Shown here piece after piece: positions 1-64,000 of a stretch of 64,000 bases of DNA (positions are counted from its first letter, which is position 1; every line of letters begins with the position of its first letter). This stretch comes from Loxodes magnus (Eukaryota; Ciliophora; Karyorelictea; Loxodida; Loxodidae). The stretch lies in NCBI GenBank assembly GCA_946699065.1, contig CAMPDV010000018.1, positions 496,001 to 560,000 of the forward strand. Reading direction: 5' to 3'. The position numbers were made by a program, and so were the translations under genes. The notes below the pieces were generated by a model. The model ran no database searches. It was not told the origin of the DNA and saw only the letters and a list, made by a program, of their open reading frames with translations.

Positions 1-290
1 CTTTTTTATTAAATAGCATTCAATTAAATTCAAATTTATATTTTTAAAGTAAAGTGTAACTCCTAATAAATATATTAGTCATTACATCTTAATAAATGTC
101 TTATGATTTCATTTTAAATAAAATTTGACTATAATACATTCATTATTTTATCTTATTAGCAAATAAATAAAGAACAGAAAGTAAAGGTATTAATGACAAA
201 ATGATAATAGATGATTGTTTTAGGATTACACGATTTAAAATTTCCACTTATTTTTACTTGATTTATTACTTCCATACTAAATTTATACAT

Positions 291-1703
291 TCATTTAAGA
301 ATTTGGACTTTAATTTCTGTTGCTGCTGCCAATATTTGGAGCAGTGTTTGGTCTAAAACTGTTATTTTTGATATCTTGCTGCTAATAAGCTTTGAACCCA
401 CCACTAAATATAAATTAAATACCTTGATATTAGTTTCTAATTATTTATTTCTTAATTTTCGGCTTTTTACTAAATTTTCGTATGAGAATTTTTTACTTTG
501 TTTTAAGTATTTTGTTTTATTACTGTTGGACGAGTTATTGGAACTTATGGCTTGACATGCTATTAGTAAACGTTTCTACATTTAAATTTTACTTGAAAGG
601 AGCAGTTTCTGGTCTTAAGACCTGATGTCTTAATTATGCTTGCTCATTCTGAGTTCTTAATAAAATACTTACTTCTTAATACTTGGACTTTGCTCTCTTT
701 TTAAATTCATTTACTTTTTTCCTTAAGCACTAGGTTTGCCTCTTATATTTTCGTGTAGTTGTTCAGCCAATTTCTATATTTCGTCTGTTGTAGCTTTATT
801 TAATTACTAAGGTTGGGTTTAATTTTCAGAAACATGCTTAGATTAATTTTCTAGTCCATTTTTCAATGATTAATTTTAAATTGCACCCGTTTTTTATTTC
901 TATTATTTAACTTGATTTTGCATTCCACTAATATAAACTAGAGGAACCTGCTTCTAAATTTTAGTAGCTCCTTTTAAGCAAGAAGAGATTATTGCCATTC
1001 CATTTTCTATTTTATTCTTTGAACTTTAATGCTGAAAATTAGTTAATTTATCAACATTATCAGTGTTTTCATCAGATCAAACTAATCTTTTACTAGCAAT
1101 GGCTTTTTAATCCTCATTGAATTACATTTGTCCCATCTTACTATTCAGATAAGTATTTGAAAGTAGCAATTCCTCTGATTCCAGAATTTATGGATTTTCA
1201 CTCAGTTCAGTTCATTTACTCGTTTTTGGTCCTTAACCTTATTTAGCAAGGCGATTTTCATAGTTTGCTAGTTATTATACAAATATGGGCCTTATTTAAA
1301 GATCAGGTCGGCGAAAAGACATAAATTCTATAGCTTTAATTAAGTTTCATCTAAATCTTTTCATGAGATATGCAGATAAAATAGTACAAGCTCTGTTTTA
1401 TCCTTTTACAGAGTGAATCAGCACACTTTCAGCTTACTATAAAGCTTTTTCTATGAAATTGGCTACTTCATTAATAACTTCATCTCTTGTATCTAAAATT
1501 ATCTATGAATCATGGTCAATTCAGAAAAAACTTAAATACTAGACTCCAATTGGTTCCCAATGATTTGGAACTTATCGAGCTGCGCAATTAATCACTCGAG
1601 TTACTTTGTTCGCTACAACAAATTCTAAGTCTTGAGCAGCGAATTCGTCTCCTAAAAACACTCCATCTTTGACTTTAACAGCGCCAAGAATTTCATTTTC
1701 CAT
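291..1703 (-). CDS. Dual-specificity-phosphatase-like pseudophosphatase with long basic tail
   Basis: Read with TAA/TAG=Q and TGA=W, this is one uninterrupted frame of 470 codons from ATG (1703) to TGA (291). Residues ~5-150 look like a dual-specificity phosphatase fold: a start like GAVKVKDGVFLGDE, then VTRVINCAA, a short acidic W-I-D-H-D segment, then VLIHSVKGQNRACTILSAYL and a RRPDLQIR helix. The active-site HCx5R signature reads H97-S98-V-K-G-Q-N-R104, so the nucleophilic Cys is Ser; catalysis is not expected and a binding or scaffold role (STYX-like) is inferred. The remaining ~320 residues are Q/N/K/S-rich and low complexity. The next gene (SF-assemblin-like) is on the same strand with a ~430 bp gap. 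Several Q codons are TAA/TAG and several W codons TGA, which standard-code gene finders would miss. Confidence 0.8.
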
Positions 1704-2133
1704 TTTATAGACACTAATTAAAGTTTATTCTATATTTTTCTGCTTTTTTGTTTCTTTTTGCTAAAAAGTAAAAACAAACCAATTAGCTTGGCTTGAAGAA
1801 TGCGTTTATTTATCAATGTTCAATAGTACTAAGATATTAACTCTTATAGTTCATATATAACCCTATTATTATCTTATTGGTTAGCATAATTAACCTAACT
1901 CCTTTCTTTTCATTATGTTACTAAAAAAATTTGGTATATTTAGGAAACTTCAAGTAAAAGATTATAAATCTTAAATAAATTTAATGTTAATATGTTAAAT
2001 AAGAACTTATAAAAGAAATTGATAGTTTATAAGAGGAAACAAGTTGAGTAGTGTAAAATAGTAGTAGTAAGTTGAAGGAATCCTTTATAGATAAATATTA
2101 ATCATAAGAGATATCTGTGAAGTAGATATTCTA

Positions 2134-2877
2134 TCAATTTCTTGTATATCCAAGTTTGGCACATGTAGTCTCCAGTAAATTTAGTAGCATTTCTTCAATA
2201 TTTTCTCTATCTTTTTTCTCATTTTAAATTTCTCCCATCATTTTGCTTAAAACTCCTTTGATCATTTCAAGTAAAGTCTCTTCTGTTTATTCTCTCTATT
2301 GTTTTTCATTCCTTAGACTTTCTTGTAGATTAGTAATTTCTTCTTTTAAGCTCTAATGAAGCTAAGCTTCCACTGCTTAGCATTCTAGACTTTCTTATTT
2401 TAGATTTTCTTAAAGTTTAGGTATATCATTTTCAATATAGGCTTTCAGAGATTCTACTGCTTGACTTCTTATTTTAGATTGGTTTTGAAGTTCCTTACGA
2501 TATAGAGCTTACTTATCTTCAACTTGTCTTTGCAGCTTTTATTCAATATTTCTTCTCTAGTTAGTCATTTATTCAAGAGCTTGCTTTAAATTACTCTCTA
2601 ATTATATTATTTCTTTCTATTTCAACTCTGTAAGCCCTTCTCGTAATGCTCTTTCTTCTTCAATGCTTTTAGTTGCTTTATTAAGGGAATCTTTAAGAAT
2701 GTTAAAGCGTTTGTTAGCCGCATCTACTGTTTATAGAAAATTGTCTTCTAATAAAGAGAGAAGAGAGTTCATTTGCTCAAATTTTTCCTATTTTTCACCT
2801 TCAACATTTAAGTGGATACTATTTAGACTTTCTTAGATTCTTTAAATTCTACTAATGTGCTAACTTTTCAAATCCAT
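2134..2877 (-). CDS. SF-assemblin / beta-giardin-like coiled-coil protein
   Basis: A clean ATG-to-TGA frame of 247 residues in the reassigned code. The protein is almost entirely charged heptad-like coiled coil (E, K, Q, L rich) and ends in a segment like REKIEEMLLNLLETTCAKLG, which matches the end of the SF-assemblin family (ExxLLxLLExTCxRL). Length is close to the usual 250-290 residues. SF-assemblins form 2-nm filaments of striated rootlets at basal bodies, so a ciliary rootlet or cortical role is expected. Minus strand, between the phosphatase-like gene and the KxDL-like gene; spacing on the right is ~130 bp. Confidence 0.8.
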
Positions 2878-3005
2878 TATTACTAACTTTAAATTTATTC
2901 CCTTAACACTCTTACTAGTAACACTATCATTGCTTATGTATTCCAATTACTAGTCTTGCTATTCAACTTTTGCTATTACAGAATAGTAATATAAGACCAC
3001 TGATA

Positions 3006-3452
3006 TCAATGATAAATCTGTTAGATTGATTTATTTAGAAAGTTAATATATGATAGAAGTGTGGGTGATTATTAGATAGCTAAAAGTAGATGGAAAGGTT
3101 AACTTCTGAGAAAAATTGATTTAATTTAATTATTTTTCAAGTGCTTCTTCATGGCTATTATATCAGTATGCATCTCCTTGAGATCTTTCTTCATCTGTGT
3201 AAGTTGCAAAGACTTCTACTAAAACTTGGTTAGCAATCTTTTTAAGTGCTACTCCGCATAATTATTCACTTCTGTTAAATATTCATTTATTCTTTAAAGT
3301 TCATTCAGCTGGCACTTCTAGGTACAAGTGATAGAGAATAGTTCCTACTACTATTAGATGAAGTGGAGATATTCGTTGGAATTATAGTAGATATTGAGGA
3401 AAACTCCTCCTTCTTAGGAAACTAGAATTTTAACATTTAAAATATCACTCAT
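3006..3452 (-). CDS. Short KxDL-domain-like coiled-coil protein
   Basis: The ATG at 3452 opens MSDILNVKILVSQ. From about residue 50 the protein resembles the KxDL domain (KXD1 of BLOC-1/BORC complexes): LQRINEYLTEVNNY, LLTKFQQKSLQLTQ, then MKKDLKEMHTDIIAMKKHLK, next to the human pattern MKRDLDSIFRRI. The role would be lysosome-related organelle positioning. The 3' end is uncertain. The recognisable domain stops near residue 107 at a TAA (3126-3128), but under the TAA=Q rule the frame runs on to TGA at 3006, giving 148 residues. A 24-nt GT...AG stretch just after the domain could be a minute intron. Assignment by eye only. Confidence 0.5.
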
Positions 3453-4195
3453 TTTATTATCAGAATCTCTTATCTCTATAACTACTTATTTACCTTACTT
3501 TTAAACTAAATTTATGCATTTAATCAATGTCAATCACTATTATGCTTCATATATCTATCTTCATTGCTACTTCGCTTAAAGTTAACTTATATTTCATTAT
3601 AATTGCTCACATAGTTAGAATATCCAGCATCATACTATCATGTTAATTAACAGGCAATACAAACTACTTTCGTTATGGGCACTTTTAATTTATACTCTGT
3701 TAAAAGAAGAAATTTAGAAGAGACCATAGAATGATGGATATTGGTCTTCCAGACAGCCAAAGTTATAACTGAAGATAACGAAAATAAGAAGATAATTCTA
3801 AAGCATGTTAGTTATGTATACTTATTACAATCTAATTATTATGCATTTATTGATAAATTTGTATATAGCCAAATAAAGTAACTTATAAGAATAAATATAT
3901 CTAGAATAATTAACTCTAGCTACATTACTTTATTTACATACTTCAGTTTTAATTAATCATATTTAGTTTACATTATCATTCTAGGAATCCTATTTCCAAA
4001 GTTATATTTACATTCCAAAGCTTTAGTCTAATTATGCTTCTAATTACTGCTAGCTAAGCAAGTTAATATATTTCAATCAAATAAGATTTGAGACATAAGA
4101 GATGAACTAAATTGATATGAAAGATAAATTGAAAGATCTACTTATTTAGATTTGAAGGCTTAAATTTCAAGTCATCTTTTTAAACGTTCAATTTA
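3453..4195. other. AT-rich intergenic stretch between divergent genes
   Basis: It separates the KxDL-like gene (minus) from the ammonia-lyase-like gene (plus), so promoters of both probably lie here. A plus frame from an ATG near 3675 is open but I recognise nothing in it. No RNA gene or repeat seen. Confidence 0.4.
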
Positions 4196-5971
4196 ATGGG
4201 AAACTGGTGTATGTATAGAACAGGTGGCATTGATATAAAATAGCAATTGGTGATTGAAGAAGATTAACTGTAAATAAACAGGATAGAAGCAGATTAAATT
4301 ATAACTAATACTAAAAAGTTTTGCTATTCAAATACTTGGAATGAATATCAAGTGCTTGCAGTTCTTCACAATCTAAAACTTCCAAATTGAGAAGACAAGA
4401 TGGAAGACTTGCATGCTTAAAACTAGATTAAATTATTTTACTAATAATGACAAAATGCTCAGTAAGAGTATTTGAAGCAGGACCTAACTATTATTATGAT
4501 ATTTTTATCCAAATCAGAACAAATTATAAAAGCAGACGCGTTATTTGAAGTGTTGGATTGAGAGTGTAAAGATTCATTAGATTGAAGCTAAGCAGAATCT
4601 TATATTTCAGTAATTTTGAAGCTGATATAAAATGTCTTACCTTCCTTACTTTAATCAACACTTACAAAATATAATGTCTCATAAGCTAAATTTGATAACT
4701 TTGATTTATTTAGCTGAAGCTTTACTTCTCAATTAGAAGTTGTAACAACCGAGCTGAAGAAAGAATTTATATCTTAGTTTCCTTAAGAAACCATTACAAA
4801 ATAAGAATGAAGAAACTAATTTTTAAGCTCTGATTAATGAACATCAACCGGAAAACTTATGAAAATGCACATTAACCTATTTAAAAGTATGGGGTTACTT
4901 ATTTCTGCTAGTAAGCATAAATTAAACTGAATCAAGAATCCTTGCTATTCAAACTAATTCAATGCATTGTAAGCTACCTCTTTAAATAATGAGCGATGAT
5001 ATTTTGAAGCTCCTCTGAAAGATCTTCCAGGATTAGCTAGCTAACTTGGGATATCCAGACTAATGATAAAAGATTTTGATAAATGACTTGGTGTTGGTTC
5101 CTACCAAGCACTTGGAGAACTGTATACAATAAAAATGATAATAGAGTAAAGAGGAAAGGAAGCAAGATAACTTGTATTTGCTACTGCTACTACTGGAAAC
5201 GGTGGACTAGGTTTAGCTTTGGCAAGTAAAATATGAGGATTAGAAGTATATGTGTATGTTCCTAGTTAATTTATAAGTGCAAGAGCTGAGTTCCTCATGA
5301 ATTTAGGTGTAAGCGTGAGGCAAATTTAAGACAATTATATAGAGTAGCTAAAAAAAGATGCTTAAAAGTATAATTGGATAATAATATCAGAATTCAGTTA
5401 ACCTAATTATAATGTTGAAATGGTTACTTGGATTATTCAAGGGTATAGAAATATATTCATGGAAATAGATTTCGCTCCTACTCATATATTTATATAAGGA
5501 GGTCTTGGTTGTCTCGCTGCTGCTGCGGCGACTTCTTGAAAAAGTTCTAAAGTTATAGTGGTTGAATCTGAAGAATGTCCAGCAATGTATTGAATGGCTT
5601 AAGGTCTTTAAGATACTATTGGACCTGTTAAGACAAGTATGCTTGATTTAAAAGCAGAATAATGTAGTTATATAGCCTGAGAACTTAGTCAAAAATCCAT
5701 CTTTGGTTTTATAAATGTGAAGGATTCCATTTCTTAACTAGGAATGAAAATCTATGCTAATCCAACAAAATAAGATTAAAAAATTATAAGTGGAGAGAGT
5801 GGAGCAGTAACTTTAGGTGTTCTATGCACCTTATTAAGAAATCCTAACTATTAATACATCAGAAAAGAAATGAACTTGGATGAAAATTCAAAAGTTTTGC
5901 TGGTTAATACAGAAGGAAATACTGATCCTATATCATACAACATTATAACGCAAAAACTATAGTACTTGTGA
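4196..5971 (+). CDS. Diaminopropionate ammonia-lyase-like PLP-fold protein, catalytic residues replaced
   Basis: A 591-residue frame from ATG (4196) to TGA (5969-5971). Residues ~270-591 match diaminopropionate ammonia-lyase (YgeX/DpaL, tryptophan-synthase-beta fold): PLKDLPGLASQLG, GGLGCLAAAAA phosphate-loop-like region, AWELS, KIISGESGAVTLGVL, and VLLVNTEGNTDP near the end; the enzyme converts 2,3-diaminopropionate to pyruvate and ammonia. The motif that carries the PLP Schiff-base Lys (NAFKMLGGAY in the enzyme) reads SYQALGELY, with Gln304 (CAA) for Lys. The TDGNHG motif reads TTGNGG, with Thr333 for the catalytic Asp. It is probably a pseudoenzyme or regulatory protein. An N-terminal extension of ~265 residues is not part of the bacterial enzyme; it has helical, acidic EF-hand-like stretches. 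The W in AWELS is TGA, and that position is Trp in the bacterial protein, supporting the code. The start is the first good ATG; further upstream coding is possible. Confidence 0.8.
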
Positions 5972-7487
5972 TTATAAATAATTATACTAATAAACTCATT
6001 AATTATTTATCTTTTAAGCATCTAAGTTTTCTTGCTATTCTGATTTTATTTATTTCTATTTCTTAAGAATTTCGCACTTTTTACTGTTTTAGCTTTTAAT
6101 TTCTGATTTTCAATTTTTTATCTTCGTTTTATACTTTAAATTTTTAGAGTAAAGGCAATATATTAAAACTCTCTAAGTTTCTTCATAATTTAAATAAAAA
6201 AATCTAAATTTTACCTCCAAAACTAAACTGTAGCAAAGTAGGCAATCTTTGATTTTGCTATTATTCTACAAAATAAGGAATAAGTAGAATGCTATGATTA
6301 TAATACAAGAATATCTATTTGCAGCTAGTTTAAAATGTATTGAATTAAGACTAGATTGTAAGTACAAGATTAGTAATTATACAATTGAAATTAATAAATG
6401 TTTACATTCTATTGAGATATTAATACTTACTAAAAGAGATTTTTGACTATTTAATTCTTTATATTTGCCCTTAAGAATATTATTAAATGTTTTCTTATAC
6501 CATTTGAGTTAGCTTTAAACTTAGCTTAATAAACTACCACTTCTTCTTTATTAATACTACTAACAATATTTGCTTAGATACTATGAGATCTACTTATAAA
6601 GCTATTTATATTTAATAAATTGGCTTCAAATAAATGTAGCTCAAATCTATTAGTCCACTTAGCTAAATCAAAATGGAGAATAATTTTAAAAACTGAGAAG
6701 TATGCTTTTTATAATAGAGATGCTAATAGAATAACTTTTTAACTTGAGAACTATATTAAATTAAATTTTTAAATTAAGCTGAAACTGATAATCCACTAAT
6801 AGAACTAAAGAATATACCAATAACACAATAATTTATGTATTAACTAAGAATCAGCGTAATAAAGTATAAATAGAAAGATTTTGCTATAAACACATACTCT
6901 GCAAAAGTAATTATGGCTTTAAGACTATTAAAATAGGAAAAGGCATTTAAAAATTTAATTTTCTTAATAAAAAATAATTAAAAAAATAATAAACTTAAGA
7001 TAAACAACTGGAACTTAAGCAGCATTTATTAGCATTTCTCATTTTTTAAAGGAATTAAAAAATAAGCCAGAATCAGTATATTTTATAGTTAAAATTAATG
7101 CTTAAAATAGCGTTAGTAAAATTAAAATAATGCAAGATAGATAAATATAGTAATTTAGAGCTTATAATATTAGCACTAAAATGTATCACTATATTCTATT
7201 AAATATAACAAATTTTATCGTTTATACATTAAATTTACTTCAATCAAAGTTTAACGTATTTTGCCTAATTAAATATTTAGTAAGTCTAAAAATTAATTAA
7301 TTTTGAGAAATGTATAACAAGTTTATTAAAGCTAAAGCTTAGTGATATAAATGGTACTATGACGAAACTTTAAAATTTAATCATGCTTACACCTTTTAAA
7401 GGAAAAAAATTATATTTACTTATTGATTTTTGTAATATTTTAGTTTAAGCTTTTATCTTTCAAAAAACTTCATAAAATAAAATAAAA
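5972..7487. other. AT-rich region with one possible small plus-strand ORF
   Basis: No recognisable gene. A plus frame beginning ATG at 6673 (MENNFKNWEVCFLQ...) stays open for ~200 codons with plausible composition, ending at a TGA near 7360, but it has no family match and open frames are cheap in this code. Promoter and 5' UTR of the first MFS gene must lie at the right end. Confidence 0.3.
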
Positions 7488-9170
7488 ATGAGTGTTAAAA
7501 ATAAAGATTTGATTGATAGTGAAATTAAGTCTAATGCTTCTGAAGATAATAGAATTAACTCTTATTATCAGGCTGTAAAGGAAATAAAAGATGATTAATA
7601 GAAAAAAAGATAATCTAATGCTTTGTCTGAAACTGAAATAGATTCATTAGATAATACTTTTGGAAAAAAATAGATAAGTGATTTGAATTCACAAAACTAA
7701 ATTGTTTATTCTAAAATTCCTTTTAGATTAGATCGCCTTCCTTGGTCATCTTGACATTGAAAACTTATTATGTGTCTTGGTATTTCATGAATAATGGATG
7801 GATTGCAGGTTACAAACATAAGTGGAGTAGTATCAGGCAAGTTATCAGATGACAGTACTATGGATTTATCTGGCTTCTAGGTAGGGTTTGTCGGTGCTTG
7901 CTACACTTCAGGTGCTGTTATAGGTGCTATTATCTTAGGAGCTATTAGTGATAAAAAGGGAAGAAAGAAAGTTTTTATTATAACTCCAGTTTTATATCTA
8001 ACAGGAACTGCACTTACATGCTTTTGCTGGAACTTCTGAACTCTAATTCCATGCATTTTCATAACAGGATTAGGAGTAGGAGGTGAATATTCAAGTATTA
8101 ATAGTGCAGTAGATGAAATGATTCCAGCACGTCTTAGAGGTACAGTTGATATTGCTATTAATGGTACTTATTGAATTGGAGGAGCTTTCTCAAGTGCTTT
8201 TTAGCTTTTATTTTTAAGCCATTTATTTCCTGATAATGTAGGATGGAGACTTTGTTTTGCATTAGGAACATTTTTAGGAACTATTGTACTTATAGCTCGT
8301 TGCTTTATGCCAGAAAGTCCAAGGTGGTTACTTATGCATGGAAGAGCTCAGGAAGCTGAATTTTATATAGAAAAAATAGAAAAAGCTATAGAAGCCGCAG
8401 GTCATAAACTCGATGAAGTTCCTCCAGAGTAAAATATAGCAGTTTAACAAAGTTAAGAAACAAATTATTTGAAGCAAATTTAGTATACAGTTAAAACTTA
8501 TCCTAGAAGATCATTTTTATCCTCTGTGCTTATTACTACTTAGGCTTTTTTTTATAATGCTATTTTTCTAACATATGGGCTTACTTTAAAAAATTTTTTT
8601 GATGTTGAGGATAGTCATGTTGCCTTCTACATTTTCCCTTTTGCAGCTGGTAATTTTTTAGGATGCATAGTAATAGGAAGATTTTTTGATACAGTGGGAA
8701 GAAGAAAAATGGTGTTACTCACCTATATAGTATCTGCATGCATTCTTTTAACTTGTGGTATTTTATTTGTTTCAAATATAATCAATACACCAGAAATTAT
8801 GACGCTTTTTTGATCTGGATCGTTCTTTTTTGCTTCAGCTGGTGCTTCAGCTGCATATTTGACAATTTCAGAAATATTTCCCATAGAAGTTAGAGCTATT
8901 GCAATTGCTTTTTTCTACTTTATAGGAACTCTGATAGGAGGAGTAGCAGGACCTTTGATATATGGTTGGCTAATAGGGAAAGAAGAAAGAGCATATTTAT
9001 TTTGGGGATATGTAGCTGCTGTTATTTTAATGGTTTTTGGAGGAATAATTGGATATCTCTTTGGATTTGACTGTGAATAAAAATCTTTGGAAGATATTGC
9101 TACTCCAATTAATAAAGTATAAACGAACCGTGAAAATAATGAACAAATAAATTCAGAAGAAATGTCTTGA
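7488..9170 (+). CDS. MFS transporter, copy 1 (sugar/organic-solute type, 12 TM)
   Basis: 560 residues, ATG to TGA. An N-terminal hydrophilic tail of ~75 residues is followed by a 12-helix major facilitator. Family marks: loop 2-3 motif [11 protein letters not shown], the mirror loop 8-9 motif [11 protein letters not shown], the PESPRWLL motif after helix 6, a long central cytoplasmic loop (~residues 300-350), and an ending like [13 protein letters not shown]. These place it with the sugar/SLC22-type MFS; the substrate is not deducible. In-frame TGA occurs where paralogues have TGG ([10 protein letters not shown]), and TAG where paralogues have CAG (ITT-Q-AFF). The terminal TGA after EEMS is at the same position in copies 2 and 3. 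It lies outside the left arm of the large inverted repeat. Confidence 0.88.
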
Positions 9171-9469
9171 TTTAAAAAGGAACATAAAGAATTTAAAATT
9201 AACTACTTTATTTTAATGTTCTTATTTAACTTTTTTATCCTGTTTCCTAAATCACTTTCTTAAAAATTGCCCTTAAATTTCATTTCTTATCAACCAAAGT
9301 TATAATACAGTGCAATTAACATTAAGAATATAATTTCTAAAGCAAAAGTTAGTAATTATAAAACCTTAAATCTTAAAATATTTATTTTATATAGAAAAGG
9401 TTAATTACAACATACTACATAATATTAATTGCTTAGTAACAATAATTATTTTAAAGCTTAGTCCTTTAA
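9171..9469. other. 3' flank of MFS copy 1
   Basis: AT-rich sequence between the transporter stop and the abrupt start of the inverted-repeat arm. It does not match the corresponding flank of MFS copy 2, which marks the arm boundary sharply. Confidence 0.4.
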
Positions 9470-12400
9470 AGGATTTTTAACTATTTTAAGTATTAAATGA
9501 GTATTTTATTACTAACTATCATAAACTGGAAAATTAACTACAAAAGCTTCTTTTATTTTGTATTTATTAAATTTCTAGACTTTCTTTATTTTCTTTATCT
9601 TCAAGCAAACTAAATTTCTTAAGGAACTTAGTAACTTCATTTATTAATTAGTGCCAAGCAATATTTTCACTACTGATAAGTTGATAATTAAGCTTATAAG
9701 AATATCCGAAGTTTATATTTACACTACAATCCGATATCTTAAGCAATTTTGTTTAGATTACAATTGAGTAATTTTAAAGCATTTTAACTATATTTAGATA
9801 AGCCTAAATAAGATGAGCATATAGTAATATAACCATTAATTAGTAAACTCTTTCTATTTAATGTGAGAAACTAAGCTAACTGCTATAACAAAGCTTCCTA
9901 TATCTTTAATTCAGTAATATAGTTCTAAGTATGAGAATATAAATAAATTATAATATAAGCCTAAACTAACTCTTATTATAAGTATCTAATGTTTCAGATT
10001 ATTATTTAAGCAATTTAGAGTTGCTTTTGTATAATATGTACTCCTTACTTTATATACTTAAGAACAATCTTTAGCTTAATATTCTAAATATAAAGCTAGA
10101 TTTATTTTAGAGCTATGAAATCTAAGGCTTAGGATTTTTAAACAGTTCATATTACTAGCTGTCGTAATATAACTATCTTAGGTAGCTGCCTTGGATTTGC
10201 TATTTATGATTTAAACACATAGAGTAGAAACTTCTCTAGTTTGTACTAAATGATATGAATAATTATCTATTTAGCAAATAAAATTACAATGCTAAGACTC
10301 TTCTTTTAGCAACTAGCACTCATTCTTCTACTTTGCATAATTACGCTTAATTGTATTTGATAGACATTTATTTACATAATCAGCAAACTAATCCTTGGTT
10401 AGGTAGTATATCCCCTATTGATATAAATAAGTAGAGAAATTGTTAAACAGCTAGTGTATGAAACTTATAGCTAACTTCCTTAGTAATACAAGTTAGTTGC
10501 TTTAGAGATTACAAAGTAATATCTCTATAGATGCTATAGCTCGCTTAGCTAAATAATAAATCTAAACTAGCTCTTTAAATAATAACTCATTCTAATTCTT
10601 CTATTTAGTCTTAGACACATTTAATTCAATTAAAAAAGGCTGATAGAATAAATAGAACTTATAAGTTCTTTAATAGAGAAAGCAAAAGTCGTTGAAAGAT
10701 TGTCAAATAATCCATAAAATTTGTCATATTTGGTATTATTTTTAGAATAACCATAGCTAATGCAGATAGTTCCTCTATACTAAAGTTTATGGGAACTAAG
10801 ACTTAAATCAAAGCAATCTCACAACTAACAATTACTAAACTTGTCTACGCAGGAATCTTAACTTATATTCGTTTCGAATAGATTGGATATTTAGAACGGA
10901 TAAAGAAAAAAGGAAAGTGTCGAGGATTTAAGTACAGTTTACATAGACCTCTAGACTCTTAAATTTTCAATTATTTGAAATAGTTTTACTAAAGCTTTTT
11001 AAATAGGACAATAATATCTAATCTTCTACATATGTATTTCTAAAAATATTGCTTTAAGAATATTTCTTTAGATCATGAGCTATGCAAACATATGAAAGAC
11101 AAATTAACTTTTGAGCACCTTTCATACATTTTACTCCAGAAGCAAGAATATTAAATATTACTTAAATTACCTTCGTTTAAGAAGTTAAGCACTATCTTAA
11201 TTAGATTACACTTACTGATTGATAAGAGCAATAATTGAGATTCGAAACTATCATCTTTATATTAGGTATAAGAACTAATCAGAAGTTTATTCAATCTATT
11301 TCTCAGTATAACTTGGAGAATAAGTTGGTAGAACATCATCTATAAATCTTCCTAAACATTTGGAAATTGCGCACGGGTATCATAGATGCTAAATTGTACT
11401 GATAAGAGAATCTTCAACTAGAATAACTTTAACCCTTAATTAAAAGGGCTAGAAGATAACTCAAGCAATAATAAAAATGTAGCATAACTATTTAAGAATT
11501 ATGACTAGAAGCAGATAGTTTTAACATATTAGCAAAGCTAAGCATGTTCTAGAATGCAGAATTTAATTTCTTTTTAATAACTAAAAATGAGTGAATAGAG
11601 TAAAAGAAACAAGCAATATTAAAGAGTCAAGTAAAGTAAACTAGCTAAAACATTTAATTTTGAAGTTTAATAAAAGAACAACATTGATAAACTCTAAGCA
11701 ATCATTTAAATAAAGCTTTCTTAACTAATCATTATGATAACCATTCATATTAAACACTGCTTTATGTTTATCTCTCTAGTTATTAATTCATTGCAATCAA
11801 TACTTATGTAAAGAGCTAACTATTTAAAAGCTATTTGAAAGTTGTTGACTATTCTATTGATATTATTATATCTTCAAATGTTTTAATGTTATTACTTAAT
11901 TATGTACCTAGTTATAAGCAGTTAAATTAGAGACTCCAAAATTAAGCCAGTAAAGTATAAAATAAAGTAGGTTTTATAGTTTTAAACTTAGACAATTAAA
12001 GATTAACCTTGTAGAGTTAATTAATCTACTTTAGATTTAAATTTCTAGCTACTCAAGCTTTATTATAGCTTTACTAAGAGTCTTTAATTTAACTTTGAGT
12101 CTTTAAGATTAAAAACTGCAATTGCTATTCCTAAATCTTAAAAGATCCATACAGAGGAATAATTTAGAAATACTTTTACATAAAGCATCTAGTATAAAAA
12201 GAAATACTTAAGTTATAGGAAAATGTCGTTGAATATGAAATAAAGAAGATATCATGGACAAACTAAACCAATTTAAAATATTATTTTAGAAATAATTAAA
12301 AAGACTGCTGCCTTATAAAAGAGGCAAAACGTTTATACAATGAGATAAGAGATAGACAATATTTAGCTAATACTTTTAAACTTTAGTAATTTATCTTAGC

Positions 12401-13754
12401 TTAATAAAAACAATAAATCTTTTCTATGAACTGATAATATAGAATTACTTAATTATCTAGCCTTTTTTCTAAAAGTATTAGTCTTAGTTTATCTTAATTT
12501 TAAATACATTTTTAAATCTTAATCATTTATTCTTAGCATTATTTATTTATAAAAATGAAAGGATTGAAAGTCTCAACTTTTAGCATATAGCACATACTCG
12601 ATTCTAAGAAACTTTTAAATTGTACGTAATAAATCTTTATCAAGTAAATATTTGAGTCTAAAGAAAGTAGCGAATAATTAGAAAACTAACCAGTTAGACA
12701 AGTTTAGTTCATATCTATACAAGAACTTGTAATTAAAGATATCTCTACTTTATAGATTTTAGGTATATTTAGTTGAAATGCTTAAAACTTAAGCCTACAT
12801 TTTAAATAATATTATATTTTAGGTATTGCATTTAAAATACTCTTCTTTAAGGTTATTTTAAGAAATATGAACTATATAATAGATTTCTAAGGAAACATAA
12901 TTCTGAAGTATTTCTATCTTCATTAACTGTTTATAGTTCTTTTACTATTTCTGATGACATTTCTTCTTCCTTAAGTTTATAAGATAATACTGATTAATTT
13001 ATTAGTATTTTGGCATTTTTATAATACTTAATCAATAATCACTTTCAATAAGCAAATAATTTTGGCTTGTTATCAAACTTTTTCATCAATAAAAAATTAT
13101 TTTATATCTTAAATAATGTTTCAATTATGTATGCTATTGTTTTTTCTTAAGCTATTACTTACAAACTAGACTTTCTAGTTATGATTAATATTTCTTATTA
13201 CAGACTAATAATAGCTTCAAATTATAATTTTGGTTTTATTTCATCTAAGATAATAATTTATATATTTTTAAATAGGGGTTCATTTGAAGTAATTAGGTAC
13301 TTTACTATAGATTGCTTGCATAATGATTATAACTTCTAATAAATTAGTTTAGTCATACTCTTATGCTTAATAAGTTATATTACTCGGTTACTATTCAAAG
13401 AAATTTCAAAAACTTCTTTTCAAGTTGCAGAGTTTAAGTTTAAATTTATATTTTTATACTAAACTCTTCACTCTTCTGTTTATCTTTATAGTCGCTGAAT
13501 ATTTAGTGCATATGCTTTATTCAAATAAATGCTCTTTAATTTTAATTTTAAGTAATGGTCTTTACTAACTCTTATAATGACTATTAATGATACTTTCATG
13601 TAATTTACTTAAATCTCTTAACTTTCATCTACCAAATTTGTTTATATTAAACTTAAAATTACCTCTAAGTAGCGTTTTTAACCTAGTTAACTTTACATTA
13701 TCTCATTTTGTGTGAAATATTAATTTGTTTCTCATTTAGTACTAATAGGCATAA
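9470..13754 (+). repeat. Left arm of ~12 kb inverted repeat
   Basis: About 4.29 kb repeated in inverse orientation at 17157-21450 with only scattered differences, e.g. a 7-nt length difference near 12555/18350 and single substitutions near 11080 and 11360. The outer boundary lies in AAAGGATTTTTAACTATTTT and the inner one in CTAATAGGCATAA. Parts of this arm are also homologous, at much lower identity, to the blocks downstream of MFS copies 3 and 4. So the arm is a transporter-downstream block that was duplicated in inverse orientation rather than a classic foldback transposon. Confidence 0.85.
10410..11880 (+). pseudogene. Unidentified coding-like block downstream of MFS copy 1
   Basis: Comparison of this arm with the blocks at 33.8-35.1 and 46.4-47.7 kb shows the same reading frame locally. 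Examples are ISREIVKQL against TSREMIKSQ, YLVLFLEQ against NLVLFTEQ, SVQLGEQ against SVQLDKR, and LMQRANY against LMQRVNY, with several gaps a multiple of three. This suggests ancestral protein-coding sequence (hydrophobic segments followed by Q/K-rich coiled coil). Frame changes between the matched pieces (e.g. near 11415) suggest decay, or small introns I cannot place. I do not recognise the family. Confidence 0.35.
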
Positions 13755-14199
13755 TCTTCTATTTACATCATATAACAAAAATCTTATTGGAAATGTCATT
13801 TGAATACATACTTATAAAACAGGCGAAACATTTCTAGTTTCTATTTTTATCATACTTTAGAAAGATATTGAAGAAAACATCGAATTTTTACAAAATTGGA
13901 AACTAAACACTAAAGTAACTTTTAGGACTACGATTTTATCAAACTAGATGTACTATTTGCTTTGATAAAGATAAAATTATAATATTGTTTTTATAAATTT
14001 ATTCTATATATTTAAGATAATTTCTTTGAAATTTCCCAATCAACAGAAAATAAATCACAAGCTATAAGAAATTATTGCATAAGCACAAATAAAAATATTG
14101 TTTGATATCTTTTAATAACAAACAAGTTTTAAAGATTTGCATAAATTTTAAGATAAAACAAATTTAGATAATTAGATCTCTTGGATGTTTTTAACCTCT
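13755..14199. other. Start of inverted-repeat spacer
   Basis: AT-rich; no gene, RNA or repeat recognised. Confidence 0.35.
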
Positions 14200-15040
14200 T
14201 TCCTGCAATCCTCTAGATTACTCTAGAGATTTAATATCAAAGTTTGTAAGTTTCTACAATTCTTCTCCTTGTTATGCATATGGCCTTCAGTATTTTTTTG
14301 CCTAGATAATACTTGCTATATTTTTTTTTGTAAATGCTTCCGAATTTGTAAAAATAAAAACTATCTCTTTTCAGCTTTTGTTGTCTCTTCTTTTTTTCTT
14401 CAACTTCTTCTAGTAGTTTCAGATTCTTACTCGAATTTTAAATTTATAACATTTTTCCTCAGATTCGTTAAAGAGTTGAAGTAATAGCATCTTTTCATTT
14501 CTCGCTTAATTTTTAATTTTTTCTTCTTCGATATTATTTTGTTATTTGCAATTCTTTAATTCCAATTAACATTTTAATTTATTGATTTTCTCCTATTTTT
14601 TCTATCTAGTTGTTCAGTTCTTTCTGTTTTTCTTCTGATTTAAGATTGTCTGACTGTTTTGATCTTGTGAAGTATTTCAGAAGGTGTTTGGCTTTATTCT
14701 TAGATCATGAGTCTAGATTCTATTCCCTCTACTTTTTAAAGTTTTCCCTTCTTTCTCTTTTAATCTTGTTCAGCGTTTTGGCCTCTTCCAGGAGATCAAA
14801 AACATTTTTATCAGCTAATCATAGTTTATTAACTGTTCTGTGGTAAGATTAGAGATTTTAGATTAAAAAATATTTTTAGCCTATTTTCTAGCTTCTCTTT
14901 AGTGATGAAAGTTTCGCTTTTTGGCATTCTTTTTAAAGTTCTTTTCCTGGTATTTGCTTCTCTAGGATTTTTGTCTTCTTCTGCTTTCACAAACTACAAA
15001 AAATCCGGATCAGAGGCCTGATATTTTAAAATTATTTGCA
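14200..15040 (-). pseudogene. Degenerate Gag-like retroelement ORF in the inverted-repeat spacer
   Basis: The minus strand carries a K/E/Q-rich coiled-coil protein in broken frames. The segment GIESRLMIQEQ matches EIESRLMSQERDL of the Gag-like copy at 32.4 kb. A later MKRCYYFNSL segment aligns with the zinc knuckle MKSCYFCGLREHVWKRC, but the second Cys, the His and the third Cys are lost. At least one frame change is needed. It is a relic of the same family described at 33118-33780. Confidence 0.5.
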
Positions 15041-17156
15041 GAAAAATCATGCATTAAATTGAAACTTAGTTTCTGAAGAAAAGCAAAAATCTAAATCAAT
15101 ATAATATTTAAGAAACTTGTAGATTTTCTACTAAATATAAAAGTTTTGAGTAACTATTAAGATCAATATTGAACTTATAAAGCAGAGGTTTGAAGAGATA
15201 ATATGATGACAATTAACTTACTTACTCAAATAAATAATTTTTCAAAATTATAGTAGGATAGTAAATCAAAATGCACTTTTGCATTAAAGTTAACTAATTT
15301 ATAGATATATTATGTTTTAAAACTAAAATATTTAAATTAAAAACTAGACCAAAAAATAAATAATTAGTTTTGTAAAATAAAATCTTTTGCATCCTAAAAA
15401 TGAGACAAAATGCCAACAAAATAATAAATATAAAAAATATTAAATAAAAAGAGAAAACAAGGTATTTTTGTAATTGGCAAAGAATATCTGCAAAAAGTGT
15501 TTAATTTCATATTTAAAGACAAATACTGAAAAAAGAATAAAATAATATTAAAAATTAAAGAGATAATACTGGAAAAAGGCATGAAGGCAATAAGAGTAAT
15601 TATACTGTAATGAATTAGTATTAGCATGTAGCATAAAAACATAGTAGCATTAATACTTAAAAGAGATAGTTAAGAGTTAAATTTTAATAAATATAATTTT
15701 GTTTTTAATTAAATACCCGAAAATTCTGTTAGATAAAATAGAACATAAGTATCTCCAAAAGTTTCGAACTTTTGTTTTCATTTATATCTATTTATAACTT
15801 TTGAATAAAGTGTTAAAGCCAATATTTTAAATTAAATCTTAAATAAACTTTCTATGCAGATTTATCAAAATTAATATATTTTAAATATTTAACTTTAGTA
15901 AACACTTAAATCAAAAATATTTTCCAAAATTAATGTTAATTTTTTAATTTTAGACTTTAGATTCTTTTGCTAAATTATATAAAAATTAACTTTATTTTTA
16001 TATTTTTTATACAAATGAAAGATATCTAATTAATTTCGCATTTATCAGTATTTGCTTTGCTTAACTAAGAATTTTGCATTAAAAATTAGAAAATTAAATA
16101 TACTTTTGGATAAAATGCTAAAACATAAGTATATAACTTTAATAATGATAGATGGATAATTTTGACCTCTTTACTTAACCAACAAAATGGATTAAAAAAT
16201 AGATGTGGGAGTTCGAAAAAGAAGCAAGCTGGTTTTTGCATAAATTCAATAAGAAATAATTTCATAAAATACTATATTTTAATTTTTCAACGAAGATTAA
16301 GTATTAAGAAACATAAACATGTAAGTAGATATCTAATTTTTCCTTCAAGATAAATATCTAAAAAGATTCTGTAACAAAAGGGAGATTTGATCAACTATTA
16401 AATAAATCATATTCAATTATGTAATTGCAAATGTAAAAGCTAAAAATGTGTTTATGAAATTTAAAAACTTTTTTATACTTTTACAATTATTAATATATAA
16501 AAAATTTGAATTATAGAACATGTAGAAACTAAATGGCGCGGAATTCTTTACAATTTTTTTAATTAGTTTTTATTAAGTCTAAAGAAAGTAAAACTAAATG
16601 CTAGCATTCCTTTGAACCTCCTTGTCTCTATAGGATTTATGTCAAAATGCTTTCCAAAGAAGTCTTTTTACTAACAACTTCCAATTTATTAATAAACGAT
16701 GTCTTGGGTCATGAATTAATTCAGAACTTCTGCCAAGATTTTTGTGCTACTCTTCACAAAACGGGTATTTTCTGTCACCAAAGCATGTCTCGTTCTTAGT
16801 TGAAAGATTGAGCCTTCTTGTTTAAATTAAATAAAAAAAATAAAGCATCCCCCCTCACTTAATAAAAAGAAAAAATTAAACGAAGAATAGAGAAAAGAAA
16901 AATTGATTTTTAAATCTAAAAAGATAGAAAATAAATTCCCTATAACGTAACCGTAAGAATTATAAAAGATTGAAGAGAAGACCAAATTAAGGGATTATAT
17001 CTATTTAATGCGATTTTAAAAATTTATTTTTTTCATAAAATAAGAACTTTGAAAGATCTTAAAAACTATTTAAAACTTTTCAAAGTAAAATAATAAGCTA
17101 ACAATAGATCTTCAAGAATTATATATAACAAAGCGAATACTAAATCTTCTAGAAGT
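15041..17156. other. Rest of the spacer, AT-rich
   Basis: Short open frames exist here but none shows family motifs or paralogue support. No structured RNA or tandem repeat seen. Confidence 0.35.
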
Positions 17157-20100
17157 TTATGCCTATTAGTACTAAATGAGAAACAAATTAATATTTCACA
17201 CAAAATGAGATAATGTAAAGTTAACTAGGTTAAAAACGCTACTTAGAGGTAATTTTAAGTTTAATATAAACAAATTTGGTAGATGAAAGTTAAGAGATTT
17301 AAGTAAATTACATGAAAGTATCATTAATAGTCATTATAAGAGTTAGTAAAGACCATTACTTAAAATTAAAATTAAAGAGCATTTATTTGAATAAAGCATA
17401 TGCACTAAATATTCAGCGACTATAAAGATAAACAGAAGAGTGAAGAGTTTAGTATAAAAATATAAATTTAAACTTAAACTCTGCAACTTGAAAAGAAGTT
17501 TTTGAAATTTCTTTGAATAGTAACCGAGTAATATAACTTATTAAGCATAAGAGTATGACTAAACTAATTTATTAGAAGTTATAATCATTATGCAAGCAAT
17601 CTATAGTAAAGTACCTAATTACTTCAAATGAACCCCTATTTAAAAATATATAAATTATTATCTTAGATGAAATAAAACCAAAATTATAATTTGAAGCTAT
17701 TATTAGTCTGTAATAAGAAATATTAATCATAACTAGAAAGTCTAGTTTGTAAGTAATAGCTTAAGAAAAAACAATAGCATACATAATTGAAACATTATTT
17801 AAGATATAAAATAATTTTTTATTGATGAAAAAGTTTGATAACAAGCCAAAATGATTCGCTTATTGAAAGTGATTATTGATTAAGTATTATAAAAATGCCA
17901 AAATACTAATAAATTAATCAGTATTATCTTATAAACTTAAGGAAGAAGAAATGTCATCAGAAATAGTAAAAGAACTATAAACAGTTAATGAAGATAGAAA
18001 TACTTCAGAATTATGTTTCCTTAGAAATCTATTATATAGTTCATATTTCTTAAAATAACCTTAAAGAAGAGTATTTTAAATGCAATACCTAAAATATAAT
18101 ATTATTTAAAATGTAGGCTTAAGTTTTAAGCATTTCAACTCAATATACCTAAAATCTATAAAGTAGAGATATCTTTAATTACAAGTTCTTGTATAGATAT
18201 GAACTAAACTTGTCTAACTGGTTAGTTTTCTAATTATTCGCTACTTTCTTTAGACTAAAATATTTACTTGATAAAGATTTATTACGTACAATTTAAAAGT
18301 TTCTTAGAATCGAGTATGTGCTATATGCTAAAAGTTGAGACTTTCAATCCTTTCTTTTTTTATTTTTATAAATAAATAAAGCTAAGAATAAATGATTAAG
18401 ATTTAAAAATGTATTTAAAATTAAGATAAACTAAGACTAATACTTTTAGAAAAAAGGCTATATAATTAAGTAATTCTATATTATCAGTTCATAGAAAAGA
18501 TTTATTGTTTTTATTAAGCTAAGATAAATTACTAAAGTTTAAAAGTATTAGCTAAATATTGTCTATCTCTTATCTCATTGTATAAACGTTTTGCCTCTTT
18601 TATAAGGCAGCAGTCTTTTTAATTATTTCTAAAATAATATTTTAAATTGGTTTAGTTTGTCCATGATATCTTCTTTATTTCATATTCAACGACATTTTCC
18701 TATAACTTAAGTATTTCTTTTTATACTAGATGCTTTATGTAAAAGTATTTCTAAATTATTCCTCTGTATGGATCTTGCAAGATTTAGGAATAGCGATTGC
18801 AGTTTTTAATCTTAAAGACTCAAAGTTAAATTAAAGACTCTTAGTAAAGCTATAATAAAGCTTGAGTAGCTAGAAATTTAAATCTAAAGTAGATTAATTA
18901 ACTCTACAAGGTTAATCTTTAATTGTCTAAGTTTAAAACTATAAAACCTACTTTATTTTATACTTTACTGGCTTAATTTTGGAGTCTCTAATTTAACTGC
19001 TTATAACTAGGTACATAATTAAGTAATAACATTAAAACATTTGAAGATATAATAATATCAATAGAATAGTCAACAACTTTCAAATAGCTTTTAAATAGTT
19101 AGCTCTTTACATAAGTATTGATTGCAATGAATTAATAACTAGAGAGATAAACATAAAGCAGTGTTTAATATGAATGGTTATCATAATGATTAGTTAAGAA
19201 AGCTTTATTTAAATGATTGCTTAGAGTTTATCAATGTTGTTCTTTTATTAAACTTCAAAATTAAATGTTTTAGCTAGTTTACTTTACTTGACTCTTTAAT
19301 ATTGCTTGTTTCTTTTACTCTATTCACTCATTTTTAGTTATTAAAAAGAAATTAAATTCTGCATTCTAGAACATGCTTAGCTTTGCTAATATGTTAAAAC
19401 TATCTGCTTCTAGTCATAATTCTTAAATAGTTATGCTACATTTTTATTATTGCTTGAGTTATCTTCTAGCCCTTTTAATTAAGGGTTAAAGTTATTCTAG
19501 TTGAAGATTCTCTTATCAGTACAATTTAGCATCTATGATACCCGTGCGCAATTTCCAAATGCTTAGGAAGATTTATAGATGATGTTCTACCAACTTATTC
19601 TCCAAGTTATACTGAGAAATAGATTGAATAAACTTCTGATTAGTTCTTATACCTAATATAAAGATGATAGTTTCGAATCTCAATTATTGCTCTTATCAAT
19701 CAGTAAATGTAATCTAATTAAGATAGTGCTTAACTTCTTAAACGAAGGTAATTTAAGTAATATTTAATATTCTTGCTTCTGGAGTAAAGTGTATGAAAGG
19801 TGCTCAAAAGTTAATTTGTCTTTCATATGTTTGCATTGCTCATGATCTAAAGAAATATTCTTAAAGCAATATTTTTAGAAATACATATGTAGAAGATTAG
19901 ATATTATTGTCCTATTTAAAAAGCTTTAGTAAAACTATTTCAAATAATTGAAAATCTAAGAGTCTAGAGGTCTATGTAAACTGTACTTAAATCCTCGACA
20001 CTTTCCTTTTTTCTTTATCCGTTCTAAATATCCAATCTATTCGAAACGAATATAAGTTAAGATTCCTGCGTAGACAAGTTTAGTAATTGCTAGTTGTGAG

Positions 20101-21450
20101 ATTGCTTTGATTTAAGTCTTAGTTCCCATAAACTTTAGTATAGAGGAACTATCTGCATTAGCTATGGTTATTCTAAAAATAATACCAAATATGACAAATT
20201 TTATGGATTATTTGACAATCTTTCAACGACTTTTGCTTTCTCTATTAAAGAACTTATAAGTTCTATTTATTCTATCAGCCTTTTTTAATTGAATTAAATG
20301 TGTCTAAGACTAAATAGAAGAATTAGAATGAGTTATTATTTAAAGAGCTAGTTTAGATTTATTATTTAGCTAAGCGAGCTATAGCATCTATAGAGATATT
20401 ACTTTGTAATCTCTAAAGCAACTAACTTGTATTACTAAGGAAGTTAGCTATAAGTTTCATACACTAGCTGTTTAACAATTTCTCTACTTATTTATATCAA
20501 TAGGGGATATACTACCTAACCAAGGATTAGTTTGCTGATTATGTAAATAAATGTCTATCAAATACAATTAAGCGTAATTATGCAAAGTAGAAGAATGAGT
20601 GCTAGTTGCTAAAAGAAGAGTCTTAGCATTGTAATTTTATTTGCTAAATAGATAATTATTCATATCATTTAGTACAAACTAGAGAAGTTTCTACTCTATG
20701 TGTTTAAATCATAAATAGCAAATCCAAGGCAGCTACCTAAGATAGTTATATTACGACAGCTAGTAATATGAACTGTTTAAAAATCCTAAGCCTTAGATTT
20801 CATAGCTCTAAAATAAATCTAGCTTTATATTTAGAATATTAAGCTAAAGATTGTTCTTAAGTATATAAAGTAAGGAGTACATATTATACAAAAGCAACTC
20901 TAAATTGCTTAAATAATAATCTGAAACATTAGATACTTATAATAAGAGTTAGTTTAGGCTTATATTATAATTTATTTATATTCTCATACTTAGAACTATA
21001 TTACTGAATTAAAGATATAGGAAGCTTTGTTATAGCAGTTAGCTTAGTTTCTCACATTAAATAGAAAGAGTTTACTAATTAATGGTTATATTACTATATG
21101 CTCATCTTATTTAGGCTTATCTAAATATAGTTAAAATGCTTTAAAATTACTCAATTGTAATCTAAACAAAATTGCTTAAGATATCGGATTGTAGTGTAAA
21201 TATAAACTTCGGATATTCTTATAAGCTTAATTATCAACTTATCAGTAGTGAAAATATTGCTTGGCACTAATTAATAAATGAAGTTACTAAGTTCCTTAAG
21301 AAATTTAGTTTGCTTGAAGATAAAGAAAATAAAGAAAGTCTAGAAATTTAATAAATACAAAATAAAAGAAGCTTTTGTAGTTAATTTTCCAGTTTATGAT
21401 AGTTAGTAATAAAATACTCATTTAATACTTAAAATAGTTAAAAATCCTTT
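17157..21450 (-). repeat. Right arm of ~12 kb inverted repeat
   Basis: Reverse complement of 9470-13754, near-identical over ~4.29 kb. It ends ~220 bp short of the stop of MFS copy 2. The paralogous transporters just outside the two arms differ far more from each other than the arms do. Confidence 0.85.
19035..20505 (-). pseudogene. Unidentified coding-like block downstream of MFS copy 2
   Basis: Mirror image of 10410-11880 inside the right arm, with the same locally conserved frames and the same frame breaks. See that entry for the comparison with copies 3 and 4. Function unknown. Confidence 0.35.
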
Positions 21451-21671
21451 AGGTAAGCACTAGTTTTAAATATAACCCATTAATCTAATTTTAGCTCTTT
21501 TTAAAATTTTTAATTTTGATTGTTACTTGCAAAGCGTTATATATTTTTCTACAAGTAAAGCATACTTAATGGAAATAATAAAAATAGGAAAGATATGAAA
21601 CTAAAGAAATATATTAATTAACAGTATTTAAGAACAAGATTTTAACTTAAAAGTTTTTTTTACTTTTTAAA
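21451..21671. other. 3' flank of MFS copy 2
   Basis: AT-rich 3' flank of the minus-strand transporter gene up to the repeat arm; unlike the flank of copy 1. Confidence 0.35.
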
Positions 21672-23351
21672 TCAAGACATTGCTTTTAAGCTTACCTGTT
21701 CGTTATTTTAATGGTTTGGCTAGTTATTATTAATTGGAGTAGTAATATCATCTATAGGTTTTTATTCACAGTCAAATCCAAAGAGATATCCAATTATTCC
21801 TCCAAAAACCATTAAAATAACTGCCGCTACATATCCCCAAAACAAATATATTCTTTCTTTTTTCCCTATTAACCAACCATATATCAAAGGCCCTATAACT
21901 CCTCCTGTAAGAGTTCCTACAAAATAAAAAAATCCTATTGCAATAGCTCTTACTTCTAAGGGAAATATTTCTGAAATTGTCAAATATGCAGCTGAAGCAC
22001 CAGCTGAAGCAAAAAAGAACGATCCAGATCAAAAAAGTGTCATAATTTCTGGTGTATCGATTATATTTTAAACAAATAAAATACTACAAGTTAAAAGAAT
22101 GATTGAAGCTATTGTGTAGGTGAGCAAAATCATTTTTCTTCTTCCCACTGTATCAAAAAATCTTCCTATTACTATGCATCCTAAAAAATTACCAGCTGCA
22201 AAAGGGAAAATGTAGAAGGCAACATGATTATCCTTAACATGAAAGAAAAATTTTAAAGTAAGCCCATAAGTTAGAAAAATAGCATTATAGAAAAAAGCCT
22301 GAGTAGTAATAAGCACAGAGGATAAAAATGATCTTCTAGGATAAGTTTTAACAATATATTTTATTTGATTCAAGTAGCTTTCTTAACTTTGTTAAACTGC
22401 TATTTCTTTTTCTGGAGGAACTACTTAGAGTTCATATCCTGCATCTTCTATAGCTTCTTCTATTCTTTCTATATAAAATTCAGCTTCCTAAGCTCTTCCA
22501 TGCTTAAGTAACCACCTTGGACTTTCTGGCATAAAGCAACGAGCTATAAGTACAATAGTTCCTAAAATTGTGCCTAATGCAAAACAAAGTCTCCATCCTA
22601 TATTATCAGGAAATAAATGGCTTAAAAAAAAAAGCTAAAAAGCACTAGAAATAGCTCCTCCTATTCACCAAGTTCCATTAATAATAATATCAACTGTACC
22701 TCTAAGACGGGCTGGAATCATTTCATCGACTGCACTATTAATACTTGAATATTCACCTCCTACTCCTAATCCCGTTAAGAAAATACATGGAATTAGAGTT
22801 CAGAAGTTCCAGCAACCGCATGTAAGTGCAGTTCCTGTTAGATATAAAACTGGAGTAATAATAAAAACTTTCTTTCTTCCCTTTTTATCACTAATAACTC
22901 CTAAGATAATAGCACCTATAACAGCACCTGAAGTGTAACAAGCACCGATAAATCCTACTTAAGAACTAGTTAAATCCATAGTACTGTCATCTGATAACTT
23001 GCCTGATACTACTCCACTTATGTTTGTAACCTGCAATCCATCCATTATTCATGAAATACCAAGACACATTGTAAGTTTTCAATGTCAAGATGACCAAGGA
23101 AGGCGATCTAATCTGTAGGGAATTTTAGAAAAAACAACTTAATTTTGTTAATCCGAACTAAATAAATTTCTTATACCTTAATTATTATCTAATTAATCTA
23201 TTTCAGTTTTACTCAAAGATCTTGCTTATCTTTTTTTCTATTAATAATCTTTTACTTCTTTTACATCCTCGTAATAAGAGTTAATTCTATTATCTTCAGA
23301 AATATTAAAATTAATTTCGTTTTCATTCAAATCCTTATTTTTAGCACTCAT
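21672..23351 (-). CDS. MFS transporter, copy 2
   Basis: 559 residues, ATG (23351) to TGA (21672-21674). Same layout as copy 1: hydrophilic N-tail of ~75 residues, the GRKK loop 2-3 motif, PESPRWLL, and the FFDTVGRRK loop 8-9 motif. It shares with copy 1 the long N-terminal tail that copies 3-5 lack, so the two form a pair. It carries CAG at a codon that is TAG in copy 1 (ITTQAFF), direct evidence for TAG=Q. The terminal TGA after KAMS is at the homologous position. Substrate unknown. Confidence 0.87.
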
Positions 23352-24719
23352 TTCTATTTTATTTTTATGAAATTGTTTGATAGATAAAAGCTCTAACTAA
23401 AATATTAAAAAAATAAATAAGCAAATCTTATTTGTTATAAATGAATTTTAAATTTATCTTTAATTTATTATAATTATTTTAGCATAATACTTATATTTTA
23501 AAAGCCTGATATTGTGATTAAAGTTTATAATATAATTAACTAAATTTTATTAAACAGTAATTTTAGTTTTATTATTTCTCCAAATTTCGAGATAAATTTT
23601 TAAATGTTCTTTCTTATACAAAATTTTTATTAATGTAAGAATTTTGATTATTGTAAGTAATATATTTGAAACTAAAGTGCTTATATTTGAATTTTATTAT
23701 AAGAATGCTTTTTATTTTAAAAATATTCAATAATCATAAAGAAAATTTTTGGAATTCATGATGATATTACTGCTTTTACATACATACCTCCAATATTACT
23801 TGAAAGATCACTAAATTTGCTTATGTGCTTAAGTGTTAAATGTTTAAATGTCTTTGTTCATTTATTTTATATCTTAGCTAACTTTCTTTTCTACTATTTC
23901 TTGATATAATAAGTATTTCCTTTTACTCTCGGATTTTCTATAGCATCATTATTATATAATCTTTCTCAGTTAAACCTTTATATTTTTTCATTATTATTTT
24001 TTTATAGATATTTCTTTCTATTTTTCATTGTTATCTTTGAGACTTAGCAATTTTATCATTTCTGTAAATATGTTTAAGTATCCAACCATTATAATTATTT
24101 ATTTTTCATAAATTTATTTTCCTAAATTGTGCATTTATCAGAAATTTAAGTTATGATACGACTTAAGATTTATTTTTTGTTGTTATTTTAATATTAGTTC
24201 TATCTATAACTTTTTTATAATTCTCTTGTTCTAAAGATATTTTACTTATTTTTGACTTTATGCAATACATTGAAGAAATGCAAATTTTTCTTTAATTAAA
24301 TAATTCTTGTGTTAGCTCTACTTATTTGATAAAGTGCTACATAAAATTTTTTTTGTAATTTTTTCCAATGTATGAGTTCCTATTAAAAGTAAAAAAAATA
24401 TGTTTTAAAATTTTGCATAATCAATTATTTATTCTCAGAAAAGTTAGAATTTCTTATTATAGTCAATTTTAAATTAATATAGAGGTTTTCTTTTAAGGTT
24501 GAAATCTTTGTATGATTTATTGGCTTATTTTTTTCTTAATTTCGTTTCTGCTACTCTGAATTTAGAATAATCCGTTTAAACTAAAATTTTTGACGAAAAA
24601 TGACCTTAAGAAACAATAGACTCTCTTAAAGAAATTCTAATAATAAGAATAATAGTATTCTTAAGATATGTTTGCATAAATCAGTGCATTGAAGAATATT
24701 AAAGCTATAATAATAACTA
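23352..24719. other. AT-rich upstream region of MFS copy 2
   Basis: Upstream of the minus-strand transporter gene. Very A+T rich with no family-supported gene. The promoter of copy 2 should lie at the left end but no specific element can be named. Confidence 0.35.
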
Positions 24720-25085
24720 AATATTATTATAGCGCGCAAAGCATCTCGTTGGTACGCAGTTCTTTCAATATTAATATTTAATATTAAAAAAAGTGTTCTT
24801 ATGCTTCTTGTTGTCATTCTAGCTGTCCAATGAGTTTCGTCAGCTTCTCCAAATGGGAAATCTTCTTATTAAAGATTATTCTCGAATCATGAACTAAATA
24901 CTCTAGTCATCTTGAATAAAATCCAAATAAGGGTTAATAATATAGTCATAAGTAGCTCATCAGTCAAATTTTCATACTACTACTGGGAATCCTTGGAAAA
25001 GTATTGTTTGTCTCTTCCGAACTTATCCACCCTTCCCTCGATGATAACTAGTGCGATATTACTCGCAATGCAGTATACACTGAAC
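24720..25085 (-). repeat. Retroelement 3'-end repeat, copy A (Gag-A family)
   Basis: Diverged copy of 27090-27460. Shared landmarks, in window orientation: ...CTCGTTGGTACGCAGTTCTTTCAA..., CCAATGAG, CTTCTCCAAATGGGAAAT, ATCCAAATAAGGGTT, CATCAGTCAAATTTTCATA, and a terminal stretch with AGTGCGATATTACTCGCAAT. Copy B lies directly after a Gag-like ORF on the minus strand, so this repeat is the 3' untranslated end of that element. The B copy contains a hairpin with 9-bp arms (ATCTAGTGC...GCACTAGAT); in copy A one arm base differs. Confidence 0.65.
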
Positions 25086-25335
25086 TAGATTACCTTTATA
25101 ATATACATAGTTGTAAATTTAATATACTTATTTAAAGATATATATGCTAAAATGTTCAAATTTTGCTTAGAAGAAAATAATTAAAATTTTATATATATTA
25201 AGTTTCTTCTTAGAGATTTTAACTTAATCCCCTAAGTTAATCTTGTTACCATATTTAATAAATCAAAATCACTTATCTCAAATAAAGAAGATATCTATAC
25301 TAAGGAAAATATAAAATATCCATAAAGGAACTGAG
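25085..25335 (-). repeat. ~240 bp dispersed repeat, inverted copy at 45918-46150
   Basis: The reverse complement of this stretch matches 45918-46150 through landmarks such as GAGTTCCTTTATGGAT, AACAAGATTAACTTAG and AGGTTAAG-type context, then TTAAATAAGTATATTAAAT. No coding sign. One copy abuts retroelement repeat A and the other abuts the duplicated block below MFS copy 4. Confidence 0.7.
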
Positions 25336-26500
25336 CGCAAAAATAATTAGAGTAAAAGGTAGATTTTTTTCTGATTTTATATGGGATAAATTAATTATAA
25401 TTGTATTAAAAATAGGAATTAATACTTATAATATTATAGAATTAAAAAGCTTAACTTGTCTATTAACTTATTGAACAAAGTTTTTTCATGATTTTTTTTA
25501 ATATTCAAAGAACTTATAATTAAGATATTCGTTGTTTATAGATTTTTTCTATATTTATAATAAAATTTGAAATATTTAATGCTTCTGCCTAATTTTTAAA
25601 TATGATATAACTTAAAATATTTTGTTTTAAGGTTATACTTTAAAATTTAGAGATATACTATAAGTTAAATGGAAAAAGTATAGCCGAAATAAAAATAATT
25701 ATATTTTACTTAACTGGCTATAATATTTAAAAAAAATTTACAATTTTAGCCAAATTTTTGTTGTCCCCCTAAAGATTATAAGTGAATACTGATAAATTTA
25801 TTGAATTTTTTTAATTTTTATGGTTATTCCCAATATTAATTTTCAATGAAAATTAAATAAATTTTCTTATTAAAAAGCTTTTCTCTTACAACAATAAGAA
25901 ATTTTTTTTTAAATATTTTTTATCTTATTTCTACTAATTTATTCTTATACTTATAACTAATTTTTCAATTTATTAGTTAAGAATTTTAATTTATTCACAA
26001 TTATAGACAAATATTTGCTATTAGGTATTATTCTGGAATTATATTTCTTCAAAGGTTGGTTTTTATATTAAACATATCTCTTATTACATTTATTTTTAAT
26101 ATTTATATTTATTTCTAACTTCCTAATTTCATTTTATGTGATTAATTTCTCTTTTGTTACTATTAATTTTTTGTATATTGTTTATAAACTCTAATATATC
26201 AATTTAGTTACTTTACTTTTTATTCTTGCAGACTCTCTTCTTAGTCCTTTAATGCAGAATATGGAGGATAATTAATCCGATAAATTATTTAATAAGGATT
26301 AACTTTATACTAAATAAAATAGAGAGGTATGCATCTTATCGCAGAAAGGTCTTTTTAAGCAGTGGAAACATAATTTAATGAATCATAATACATAAAAGTG
26401 AAATTACTTATTTTTAAACACTATAACTCATAACTTTTTTAATATTTTAAATCTAGTAAAAAATAGAGATTAATCTAATTTACTAATATATTTTTTTAAA
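25336..26500. other. AT-rich, no gene seen
   Basis: Poly-A/T rich DNA with no motif, RNA or repeat that I can support. Confidence 0.35.
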
Positions 26501-26640
26501 ACCGCCATAGTTGTTCGAAGGTGAACAACGAGGTCATCTTAATCAGAGGTTGGGGAAGTTAAGTACCCATAATCAACTTTATGTCGTCCTGTGCTTTGGT
26601 GATGCAATGAGACACAATCCTGCCATGTCCTTGGACCTCC
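26501..26640 (+). ncRNA. 5S rRNA-like sequence (pseudogene or 5S-derived SINE head), tentative
   Basis: A GC-richer island. It contains GCCATA followed by an AGGTGAACAAC stretch, then GGGAAGTTAAGTACC, resembling the 5S box-A segment GAAGTTAAGC, then GTGCTTTGGTG and TGAGACACA, resembling the 5S box-C segment GTACTAAGGTGGGGGACC with a ~6 nt insertion. The order and spacing fit a diverged 5S gene. It is followed by a minisatellite and by a retroelement 3' end, so a 5S-derived SINE is equally possible. Similarity judged by eye only. Confidence 0.3.
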
Positions 26641-26675
26641 AGCAAGTATTAAAGATTACGAGTATTCTAAAATTA

Positions 26676-26792
26676 TATCAGTATTGAACATTTTTATCAG
26701 TACTGAATAATTATACCAGTATTGAACAAGGTTTATCAGTATCTGATATTTTATCAGTATCTGATAATTTTATCAGTAACAAACATTCTTGT
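26676..26792 (+). repeat. Minisatellite, about six ~18-20 bp units with TATCAGTA core
   Basis: Six imperfect head-to-tail units, each starting (T)ATCAGTA or ATACCAGTA, followed by TTGAACA, CTGAATA, TCTGATA or similar and a T-rich spacer. It sits between the 5S-like island and the 3'-end fragment at 26815. Confidence 0.8.
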
Positions 26793-26814
26793 CATTATGA
26801 AAAATTTTTTTTTA

Positions 26815-26885
26815 AAGAGCTGCGCACCAACGAGAGTGCTAGGCGCTCTATAATCAAATTTATTTATTTATAATAGGAATATTTT
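26815..26885 (+). repeat. Retroelement 3'-terminus fragment with (TTTA)n tail
   Basis: AAAGAGCTGCGCACCAACGAG matches the reverse complement of the ends of repeats A (24727-24770) and B (27090-27130). It is followed by ATTTATTTATTTATAA, a simple-repeat tail of the kind left by target-primed reverse transcription. Confidence 0.6.
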
Positions 26886-27089
26886 TTATAAATAAATGAA
26901 TAAAAAGATATCAATGCTACAATGATGTTAATGATATGAGTATTTATTATGATATTAACTTAAGGGTCAATGAATAGCATTAATCTCAGATTTTTTAGTA
27001 AATATATCTTATAAAGAATATAATAATTCGTTTTTTAATCGTCGTACCTTATATCAATGTAAAGAATATAAATAAATAAAGGTGCTTAT

Positions 27090-27460
27090 AAAGCACGTAA
27101 CACCTCTTTGGCACGCAACTCTTCCAATATTAATATTAAAATTAAAATAGTGTTCCCATACTTCCTGTTAAAATTCTAGTCTTCCAATGAGTCACGTCAT
27201 CTTCTCCAAATGGGAAATATGCTCATTTAAGACCATTCTCTCGAGTCTTGAACCAAATGATCCAGTCATCTTGAATAAGATCCAAATAAGGGTTATTAAT
27301 TAAGTCATAAGCAGCTCATCAGTCAAATTTTCATATTGCAAGCGAGAACCTTCGTGCAAGTTAGTCTTGTTTTTTCCTGTATGTCTACCCTTCTATGTGG
27401 TGGTATCTAGTGCGAGATTACTCACAATACAGTATACACTGCACTAGATTACCTGATAGT
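27090..27460 (-). repeat. Retroelement 3'-end repeat, copy B (Gag-A family)
   Basis: Second, diverged copy of 24720-25085, directly downstream (minus strand) of the Gag-A relic. It contains ATCTAGTGC/GCACTAGAT arms ~25 nt apart and a GGTTCAAGACTC stretch resembling a pol III B box. A tRNA-like origin is possible but unproven. Confidence 0.65.
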
Positions 27461-27544
27461 TTTTCTTATCGAGGCCGATATCCATATTTTTAAATATAAA
27501 AAAGGTAAAATTAAGTTTGTAGCTTTAGAAGAGGGTTGAAAACC

Positions 27545-27660
27545 ACTAAATCTTGAATATTTTCTCTCCTAAACTAAAGGATTGCTTAGGACTTAGTTAG
27601 TCCGCCATCCTTGTTTTTAAACCCTTGCCTATTAAGCGTAATCCAGTCTCTTGCAAAAAA
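27545..27660 (-). repeat. Gag-A element internal repeat, paired with 30830-30940
   Basis: The stretch TTTTCTCTCCTAAACTAAAGGATTGCTTAG... with TTAGTCCGCC recurs at 30830-30940 as TTTCTTCTCTTGAACTAAAGGATGGTTTAG... with AGTTCCGC. Both copies lie at the same distance downstream of a Gag-A relic, showing that the two relics are the same element family. Confidence 0.55.
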
Positions 27661-27779
27661 TATTTTTAGATTAATTATAACTAGAGTTGTAGAACTTCTT
27701 TCTATAAATTAGTCCGATTTTTGTTGGTCAGATTTTAATTAAGCCGCTCAAAAGGGCCTATTTATTTTTTATAAAAATT

Positions 27780-28318
27780 TCTGAGTTTTGTCGCATCTTT
27801 TGCAATGATGTTGCTTTTAATATATGTAGCAAAGAATTTTTCTTCTTATATATTATTACATTTCGTCTTGTTCTACATCCATTGGTACTCATTCTTATTA
27901 TTCATAGGTTCTTTAAATAATTTTCTATTATAATATCTGTTTTTCCTGCAATTCTTTATTTAATATTATAATATCAAAATTAAAATTCAAACATTTGAGG
28001 AATTTGACTAAATTATTATTCAATCTCGTTTATTTTTTAAACCATTTGAATTTAGATTTTATTAATAACCTCACCTATAGATGAAAATTAAAGTTTTAGT
28101 TCTTCGTCTATTTTATGTAGCATTTATTCTAATTTTTCAATTTTATATTTTTATTATTTTATTTTTTATTAAAGTTTGATATTCTTTGATGCACTGATTG
28201 TGCAAAAGACTCATAAGATTAGTGATTCTTTTTGCTAAAGTTATGTTCGGTCTGAATGATATATTATTCTTATTTTTAAGATATAGTTAAGATAGGTCTG
28301 TTATCTCTTAGAAGCCAT
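27780..28318 (-). pseudogene. Gag-A-like retroelement ORF, decayed
   Basis: The ATG at 28318 opens MASKRQQTYLNYIL; the frame runs to TGA at 27974 (114 residues). Residues ~60-114 are a coiled coil (KIEKLEQMLHKIDEELKLQF, then FSQIPQMFEFQF). The related copy near 31.65 kb reads EELNLQFKSIEEDINEIQ...HFNQIPQIFLFYF. Past the TGA, in another frame (27791-27834), is CYIYQKQHHCKRC; its counterpart at 31398-31443 is CYICQKQYHYKRC, a CCHC-like zinc knuckle with spacing changed by one residue. The ORF is thus frameshifted and its knuckle damaged. It is a Gag/ORF1 relic of a non-LTR-like element, followed by 3'-end repeat B. Confidence 0.5.
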
Positions 28319-28411
28319 TTTTTATATATAATAAAGTTATATAAGACTGGAATGAATAGGATAAATAGAATAGTCACTGCTTAAATTTATATTTAATAAT
28401 TTATAGATCAA

Positions 28412-29710
28412 TAAAAAAATGATGGAGAACTTCTGAAAATATTTCAATAACGCCTCTTATAAGAGGAGAGGAATCATGAAGAGTCAATTCTTGCAATTAC
28501 GTCTTCCTTTAAAAAATAATTTTCTTATTAAACTTAGTACTTACTTCCCACCGAATAGAAAAAACATAACAGGAAAGTCCCTCACCAAGACGAGACACCA
28601 GCAATAGAGGATAAGCCTAGGAAATAGGCTAATAGCATAATTCAGCAATAAGTCGTAGAATTACCCACTGAGAAAGTGATTAGCAATGAGCAGCTAGTCA
28701 AAGTGGTGTTAAACCTCCAGGAAGAGGTGAAAAGGCTAAAAAGGACTAAAAAAATTAGAAGGAATTTGATACAAATAAAAAGAGTTAGATTCAAGATTTA
28801 AGTCTCAGGAAAGAGACTTAATTGCTTTCTGAAGCATTTCATAAGATCAAAGTAATCAATATTTAAGCTAGTAATAGAAGCAGACAGAAATTGGAAATAG
28901 AATAGAGAAAATAGAAGAAAGTTAGTAAAAATTACAACTTCAAATGGAGATAAAAGATCAAAAAAGTGACCCAATGAGGATTGAATAATAAATTATCATA
29001 AAACCTTAAAAAAACAGAAATAGATAAAGATTAGTAGAAATGGTTCTTTTGTGGAAAGTCATGGTCCCTATATCTGAAATCAAGAAATTCTAACAGAAAA
29101 AACTGAGCTATTGAATTCAAGAAAAACGATGGAAAGAAAAAGAAGAAGCAAGATTAAACCGAATTTTTTGGCAATCCGAGTGGAGAAATTTATAAAATCA
29201 AGAAAGAAGCGGTAAGACAAGAACAGGATAGAGGAGAAATGAATTTCTTGGAAAAAATCTAGTTCCCAATCTCGCTAAAAATGAAGATTCCAATATTTTT
29301 AATTAAAAGCTAGGAAAACTGCTATCTTTCGGAAGGTGTTGAAATACCTCATAATGGAAAGCTTATTTATTAAATTAAAATGTTTTGATTTTTTCTGATC
29401 GGAAGCTCACCTTGTTCAGCTATAACTCCTATTATACAGTCTTTAAGTACTAACAATTACTGGTGGCATGTGCTGGGATAGGTAGTTGATATTTGGATAT
29501 CTGCAGTTAGGGAGCTCATTCGGTATGGTCTGCTTTCGTCAAGCCCCTACCGATGATAAACTGGATAATTCAATTTAACTTTGAATCAGGATACTGCATT
29601 CATCTTAATGATCTATCTAGGTGAAGACGAAGGACTACTCCTGAAGCTGCCAAATTAAAATTATCTAATAGAAAGCTAAAATTTATTATTATTATTATTA
29701 TTTATAATTC
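28412..29710 (+). mobile_element. Degenerate Gag-B-like retroelement with structured 3' region and (TTA)n tail
   Basis: Starts near an A-run followed by ATGATGGAG. It contains a coiled coil (NEQLVKVVLNLQEEVKRLKR) almost identical to that of the 32.5 kb copy. A damaged zinc knuckle (WFFCGK in place of CYFCG, near 29040) is followed by a basic tail. The GC-rich stretch 29465-29575 shares GGGAGCTC, TCAAGCCCCTACC and GGATAATTCAA with the 31 kb insertion. The element ends in (TTA)n at ~29685-29700. It has multiple frame changes and no RT domain. No clear target duplication was found. Confidence 0.6.
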
Positions 29711-29783
29711 TTTAACAATTCCCATAATATAATTTGAAAAAGTTTAATAAATAAAATAGATAAGAAATTTAATAATCAAAAAA

Positions 29784-30180
29784 ATGATGAGAGCAAAATT
29801 TTTAATTGCTTGATATATTACTAATCTTCAAGAGGTATCTGGTTGAAATAAATATCTTTAAGGAAATACGTCTGAAAATTATCCAGCATTGGCAGGGTCT
29901 TAAATTTTTTAATTAGGAGAGCATTCATTAAACATGGTGGTTTATGTTTCTAGAAACTGATCAGAGAATATATCGTTTTTTATTCATAAAGAAGCTGTTC
30001 AGAGAAAACAATACGACGGAAATTTAGCTGTTTTTAAACATTTGAAGTTAATAATTATCATTATAGATAAGAAATTATTATCATTTATAAATAAAATAAA
30101 TCTTACAATTTTAAAAAATGATTATAAAATAAGACAGAAGACTAGAAGAAGACAGTATAATAATAAATTAACGAAACTCT
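29784..30180 (+). CDS. Possible gene or gene fragment of unknown function
   Basis: The frame from ATG-ATG at 29784 reads MMRAKFLIAWYITNLQEVSG, then NYPALAGS, LGEHSLNMVVYVSRNW and DGNLAVFKHLK. Its composition is more balanced (G, S, V, H, E) than surrounding chance frames, so it looks coding, but I recognise no family. No TGA closes it at a sensible place; it may be the first part of a gene cut by later insertions. Low confidence. Confidence 0.25.
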
Positions 30181-30829
30181 AACATTATAAGGTTATCTCG
30201 AACCACTATTTTAATTATTATAACTATATTTCTTTCTTGCTTTACCACATTCATATCGACATCTTACTATTAGTTGAACTCTTCTTCCATTAGTTCCATT
30301 CGTTATTAAGTGGATATATAAAAATTATTTTAATCATAAGGTTTTTTTATAATAATAGCATCCTTTACTGCATCTATTCTCTCACTATCATTTTTTCTCT
30401 ATTTCTCCTTCTTAAATATCTATTAAACTATTTGATGTCTCTTAAGTTTACTTCTATCATAAAAAACTTTCTGCTTTTGTGCCCAAAGTGGCTTTGAGAA
30501 CACTATATTTTCATCACTTTTTACAAAAAAAAGGCTTCCTACCACCATATCCCTTCCTTCGGCGCTACAGATGACTTTTGACATTTAAGCGAAGGTTCAG
30601 ATTACTGAGCATAACTTGGTAAAATAGCCTTCTAAGTTCAAGAGGAGGTTTACTCACTTTAGCAAACTAAAGTTTGCGAATCTCCATATTTTAAATTATA
30701 TAAAAAAATGCGTTCTTTGATAAAAACTATGTTAAATAAGCAATAATTAAATCATTTTTACTTGTAAAGCTTAAAGTTAATAAAAATTAAAAGGAGTCAA
30801 TAGTTTCAAAAGTTTGCTTTTAAATCCAG
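30181..30829 (-). other. GC-richer patch with possible Gag remnant
   Basis: Around 30480-30690 base composition rises. On the minus strand a short C-x-x-x-H-x-x-H-K-x-R-K-F stretch (IQCSQSHFGHKSRKF) resembles an eroded zinc knuckle. This is too weak to call a gene; probably another retroelement relic. Confidence 0.3.
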
Positions 30830-31780
30830 AAATCTTTAAAATTTCTTCTCTTGAACTAAAGGATGGTTTAGAACTTCACTAGTTCCGCATACTTATTTAT
30901 AATTTGAAATTTAAATGCGGAGTCTATTTCATCTAAAATTTATTTTTTAAATTACTAATTTTATTATTATTAATTTTATTTCCTTTATATTAAGCCTGAT
31001 TAAGTTGTCCAAATTTAAAATAGATATTAAATTATGTTTTATTTATTCTTTTCGCAAACTTAATTTATTAATTAATTAATTTCAACTTAAAGAGTTTTGG
31101 ACTGCAACTTCTTGCAGTTTAACGACCCCAACACTCCCTTCATGGGATAACGGGGATATCCTGTTGCTTTCGAAAAACAGCTGCCAGGGAGCTCCATCAC
31201 TATGGGCAGCCAGGCTTCAAGCCCCTACCAGGAGTGGATAATCAAAAGGAAGGCGTTCCCTTGCAAAGGTTGACTTTGACCAGGGACTTTCTCAGCAACA
31301 GGAAAGGAACTTGTTCCTACCCATAAAACCAGAAAGTATGATTCAGAAGGTCAATCTCAGCTCCCACCATCTTTTTAATTATTAACTTAATTTATTCGCA
31401 AGCATCTTTTGTAATGGTATTGCTTTTAACATATATAGCAAAGTAATTTACTATGCGTATCTTATTAAAAAAAAATTTCTATTTCCATATGTAAATATAT
31501 TTATTATCCATAAGCCCTTTAAATATTTTTATATTATAATGCCTGCTTTTTCTGCGTTTTTTTAATTAATATAAGAATTATGAAAAATAAAATAAAAATA
31601 TTTAAGGAATTTGGTTAAAATGCTAATCATTCTCGTCTATTTTTTGTTTCATTAGAGTTTAAATCTCATTGATATCTTCCTCTATAGATTTAAATTAAAG
31701 ATTTAACTCTTCGCTTATTTAATCTAGTATTTTTATAATTATATAATCTATAATCTTTATGCTTTAATTATTATATATAA
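30830..31780 (-). pseudogene. Second Gag-A-like element, interrupted by a short insertion
   Basis: On the minus strand a coiled coil (EELNLQFKSIEEDINEIQ, then MKQKIDENDQHFNQIPQ near 31640) is followed at 31398-31443 by the knuckle-like CYICQKQYHYKRC. The element is then split by the 314 bp insertion 31070-31383 and resumes to the internal repeat 30830-30940. Its N-terminal part is missing or overrun by the Gag-B copy upstream. Clearly homologous to 27545-28318. Confidence 0.5.
31057..31396 (+). mobile_element. 314 bp SINE-like insertion with 13 bp target-site duplication
   Basis: AACTTAATTTATT occurs at 31057-31069 and again at 31384-31396. The sequence between (31070-31383) is much richer in G+C than its surroundings and interrupts the Gag-A relic exactly at this site. 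It shares the ordered blocks GGGAGCTC, TCAAGCCCCTACC and GGATAATCAA with the 3' region of the 28.4-29.7 kb element, in the same plus orientation. So it is probably a short element carrying the retroelement 3' end. AT-rich simple sequence lies at both edges, leaving the tail side slightly ambiguous. Confidence 0.8.
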
Positions 31781-32770
31781 TAAATATGGCTATGTTCGCG
31801 ATAAGAAGAACTAGTAAATTTACTATTATTATTATGAATAAAAGTATTTGGTTTTCCTGTAGGTATTTCAACCTATTTCTTGTCTGCCTCCAGATTGCTC
31901 CAGAGGTTAAAATTAAATGTACGTACTCCACCCACTTTCCTGTCTTGCTTACTCTTAAAGTCTCTAGCTTCTCTTGCATTATTTGTTGCCTTTTTTCATG
32001 TATATATTCCCAAGAGTTCAACCATAACTGTTCTCTATTCCTTCTTATTTTGAGCTGTTACTACCTCTTCCTTTTTCCTCTGTTGACTTTGCTTTTGCCA
32101 ATAAATTTGTTTGAAATTTAGGAATTTCCTGCACCTCTTTCAAACGTGTTCTCTTAAACCACAGAAGTAGCATGATTTCATTACTCGCTTGCATAAAGAC
32201 TTGTCAAGTTTAATTTCTTCGATCTCCATCTTGTCTTATCTCTAATCCTTTGATTTAATTTACTTTTGCAATGTTTGCTAATTTTCTACTAGCTGTGCTA
32301 ATTTACCGTCAATTTCTTTGTATTTTCAATCTTGATTCTGGAATTAGCTGTTCTGACTCTGAGATATGTTCCAGAAAGTGCTTAAATCTCTCTCCTGAGA
32401 CATGAGTCTTGATTCGATTTCCTCTGGCTTGTTCAGATTCTCCATTAGTTTGTCATTATCCTTTTTAAGCTTCCTGACCTCTTCCTGGAGGTTTAGTACC
32501 ACTTTGATGAGCTATTCCATACTCATCTGGCTAGAAGGAACGAACTCTGAAATCTCCTAGTAAAGAGCAGACTTCCTCTTTCCTTGACTTTTTTTATGAG
32601 GCTGGAGCTATTGCATGCTTTGTCTTCTGAACTTGTTTCTCTTCCTCTCCAGGTTATTAGGATTAAGAAAAAGGTTAGAGCTGATGAAAAGAAGATTATC
32701 CAAGATTGGATCCAGGTTTCCTCTTCAACTTTTTGGAGGTTGTGTAGAAACTTCTTTTGAATCCTTCCAT
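31780..32770 (-). pseudogene. Gag-B-like ORF with intact CCHC knuckle but a frame change
   Basis: The ATG at 32770 opens MEGFKRSFYTTSKK. A different frame carries the main body: MEQLIKVVLNLQEEVRKLKK coiled coil (~32490), EIESRLMSQERDLSTFWNIS, LVENQQTLQKQIK, KMEIEEIK, then the zinc knuckle CYFCGLREHVWKRC (C-x2-C-x4-H-x4-C, ~32130-32175) and a basic tail. One frame change near 32540 separates start and body. The Trp in the knuckle is TGA. It is a retroelement Gag/ORF1 relic lying against the duplicated block at 32776. Confidence 0.6.
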
Positions 32771-32942
32771 TTTATATGTTATATAAACTTTATTATTGTA
32801 ACTATATATATAAGTATAAAAACTATAAAAATTAAATTATATATAATCTGATTAGCTTTGATTCTCCTTTTAAATATCTATTAATTAAAAGTTGGATAGA
32901 TAAGTAATAAATATTAAAAACACTTAAAGATATGTGAAAATC

Positions 32943-33805
32943 AATAGAATAGTAAATAAATTAAATTAAATTAAATTAAAAATTTTATGGATAATGGAAT
33001 GTTTCCTTAATAGGTCCATAACCCCCTGCATTACCTTTTACAGGGTCTCGACTCGCCGGTGTCTCCACCCAAGTTCACTTCCGAGCTTCCCAATGGTCTT
33101 GGAGTTATCTTTTTTCTTCAAAGCTAACCATCCGAAGAAGGATAAAAATTTGTAAGTTCTTTCCAAATATTTTTTCTTATTTACCAATTCCTCCTACACT
33201 TTTTTCATAAGTGGAATAAACTGCCGCATATATAACATTTTTTCTTGAAAATTTTTTCTGTCGTCATAGGTTATTCTTCTATTACCATTGGATCATTATT
33301 TCTTTTTAGGTCTTATTCCTTTAATTTTCCTAGTCTCTTTTTTATGTCCGTTATTTATTAAAATGCGTTTTCATACTTTAAGAAATTTGTTCCCATTTAT
33401 TTATCAATTCTTACTATATCGCATTCTATTTCTTAATATCTGTTGTTAATGTCCTCTTTGGTCACAAATTCATTATGCGGTCTCTCGTCCTCGAAATGAT
33501 CTTATAAATCTTATTGTAAACTCATGACGTAATGTTCGAGGTTCACTACCTTATCAATGTAATCAAAAATGATTTAAACAAGAGACTTTTTATCTTAGTT
33601 CATAAGTTGCTCGAAGGTGTAACTCTTTTTTGAAATCTTGGAAGGAAATTATTTTTCTACTGAGATTTTACAATATTATTTCTTTTTTGTTTTTGTTGGA
33701 GTTTGTTAGAGCTGGAAAGATTGATCTAAGGAGCTACGAGAAGCCTTTTAGTAGAGAAAGCCTTTGTTCCATTCCGCCATCTTTTTTTTTTATAATAGAA
33801 TAGTA
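32943..33805 (-). mobile_element. Complete ORF1-only (Gag-like) retroelement, 839 bp, with 12 bp TSD
   Basis: AATAGAATAGTA is present at 32943-32954 and at 33794-33805. The paralogous site in the other copy (46319-46330) has it once and no insert, which proves insertion. On the minus strand the element begins with an A-run, then GATGGCGGAATGG, and carries one intact Gag-like ORF (33118-33780). It then has a GC-rich ~110 nt region (33010-33117) and ends in a (TTTAA)n tail (32955-32980). There is no RT and there are no terminal repeats. Tail, duplication length and layout fit target-primed reverse transcription by a LINE partner. Confidence 0.88.
33118..33780 (-). CDS. Intact CCHC zinc-knuckle Gag/ORF1-like protein
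   Basis: 220 residues from ATG (33780) to TGA (33118), no frame break. N-terminus MAEWNKGFLYQKASRSS; a basic Q/K-rich stretch to ~50; predicted coiled coil ~residues 55-160 (FEQLMNQ, DYIDKVVNLEHYVMSLQQ, ITDIKKRLGKLKEQ). The zinc knuckle is C182-Y-I-C185-x4-H190-x4-C195, followed by a basic end. Within the knuckle Trp192 is TGA, so a standard-code reader would cut the protein there. Likely role: RNA-binding, chaperone-like protein that packages the element RNA. The other Gag-like copies in the window have the same order but are broken, so this is the youngest. Distinct from LTR Gag by lack of capsid and protease. Confidence 0.8.
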
Positions 33806-33829
33806 GATACATTTAAAATATTGTAATAG

Positions 33830-35130
33830 TTAACTCTTTACATCAACTTTATTTTAAATAAATTAATAATAAAGAAATCAACATAAAACAGTATTTCATA
33901 TTAATAATTATATTTATAATCATATCAAGATAATGAAAATCCTTTTATTTAAATTATTACTTTTAGCTTTTTAAAAGAAATATTTACCTTTTATTAAAAC
34001 TTTAAAACTAAATGTCTTTACCAATTAACTTAGCTCGTTCTTAATTATTATTCTTCGTTTAGCTTCTCTTTACTATACCTAGTTTCTTTCTAGTTATTAA
34101 AAACTTCTAAATCTGTCTTTTAGAACTTACCAAATATTGCTTTAGGTCAATTCTTAAGTCTATCTGTTACTAACCTCAATTTTGAAGCGCCTTTTTCAAT
34201 TATACTTTGAATATTATAATATAAGGTATCTTCTAGAGTTTATTCTATTACTCTCACAGATCATTGCAAATTTGCAATTTATGATATCAGCTTTTTAGTT
34301 ATAATTTCCAAAATTTAATTAGATTTATGGTTAGATGATGATCTTTTATCTAGCTAAACGGAATAATAGGCTTTACATGATTCTGATTTGTTTTTACTCT
34401 GGTCTATAAAGATTATATAAAGCTTGAATCTTAATTTGTGTTCTTCAAAATCAGCAAATGTATTCTAGCTAAGACACTAATAATTCTTAAACATAAGAGT
34501 TAATTTAAATACTCATAGACTTTCTAAATGATAAACACTTATTTTACTTTTTAAAATAAAGCAGAAAAAGCAATTTAATCTTGGGAATTTGTATTTGTCT
34601 ATTATGTGTTTACGTAACTCAGTAAGATCTAAGGAAATTCCTTCATCTAAATTAATACTTTTAAGTATATGTTGAGAAGGTAAGGACCAATCTAGTTATT
34701 TTCCTTATTTAAGGAAGCTTTAATATTGTTCTTTCAAATGATTGAAAACTAAGAATCAAAAAGCATATAATTGTAAATTGTTATTATATCTACACTTTCA
34801 CATTTTCTAGTCTGTGCCAAAATTACTCAAAATAGAAACTAAAAAATTTCAAGGCAGATAGTATTAAGTAATTGCTTGCTAAGTTCATAAAAAGTTTGCT
34901 ATAATGAAGATTGCTGTTATATGCCTAAAGTTAATATGTTTACTCTGTAAATAACACTAAATTATCTAGTTTAATGGATAATTTGATATTCTTTATTAAA
35001 TACTTGAGTGACTCTTAGCTTTCTTTATCTAATAAACAAATAATTTGTAGATTTAGGAAACTAAATATAGCTTCTATTCTATTTACTTGCTAGCTTTTTA
35101 TCATTTCTCTACTTGTTTTCATATCAAAAT
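33830..35130 (-). pseudogene. Unidentified coding-like block downstream of MFS copy 3
   Basis: Frames shared with the inverted-repeat arms: DFDMKTSREMIKSQQ, NLVLFTEQ, SCKAYYSVQLDKRSSS, ILEIITKKLISQIANL, and FQQKVNI...LMQRVNY. The protein would be a mix of hydrophobic segments and a Q/K/E-rich helical C-terminal part. Frame changes between these segments suggest decay or unseen introns. No family recognised. Confidence 0.35.
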
Positions 35131-35620
35131 CTTCTAAATCTAAATAGTACCTTTTAAGAGACTCTTTATTTATTATGCAAATGAAATGATTTAGAAGCTA
35201 ATTAAGCATAGTTATAGAAAATGGAATAAATAAATGTTTAGTTGCTAAATGAAGAGTTTAATATAGTTGAAGAGCATTAAAAGTGAATGTAATTTTCCTT
35301 TACTAAATAGATATAAATATACTAAACTTTACTTAATAGCAAAGTAGAGAAACTTTGTTACTATTTAAATGAGAAAATATCTAATACAAGATAAATAAGC
35401 AGAGCTAGCTAGCCTAGTTACATTAAGGCAAGCTAAATAATAATAGTTATAAACTATTATAAGCATAAAATCTAATAACTAAGCAATATAAACTATCTAG
35501 CTTTATATTATACTATTAAACTAAATTTAATTTCTTAAACATATTAATTATAATTTATATAGGATAGAAAAACCACTCTATATCTTTAATTAAGGGATTA
35601 TTTACTATTATTTTTGTTTA

Positions 35621-36726
35621 AACCATAAATTTGAAGTATTAGATAACCTTGAAAGTTAATAATAAGAGTAATATAGATTGATGATAGAAATGTATGATAT
35701 TTAAGCACTTAGAACTTAATAGTTTAATAATAATAATTTTTCTTAAGATTAAGGGAAAAAGCTATTATAAGCATTAAATTATCTCCCTTTGATTAGGTTT
35801 AAAGAATAATATAAATAAACAATTAGATAACTAGATACTCATACTATTTAATCTTAATCATTAGTATAATTAAAAGATTAAAGAGTTTATTAATAATAAT
35901 CTTAACAATTTTACTAGCAACTGTCTAAATATTAAATATTAAACAAAATATCCCTCTATCATTATATAATTAATTAGCAGCAAGATATGGATTGTGGTAA
36001 GTATATAAATGTGTTTCATCATAGACTATTAGTAGTAAAGCAATAATACATTAATTAAACTAAATATTGCTTTATGAATAAAGCATAAGAATGATATGAT
36101 ATTATGCAACTAAAATATATCTGCCTAATTTAACTTAATGCTCTAGAAATTGTCTATTAGATTTAAATTATTACAAATATTATAAATGTAGTTAAATAGA
36201 AAATAGTTTTTAAGAATTTTTTATTAGTTAAATACATTTAAATTATTTATTCTTGGCATAATTATCAAACAGTAGAATACTAAGTAAAGAGAACTCAATT
36301 TTCATTAAGACTGTAAATGAACTAACATAATTGCATTAAGAACTTTAGCAAATCATAAGATAAATCAAATAAAGGGAATATTAAAATATAATTAAAAGCA
36401 AATAGTAAATTTAAAAACTTTATTATTATATCCAAGTATTAGATTGCTAGCTTATTCTTTTTTATCTTATTTATATAATGAGAAATATACTTTAAGAAAC
36501 TTTTAATTGTAATAAATGGTTTAAAATTTAAGTTTTAATACTTTAGCTCTTTATTTATAAAATTTATAAAATAAATTTTTGCTTCCAAAATGTCACTATT
36601 TTATTGACAAGAAAAGCATGTTTAAGGTTAATTATTAAAATAATAGATTTAAGAAATGAGAGACATATGTAGGGCGAGAACTTTTAATAAGAAAATTAAT
36701 CTATTGTTTTCGAATTGCTTTTTAAA
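35621..36726. other. AT-rich region between MFS copy 3 and its duplicated block
   Basis: An open minus frame continues past the transporter stop (hydrophobic, e.g. near 36250-36450), but there is no independent support. Not shared with the copy 4 flank beyond ~35620. Confidence 0.3.
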
Positions 36727-38211
36727 TCACGACATTTCTTCTGAGCTTGCTTGTTCACTATTATATCGGTTTGGCTATACTCTATTAATTGGAGCAGAAA
36801 TATCTTCTAAAATTATTTATTCGCAGTCAAATCCGAAGAGATATCCAATTATTCCTCCAAAAGCCATTAAAATAACAGCAGCTACATATCCCCAAAACAA
36901 ATATATTCTTTCTATTTTTCCTATTATCCAACCATATATCAAAGGTCCTGCTACTCCTCCTATCAGAGTTCCTACAAAATAAAAAAATCCTATTGCAATA
37001 GCTCTTACTTCTTAGGGAAATATTTCTGAAATTGTTAAATATGCTGCTGAAGCACCAGCTGAAGCAAAAAAAAACGATCCAGACCAAAAGAGTGTCATAA
37101 TTACTGGTGTATTGATTATATGAGAAACAAATAAAATACCACATAGAAAAAGAATTATTGCAGCTATTGTATAGGTGAATAAAATCATTTTTCTTCTTCC
37201 CACTGTATCAAAAAATCTTCCTAACACTATACAACCTAAAAAATTACTAGCTGCAAAAGGAAAAATATAGAAGGCAACATAATTATCCTTAATATCAAAA
37301 AAATCTTTTAAAGTAAGCCCATATGTTAGAAAAATAGCATTATAGAAAAAAGCCTAAGTAGTAATAAGCACAGAGGATAAAAACGATTTTCTAGGATAAG
37401 TTTTAACTGTGTATTTTATTTTATTTAAGTAGCTTTCTTAACTTTGTTTGACTGCTATATTTTAATTTGGAGGAACTTCATCGAATTCATATCCTGCATC
37501 TTCTATTGCTTCTTCTATTTTTTCTATATAAAATTCAGCTTCTTAAGCTCTTCCATGCATAAGTAACCACCTTGGACTTTCTGGCATAAAGCAACGAGCT
37601 ATAAGCACAACAGTTCCTAAAATTGTGCCTAATGCAAAACAAAGTCTCCATCCTACATTATCAGGAAATAAATTGCTTAAAAATAAAAGCTAAAAAGCAC
37701 TTGAGAAAGCTCCTCCTATTCACCAAGTTCCGTTAATAATAATATCAACTGTACCTCTAACTCGACTTGGAATCATTTCATCTACTGCACTATTAATACT
37801 TGAATATTCGCCTCCTACTCCTAATCCTGTTAAGAAAATACATGGAATTAGAGTTCAGAAGTTCCAGCAACCGCATGTAAGTGCAGTTCCTGTTAGATAT
37901 AAAATTGGAGTTATAATAAAAACTTTCTTTCTTCCCATTTTATCACTAATAACTCCTAAGATAATAGCACCTATAACAGCACCTGAAGTGTAACAAGCAC
38001 CAATAAATCCTACCTAGAAGCCAGATAAATCCATAGTGCTGTCATCTGATAACTTTCCTGATATTACTCCACCTATGTTTGTAACCTACAATCCATCCAT
38101 TATCCATGAAATGCCAAGACACATTGTAAGTTTCCAATGTCAAGAAGATCAAGGAAGACGATCTAGTCTGTAAGGAATTTTAGAATAAACGACTTAATTT
38201 TGTTAATCCAT
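36727..38211 (-). CDS. MFS transporter, copy 3
   Basis: 494 residues from ATG (38211; MDQQNQVVYSKIP) to TGA (36727-36729) with no frame break. It has all transporter marks of copy 1 but lacks the long N-terminal tail. Upstream in-frame codons (LLYNYQGKRN) resemble the tail of copy 2, so the true start could be further upstream. It has TGG where copies 1 and 2 have TGA at [10 protein letters not shown], evidence for TGA=W. In SEIFP-x-EVRA the residue x is Q (TAA) here and I or L elsewhere. Substrate unknown. Confidence 0.83.
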
Positions 38212-38877
38212 ATTAAATATATTTCTTTTACCTTAATAATTGTATAATAAATCTATATTTAAAACTAATTCTTATATCTTAGAAATTGTTTAAATCTATT
38301 ATATATCTAAATTATCTTATTTTTATTTGATTCACTATGTTTTCAGCAAAAATTTTTTTAATTTTGTAATATTTTTCTTAGATTTGAATAGTACTTAGGC
38401 TTAGCTAACATTAATAGGTAAATTAATCTAAAAAGTTAAAATGCATACTTATTTTATATATAAATGAGAAAAATGGCCATATTTAATAGAATATAGCGAT
38501 TTATTTTTTGGTGTTATCAACTTTATTTTTTCTTTTAGTGTATAAAGTTAATTTTGATTTTACTACCATCATTATAGCATTATTCTTATATTTTTAAGTG
38601 GACTGATATTTTGCTTAAAACTTTTTATAAAATCGAAATTTTTTTTTAAATGGGACTTGAGTTTATTTATTTGCCTAAAGTTATTAAAATGTTTGCTATT
38701 TCTTCTGCTTTTACCTACATAAAAAAATTAAATTCTGAAATCTTTCTTATGAAGATAATTTTATAGATTTGTTATTGTAAATATTATAAATATTATTTTA
38801 TAATCGGTTTACCTTCTGTTTAAATTAATAAATTAATAGAGTTCTTGAGACGTCTTTAATTGCAAGAAATTCTTCTT
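38212..38877. other. AT-rich region between MFS copy 3 and the LINE fragment
   Basis: No gene recognised; it contains the likely promoter of MFS copy 3 at its left end. Confidence 0.35.
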
Positions 38878-40041
38878 TCATGATAAGACGATAGAAAGCG
38901 CTTTTAAATTTTTTAAATCTGAATTGATCTCATTATTTTCTTCAATTACTCCTATTTTCCACTCTTCTTTAACTTCTTCCTTTTTTACTTTCTCCATTTC
39001 TAGAATTTCAAGTCTTCTGTTCATTATATTTTTGGGAAATATTTTGATTTATAAATCTAAATTCTCCATTTTAAACCTTGAAATTTAGATTATATATTCT
39101 TGATTATATAGTATAAGAAGCCTTAAGTCATAATTTCCGATCTTTTACGATTGTCATTCCCTTATAATAAAATAATATGAACATTTAAAGATATGCTAAA
39201 ATGTCTCATACTTTCTACATATACAATAGGGATTATCAATTGAATAATAACAATCTTAAAAATCCTTTCGAAAATTATAGGATTGGGTTCTAAGCTTATA
39301 TATAATTATTATTTCTCTTCTATAGTCTTTGTTAAATTTTATATAAGTAATTTGTGGAAATTGTTAAAGATTTTCAAATTGCTCAGTATATATTTAAGCT
39401 GCTTTCATTCTCAATAAATTTTTGAGTTGCTGCATTAAAAATTATAAATTTTTTATCTTTTATATGTTTATTGAAATTATTAGACTGCTATTATTCTAGA
39501 AATTTTGCGGATTGATATTTTTAAGATCTTATATTTCTACGCTTAATCATATTGAAAGAATCCTGTGGTTTTTAATAAAAAATAATTTCTCAATAATATC
39601 ATTAAAAATTCGATGCTCATAAGAATATATCAAATTCTTCCACCTATGACAAGTATTATCCAAAAATTCGCTTAAAAAGTTTAAGAGGCTGTCAATCTTT
39701 TATTTTTTATTAAGTTTCTTGCTTAAATTTCTTTCGGACTATTTATTTTGTCATAATCTTTATTCTTTTGCATGCTAAATTTCTCCAATATATATGCTAT
39801 ATAATTTTTCTTTGGTTGCATCTTAATTTTTTCAATTTTAGCTTAAATCTTTCGTAATTTCTTAATGTCTTTTTTCAAGTATTTTCTTTAAATTGTAGCA
39901 ATTTTTCTAACTTTCTTTAGATATTTTTAAATACCTCAAGCCACTAATATTATCTCTATTTCAAAAATAATTGCTCGTTTTTACTTCTTCAATTTGCTTT
40001 CTACTAGTAACTTAAGACTAAGATACAACTTAAGAAGACAT
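38878..40041 (-). CDS. C-terminal part of a LINE-type reverse-transcriptase ORF (zinc-finger end)
   Basis: An unbroken frame of 387 residues from an internal ATG (40041) to TGA (38878). A K/Q-rich helical region is followed by IIYKLRTQSYNFRKDF and then NPYCICRKYETFQHIFKCS (about residues 271-289), then IREWQSQKIGNYD and LLILYNQEYIIQISRF. This order is typical of the end of non-LTR retrotransposon ORF2 proteins (zf-RVT-like: arginine-rich strand, CxC...ETxxHIxxxC, short helix). The RT palm itself is not seen. The frame stays open upstream to ~40350 without clear motifs, so the element is probably 5'-truncated. A matching relic lies at ~61.1-61.6 kb. Confidence 0.55.
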
Positions 40042-41467
40042 TTTTGCTACTAATGCGATATTTGATTTATCTGTAAAACGTTATTTCTTTATTCTCTGAC
40101 TTTTAAAGATAGTTTACTTATTTAGACTTAATAAATTCTAAAGAAGGGATGTAAATTCACTTTAAATGATATATGTCTGGAGAAAAGTTATTCTTATTCG
40201 ATGAAGCACTATTTAAATTTTAAATTATCTTTTTTTAATTATTTAAATTCTCCTTATAAGTTCAATATTAAAAATGGCGACAGACAATATTGGAAAAGTT
40301 TTATATCCCTCCTAAATTTAAAAAAGAAAGTAAGAGCAGTCAAATCTTCATCACACGTTTTCTTATATTTTGCCTTCATTTAATATGCCTTTCAACAGCC
40401 AAAAATAGTATCGTAAAAGAAAAAAATAAAAAACCTGATATTACAAAAATCTAAGAGACAACAAGAAATGTGATGGATGATGTTGTTTGTGTGTACTATT
40501 TTGGATCAGAGTAAGTGGATATAGCTTATCTAATAATGAAGGTTGTTAACATTAAAGAAGATTATAGTAACTAAAATATTTTATTGAAAATTCATAAAAA
40601 ATAAAAAAACAAAGGAATAGGAAGATGCTAGATATATGTCCTAAGAGCAAGATATTATAGCTTTTTGGAATATCAAATGAAATTTAAAAAAATTAGCCCA
40701 ACTCATTAAAACAAGAAAATAAATTGAAAAATAAAAGAAGACAAACAATCGACAGAGGAGTAGTCTGAATGGATATCGAAGAAAAAAATTAAAATGTAAA
40801 TATGATCCAGAATAAAACCTTAAATAAGGAGAATAAATTTCAGTTTTTCAGATAGGTTGAAATATCCTAAAAGGTAGATTTTGTATATCTTATCTCCAAT
40901 TAAAGATTATTTTAGTAAGAACAAATATTCAATTAATTAATCTCATAAAAATCAGAAACCTTTTAGCATAAAGCAGGCATAAATTAAATCCATGGTTTTT
41001 CTTTAGAGAAAGGGATTTCACATGTGATTATCGGTTCATTTTTCCTCATATTTTTTATGCTATTTTGAATGTTTGAAGAATCCTTTCTGCTTACTTTCGA
41101 AATAAAAATATTAACACTAAAAATAGCATAATTATGGTTAATTTTTTAGAGTTTAACTGATTATAATATAAGTTTATAAGAAATAACTCTTAGTTCTTAA
41201 GTTATAAATTATTGCATAAATTTACATAATTCTATTACTAAAATACTCTAAAAATATCTACATAGTTATTTGATTTAACTCAATGTAGTAACTACAACTG
41301 CTTGAAAGTTATTCTATTAAATATAAATAGATCTTATAATATCAAGATAATGCTTTGCTTTAGCATTTATTTAGGAAAATTAATTATTTATCAAGTAAAA
41401 CATACTTATAAAAGCTAAAATTCTTAGTAATTTATTTAAAAATTAAATAACACTAAAATAATATAAA
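40042..41467. other. AT-rich region with possible retroelement remnants
   Basis: On the plus strand around 40770 a MDIEEKNQNVN stretch recalls the KMEIEE segment of the Gag-like proteins, and an ATG frame at 40384 (MPFNSQKQYRKRK) has a Cys cluster. This is too degraded to call. Confidence 0.25.
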
Positions 41468-42260
41468 ATGGCTGGTTTCAGGAAGGCTTTTATATACGTC
41501 CTTAGAGCAGGAGAGAAAACCAGAATTATTTTCTCTTACCAAGCCTCAGCTACAACTAATCCATTCTTCTTAAGATCAAAAATTGACCTGCAGGTAGGAA
41601 ACTTAAAAAAATTAAGAAGTAATATCCTCAATAATAAAAATTGAAAGAAGCTAACTTTTTTCAGCATACAAATAGGCGCTGAAGAAAAATTCCAATCAGA
41701 GAAGTTGACACAGATCTCAAGACCTCCACTAAAAACTGAAAAAAGAGACCATTCAAATGAATCTTTGAAAGTAATAAATAAAAATAAGCAAATAAACAAA
41801 GAAGGCAAAGTACGATAATTAAATATAGATCCTGATTTTTTTGATATAGAAAATATTGAAATAGAAAAAATGAACTCTTAGATGATACAGTTATTATATC
41901 AATTTATAAAAAATTATAAAAATTCTAAGAGGATTTAAACTCATAGAAGGAAGAAATAGTTGAAATAAATCAGAAATTAATTGAGCATGCAGATGATGGT
42001 AAAGTCCATATGGTGTCCGAAAAGCTAAAACCGGAGTCTTTGATCGAACGAATGAGTTAGAGAATGATATTTTAATAATGAGAAACAAGATAAGAAAAGT
42101 TGAGTATAATTAAATTAAAACTAAAATTAATGGAAGAAAATTTATAGAACCTTCATAAAAAACTTCCATGAATATAGAGAAGCAAGAAATATATGCAACA
42201 TTTGCAAAAGTATTAGACATTTGTGACAGAAATGCCCATAATAGAAATAAATAAGAATGA
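41468..42260 (+). pseudogene. Gag-B-like retroelement ORF, frameshifted, knuckle intact
   Basis: The ATG at 41468 opens MAGFRKAFIYVLRAGEKTR. A coiled coil in another frame (LNSQKEEIVEINQKLIEH, then EKLKPESLIERMSQ) matches NLNKPEEIESRLMSQ of the 32.4 kb copy. The zinc knuckle CNICKSIRHLWQKC (42196-42237) has perfect C-x2-C-x4-H-x4-C spacing with Trp encoded by TGA. At least two frame changes are needed, so it is non-functional. Confidence 0.6.
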
Positions 42261-43149
42261 ATATCTAGAGAAATAGTAACTGTTAGCTACTGAGCTAAAA
42301 ATGACGGAATACTTCCCATCGGAAAATGGGAATATTTGAAAGAAAAGCAACTTGATAATTCTGAATATAAAAAGAAAGGAAGCCATGGAAAAATTAAATG
42401 CTAGGATAGAGCATGCAGGAACGGAAATTTCATAAATTAAAACTTCAATTAAACTGAAGGGCGAATAGTTACTTTAATGATTAATGATTAAATAAAACTA
42501 AACAGTTTTAAATTTGAATAATAAATTAAGGATTAGCATTATATCAATAAAATTACTTTATTTTACTAATTATAAAGAATTACTTAATAGCAAGCTTACT
42601 TTTTCTTTTAGAAATCTAAATACAATAATTAAAAAATAGAATTAAATTATTAAGTATATAGCTCATAATAAAAGGTTTTAAAGCTGGGCTTATTAATAAT
42701 ATTTTTATTAAATAATAGCGTAAGAAAAATAAGCAAAATAATAATTTTGTTAAATATTATACCTTAGTAGAATAAGCAAAGTTGCTTATTACATTTATTA
42801 AGTTGCTAATCTCTAGTATTCAATCAAATAATTAGATTCCTTATTATTCTTAAATTTATTATTATTACTTAAAATTAAAAGTATTGCTGTCATTTCTTAT
42901 TTACAAATTAAGAGCCAAACATTATAAAATTTGGTTTAAATTAATATGGAACTAAAGTTACTACTTTTTAAAGAAAACAATGAAATAATAGAATAAATCT
43001 TTCTATTTTAATTTAAAATTTATAAATATAACTATAAAGTAAAATAAAGTATAAGCCACAATATTATAGTTTGCTAACCTAAAGATGCAAAATGAAATCT
43101 TAGTAAATTATAAATTAATAAAATTAGACTAATAATTAACTTTAACTAA
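42261..43149. other. AT-rich region with no supported gene
   Basis: Apart from the 3' flank of the Gag relic (slightly GC-richer to ~42480), I see nothing supportable here. Confidence 0.3.
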
Positions 43150-43768
43150 ATGTAATCAATTTTTGCGTTCCTTGAACTTTCAATCAGGTATCTGCGGAAA
43201 ATTTTTTTCGTAGTTGTATTTCTCTGCCTTGCTATCATCGGATGGTTACCAAAAGGATTTTCTTAGCTTCTTATGGATAGTTTCTATTTATAGAAGCCTC
43301 ATTCAGATATTCATAATTTATTTAAATTTCTTAGGTTCATTAGTTTTCATTTTGCTTGACCTGTCTTTATTCTTTGCAGAGGCTTATTAAATAATATTTA
43401 GATTAACAGTACCAACAACTTTTCTATTTTTTTTACCGTTTTCTTCTTTGGATAAACCTTATTTTCTAGCATTCAAATTATTTTGCTTAAGTTTGTGTTA
43501 ATTTGTTCTTAGCTTTTCTTTTCTTAATTCTGTTTTTTATGTAAATCTTCTTCTATAATTATTCTTTGCAGAAGATTTTCCTGCTTTAGTGTTTTTTTAA
43601 ATTTGTTATTCTTAGAAACGATTTTATTTTATTCTAAAATAAATTTGTTTCATAGAAGCAATATATTTAGAAGTTGTTTCCTTACAATGACCTATCAGGT
43701 TCTTTTTAAATTTTTAAACTTCTAAATATGTGTTTTTTGCTGTTTCTAAGAGATAAGAGAGTCGTCAT
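43150..43768 (-). CDS. Possible coiled-coil/basic protein, unrecognised
   Basis: The minus frame from ATG (43768; MTTLLSLRNSKKHIFRSLK) runs ~206 codons with K/E/Q-rich helical sequence and a final basic segment (NPFGNHPMIARQRNTTTKK). The composition is protein-like and the last part is GC-richer. However, no TGA closes it nearby and no homologue in the window confirms it. It could be another retroelement ORF. Confidence 0.25.
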
Positions 43769-44816
43769 TTTTTAAATTTAGTTTTACTTCTTTTTTTTCC
43801 TTTTGGAAAATTAGATTCCTTTATATTTAAAAATGCTAATGCTAAAGCAAGCATTTATTTTATTAGTTCTATTAATTAAATCTACACATTTTTTTTCAAA
43901 TTTAAGTATCCGATTTAAATTGCTTACTCATCCTCTACAACCATCACGATTACCAAATTAATTACTCTTGAATCTAAAGCATTATTTTATTTTCACTATA
44001 TTAAACAAAGATTCATAATTATAGCAATATATGAACAGTTTAATGTAAGTCTTTTTGCATTACTTAGTTGTTAAATTATATTTATCTCAATTTATATTTC
44101 ATCTAAATGAATTGACAAAACTGCTTTTTGTAAAAAGATTAAATTGTATTTATTAGATCCAATTATAATTTTCTCTTTTATACTATTTTAGATTAAAGAA
44201 ATATTAGCTAAACTTATTTTTAAAGCATTATAAAAATAATGTATTTAAAAAATTTAGAATTAGATAAAAGAAGTTAAACGAAGTAAAAAGAAGTAATTTC
44301 TAAATCAAAAGACTAAAAATATAAGCTAAATTTATAATCCTAGAAAATTAAGTGAAGAGCATGGTAATAAATTAAGTATTTTCTTTCAAAAGTTATAAAT
44401 TTTTGCGTTTTAATATTATATAAAATTATTATTTTCTTCCGTAAAAAGATTTATAATTTTCATTCAATTACATTTATTTTCTGATGTATTAATAGTTAGA
44501 ATTTCTTATTAGCTTTTATAAAATACTTATTGAAACTACTACCAAACTTATAATTATTTAATGATGAAATTCCTTAATTTTAATGATTAGTTAGAAATAG
44601 GAATCATTCATATTTAATAAAATAAAGAAAGAAAATTAACTTCAGGCTATTTATTTACACTATTTTATTTTAAATATACTAGTATCTTAAAAATTACAAT
44701 CTAATCTATTATATAACTGGATGTTCTTCAGATTCATTGTAAATTCAAATTTAAAAAATATCTTTCACTCTTCTTTAAAGAGAAATGTGAGAACTTAAAA
44801 ATAACTTAATATATTG
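43769..44816. other. AT-rich, no gene seen
   Basis: No motif, RNA gene or repeat that I can support. Confidence 0.35.
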
Positions 44817-45624
44817 ATGCGATAAAGTAGGTTGAGTGAAGTCTTAAAATCTTGTTGCCAGTTTTTCTTGAGCAAAGAAGAGAAAAAAGTCCTGGGAAAA
44901 AGCAGGCATAATAAAAATAATAAGAGTATTCTTCTCCCTATTAACAAAAAAAGAACTTAATAACTATAATAAGCAATTCCTAAAGTAATAAAAAGAAAGA
45001 AGTCTAGTATAATAACAGCAAAAGAACTTTTATTAAAGGTGATTAAAAAGGAAATCAATATTTAACAGTTAGTATTTGAAATATCCCATCTCCAGAAAGA
45101 GATTAAATAGCTTAAGTGGAAAAATTAAGAACTAAGAATTTTATTACATCTTGGATAAGATAACTTAGAGATTAGAATTATTAATTAGGAAAGAGAATTC
45201 AAGCATATTGGAGCATTTAAACTGAACATAGGTAATTAACAACCAAGCTTGAAGACATCATATAAAACAAGAATTAGAGTTTATTAAGCAAAAGAATATT
45301 AGCAAAACATAATTAATTTGACAAATTAGATGTTGATAGAATAAAAATAGATTATTATTCGAAAGCCAATCAGATAAGAAGGAAAAGACGCTACTACTGT
45401 TAACTAAGTGACATTTGTGCGATAATTGCTAAAAATTTAAGAGTTTAAAGAAAAAATTTATCATTTAGATTAAGAAAAAATCTAGAGGTCTTTTTACAGC
45501 AAGCATTGAGATATTTACAGAAGAAAATGATGTGAAGTAACTGCTAAAATAATAAGAAAAATAAATCAAAGAAATTGGGAAGACCTTAGTGAAGATAAAT
45601 TTATTAAAAATTCAAGAATTATGA
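44817..45624 (+). pseudogene. Gag-like retroelement ORF with one frameshift
   Basis: The ATG at 44817 opens MRQSRLSEVLKSCCQFFL. A coiled coil follows (LLLKVIKKEIN, HLQKEIKQLKWKNQELR, LEIRIINQEREFKHIGAF), matching QEEVRKLKK...EIESRLMSQERDL of the 32.4 kb copy. After one +1 frame change the second frame carries CDNCQKF (a half knuckle; His and last Cys gone) and ends ...LLKIQEL at TGA 45622-45624. The total length is one base off a multiple of three, consistent with a single indel. Confidence 0.55.
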
Positions 45625-45917
45625 GAAGTGTTGCTAGTCAAGCAATTTATTTAAAATTTGTCCAGAATTACACTGTTGAAAAATTTAATTTTGTATAATT
45701 TTATACATTAATGCGATATAAAGTTCCTAGACATTTATTAATAAAAATGATAATGTAAATAAATTGCATTATTGATAAATATCAAGAATATGTTTAAAAT
45801 CATAGAATCAAGGTTTTTATTTGATCAAATTGCGAGAGTAAATTTATCCCTAGGAATTGCTAAACATTAGATTTATTATATATAAAACATAAACTTATCA
45901 ATATTAGAGTTGTCTTA

Positions 45918-46150
45918 TACTGAGTTCCTTTATGGATGTTTTATATTTATGTTTTCCTTTGCATAGATATCTTTTTTATTTAAGATAATTGATTTTTATT
46001 TGATAAATATAAAAACAAGATTAACTTAGAGGATTAAGTTAAAATCTCTAAGAAGAAGCCAAATATTAAATTTTATTTATTTTCTTCTAAGTAAAATTTG
46101 AAAATTGTAGCATAAATATCTTTAAATAAGTATATTAAATCTACAACTAT
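45918..46150 (+). repeat. ~230 bp dispersed repeat, inverted copy at 25085-25335
   Basis: See the partner entry. Here it lies immediately left of the duplicated block 46153-48151. Confidence 0.7.
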
Positions 46151-46152
46151 AG

Positions 46153-48151
46153 TATTTTATAAACTTTATTATTGTAACTATATATATATAAGTATAAAAA
46201 CTATAAAAATTAAATTATATAATCTGATTAGCTTTTATTCTCCTTTTAAATATCTACTAATTAAAAGTTGGATAATTAAGTAATAAATATTAAAAACACT
46301 TAAAGATATGTGAAAATAAATAGAATAGTAGATACATTTAAAATATTGTAATAGTTAACTCTTTACATTAACTTTATTTTAAATAAATTAATAATAAAGA
46401 AATCAACATAAAACAGTATTTCATATTAATAATTATATTTATAATCATATTAAGATAATGAAGATCCTTTTATTTAATTATTACTTTTAGCTTTTTGAAG
46501 GAAATATTTACCTTTTATTAAAACTTTAAAACTTTAAAACTAAATGTCTTTACCAATTAACTTAGCTCGTTCTTAATTATTATTCTTCGTTTAGCTTCTC
46601 TTTACTATACCTAGTTTCTTTCTAGTTATTAAAAACTTCTAAATCTGTCTTTTAGAACTTACCAAATATTGCTTTAGGTCAATTCTTAAGTCTATCTGTT
46701 ACTAACCTCAATATTGAAGCGCATTTTTCAATTATACTTTAAATATTATAATATAAGGTATCTTCTAGAGTTTATTCTATTACTCTCACAGATCATTGCA
46801 AATTTGCAATTTATGATATCAGCTTTTTAGTTATAATTTCCAAAATTTAATTAGATTTATGGTTAGATGATAATCTTTTATCTAGCTAAACGGAATAATA
46901 GGCTTTACATGATTCTGATTTGTTTTTACTCTGGTCTATAAAGATTATATAAAGCTTGAATCTTAATTTGTGCTCTTCAAAATCAGCAAATGTATTCTAG
47001 CTAAGACACTAATAATTCTTAAACATAAGAGTTAATTTAAATACTCATAGACTTTCTAAATGATAAACACTTATTTTACTTTTTAAAATAAAGCAGAAAA
47101 AGCAATTTAATCTTGGGAATTTGTATTTGTCTATTATGTGTTTACGTAACTCAGTAAGATCTAAGGAAATTCCTTCATCTAAATTAATACTTTTAAGTAT
47201 ATGTTGAGAAGGTAAGGACCAATCTAGTTATTTTCCTTATTTAAGGAAGCTTTAATATTGTTCTTTCAAATGATTGAAAACTAAGAATCAAAAAGCATAT
47301 AATTGTAAATTGTTATTATATCTACACTTTCACATTTTCTAGTCTGTGCCAAAATTACTCAAAATAGAAACTAAAAAATTTCAAGGCAGATAGTATTAAG
47401 TAATTGCTTGCTAAGTTCATAAAAAGTTTGCTATAATGAAGATTGCTGTTATATGCCTAAAGTTAATATGTTTACTCTGTAAATAACACTAAATTATCTA
47501 GTTTAATGGATAATTTGATATTCTTTATTAAATACTTGAGTGACTCTTAGCTTTCTTTATCTAATAAACAAATAATTTGTAGATTTAGGAAACTAAATAT
47601 AGCTTCTATTCTATTTACTTGCTAGCTTTTTATCATTTCTCTACTTGCTTTCATATCAAAATCTTCTAAATCTAAATAGTACCTTTTAAGAGACTCTTTA
47701 TTTATTATGCAAATGAAATGATTTAGAAGCTAATTAAGCATAGTTATAGAAAATGGAATAAATAAATGTTTAGTTGCTAAATGAAGAGTTTAATATAGTT
47801 GAAGAGCATTAAAAGTGAATGTAATTTTCCTTTACTAAATAGATATAAATATACTAAACTTTACTTAATAGCAAAGTAGAGAAACTTTGCTACTATTTAA
47901 ATGAGAAAATATCTAATACAAGATAAATAAGCAGAGCTAGCTAGCCTAGTTACATTAAGGCAAGCTAAATAATAATAGTTATAAACTATTATAAGCATAA
48001 AATCTAATAACTAAGCAATATAAACTATCTAGCTTTATATTATACTATTAAACTAAATTTAATTTCTTAAACATATTAATTATAATTTATATAGGATAGA
48101 AAAACCACTCTATATCTTTAATTAAGGGATTATTTACTATTATTTTTGCTT
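46153..48151 (-). repeat. Duplicated block downstream of MFS copy 4 (empty-site copy)
   Basis: Near-identical to 32776-35620 without the retroelement insertion; AATAGAATAGTA occurs once (46319-46330). Right of 48151 the two copies diverge abruptly, while their transporter genes remain similar. Confidence 0.85.
46355..47660 (-). pseudogene. Unidentified coding-like block downstream of MFS copy 4
   Basis: Same sequence and same broken frames as 33830-35130. A 1-nt indel between the two copies near 33945/46475 and a 9-nt indel just after it argue that this part is not under tight coding constraint. Confidence 0.35.
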
Positions 48152-49053
48152 AAATTGTATATTCATACTATTTAATCTATATTCATTAGTATAATTAAAA
48201 TATTAAAGAGCTTATAAAATAATCTTAACAATTTTACTAGCAACTGTCTAAATAATAAATAAAAGCTCTACTTTTAAAATATCATGTATCATTATATAAT
48301 TAATTAGTAGCAATATATTAGCTTAAAGTAAGTGCATAACTGTGTTTGAATTATAAATATTTGTAATAAAGCTATAATAAATTAAATATAGCCTTATGAA
48401 GAAAATATAATATATAAGTATGATGCTAAATAACTAACACATTCCTTCTTCTTAGTTTATCTTAATATTTAAGATATAATTATAATTAAATTTATAACTA
48501 TTATTAGTAATGTAAATGAATAGATAATTAATTCCTAAGAATATAATATCAATCTAATATATACTTAAATTATTAATTCTAAGTATAATTATTCTGTTTA
48601 TCAGCTAGTAGAAGGCAAGAAAATATTATTTATTTTGAACTAATTTTATAAATAAAATAACTTAATGTTACTAAGAAATTTAGTAAATTAATAAAAGATA
48701 AAAGAAAAACTAAAAAACTAATAAAAAATAAAAATAATAGGAAAATATTAAAGATAATTATTTCCAAGTATAAGTTTCTATATACTTTTAATAAACCAAT
48801 TATATAATATGTAATATACTTTAAATAATCTTTTTATATTAAATAAAAGTTAAAAAATAAATGTTTATCTGTTTCAAGTTCTTATTTTTAAAACTTCAAA
48901 TATATAATCTTAATATTCATAAATGATGGTCTAGTTTGACAATAAAAATGTTTTATAATAATTATAAGGATGGGAATTTATAAAAGGAGATAAATTTAGA
49001 GCTAAGAGTTTAAATAAAAAAGATAATTACGAAATTTTTATTTTCCTTTTTAA
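48152..49053. other. 3' flank of MFS copy 4, AT-rich
   Basis: No gene recognised. The transporter frame would extend to a TGA at 48874-48876 if the terminal TAA is read as glutamine. Confidence 0.35.
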
Positions 49054-50538
49054 TTAAGATATTTCCTCATAACTTAATTGCTCGTTAAAATAATGCTTTG
49101 GTTATACTCTATTAATTGGAGTAGCAATATCTTCTAAAATTATTTTCTCGCAGTCAAATCCGAAGAGATATCCAATTATTCCTCCAAAAGCCATTAAAAT
49201 AACAGCAGCTACATATCCCCAAAACAAATATATTCTTTCTTCTTTTCCTATTAACCAACCATATATCAAAGTTCCTGCTATTCCTCCTATCAGAGTTCCT
49301 ACAAAATAAAAAAATCCTATTGCAATAGCTCTTACTTCTAATGGAAATATTTCTGAAATTGTTAATCATGCTGCTGAAGCACCAGCTGAAGCAAAAAAGA
49401 ACGATCCAGACCAAAAGAATGTCATAATTTCTGGAGTATTTATTATATGAGAAACAAATAAAAAACCACATAGAAAAAGAATTATTGCAGCTATTGTATA
49501 GGTGAATAAAATCATTTTTCTTCTTCCCACTGTATCAAAAAATCTTCCTAACACTATACAACCTAAAAAATTACTAGCTGCAAAAGGAAAAATATAGAAG
49601 GCAACATGACTATCCTTAACATCAAAAAAGTTTTTTAAAGTTAGCCCATATGTTAGAAAAATGGCCTTATAGAAAAATGTCTAAGTAGTAAAAAGTACAG
49701 AGGATAAAAATGCTCTTCTTGGGTAATTTTTAATTGTGTATTTTATTTTATTTAAGTAGCTTTCTTAACTTATCTTAACTGCTATATGTTTCTCTGGAGA
49801 AACTGTCTAAAATCTTTTTCCAGCAAATTCTATCTCTTTTTCTATTTTTTCTATGTAAAATTCAGCTTCCTAAGCTCTTCCATGCATAAGTAACCACCTT
49901 GGACTTTCTGGCATATAAAAACGAGCTATAAGTACAATAATTCCTAAAAGTGTGCCTAATGCAAAACAAAGTCTCCATCCTACATTATCAGGAAATAAAT
50001 TGCTTAAAAATAAAAGCTAAAAAGCACTTGAAATAGCTCCTCCTATTCAATAAGTACCATTAATAGCAATATCAACTGCACCTCTAACTCGACTTGGAAT
50101 CATTTCATCGACTGCACTATTAATACTTGAATATTCGCCTCCTACTCCTAATCCTGTTAAGAAAATACATGGAATTAGAGTTCAGAAGTTCCAGCAACCG
50201 CATGTAAGTGCAGTTCCTGTTAGATATAAAATTGGAGTTATAATAAAAACTTTCTTTCTTCCCATTTTATCACTAATAACTCCTAAGATAATAGCACCTA
50301 TAACAGCACCTGAAGTGTAACAAGCACCAATAAATCCTACCTAGAAGCCAGATAAATGCATAGTACTTTTATCTGATAACTTGCCTGATATTACTCCACC
50401 TATGTTTGTAACCTACAATCCATCCATTATCCATGAAATGCCAAGACACATTGTAAGTTTCCAATGTCAAGAAGATCAAGGAAGACGATCTAGTCTGTAG
50501 GGAATTTTAGAATAAACGACTTAGTTTTATGGGTTCAT
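49054..50538 (-). CDS. MFS transporter, copy 4 (ends at TAA, not TGA)
   Basis: From ATG (50538; MNPQNQVVYSKIP) to a TAA (49054-49056) at the exact position where copies 1-3 have the terminal TGA. The length (494 residues) equals that of copy 3. All transporter motifs are kept and no frameshift is seen. If TAA is always Gln, the protein gains 60 non-conserved residues to TGA 48874. Codon choices differ at several conserved spots (GLIYGWL changed to a T/V-containing context), and one AAY motif reads MLT-like (TTAATC for TTAAATA), so constraint may be relaxed. Confidence 0.78.
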
Positions 50539-53500
50539 ATTAATTATCTATCTTTTACCTTATCTATTATATAATAATTCTAAAGCGTTAAAATATTTTA
50601 AAATTCTAAGGATTGATGCAAATATGATTATATATCAAAATTTAGCTTCTTTTTATTATTTTACTTAGTTTAGCTAAGAAACGTTTTAAAATTTATTAAG
50701 AAATTTATTATACTTATATAATTTTTAAACTTAGCAAAACTTTAAACAATAGAAACAAAATTAATAGGAAAAATAAGTCAAATAATCATGTAAGAGAGAA
50801 TAACCTACGAAATAAGATCAAGAAAGTATTTAAAGTCTATTTATCGATCAATTTTTTTATTTTTAGAGACTAAATAATAAAATAAATATAAACTAAATAA
50901 AATAAAAATTATTTGAAAGATTCGAAAGAGACCAAAGAGAAATTTACGTAGCATCTCATCATGGCAAATCTTACGTTAGTACTAAGAAATCAATCTTATG
51001 TGATATCTTTCATTTATTCTGCTGATAGTATGTAATTTGAAGAACAATAATTTATGGAAAAATTACTTCTATGAAATGGAATCCATAAATATTTCAGCAT
51101 AAGATGTCAAAATTATTACACTCAATGAAAATGCTATAAAATACAGAAAGAAATATCGAAAAATTGAATTTTAACACCGAAATTAAGTAAATGTAAAATT
51201 AAGGAAGATCATAGTTCCTTACAAAAATGATAGAATTAACTACTACGTTGAATATACTGATTATAACCTTCGTATGTTACTTGCTTAACTTAGTGTAAGG
51301 CATTATAGGATTAATTATTATTTGAAGCAATTATTTAGTTAATAGACTAGCTATTTTCTTTAATTTTTGAGTACCAAAGTTATAGTAATTATACTAATTT
51401 TGTTTCTTATATATTTAGTTAATACTTTTCTATCTATTATTATTCTAGAAATTTAGCCAAAAAATATTATGAAGAAAAAATAGTAGATAAGCCTAATTAA
51501 AGATTGAAATTCATTTTACTAGTAATGAAAATATAATTTATTGATGTAGAAAAAATAATAACTTTCTTATTTTAAATAATAATGCTAAGAGTCTAAAACC
51601 AAAATGTGTTGAAATCAAACTCGATACAAGACTATGTAGCAATACAATCATCTAATAATTTCAAAACATTAATCAGTTAACTGATTTTGGCTTTTTTTAT
51701 ATTTTCTATTTTTTCTGTGCTTATCTATTATTGCATAAATATACAAAAACTTCTGGATTTTATTCATCCCTGTTTAATAACGTTTTCCATACCAGTTTAT
51801 CTCAAATAAGGAATTTTTCATACTTTTCCTTTGTTTCTGTTACTATTTAAAGATATTATAATGTCTAAAGCTGCTTTCTTCTGTGTGTATAATTTTAGAG
51901 GTTCTTTTTTCAAGAAGATCAGCATTTTTAAAATTATTTAATTATTTACTGCTAATTGGCGCTTATTTAGCATAAATATTCAGACAAAACGTATCTGTTA
52001 AAAACTTTTCTCAAAGCAATTATCATCTTTGATAAGTTATTTTCATAATTATAATTATTCCTTCCTCCATTTTCTTTAAGAAGAGTGAAATATCAACATA
52101 GAGCTAAAAATGTCAAGAAATCTTCTATTAATAGATCATTGAAAAGATGTTTTTATATTGTAGTTATAAAATTTAATTTAATTTCTTTACAATGTAAATA
52201 CAATTTCTTATTTTGATACAGAATTACTCTAAAATATATGTCTTGCTTATTTTTAATAAATTGTGAAATATCTACTTTTATATTAATTTCTTTTAATTTT
52301 ATAAGATAGAAACATTCATACTTAATTAGAGTTATTTTTAAGTGATTTTATGCAAAAATTATGTTTAATACATTTATAAAATACAAAATAAATTTTGTAT
52401 ATTTAGATAGGAGAGACAGATTATACGCAGAATTTTATATGGAAAGCTAGCATTTTAATTATTTATCATTTTGTCATTCTATTAATAATTCTATTTTTAA
52501 CTATCTAAATGCATATCTTAAGGCAAAAAAAAACAAATATTGATATATATGAGATTTATTACATAAAGGTACTGCTATATTTCGAATTTTTTAATTACTA
52601 GTTTAAACTAAAATAAATAAAAAATAATATGATTAAATAAAAAGTAAGCAAACTTAAGACTTAAGCATATACTAATACATATATTTTTTTTAATTTAATG
52701 TGCTAAGATTAATAAAATTTAAATCATACTATTATTTATTATTATTCTGAAATAATATCTAGTTAAGATTTGCTAAAAAAATCTAACAAATTGAATAGAA
52801 TTTGAAACTAAAAGGTTAGTGCATCAATTAGATGAGACAAGCGACTTACTTGGAATCATAATACAAGAAAATGGGCATTCAGCTACTGTAAATAAAGAAC
52901 TTAAAATTATTTGAAATCGATAACGAAATGCATTTATACTTTCAGAAGATAATATTACCCCTTGACAATTCAAAATACTCTGTCGCATGTTTATATTAGA
53001 CTAAAGCTTGTTCCTTTGACTTTAATGGAAGATTTACAGAATTTGAAGGAGAAAATAAGCAAGAGTATGCGTATAATGGCGAGGAAGTCTTTATAGCCAG
53101 CTATCTCTGCCTTTAATGGGTTCTGTTGCAAGGATTTTAGCTGACTTCCATTTGAACTCATTATGGCTAAATGCTTTTTCATTTTTACTTTAGAATATTG
53201 AAAGAAATTATAAATTATCCAAATTCTGACATAGAAAAACTCTGTGCAGTCACCTGGAGATCAAAATTTAAATATTTTAAGTAAGTACAAAAGATGCTTA
53301 AGCTCTACGGCATGAGTATAAATAGTCAATCTATGTTTTCTACTCCACTTCCTCATGAGAAATACATTGAAGATAAAATTAGATCAAAATATTATTAAGA
53401 AGTTATTTTATTTTATAAAGAAAGGCCAACTTCACGGATCTTACAACAGTAGTTAGAAGGACTTTAGAAATTTTTTGAGATAAATTATACTAAACTTAGC

Positions 53501-54123
53501 AAGGAGTGCATAAAAGATTTTTAATCTTTAAGTTGCACCCTTAATCTTATAATTTTAATTATGATTTATATTCGTATTATTATCCTGTGAAAAATATGCT
53601 CTTTCCTTGTGGAGGTAAAGACATTTGAATATATCTTTGAATGTGTATTCTATCTTGACTCATTTAGAAATGTTTCCAACTTTTTTTTAGCATAAACTAG
53701 AAAAATTAGTAACAAATGACAAAGACTACATGAACTAACAATTTCTTCTCATAAATAAACGGATGTAGAATTTCAAAATTTTTTTCACAATAATTTACTA
53801 AAAAGCATTGAAATTGTAGAACAAAACACAAAAAATTATATAGAGTCTTAAGAAGATTAACAAGAATGCACAAGAAGCAAAAGTGAAAAGATAGAAGACG
53901 AAATAAATTATGTTAGAATTTTATGAAGATGCTTAAAATGAAGTATCTGATTCATATCAGTAGCTTCATTTCATTTACATTTTTATTAAATTAATTTTTT
54001 CTTCTACCCTAAGAATTTATCTTAATAAATAACAGATACCTCCTATTATTACCTTCTTACGTTCTTTCTTTAATTTTTCTTCAATTTTATTGTTTCTTCA
54101 TATTCTTTTTTCAAATTTATATT
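50539..54123. other. AT-rich region, two weakly coding-like patches
   Basis: At 51050-51180 (+) a frame reads MEKLLLWNGIHKYFSIRC, with a second Cys ~9 residues on, recalling FLYWCH/MULE-type zinc fingers. At 52800-53100 (+) a frame reads FETKRLVHQLDETSDLLGII and continues with NGHSATVNKEL. Neither has a closed frame or a homologue here. They may be DNA-transposon or gene relics. The rest holds nothing I can name. Confidence 0.25.
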
Positions 54124-54636
54124 TGAAAATCTGAAATTTTGTAAATGTAAATGTAAATGTAAATTAAGTGTTAAGGAAGGGACTGTTATCTTAATAGATG
54201 CCTACCTGATGTGTGTTAAGTGCACATCATCACTAATCTTTTCTTCTTGTGTATGTCTTTTTGGGCTTTCCTATCGTCTCGCCTGAACCCATTTCTCGGC
54301 TTTATAGGCGAATATCGCCATCCAGTACGTCTTCAACTAGCAGAAACCGCCGATCTGCCTAGGTAGCTCCTAAGAGGTGGAGAGATCACTCCAAGGCGGC
54401 ACCTCGGTCTGAGTTAGTAGGAGGTGTAATTGAGTCCCTTAGTTGGGAAGTCCAAGGATGAATGCACCACAGAGTACACAAGTTGTTGAGGGAAGGTATT
54501 TAAGTCTTTCAACGGCTTATTTCTCAGCAAGGAGGATTGCATCTTCATCGCAAGTCCCTTTAAACCTGCTGAAGGTCCCTTGTGCATCTCAGGTCCCATT
54601 TTCACCCTCTTTAATTTCAATTATGAAAATCTGAAA
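54124..54636 (-). mobile_element. 487 bp GC-rich SINE-like insertion with 13 bp TSD and hexamer tail
   Basis: TGAAAATCTGAAA flanks the element at 54124-54136 and 54624-54636. The insert is close to half G+C in a ~25% G+C surrounding. On the minus strand it ends in CTTAATTTACATTTACATTT..., a short (ATTTAC)n tail next to the duplication. A minus-strand frame from ATG 54599 to TGA 54333 (88 residues, MGPEMHKGPSAGLKG...) is open, of unknown meaning. The terminal features match non-LTR retrotransposition; I find no clear tRNA or 5S head. Confidence 0.82.
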
Positions 54637-57600
54637 CTTTAATATCTTTAATAAATATGCTTTTGTAATTTGCAAAAATACCATTTTTCTTTTTTCATTT
54701 TATATTTTTGATATTTATATTTATATTTTCATCTTATAATTTCTAAAATCTTTTGATCTGATTTAGTTTTATAATTAATGCTATTTGTATGCTATTTTTC
54801 AAATTTTTAATCTTTTTTTCTAAGTATAATTGATGGATTATTATTTTAACGTTATTTCATAATTTAAAAGACATTTTAACTCGCTCTTGTGATGTGAGTT
54901 TTGAATCTATTTCTAAATGTAAGGTTTTCCATTATTTTTTTGCTATTGTTCTAATCTATCTAGAACTATCTTATTAATATTTAAATTAGTTTATAGCAAT
55001 TATTTATTAAGTTGTTTAAATTCAGAGACATTTTAATTGTAATAATGATTTTTCTAACTTTTTTGGTTTTCTTCAGAAGTAGTTTTAAATTAATGGTATG
55101 ACTTATTTGCTAATTTTTTTCTCGCATAGGATTATAAAATATCATAATATCATTTTTTAGGATTAGTACAATTTTTTATAATATGACTTCTTTTACTTTT
55201 TAAAGCTAAATATGTATTATAAATTAGACATGTGAAAACTGATTAATAAATGATTTAAAATATTGGATTTTTAAATAAATTTACATATAAGACTAAATAA
55301 CTAAAAGAAAAATTGCTTAGCACTATGCTTAATAAATTAGTTATTTAAACAATTATTAGCAAATAAATATTCATTGCAGAGAGTAAAATTTATAAACAAT
55401 GATTAAAAGAAAATAAATAACTAAATAAAAAGACACCTTTACTTAGCAAACCTTTGATTATAATAATACTTTCAAAGTACACTACAAATGATTAAATGAT
55501 ATAATTGATAAAAATAAACAAGTTAATACATTAAATTAACATTTTTATTAATTTCTATTTAAATTAAACTGATTTAATAATTTCTTTTCATAAAAACTCT
55601 TATATTATTCAATTATTTTGCAGACTAAAATTAGTAAATAGGAAATCGTAGTCATCTGGAAGATATTTAAATAAAATTTGCCGTTATTAAAATTCTGTTT
55701 AATTTAAATAACTGTTATGGATATCTATCACTTTTAAATTATATAAAAATTAAACATTTCATTAAACTAAAAATGCTAGCTTTTAAGTGAAACTTAGCTA
55801 GATCATCACTAATTTATATTAGAATATAATTACAAATTATTTCAAGAGATTTACTAGTAGGAACTGTTTATTGAAATTATATTCCACCAATAAAATCTCT
55901 TTAATTAGCATTTAAGATATAAAACCTTTGCTTATAAATAAATACTAAATAATTAAAATGTAAAATGTAGCTTCAATTACGGAATTAGATAAGAATCAGC
56001 AATAAAAATAAGAAATTTTTAATTTTTAGCAGCAAAAAAAAATAAAAGAATATGAAAGTTAAAAGGATAAAATTATTATTTCTTTTTTAAATTTAAGTTA
56101 ATATTAAATATCAATTTACAATTATTTTAATAGAAAAGCATTTACTATGTGTAATCTCAAATTATTTGATGGCAAATTTTAAAGAAAATAATTTTATTTA
56201 AGTAATGCATTTAAATCTAAATAAAAAGAGACTTTATATTATAAATTACGAAGATCTATAAGAAAATACGATAAGACAATTAAAGTTAAAATTCTATTTT
56301 AAATGATATCAAATAAAAAAATGTTTACAGTTTAAAATAGCGCAATTATTCAGAACCGTTTTGCTGCTTTTAATTAGATTTTAGAGTTATATAATAAAAT
56401 AAGCTAATATCTCATTAAAGTACTTAAATAATTTAAATGTTAGAGATAAAGATATTGGATCTTTAAAAACCCAATAAATATTTGAGAAAGTATACTTTCT
56501 TCTAAAAGTTAGAATAATAATTAATAGAGATAAACTTATTTTGTCAAAATCAGCAATCAAAATTAGAATTATCTTTTCGATATCAATCTTAAAACTCTTA
56601 AAGGAAACATGAAGATGATGATAAGTAAATTAAGCGAGCAAAACGCACTTAGTAAATATAAAAGTTAAAGGATTTTGAGAAAATAATACGTTATTTTAAT
56701 TTTTCGGCTACTTAACTTTAGAAGTTTATTAAATCGGAATCTTAAAGACTCAAAATTACGAAAGTATAATATTTCAGGTAGTTATGTAGTAATTATTTAC
56801 GTTTTAGGATAAGAAATTGTCTATATTGAGAAACGTATATAGAAATAGATCGAAAAAGTCTTAAAAATGATAGAAATTAGTAATTAATTTTAATATATAA
56901 TAATAAATTATAGTAATGTCACCTTTTAATTTGGTTAATGATAAATTTAAGAATAAAAAAGGAATCTAATTACTTGATTGCATGTAAGAGTTTAACAACT
57001 TATTTAAATGAAAAATGCAAATTTACTTATTCTGCTATAATATCTAATAGCAATTATTATTTAACTTATTTCTCTCCTTCTAATTAAGCATCATTAAAAG
57101 CCTAGCTTTAATTATGAGTTATGTACATAGGATATAATATAATTTTTGAATTTAATGTATTTAGATTAATTAAAATAAGAGTATACTGCATAGTAGCAAT
57201 CCTTTAAATATAAAGTAATTCTATGGGTATAATTTAATCATTATTTTAGTACTCAAATTAGTGTTGTTTATTTCTAAATAATTACCAGGTATTTAAGTTT
57301 TTATAGTAATGTTTAACTTATTTAATTTTTCAATTCTTCCTAGATAAAAGTTTAAATAAAATAAGAGCTGAATATTACATTTCTTCTTATGTTTAGAGGA
57401 ATAACTTGCAAATAGTTATAATAAAAGAATTTAGTTAAATCAATAACTAATTAGATATTTTTAGAACATAAGTACTTTATTTTAGTAATAGAGCTTTACA
57501 CAAATAAGTAAGAATTTTTAACTTAAAAAATATTATATTTTAATTAATTAAAACATAATACTTTAAAATAAGAATAAAAAAGAAAAAACATCTCCAAAGA

Positions 57601-57979
57601 TAAAATAAGATATTAAAATGGATTTAAAGAGGAAAATACTATGATTTATGAAATTTAACTTTTTAATAAATTGTTAAAATATAAAAAGCTAATTAAAAGC
57701 CAGATATAATTCTTTAAAAATGAGAGAAAAGCTAATAATCGATTTAGATTAAATCAAAGTCCCATAATAAAAAAATGAATATTTGACATAGAGAATCTAA
57801 GAACAAGACAATCCGACTAAAAAAATAAGTTAATAAAAATAAAAGCAAAATGTAAGAACAAAGAATTTTTACTTAAGGACATTTAAAAAAAGGAATAGGA
57901 AGTTTTCTAAAATAATTAATCATATAAATTATAAGAAGAAAAAGGCGATTATAATGCTGCACAATTATCTGCCACAGCT
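54637..57979. other. Long AT-rich stretch, no gene seen
   Basis: Very A+T rich and largely featureless; no family motif, RNA or structured repeat that I can support. Confidence 0.35.
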
Positions 57980-58220
57980 TCAAATAATGTATGAAATTTA
58001 AAATATTACAAAAATAATACAGACGAGATTCGAAAGCATCAAATATATTAACTGCACAACCTTTGGAAATTACAGACATAAATATTTTCATTCGATTCTC
58101 TATAAAATCTGTTTAAATATAACAATAAGCGATAAGACTCCTTATGAAAATTGTGTCTATTGCTCTGGAAGAATGAGAAACAGAACTATTATGCATAATT
58201 TTTAGGATAAATGAAGATGA
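57980..58220 (+). pseudogene. Possible LINE RT C-terminal zinc-finger fragment
   Basis: A plus frame reads FHSILYKICLNITISDKT, then NCVYCSGRMRNRTIMHNF, resembling the CxxC...HxF end of non-LTR RT ORFs (compare 39181-39300 on the minus strand). The last Cys is not evident and surrounding frames are not sustained. Tentative. Confidence 0.3.
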
Positions 58221-58739
58221 AAATGAAAGTGGAGATACAAGTTATTTATCTCTAAGAGGACAGTTATAAATACTTGTTTGATTGAATAAAAAAATAGGTT
58301 TGAGCTAAGAAAAATTAAAAAAATCAAAAATTAAGAGAGATTTTAAGCAAATAATAATAAAATAACAAGAAAACCAAATCATAAATAAATTTTTTTCGGT
58401 CTTAATAAACTTGTTTTAAAAGGAATTTGCAAAAGATTCTTCAAAAATCAAAAATAGCAGAAAAATAAGCCAATAGATTATAAAGGTTCTTAACTACAAA
58501 GAAAAATCCATTGGAGTAGTTTAAATCTGTGTTATACTTACAGATTTATGTTTTTTCTGAAGCTGAATAATAAATATTGAACTTAAGATAATATTAAAAA
58601 AAAATTATTTTTAGAGGAATTCAACTTATTTGAAAGAGTGTTACCCATGTTAAATATTATATAATAAAAAAGTTCGATTCTTCAATTTTTAAGAGTTTTG
58701 AAACTCAGTTTTCATTTCAACTATTTAGCGCGTCTGTTT

Positions 58740-59270
58740 TAATACTAATAATTTTACACTCTTCAGTTTCGTTTTTGTAAATGGTTTCCTTTGTTGTACA
58801 GTAGGGTCTTAAAAATTTTCTCCATCATATTCTCCAATATTTCTTCTTGCATTCATGGAACATTTTACATTATTGGAATCTATGATTTTTCATTCCACCC
58901 TAATAGTAATTTATTAATTTTTTTTTGGATCATAGTTACTTTTACTTTTATTCTTCGATTTCCATTTTATCTACTTTTCTATCCAATAGTTCTGATTTTA
59001 TTTTTCTAATAAATTTTATTTTTTTAATTCTCTTTCGAAAGTTGAGTTGATTGCTAATTTTATTCTATATGGATATCCCAGAAAGTTGTCATTTATCGTT
59101 CTTAAGTCATAATTCTAACTTCTTCCAATTTCTTCTTTTTTCCATTATTTGCATGAAATCAAAATTAAATTTTTATTTACTATCTCTTCTTGGAAATCAT
59201 CAACCATTATTACTAGATGAGCTATTTTCCCTTACTCTACTCTGAAATCAAGCGCAAGAATAGCATCATA
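58740..59270 (-). pseudogene. Degenerate Gag-like retroelement ORF
   Basis: The minus strand contains MTQERQMTTFWDI, matching MSQERDLSTFWNI of the 32.4 kb copy, then KMEIEE, and a knuckle position reading YYQGGMKNHRFQQC where CYFCGLREHVWKRC is expected, so the first two Cys are lost. Frame changes separate these pieces. Confidence 0.5.
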
Positions 59271-61059
59271 AATTATGATTCTTTTTACTTGAAAGCTTTT
59301 TCAGTAAATGATAGTTTTAAGAAGTTTATTCTCTTTTTCCAGTTTTGCTACTGTTTTTAGACTTATAATAAGAATATTAATTATTATTACGATGTTTGGT
59401 AAAGATTTTAACCTAATATTTTCTCTTCCCTTTTACTAGACAAGTAAAAATACTTTTCTTGAAGCTGTCTTCCATTTTATATTTGTTGATTTTATAATAA
59501 GAATTTTTACATCTGAAAAAAGAGCAATCAATATTATTAGCATTTCATCAAATAAGAAACATTTTATTCAAGGCATATTTGTTTAAAGAAAGTTTTAAGC
59601 TCCTTCAAAATTATATTAATCCAAAAATAGTAAAATAACTTATAGAGCAGAAAAAATAAATTATGGTTAAAGACAGAACAAATGCTACAGTAGAGGTAAG
59701 ACTTGCAATCTTAAGACTTGAGTTAAACTTAAGTATTTTATAGAATGCAGTCTGAAGAATTAAAAATCAAAAAATAATATATGGAAAATAAATAATTTTA
59801 ATGATATACGATACGTAAACATCTCTATAGATTATGTCAAAAATTCTTCACTTCAAAGAAAATACTGGAAAAAGAAAAAATGAAGAACGATAAAATGGTA
59901 AAACCTAAAAGACTAAAATTCTTACTGAGCGAATTATATAGCAATTATATAAGTTAAATTTATAGAGTAAAAAGATATTATTTATGATAAAAGAAAATAT
60001 CGGGAAGTGGATTAACCGAGATACTAAGATAATAAAAGATAAAAGTAAAATTTTTTTAAAACCCTTTGAATTTCCTTGTTTTATATAAGATCTGCTTTTA
60101 GATAGATATTACGTGTTTTCTTTCCATTATTCAGTAGAATTCATAGCGAGATGTAACCTTCTTTAGAACAGTAGCATTATTCAAATATAATCTTGATATT
60201 ATTCTTCATATTTCTTGATTTATCCTCCTTACATTTCCAGAACATCTTAAAATTCTTGATTTAATAATAGTTTCACTGCAATGAAGAAATTTTCGATATT
60301 ATAATGCTTTTGCCATTAATCTTTTTTCATCAGTTTTATAGATAAATTTTATTATAATTTATCTGTTTTTTCAATATTAATTATAATTACAATTTCTTAT
60401 TCTATTCCTGTATTAGAAATTACCCATTCTTATTATTCTATTAACTTTAATTAGTGAGTTTAAATTGCTCTTCTAATAATTTCAGTTGTTCCTAACATTT
60501 AATTCAGTTATATTTTTTATACAACAAAAACTAAATAAAGATGCTTAAACACTAATGCATTTTTCGTGAACCTTAAATTAGGAAAGAAGTTACTAACCTT
60601 AAGTACACTAAATTTATAATGTTATGATAATAGAATAATTTAGTCTTAAAAAGCATTTAATACAATTAAATTAGAGAAAAAAGAATAGCAGTTGCAAATA
60701 TTATTATTTACAGCAAACTGAAAATTATATATTTAAAGCTATCTTCGAAAGACACAACATTTTAATTATCATTGTGATGAATATAGCTGAAATAGATAAA
60801 ATATTTCCAATTTATTAGATAAAATTAAAAATATAATCCCTATTTTAATAATCTTAGTTAGTTATATTTAAAAGCTTTAATCAAAGAAAAATGAAATCAC
60901 TGCAATATTAATTAATTGAGAAAGCATAAGATTGATAACAAAGAAAGCTTTTTAAGCACTAGAAATATTTATATTGAGTCTTGCTATATAGATCTTAACT
61001 GAATGCCATTTAAGCATATGATGGTTTTGAGATTTGTTCGATTAAAAAAGTATAATAAG
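59271..61059. other. AT-rich region left of the LINE relic
   Basis: Nothing recognisable; part may be the decayed upstream portion of the LINE relic that follows. Confidence 0.3.
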
Positions 61060-61640
61060 AAAGTATAAATATTCCCTAAACACAATAGGATTCCTTTCTG
61101 AGAATAACTGATAAAAAGACTATTTTCATAAAGATTAAGCATCAAGGCTATTTGAATATTACGAAATAGATACTAATAATTAGGAATATAATGGCATCAT
61201 AAATCCTTTTATGAAATATGTAAAAAATAAGATTCAACGTTAACTTTATAAAGTAACCACTTAAAGACTAAAAAGGATGCCTAATGCAAAGTTATTATTG
61301 AATAATTAGAATAATAATAATAATTTCTTCAAATTTCCTATCCAAAATTAAATAATTAATATGCAAGAGAAATAATTAGTATATATAAACTCAGAAATTT
61401 CACTAAGACCTATAACATGGACATTATTTAGTTGAAATCCTCATTGTATCTGTGGAAAATTTTATTAATTTGAACATATTTTGAATTGCGATTGATATAT
61501 AGACATACGAGAATGGAAAGCAAAAAAAATTGGATAATGAGACATAATTGATAAATAGCCTATTACCAAAACTATATTAATTAATTTCCAAAAATAAATT
61601 AGAATACTATGATCTACAAATAAAAATTTTCCATAAGATA
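61060..61640 (+). pseudogene. LINE RT C-terminal relic with zinc finger
   Basis: A plus frame: LFEYYEIDTNNQEYNGIINP, then INSEISLRPITWTLF, then NPHCICGKFYQFEHILNCD (finger at 61445-61490) and IREWKAKKIGQWD. It aligns with the 38.9-40.0 kb ORF (NPYCICRKYETFQHIFKCS, IREWQSQKIGNYD). After this point Trp (TGA) codons become frequent and similarity ends. Two relics of the same element on opposite strands. Confidence 0.5.
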
Positions 61641-62380
61641 TTGCTTAGATGGAGATTAAATTTATTCGAATTGGGAAAAGATGAAGATAAGAAATATATA
61701 AGACTAAGGGGAAAAGAAGTGAAAGACTAAAATAGAATGGAGAGAATAAAGAAAAGGAGTAAAAATAAGAAAAGAAAGAAGAGCAAGATTTTTATATGGG
61801 AGATTAGAAAGAATAAATTGATTGAAGTAAGATGATCTAGCTAAAGACGAAGATGAAAGCATGAAGAGTTGAAAATTTTTTAAATAGCATATAACATCTT
61901 TAATTGAAGCAAGCAATTCCAACAATGAAAAGACGTAAAAAGCCTCTTTTATTTAAATATAAATTTGAAGCTTTAATCAAAGTATTGATCTTTTAAAGAG
62001 TATAAATATTATTCTAAATTGGTTATAATAAAATTAAAGAAAGTTCTAGAAATAATCAAAAATAAAAATATAAAGTTTATAACATTATTACTAGTATCAA
62101 TACTATATTCTCTAAATATAGTAAATAATCTCATCTATATATTAAATTAAGCTTGCTATATAACTTTAAAGGAGTCTTTAACTTTTTAAATTTTTGGTAA
62201 ATCTAAGAAATATTTTATTTTTTAAGTAAAGCAGTACAATATTTAACAAGTATTATTGAAAAAATAGCAATAGAGCGAAATTTTGATATATAATCTTAGT
62301 TACTCCAATACAAAAATTAAAAAATTAGATTTAAGATTAGATTCATTAAAAATAATTAAGATTAAATATAAATTATTTAT
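61641..62380. other. AT-rich upstream region of MFS copy 5
   Basis: No gene; the promoter of copy 5 is expected at the right end. Confidence 0.35.
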
Positions 62381-63853
62381 ATGTATTCGAAAAAATAAGT
62401 AGTTTATTCTAAAATTCCTTTTAGACTAGATCGTCTTCCTTGGTCATCTTGACATTGAAAACTTACAATGTGTCTTGGCATTTCATGGATAATGGATGGA
62501 TTGTAAGTTACAAACATAGGTGGAGTAATATCAGGAAAGTTATCAGATGACAGCACTATGAATTTATCTGGCTTTTAGGTAGGATTTATTGGTGCTTGTT
62601 ACACTTCAGGTGCTGTTCTAGGTGCTATTATCTTAGGAGTTGTTAGTGATAAAAAGGGAAGAAAGAAAGTTTTTATTATAACTCCAGTTTTTTATTTAAT
62701 AGGAACTGCACTCACATGCTTTTGCTGGAACTTTGGAACTCTAGTTCCATGTATTTTCTTAACAGGATTAGGAGTAGGAGGCGAATATTCAAGTATTAAT
62801 AGTGCAGTCGATGAAATGATTCCAAGTCGAGTTAGAGGTACAGTTGATATTATTATTAATGGAACTTGGTGAATAGGAGGAGCTTTATCAAGTGCTTTTT
62901 AGCTTTTGTTTTTAAGCAATTTATTTCCTGATAATGTAGGATGAAGACTTTGTTTTGCATTAGGCACACTTTTAGGAACTGTTGTACTTATAGCTCGATA
63001 TTTTATGCCAGAAAGTCCAAGGTGGTTACTTATGCATGGAAGAGCTTAGGAAGCTGAATTTTATATAGAAAGAATAGAAAAAGAGATAGAAACTTCTGGA
63101 TATATACTTTAAATAATTCCTCCAGAGAAAAATATAGCAGTTAAGATAAGTTAAGAAAGCTACTTAAATTAAATAAAATACACAGTTAAAAATTATCCTA
63201 GAAAATCGTTTTTATCCTCTGTACTTATTACTACTCAGGCTTTTTTCTATAATGCTATCTTTCTAACATATGGGCTGACTTTAAAAGATTTTTTTGATGT
63301 TAAGGATAATCATGTTGCCTTCTATATTTTTCCTTTTGCAGCTAGTAATTTTTTAGGTTGTATAGTGTTAGGAAGATTTTTTGATACAGTGGGAAGAAGA
63401 AAAATGATTTTGCTCACCTATACAATAGCTGCAATAATTCTTTTTCTATGTGGTATTTTATTTGTTTCTCATATAATCAATACACCAGAAATTATGACTC
63501 TCTTTTGGTCTGGATCGTTTTTTTTTGCTTCAGCAGCATATTTGACAATTTCAGAAATATTTCCCTTAGAAGTAAGAGCTATTGCAATAGGATTTTTTTA
63601 TTTTGTAGGAACTCTAATAGGAGGAGTAGCAGGACCTTTGATATATGGTTGGTTAATAGGAAAAATAGAAAGAATATATTTGTTTTGGGGATATGTAGCG
63701 GCGGTTATTTTAATGGCTTTTGGAGGAATAATTGGATATCTCTTCGGATTTGACTGCGAGAAAATAATTTTAGAAGATATTGCTACTCCAATTAATAGAG
63801 TATTAGAAAGTCATTATGATAACGAACAAGAAAGCTCAGAAGAATCATTTTGA
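62381..63853 (+). CDS. MFS transporter, copy 5
   Basis: 490 residues from ATG (62381; MYSKKQVVYSKIP) to TGA (63851-63853), unbroken. Same short N-terminus as copies 3 and 4. A 12-bp in-frame deletion removes GASA from the [14 protein letters not shown] helix found in the other copies. The stop is after EESF, close to but not at the codon used by copies 1-3. It has TAG at GRA-Q-EAEFY where copy 1 has CAG, and TGA for Trp in several spots. Motifs [12 protein letters not shown] and FFDTVGRRK are kept. Confidence 0.85.
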
Positions 63854-64000
63854 AATAAAAAGGAATATAAAGATTTATTAATAGCAAATTTGTTTAAAAT
63901 ATAGCTACTTAACATATAAATATCGTTTCATAAATCTTCTTTTATAATTACCCTTAAGTATTATTTTCTCGTTTAACTAAAATATAACTATTTGTATGCT
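63854..64000. other. 3' flank of MFS copy 5 at window end
   Basis: AT-rich. Too short to tell whether the downstream block seen after the other copies follows. Confidence 0.3.

Follow-up and report, generated by a model that had tools for sequence, protein, structure and literature searches.

F1, a short Gag-coding retroelement family of Loxodes magnus without a reverse transcriptase, probably copied by that of another element

Retroelements that lack a reverse transcriptase (RT) are usually taken to be non-coding, as SINEs are, or to be coding forms of a LINE produced by deletion, as HAL1 is, with the telomere-tied HeT-A as an exception. An 839 bp insert in a 64,000-nucleotide stretch of Loxodes magnus DNA (this whole stretch is referred to as the window) raises the question of whether a SINE-sized element that encodes a Gag-like protein and no RT can be a mobile family in its own right. 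The reading favored here, with a probability of about 0.74, is that this element, designated F1, is an old, RT-less, non-autonomous but protein-coding non-LTR retroelement that is copied by an RT from elsewhere. The preliminary description of the locus is confirmed and largely explained by the results below. The MAC assembly of L. magnus is given as 706 Mbp, with translation table 27, in which UGA is both tryptophan and stop, in the available text of PMC11441545; the assembly searched in this study holds 705,730,643 bases, with the window at 496001-560000 of its contig C18.

The insert occupies 32955-33793 on the minus strand and was read directly between exact 12 bp repeats (Table 1). Both the 12 bp duplication and the empty paralogous site at 46.32 kb reported earlier were found by direct reading, the latter as a single target copy at 46319-46330, and the flanks of F1 match this paralogue, the left one with 94.4% identity (178 bp) and the right one with 98.8% (1837 bp). 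The GC-rich 3′ region and the (TTTAA)n tail of the preliminary description are likewise present, the 3′UTR having a G+C content of 45.5% compared with 29.9% for the ORF and 24.9% for the window. Because the A-rich leader that precedes the reading frame is no longer than 13 nt, any F1 promoter would have to be internal or borrowed. Aside from the insert, the surrounding DNA carries a segmental duplication (33794-38327 and 46319-50657) with 98.8% and 83% identity in two stretches. At ~9.5-12.3 kb and 18.6-21.4 kb, mirrored lists of ORFs of equal lengths (266, 235, 186, and 223 aa) on opposite strands point to a long inverted duplication.

Table 1. Features of F1, its target site, and the related short elements in the window.
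Feature	Positions	Strand	Remarks
F1 target site duplication, 5′-side copy	33794..33805	.	12 bp exact, AATAGAATAGTA (+ strand)
F1 target site duplication, 3′-side copy	32943..32954	.	12 bp exact repeat, AATAGAATAGTA
Empty paralogous target site	46319..46330	.	one copy of the 12-mer, insert absent
F1 5′ leader, A-rich, 13 nt	33781..33793	-	variable among copies; ORF start conserved in the copies shown
Gag-like ORF, 220 codons + TGA stop	33118..33780	-	karyorelict code; codon changes indicate purifying selection between subfamilies
Predicted long helices, coiled-coil type, residues 67-98 and 108-160	33301..33582	-	low-confidence single-sequence model
CCHC zinc knuckle CYICGSLFHLWKKC, W = TGA	33196..33237	-	codon 192 TGA in 18/19 A and 9/9 B copies
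Conserved 3′UTR, G+C-richer	32986..33117	-	few fixed A/B1 differences vs third positions
Terminal (TTTAA)n tail, 3′ end	32955..32985	-	unit number differs among copies
F2, short Gag-coding family, 952 bp, adjoins F1	31824..32775	-	shared copy limits; knuckle homologous to F1
F3, short Gag-coding family, 1034 bp, older	41458..42491	+	shared copy limits; knuckle homologous to F1

The intact Gag-like ORF of 220 codons attributed to this 839 bp element is borne out, running on the minus strand from an ATG at 33780 to a TGA at 33120-33118. Among the translation tables tried (1, 6, 10, 27, 29, and 30), the frame is open under code 27 alone, and code 6 interrupts the zinc knuckle. The sole internal TGA is codon 192, tryptophan in the karyorelict code, and lies within the C-x2-C-x4-H-x4-C motif. 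The TGA at codon 221, found in 19/19 copies of subfamily A and 7/9 copies of subfamily B examined (both described below), is likely the stop of the ORF. The label "Gag-like" calls for caution, as it is based on the CCHC knuckle and a predicted helix propensity. A Pfam scan of the window's F1 protein returned no model reaching its cut-off, and the same scan of 11 family members gave scattered weak matches (best E 0.0064) of no use. A profile search of the PDB was equally unusable, matching tropomyosin alone with an E of 0.6, and a single-sequence fold of the protein had a mean pLDDT of 47.9.

Searching the assembly with F1 DNA gave 647 first-look candidates, the best 40 of which were scored and consist of the window copy and 39 others, nearly full length and 96-97% identical. 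The corresponding protein search gave 5789 first-look candidates, of which 150 were scored. A non-random sample of 60 copies was then fetched, composed of the 40 best DNA matches and 20 chosen among the 150 scored protein matches for their range of identities. These 60 copies have 38 distinct 5′ flanks and are otherwise repeats of the same sites on duplicated or allelic contigs, so that counts of places in the assembly overstate the number of F1 insertions. At 31 of the 38 sites, the element is bracketed by exact repeats of 10 bp or more, as against 6.9% of 1406 controls in which 5′ and 3′ sides were taken from different F1 sites; the longest repeat per site has a median of 13.5 bp, compared with 7 bp in these controls. 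The duplications mostly measure 10-18 bp, and at 7/38 sites a repeat of 10 bp was looked for and none found. Both the ATG and position 800 (of 838 compared) are covered in 58/60 copies. The copies are dispersed inside contigs and combine target site duplications of variable length around full copies with a short AT-repeat 3′ tail of variable length, (TTTAA)n, as is typical of non-LTR elements inserted by target-primed reverse transcription. With 60 copies found at 38 distinct sites bearing different duplications, the element first described from one insertion is a mobile family.

Subfamily A, to which the window copy belongs, is accompanied among the 150 scored protein matches by others at 62-65% identity that cover residues 1-220 or nearly so. 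Ten fetched copies of this second group, B (B1, n = 6; B2, n = 4), align to A without a break over ~835 bp at 75.6-77.0% identity, and all ten retain the frame of A over the 220 codons, with 3 nt deleted in one copy. Codon ratios were obtained from 24/50 A, 6/6 B1, and 4/4 B2 copies, after removal of frame-shifted A copies and of most copies that duplicate a site already used, with TAA/TAG read as Q and TGA as W; per-site codon tallies used one copy per site (19 A, 5 B1, and 4 B2). The most reliable selection figure from these codon comparisons is that between B1 and B2, with a dN of 0.089, a dS of 0.88, and a dN/dS of 0.101, none of the 24 pairs being beyond correction. Uncorrected values are a pS of 0.742, a pN of 0.164, and a pN/pS of 0.220 for A-B1, and 0.708, 0.163, and 0.230, respectively, for A-B2. 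Since silent sites between A and B are near saturation, the corrected dN/dS ratios (A-B1 0.071, A-B2 0.083) are rough; 87/144 A-B1 pairs, omitted from the dS mean, and 3/96 A-B2 pairs were beyond correction, and the corrected A-B ratio was dropped as a precise figure on account of this saturation.

The distribution of changes along the codon agrees with these ratios. Fixed differences between A and B1 number 44, 29, and 96 at codon positions 1, 2, and 3, of 220 each (p 1.5e-13), and their majority codons are identical at 93 positions, differ silently at 68, and change the residue at 59. The Q codons TAA, TAG, CAA, and CAG swap silently between the two, and W is kept at 3/4 W codons, as TGG or TGA. 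Purifying selection on the F1 Gag between subfamilies, for which the dN/dS between copies had been proposed as a check, is shown by this codon pattern (B1-B2 0.101; pN/pS 0.220-0.230). It bears directly on the reading of F1 as a SINE with an accidentally long frame in a karyorelict code that has almost no stops. Chance frames of at least 100 codons are indeed common, 316 being present in the window under code 6, but the excess of third-position changes, the low ratios both within B and between A and B, the absence of frame shifts between subfamilies, and the retained tryptophans do not fit an accident. These selection, codon-position, and frame tests refute this reading, which is left with a vanishingly small probability.

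In 19 A copies from separate sites, 43 silent and 104 non-silent changes are private, giving an omega of 0.83 against a spectrum-based expectation (p 0.30), which is consistent with inserted copies drifting as if neutral. Shared changes within A (9 silent, 15 non-silent; p 0.24) are too few to show constraint alone, and the same applies to B1 and B2. Private change amounts to ~1.2% per A copy, so the copies are young. The RT-less form, on the other hand, is old: A and B are colinear yet near-saturated at silent sites, a combination that shows this form to predate their split. A frame-shifting indel is present in 21/60 fetched copies and absent from 39/60. In subfamily A, a run of 8 A near codon 50 has gained or lost one base at several sites, and because the shared frame shifts sit in this run, they may be recurrent or read errors; the spread of frame-shifted copies is thus not claimed as proof of help in trans.

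Whether F1 lacks an RT as a family, or whether one copy lost it, was addressed by counting its parts across the genome. With up to 3 mismatches and assembly duplicates included, a 3′UTR core common to A and B occurs at 577 places, and a degenerate sequence for the junction of Gag end and 3′UTR in A and B at 581. The agreement of these counts leaves no room for a sizeable set of 3′UTRs without the Gag end; it is a comparison of whole counts, with 3′-end and Gag-end places paired individually by eye for 16/54 among the matches listed. For subfamily A alone, again with up to 3 mismatches, the 3′ end is found at 279 places, the junction at 280, and the 5′ end at 263, and most A copies therefore extend to the 5′ end. 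The RT proteins of two LINEs of this genome, L079 and L080, match 1/60 F1 copies fetched with flanks. This copy (L061), matched on both sides, lies antisense inside a LINE RT region and has its own target duplication. The same two RTs have no match in the window. Judged on RT matches, F1 does not have the coding capacity of an autonomous LINE (RT plus endonuclease). The earlier proposal of an ORF1-only element, as opposed to a lone deletion product, thus stands, its relatives being without a downstream RT ORF so far as examined (577 cores, 581 junctions). F1 is RT-less as a family and not through a single accident.

For L. magnus, the accessible part of PMC11441545 reports about 2,700 copies of RVT_1, together with no fewer than two complete families of LINEs. 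An RVT_1 search of the assembly gave 3403 first-look candidates, of which 150 were scored, and a single family, L079, accounts for all of the 30 best RT loci. This family and L080 are possibly those reported in that text (PMC11441545). On contigs C5131 and C20, RT matches are repeated at intervals of 2,532 bp (and 2,504 bp), a regular spacing from which it follows that an RT-bearing LINE piece lies in tandem arrays there. The description of LINE ends is based on 30 loci of L079 and on single copies of other families. The 3′ end of L079 consists of a G+C-rich stretch, hairpin-like by eye, followed by (TTTA)n in 27/30 loci, while ends of the L080 type are mostly TAATTTAATT(A/T)ATT (220 matches when as many as 3 mismatches are allowed) and come nearer to the (TTTAA)n of F1. 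The F1 3′UTR itself had no match on L079-L082 or the 30 RT loci. L079 is accordingly unsupported as the 3′-end partner of F1, with its (TTTA)n tail and different 3′ end; L080 has the closer tail type, yet no UTR match, and remains a guess.

The window also contains two further short Gag-coding families, F2 and F3, each represented here by its window copy. For F2 there are 3488 first-look candidates, and the start falls at query 10-28 in 39, and the end at 967-988 in 38, of 40 other rows. For F3, with 2234 first-look candidates, 41 other rows include 22 with a start at query 56-61 and 26 with an end at 1088-1095; its scored rows have 72-78% identity, and the window copy looks frame-shifted. The knuckles of both match the F1 profile, F2 with a probability of 93% (E 2.5e-7) and F3 with 78% (E 1.9e-5). 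At the 5′ end, the similarity between F1 and F2 is borderline (11/1000 shuffles as good), and F2 and F3 do not match (214/1000). The left end of the 46 kb paralogy (32779) lies 4 bp from the F2 5′ end. Elsewhere, a repeated stretch at 43141-43568 is 69% identical to 6445-6851 of L082, and knuckle-like motifs (CWYC...H) in L082 and in L010 (24-71) hint at a further family.

These families and the LINEs together bear on an origin of the kind known for HAL1, in which a LINE with the F1 Gag as its ORF1 and with the F1 3′UTR lost ORF2 internally before its short form multiplied; what selection is recorded between A and B would then have taken place in that LINE. HAL1, which is derived from L1 and encodes ORF1p alone, arose several times according to the accessible text of PMC5753468. 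LINEs are also many in Loxodes, as the RVT_1 search indicates, and the 5′ sequences of F2 and F3 are common with L079 (0/1000 shuffles as good; for F3, 75% over 116 bp), so that short Gag-coding elements and LINEs do share parts. However, A and B are built alike from one end to the other, and two independent deletions would have to coincide. Given the agreement between 577 and 581 places, the assembly is not expected to hold a LINE carrying the F1 3′UTR (up to 3 mismatches). The F1 Gag shows no similarity to the ORF1s of L079 and L080, the LINE families that were read (hhalign probability 0.1 in each case, E 0.55-0.73), and these two ORF1s were set aside as its source. Finally, the F1 5′ end has no match to L079 (782/1000 shuffles as good) and hardly one to L081 (79/1000), in shuffles that preserve base content only, and a 5′ end shared between F1 and LINEs is not claimed. 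An internal deletion from a LINE is therefore considered an unlikely origin, and a long-standing RT-less element remains the preferred reading.

The 3′ part of F1 is its most conserved region. After the stop, A and B1 differ at 12/159 positions (tail columns included) as against 96/220 third positions (p 7e-16), and the 3′UTR is more conserved than any codon position. As one-base gaps occur among copies within it, the 3′UTR is unlikely to be read as protein. Judging from these alignments, either recognition by the RT of a partner element or a swapping of 3′ ends among subfamilies may lie behind its conservation. Folding gave a z of -0.74 and compensatory changes at 0/37 predicted pairs in 15 sequences, which leaves a structured 3′UTR as RT signal unsupported. 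Permissive Rfam scans of the window F1 and 5 other copies found no match to tRNA, 7SL, or 5S genes, and an origin from 5S rRNA, prompted by a resemblance, was set aside with them.

Retrocopies of host genes are a further possibility that the 3′ end helps to judge. The mRNA of one or two germ-line-transcribed genes for coiled-coil/CCHC proteins would have been copied by the LINE machinery, with selection acting on the host gene. Near-neutral inserted copies with strong constraint between lineages are also typical of processed copies of a host gene. The F1 tail, however, is a variable-length (TTTAA)n and not the poly(A) of a processed host transcript, and a 3′UTR that surpasses every codon position in conservation would be unusual in a host gene. 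Moreover, F2 and F3, whose knuckles are related, are high-copy short elements too, with 5′ ends that match a LINE. Host-gene retrocopies are for these reasons judged quite improbable, which again favors a retroelement with its own gene.

For such an RT-less element, the following route is proposed. The one gene on the F1 RNA would encode a protein of 220 residues that has a single CCHC zinc knuckle and, by prediction, long helices. The likeliest role of this protein is to coat its own RNA, which it would present to the reverse transcriptase/endonuclease of another element, presumably a LINE. The foreign RT would recognize the conserved 3′UTR and/or the (TTTAA)n tail, and the RNA would be copied into staggered nicks by target-primed reverse transcription, starting at the tail. 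Duplications of mostly 10-18 bp and mostly full-length copies, both of which are observed, would be the result. Selection on the source lineage would then preserve the Gag, while inserted copies drift. A Gag that served every RNA alike would be hard for selection to maintain in an RT-less element, and an effect in cis is favored by this argument. As a tentative extension, held at somewhat less than even odds, F1, F2, and F3 may represent a varied class of coding retroelements of SINE size in karyorelict ciliates, one not met with in the literature searched. Its members would be long-term parasites of LINEs that retain a gene, as opposed to deletion products of short life, and each lineage would last without an RT because its own Gag binds its own RNA in cis and thereby gains that RNA privileged access to foreign RTs.

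With ~580 matched places (duplicates included) and a Gag under selection without an RT, F1 suggests that a Gag can by itself be enough to pay for the spread of its gene. F1 also makes the role of a non-LTR Gag testable (cis preference, RNA coating, nuclear entry), because the Gag is the sole protein that F1 is seen to encode. Young coding elements can further be seen to sit among the repeats of the Loxodes somatic genome, described as mostly unclassified in the available portion of PMC11441545. The main text of that paper, as accessible, makes no mention of gag, SINE, CCHC, zinc knuckle, or non-autonomous (PMC11441545), and no report of F1 was found in the accessible literature on ORF1-only or Gag-only non-LTR elements, coding non-autonomous elements, and ciliate SINEs.

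Among known systems, the LINE families L079 and L080 of Loxodes itself have, like F1, a G+C-richer 3′ end followed by AT repeats; they are, however, ~5.5 kb long with EN and RT, and their ORF1 is unlike the F1 Gag. SINEs with LINE-like 3′ ends resemble F1 in size, in the short-repeat tail, and in their dependence on a foreign RT. Unlike those short, non-coding elements, F1 is short but encodes a protein under selection, and its 3′UTR was not found on the LINEs read. HAL1 is a few kb long, whereas F1 is SINE-sized at 839 bp. Both are non-LTR elements that encode an ORF1 or Gag-type protein alone and borrow their RT, as far as HAL1 is covered by the text of PMC5753468. The two differ in that HAL1 derives from L1, whereas the Gag and 3′UTR of F1 match neither LINE family read, and the 3′ end in common with a parent LINE that marks HAL1 has no counterpart for F1 among L079-L082 and the 30 RT loci. 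HeT-A, at ~6 kb and with a long 3′UTR, has a Gag with CCHC knuckles. It is itself without an RT, which comes from elsewhere, likely TART or TAHRE, according to the accessible text of PMC5537684, and it thus shares with F1 the state of an RT-less, Gag-coding non-LTR element that depends on a foreign RT, with a Gag that in F1, too, is under selection. HeT-A, however, targets chromosome ends, where it forms head-to-tail arrays, whereas the fetched F1 copies lie inside contigs, dispersed and with target site duplications. Taken together, F1 resembles the HAL1/HeT-A kind of element, but is unusually short and long-lived and has a conserved 3′ part.
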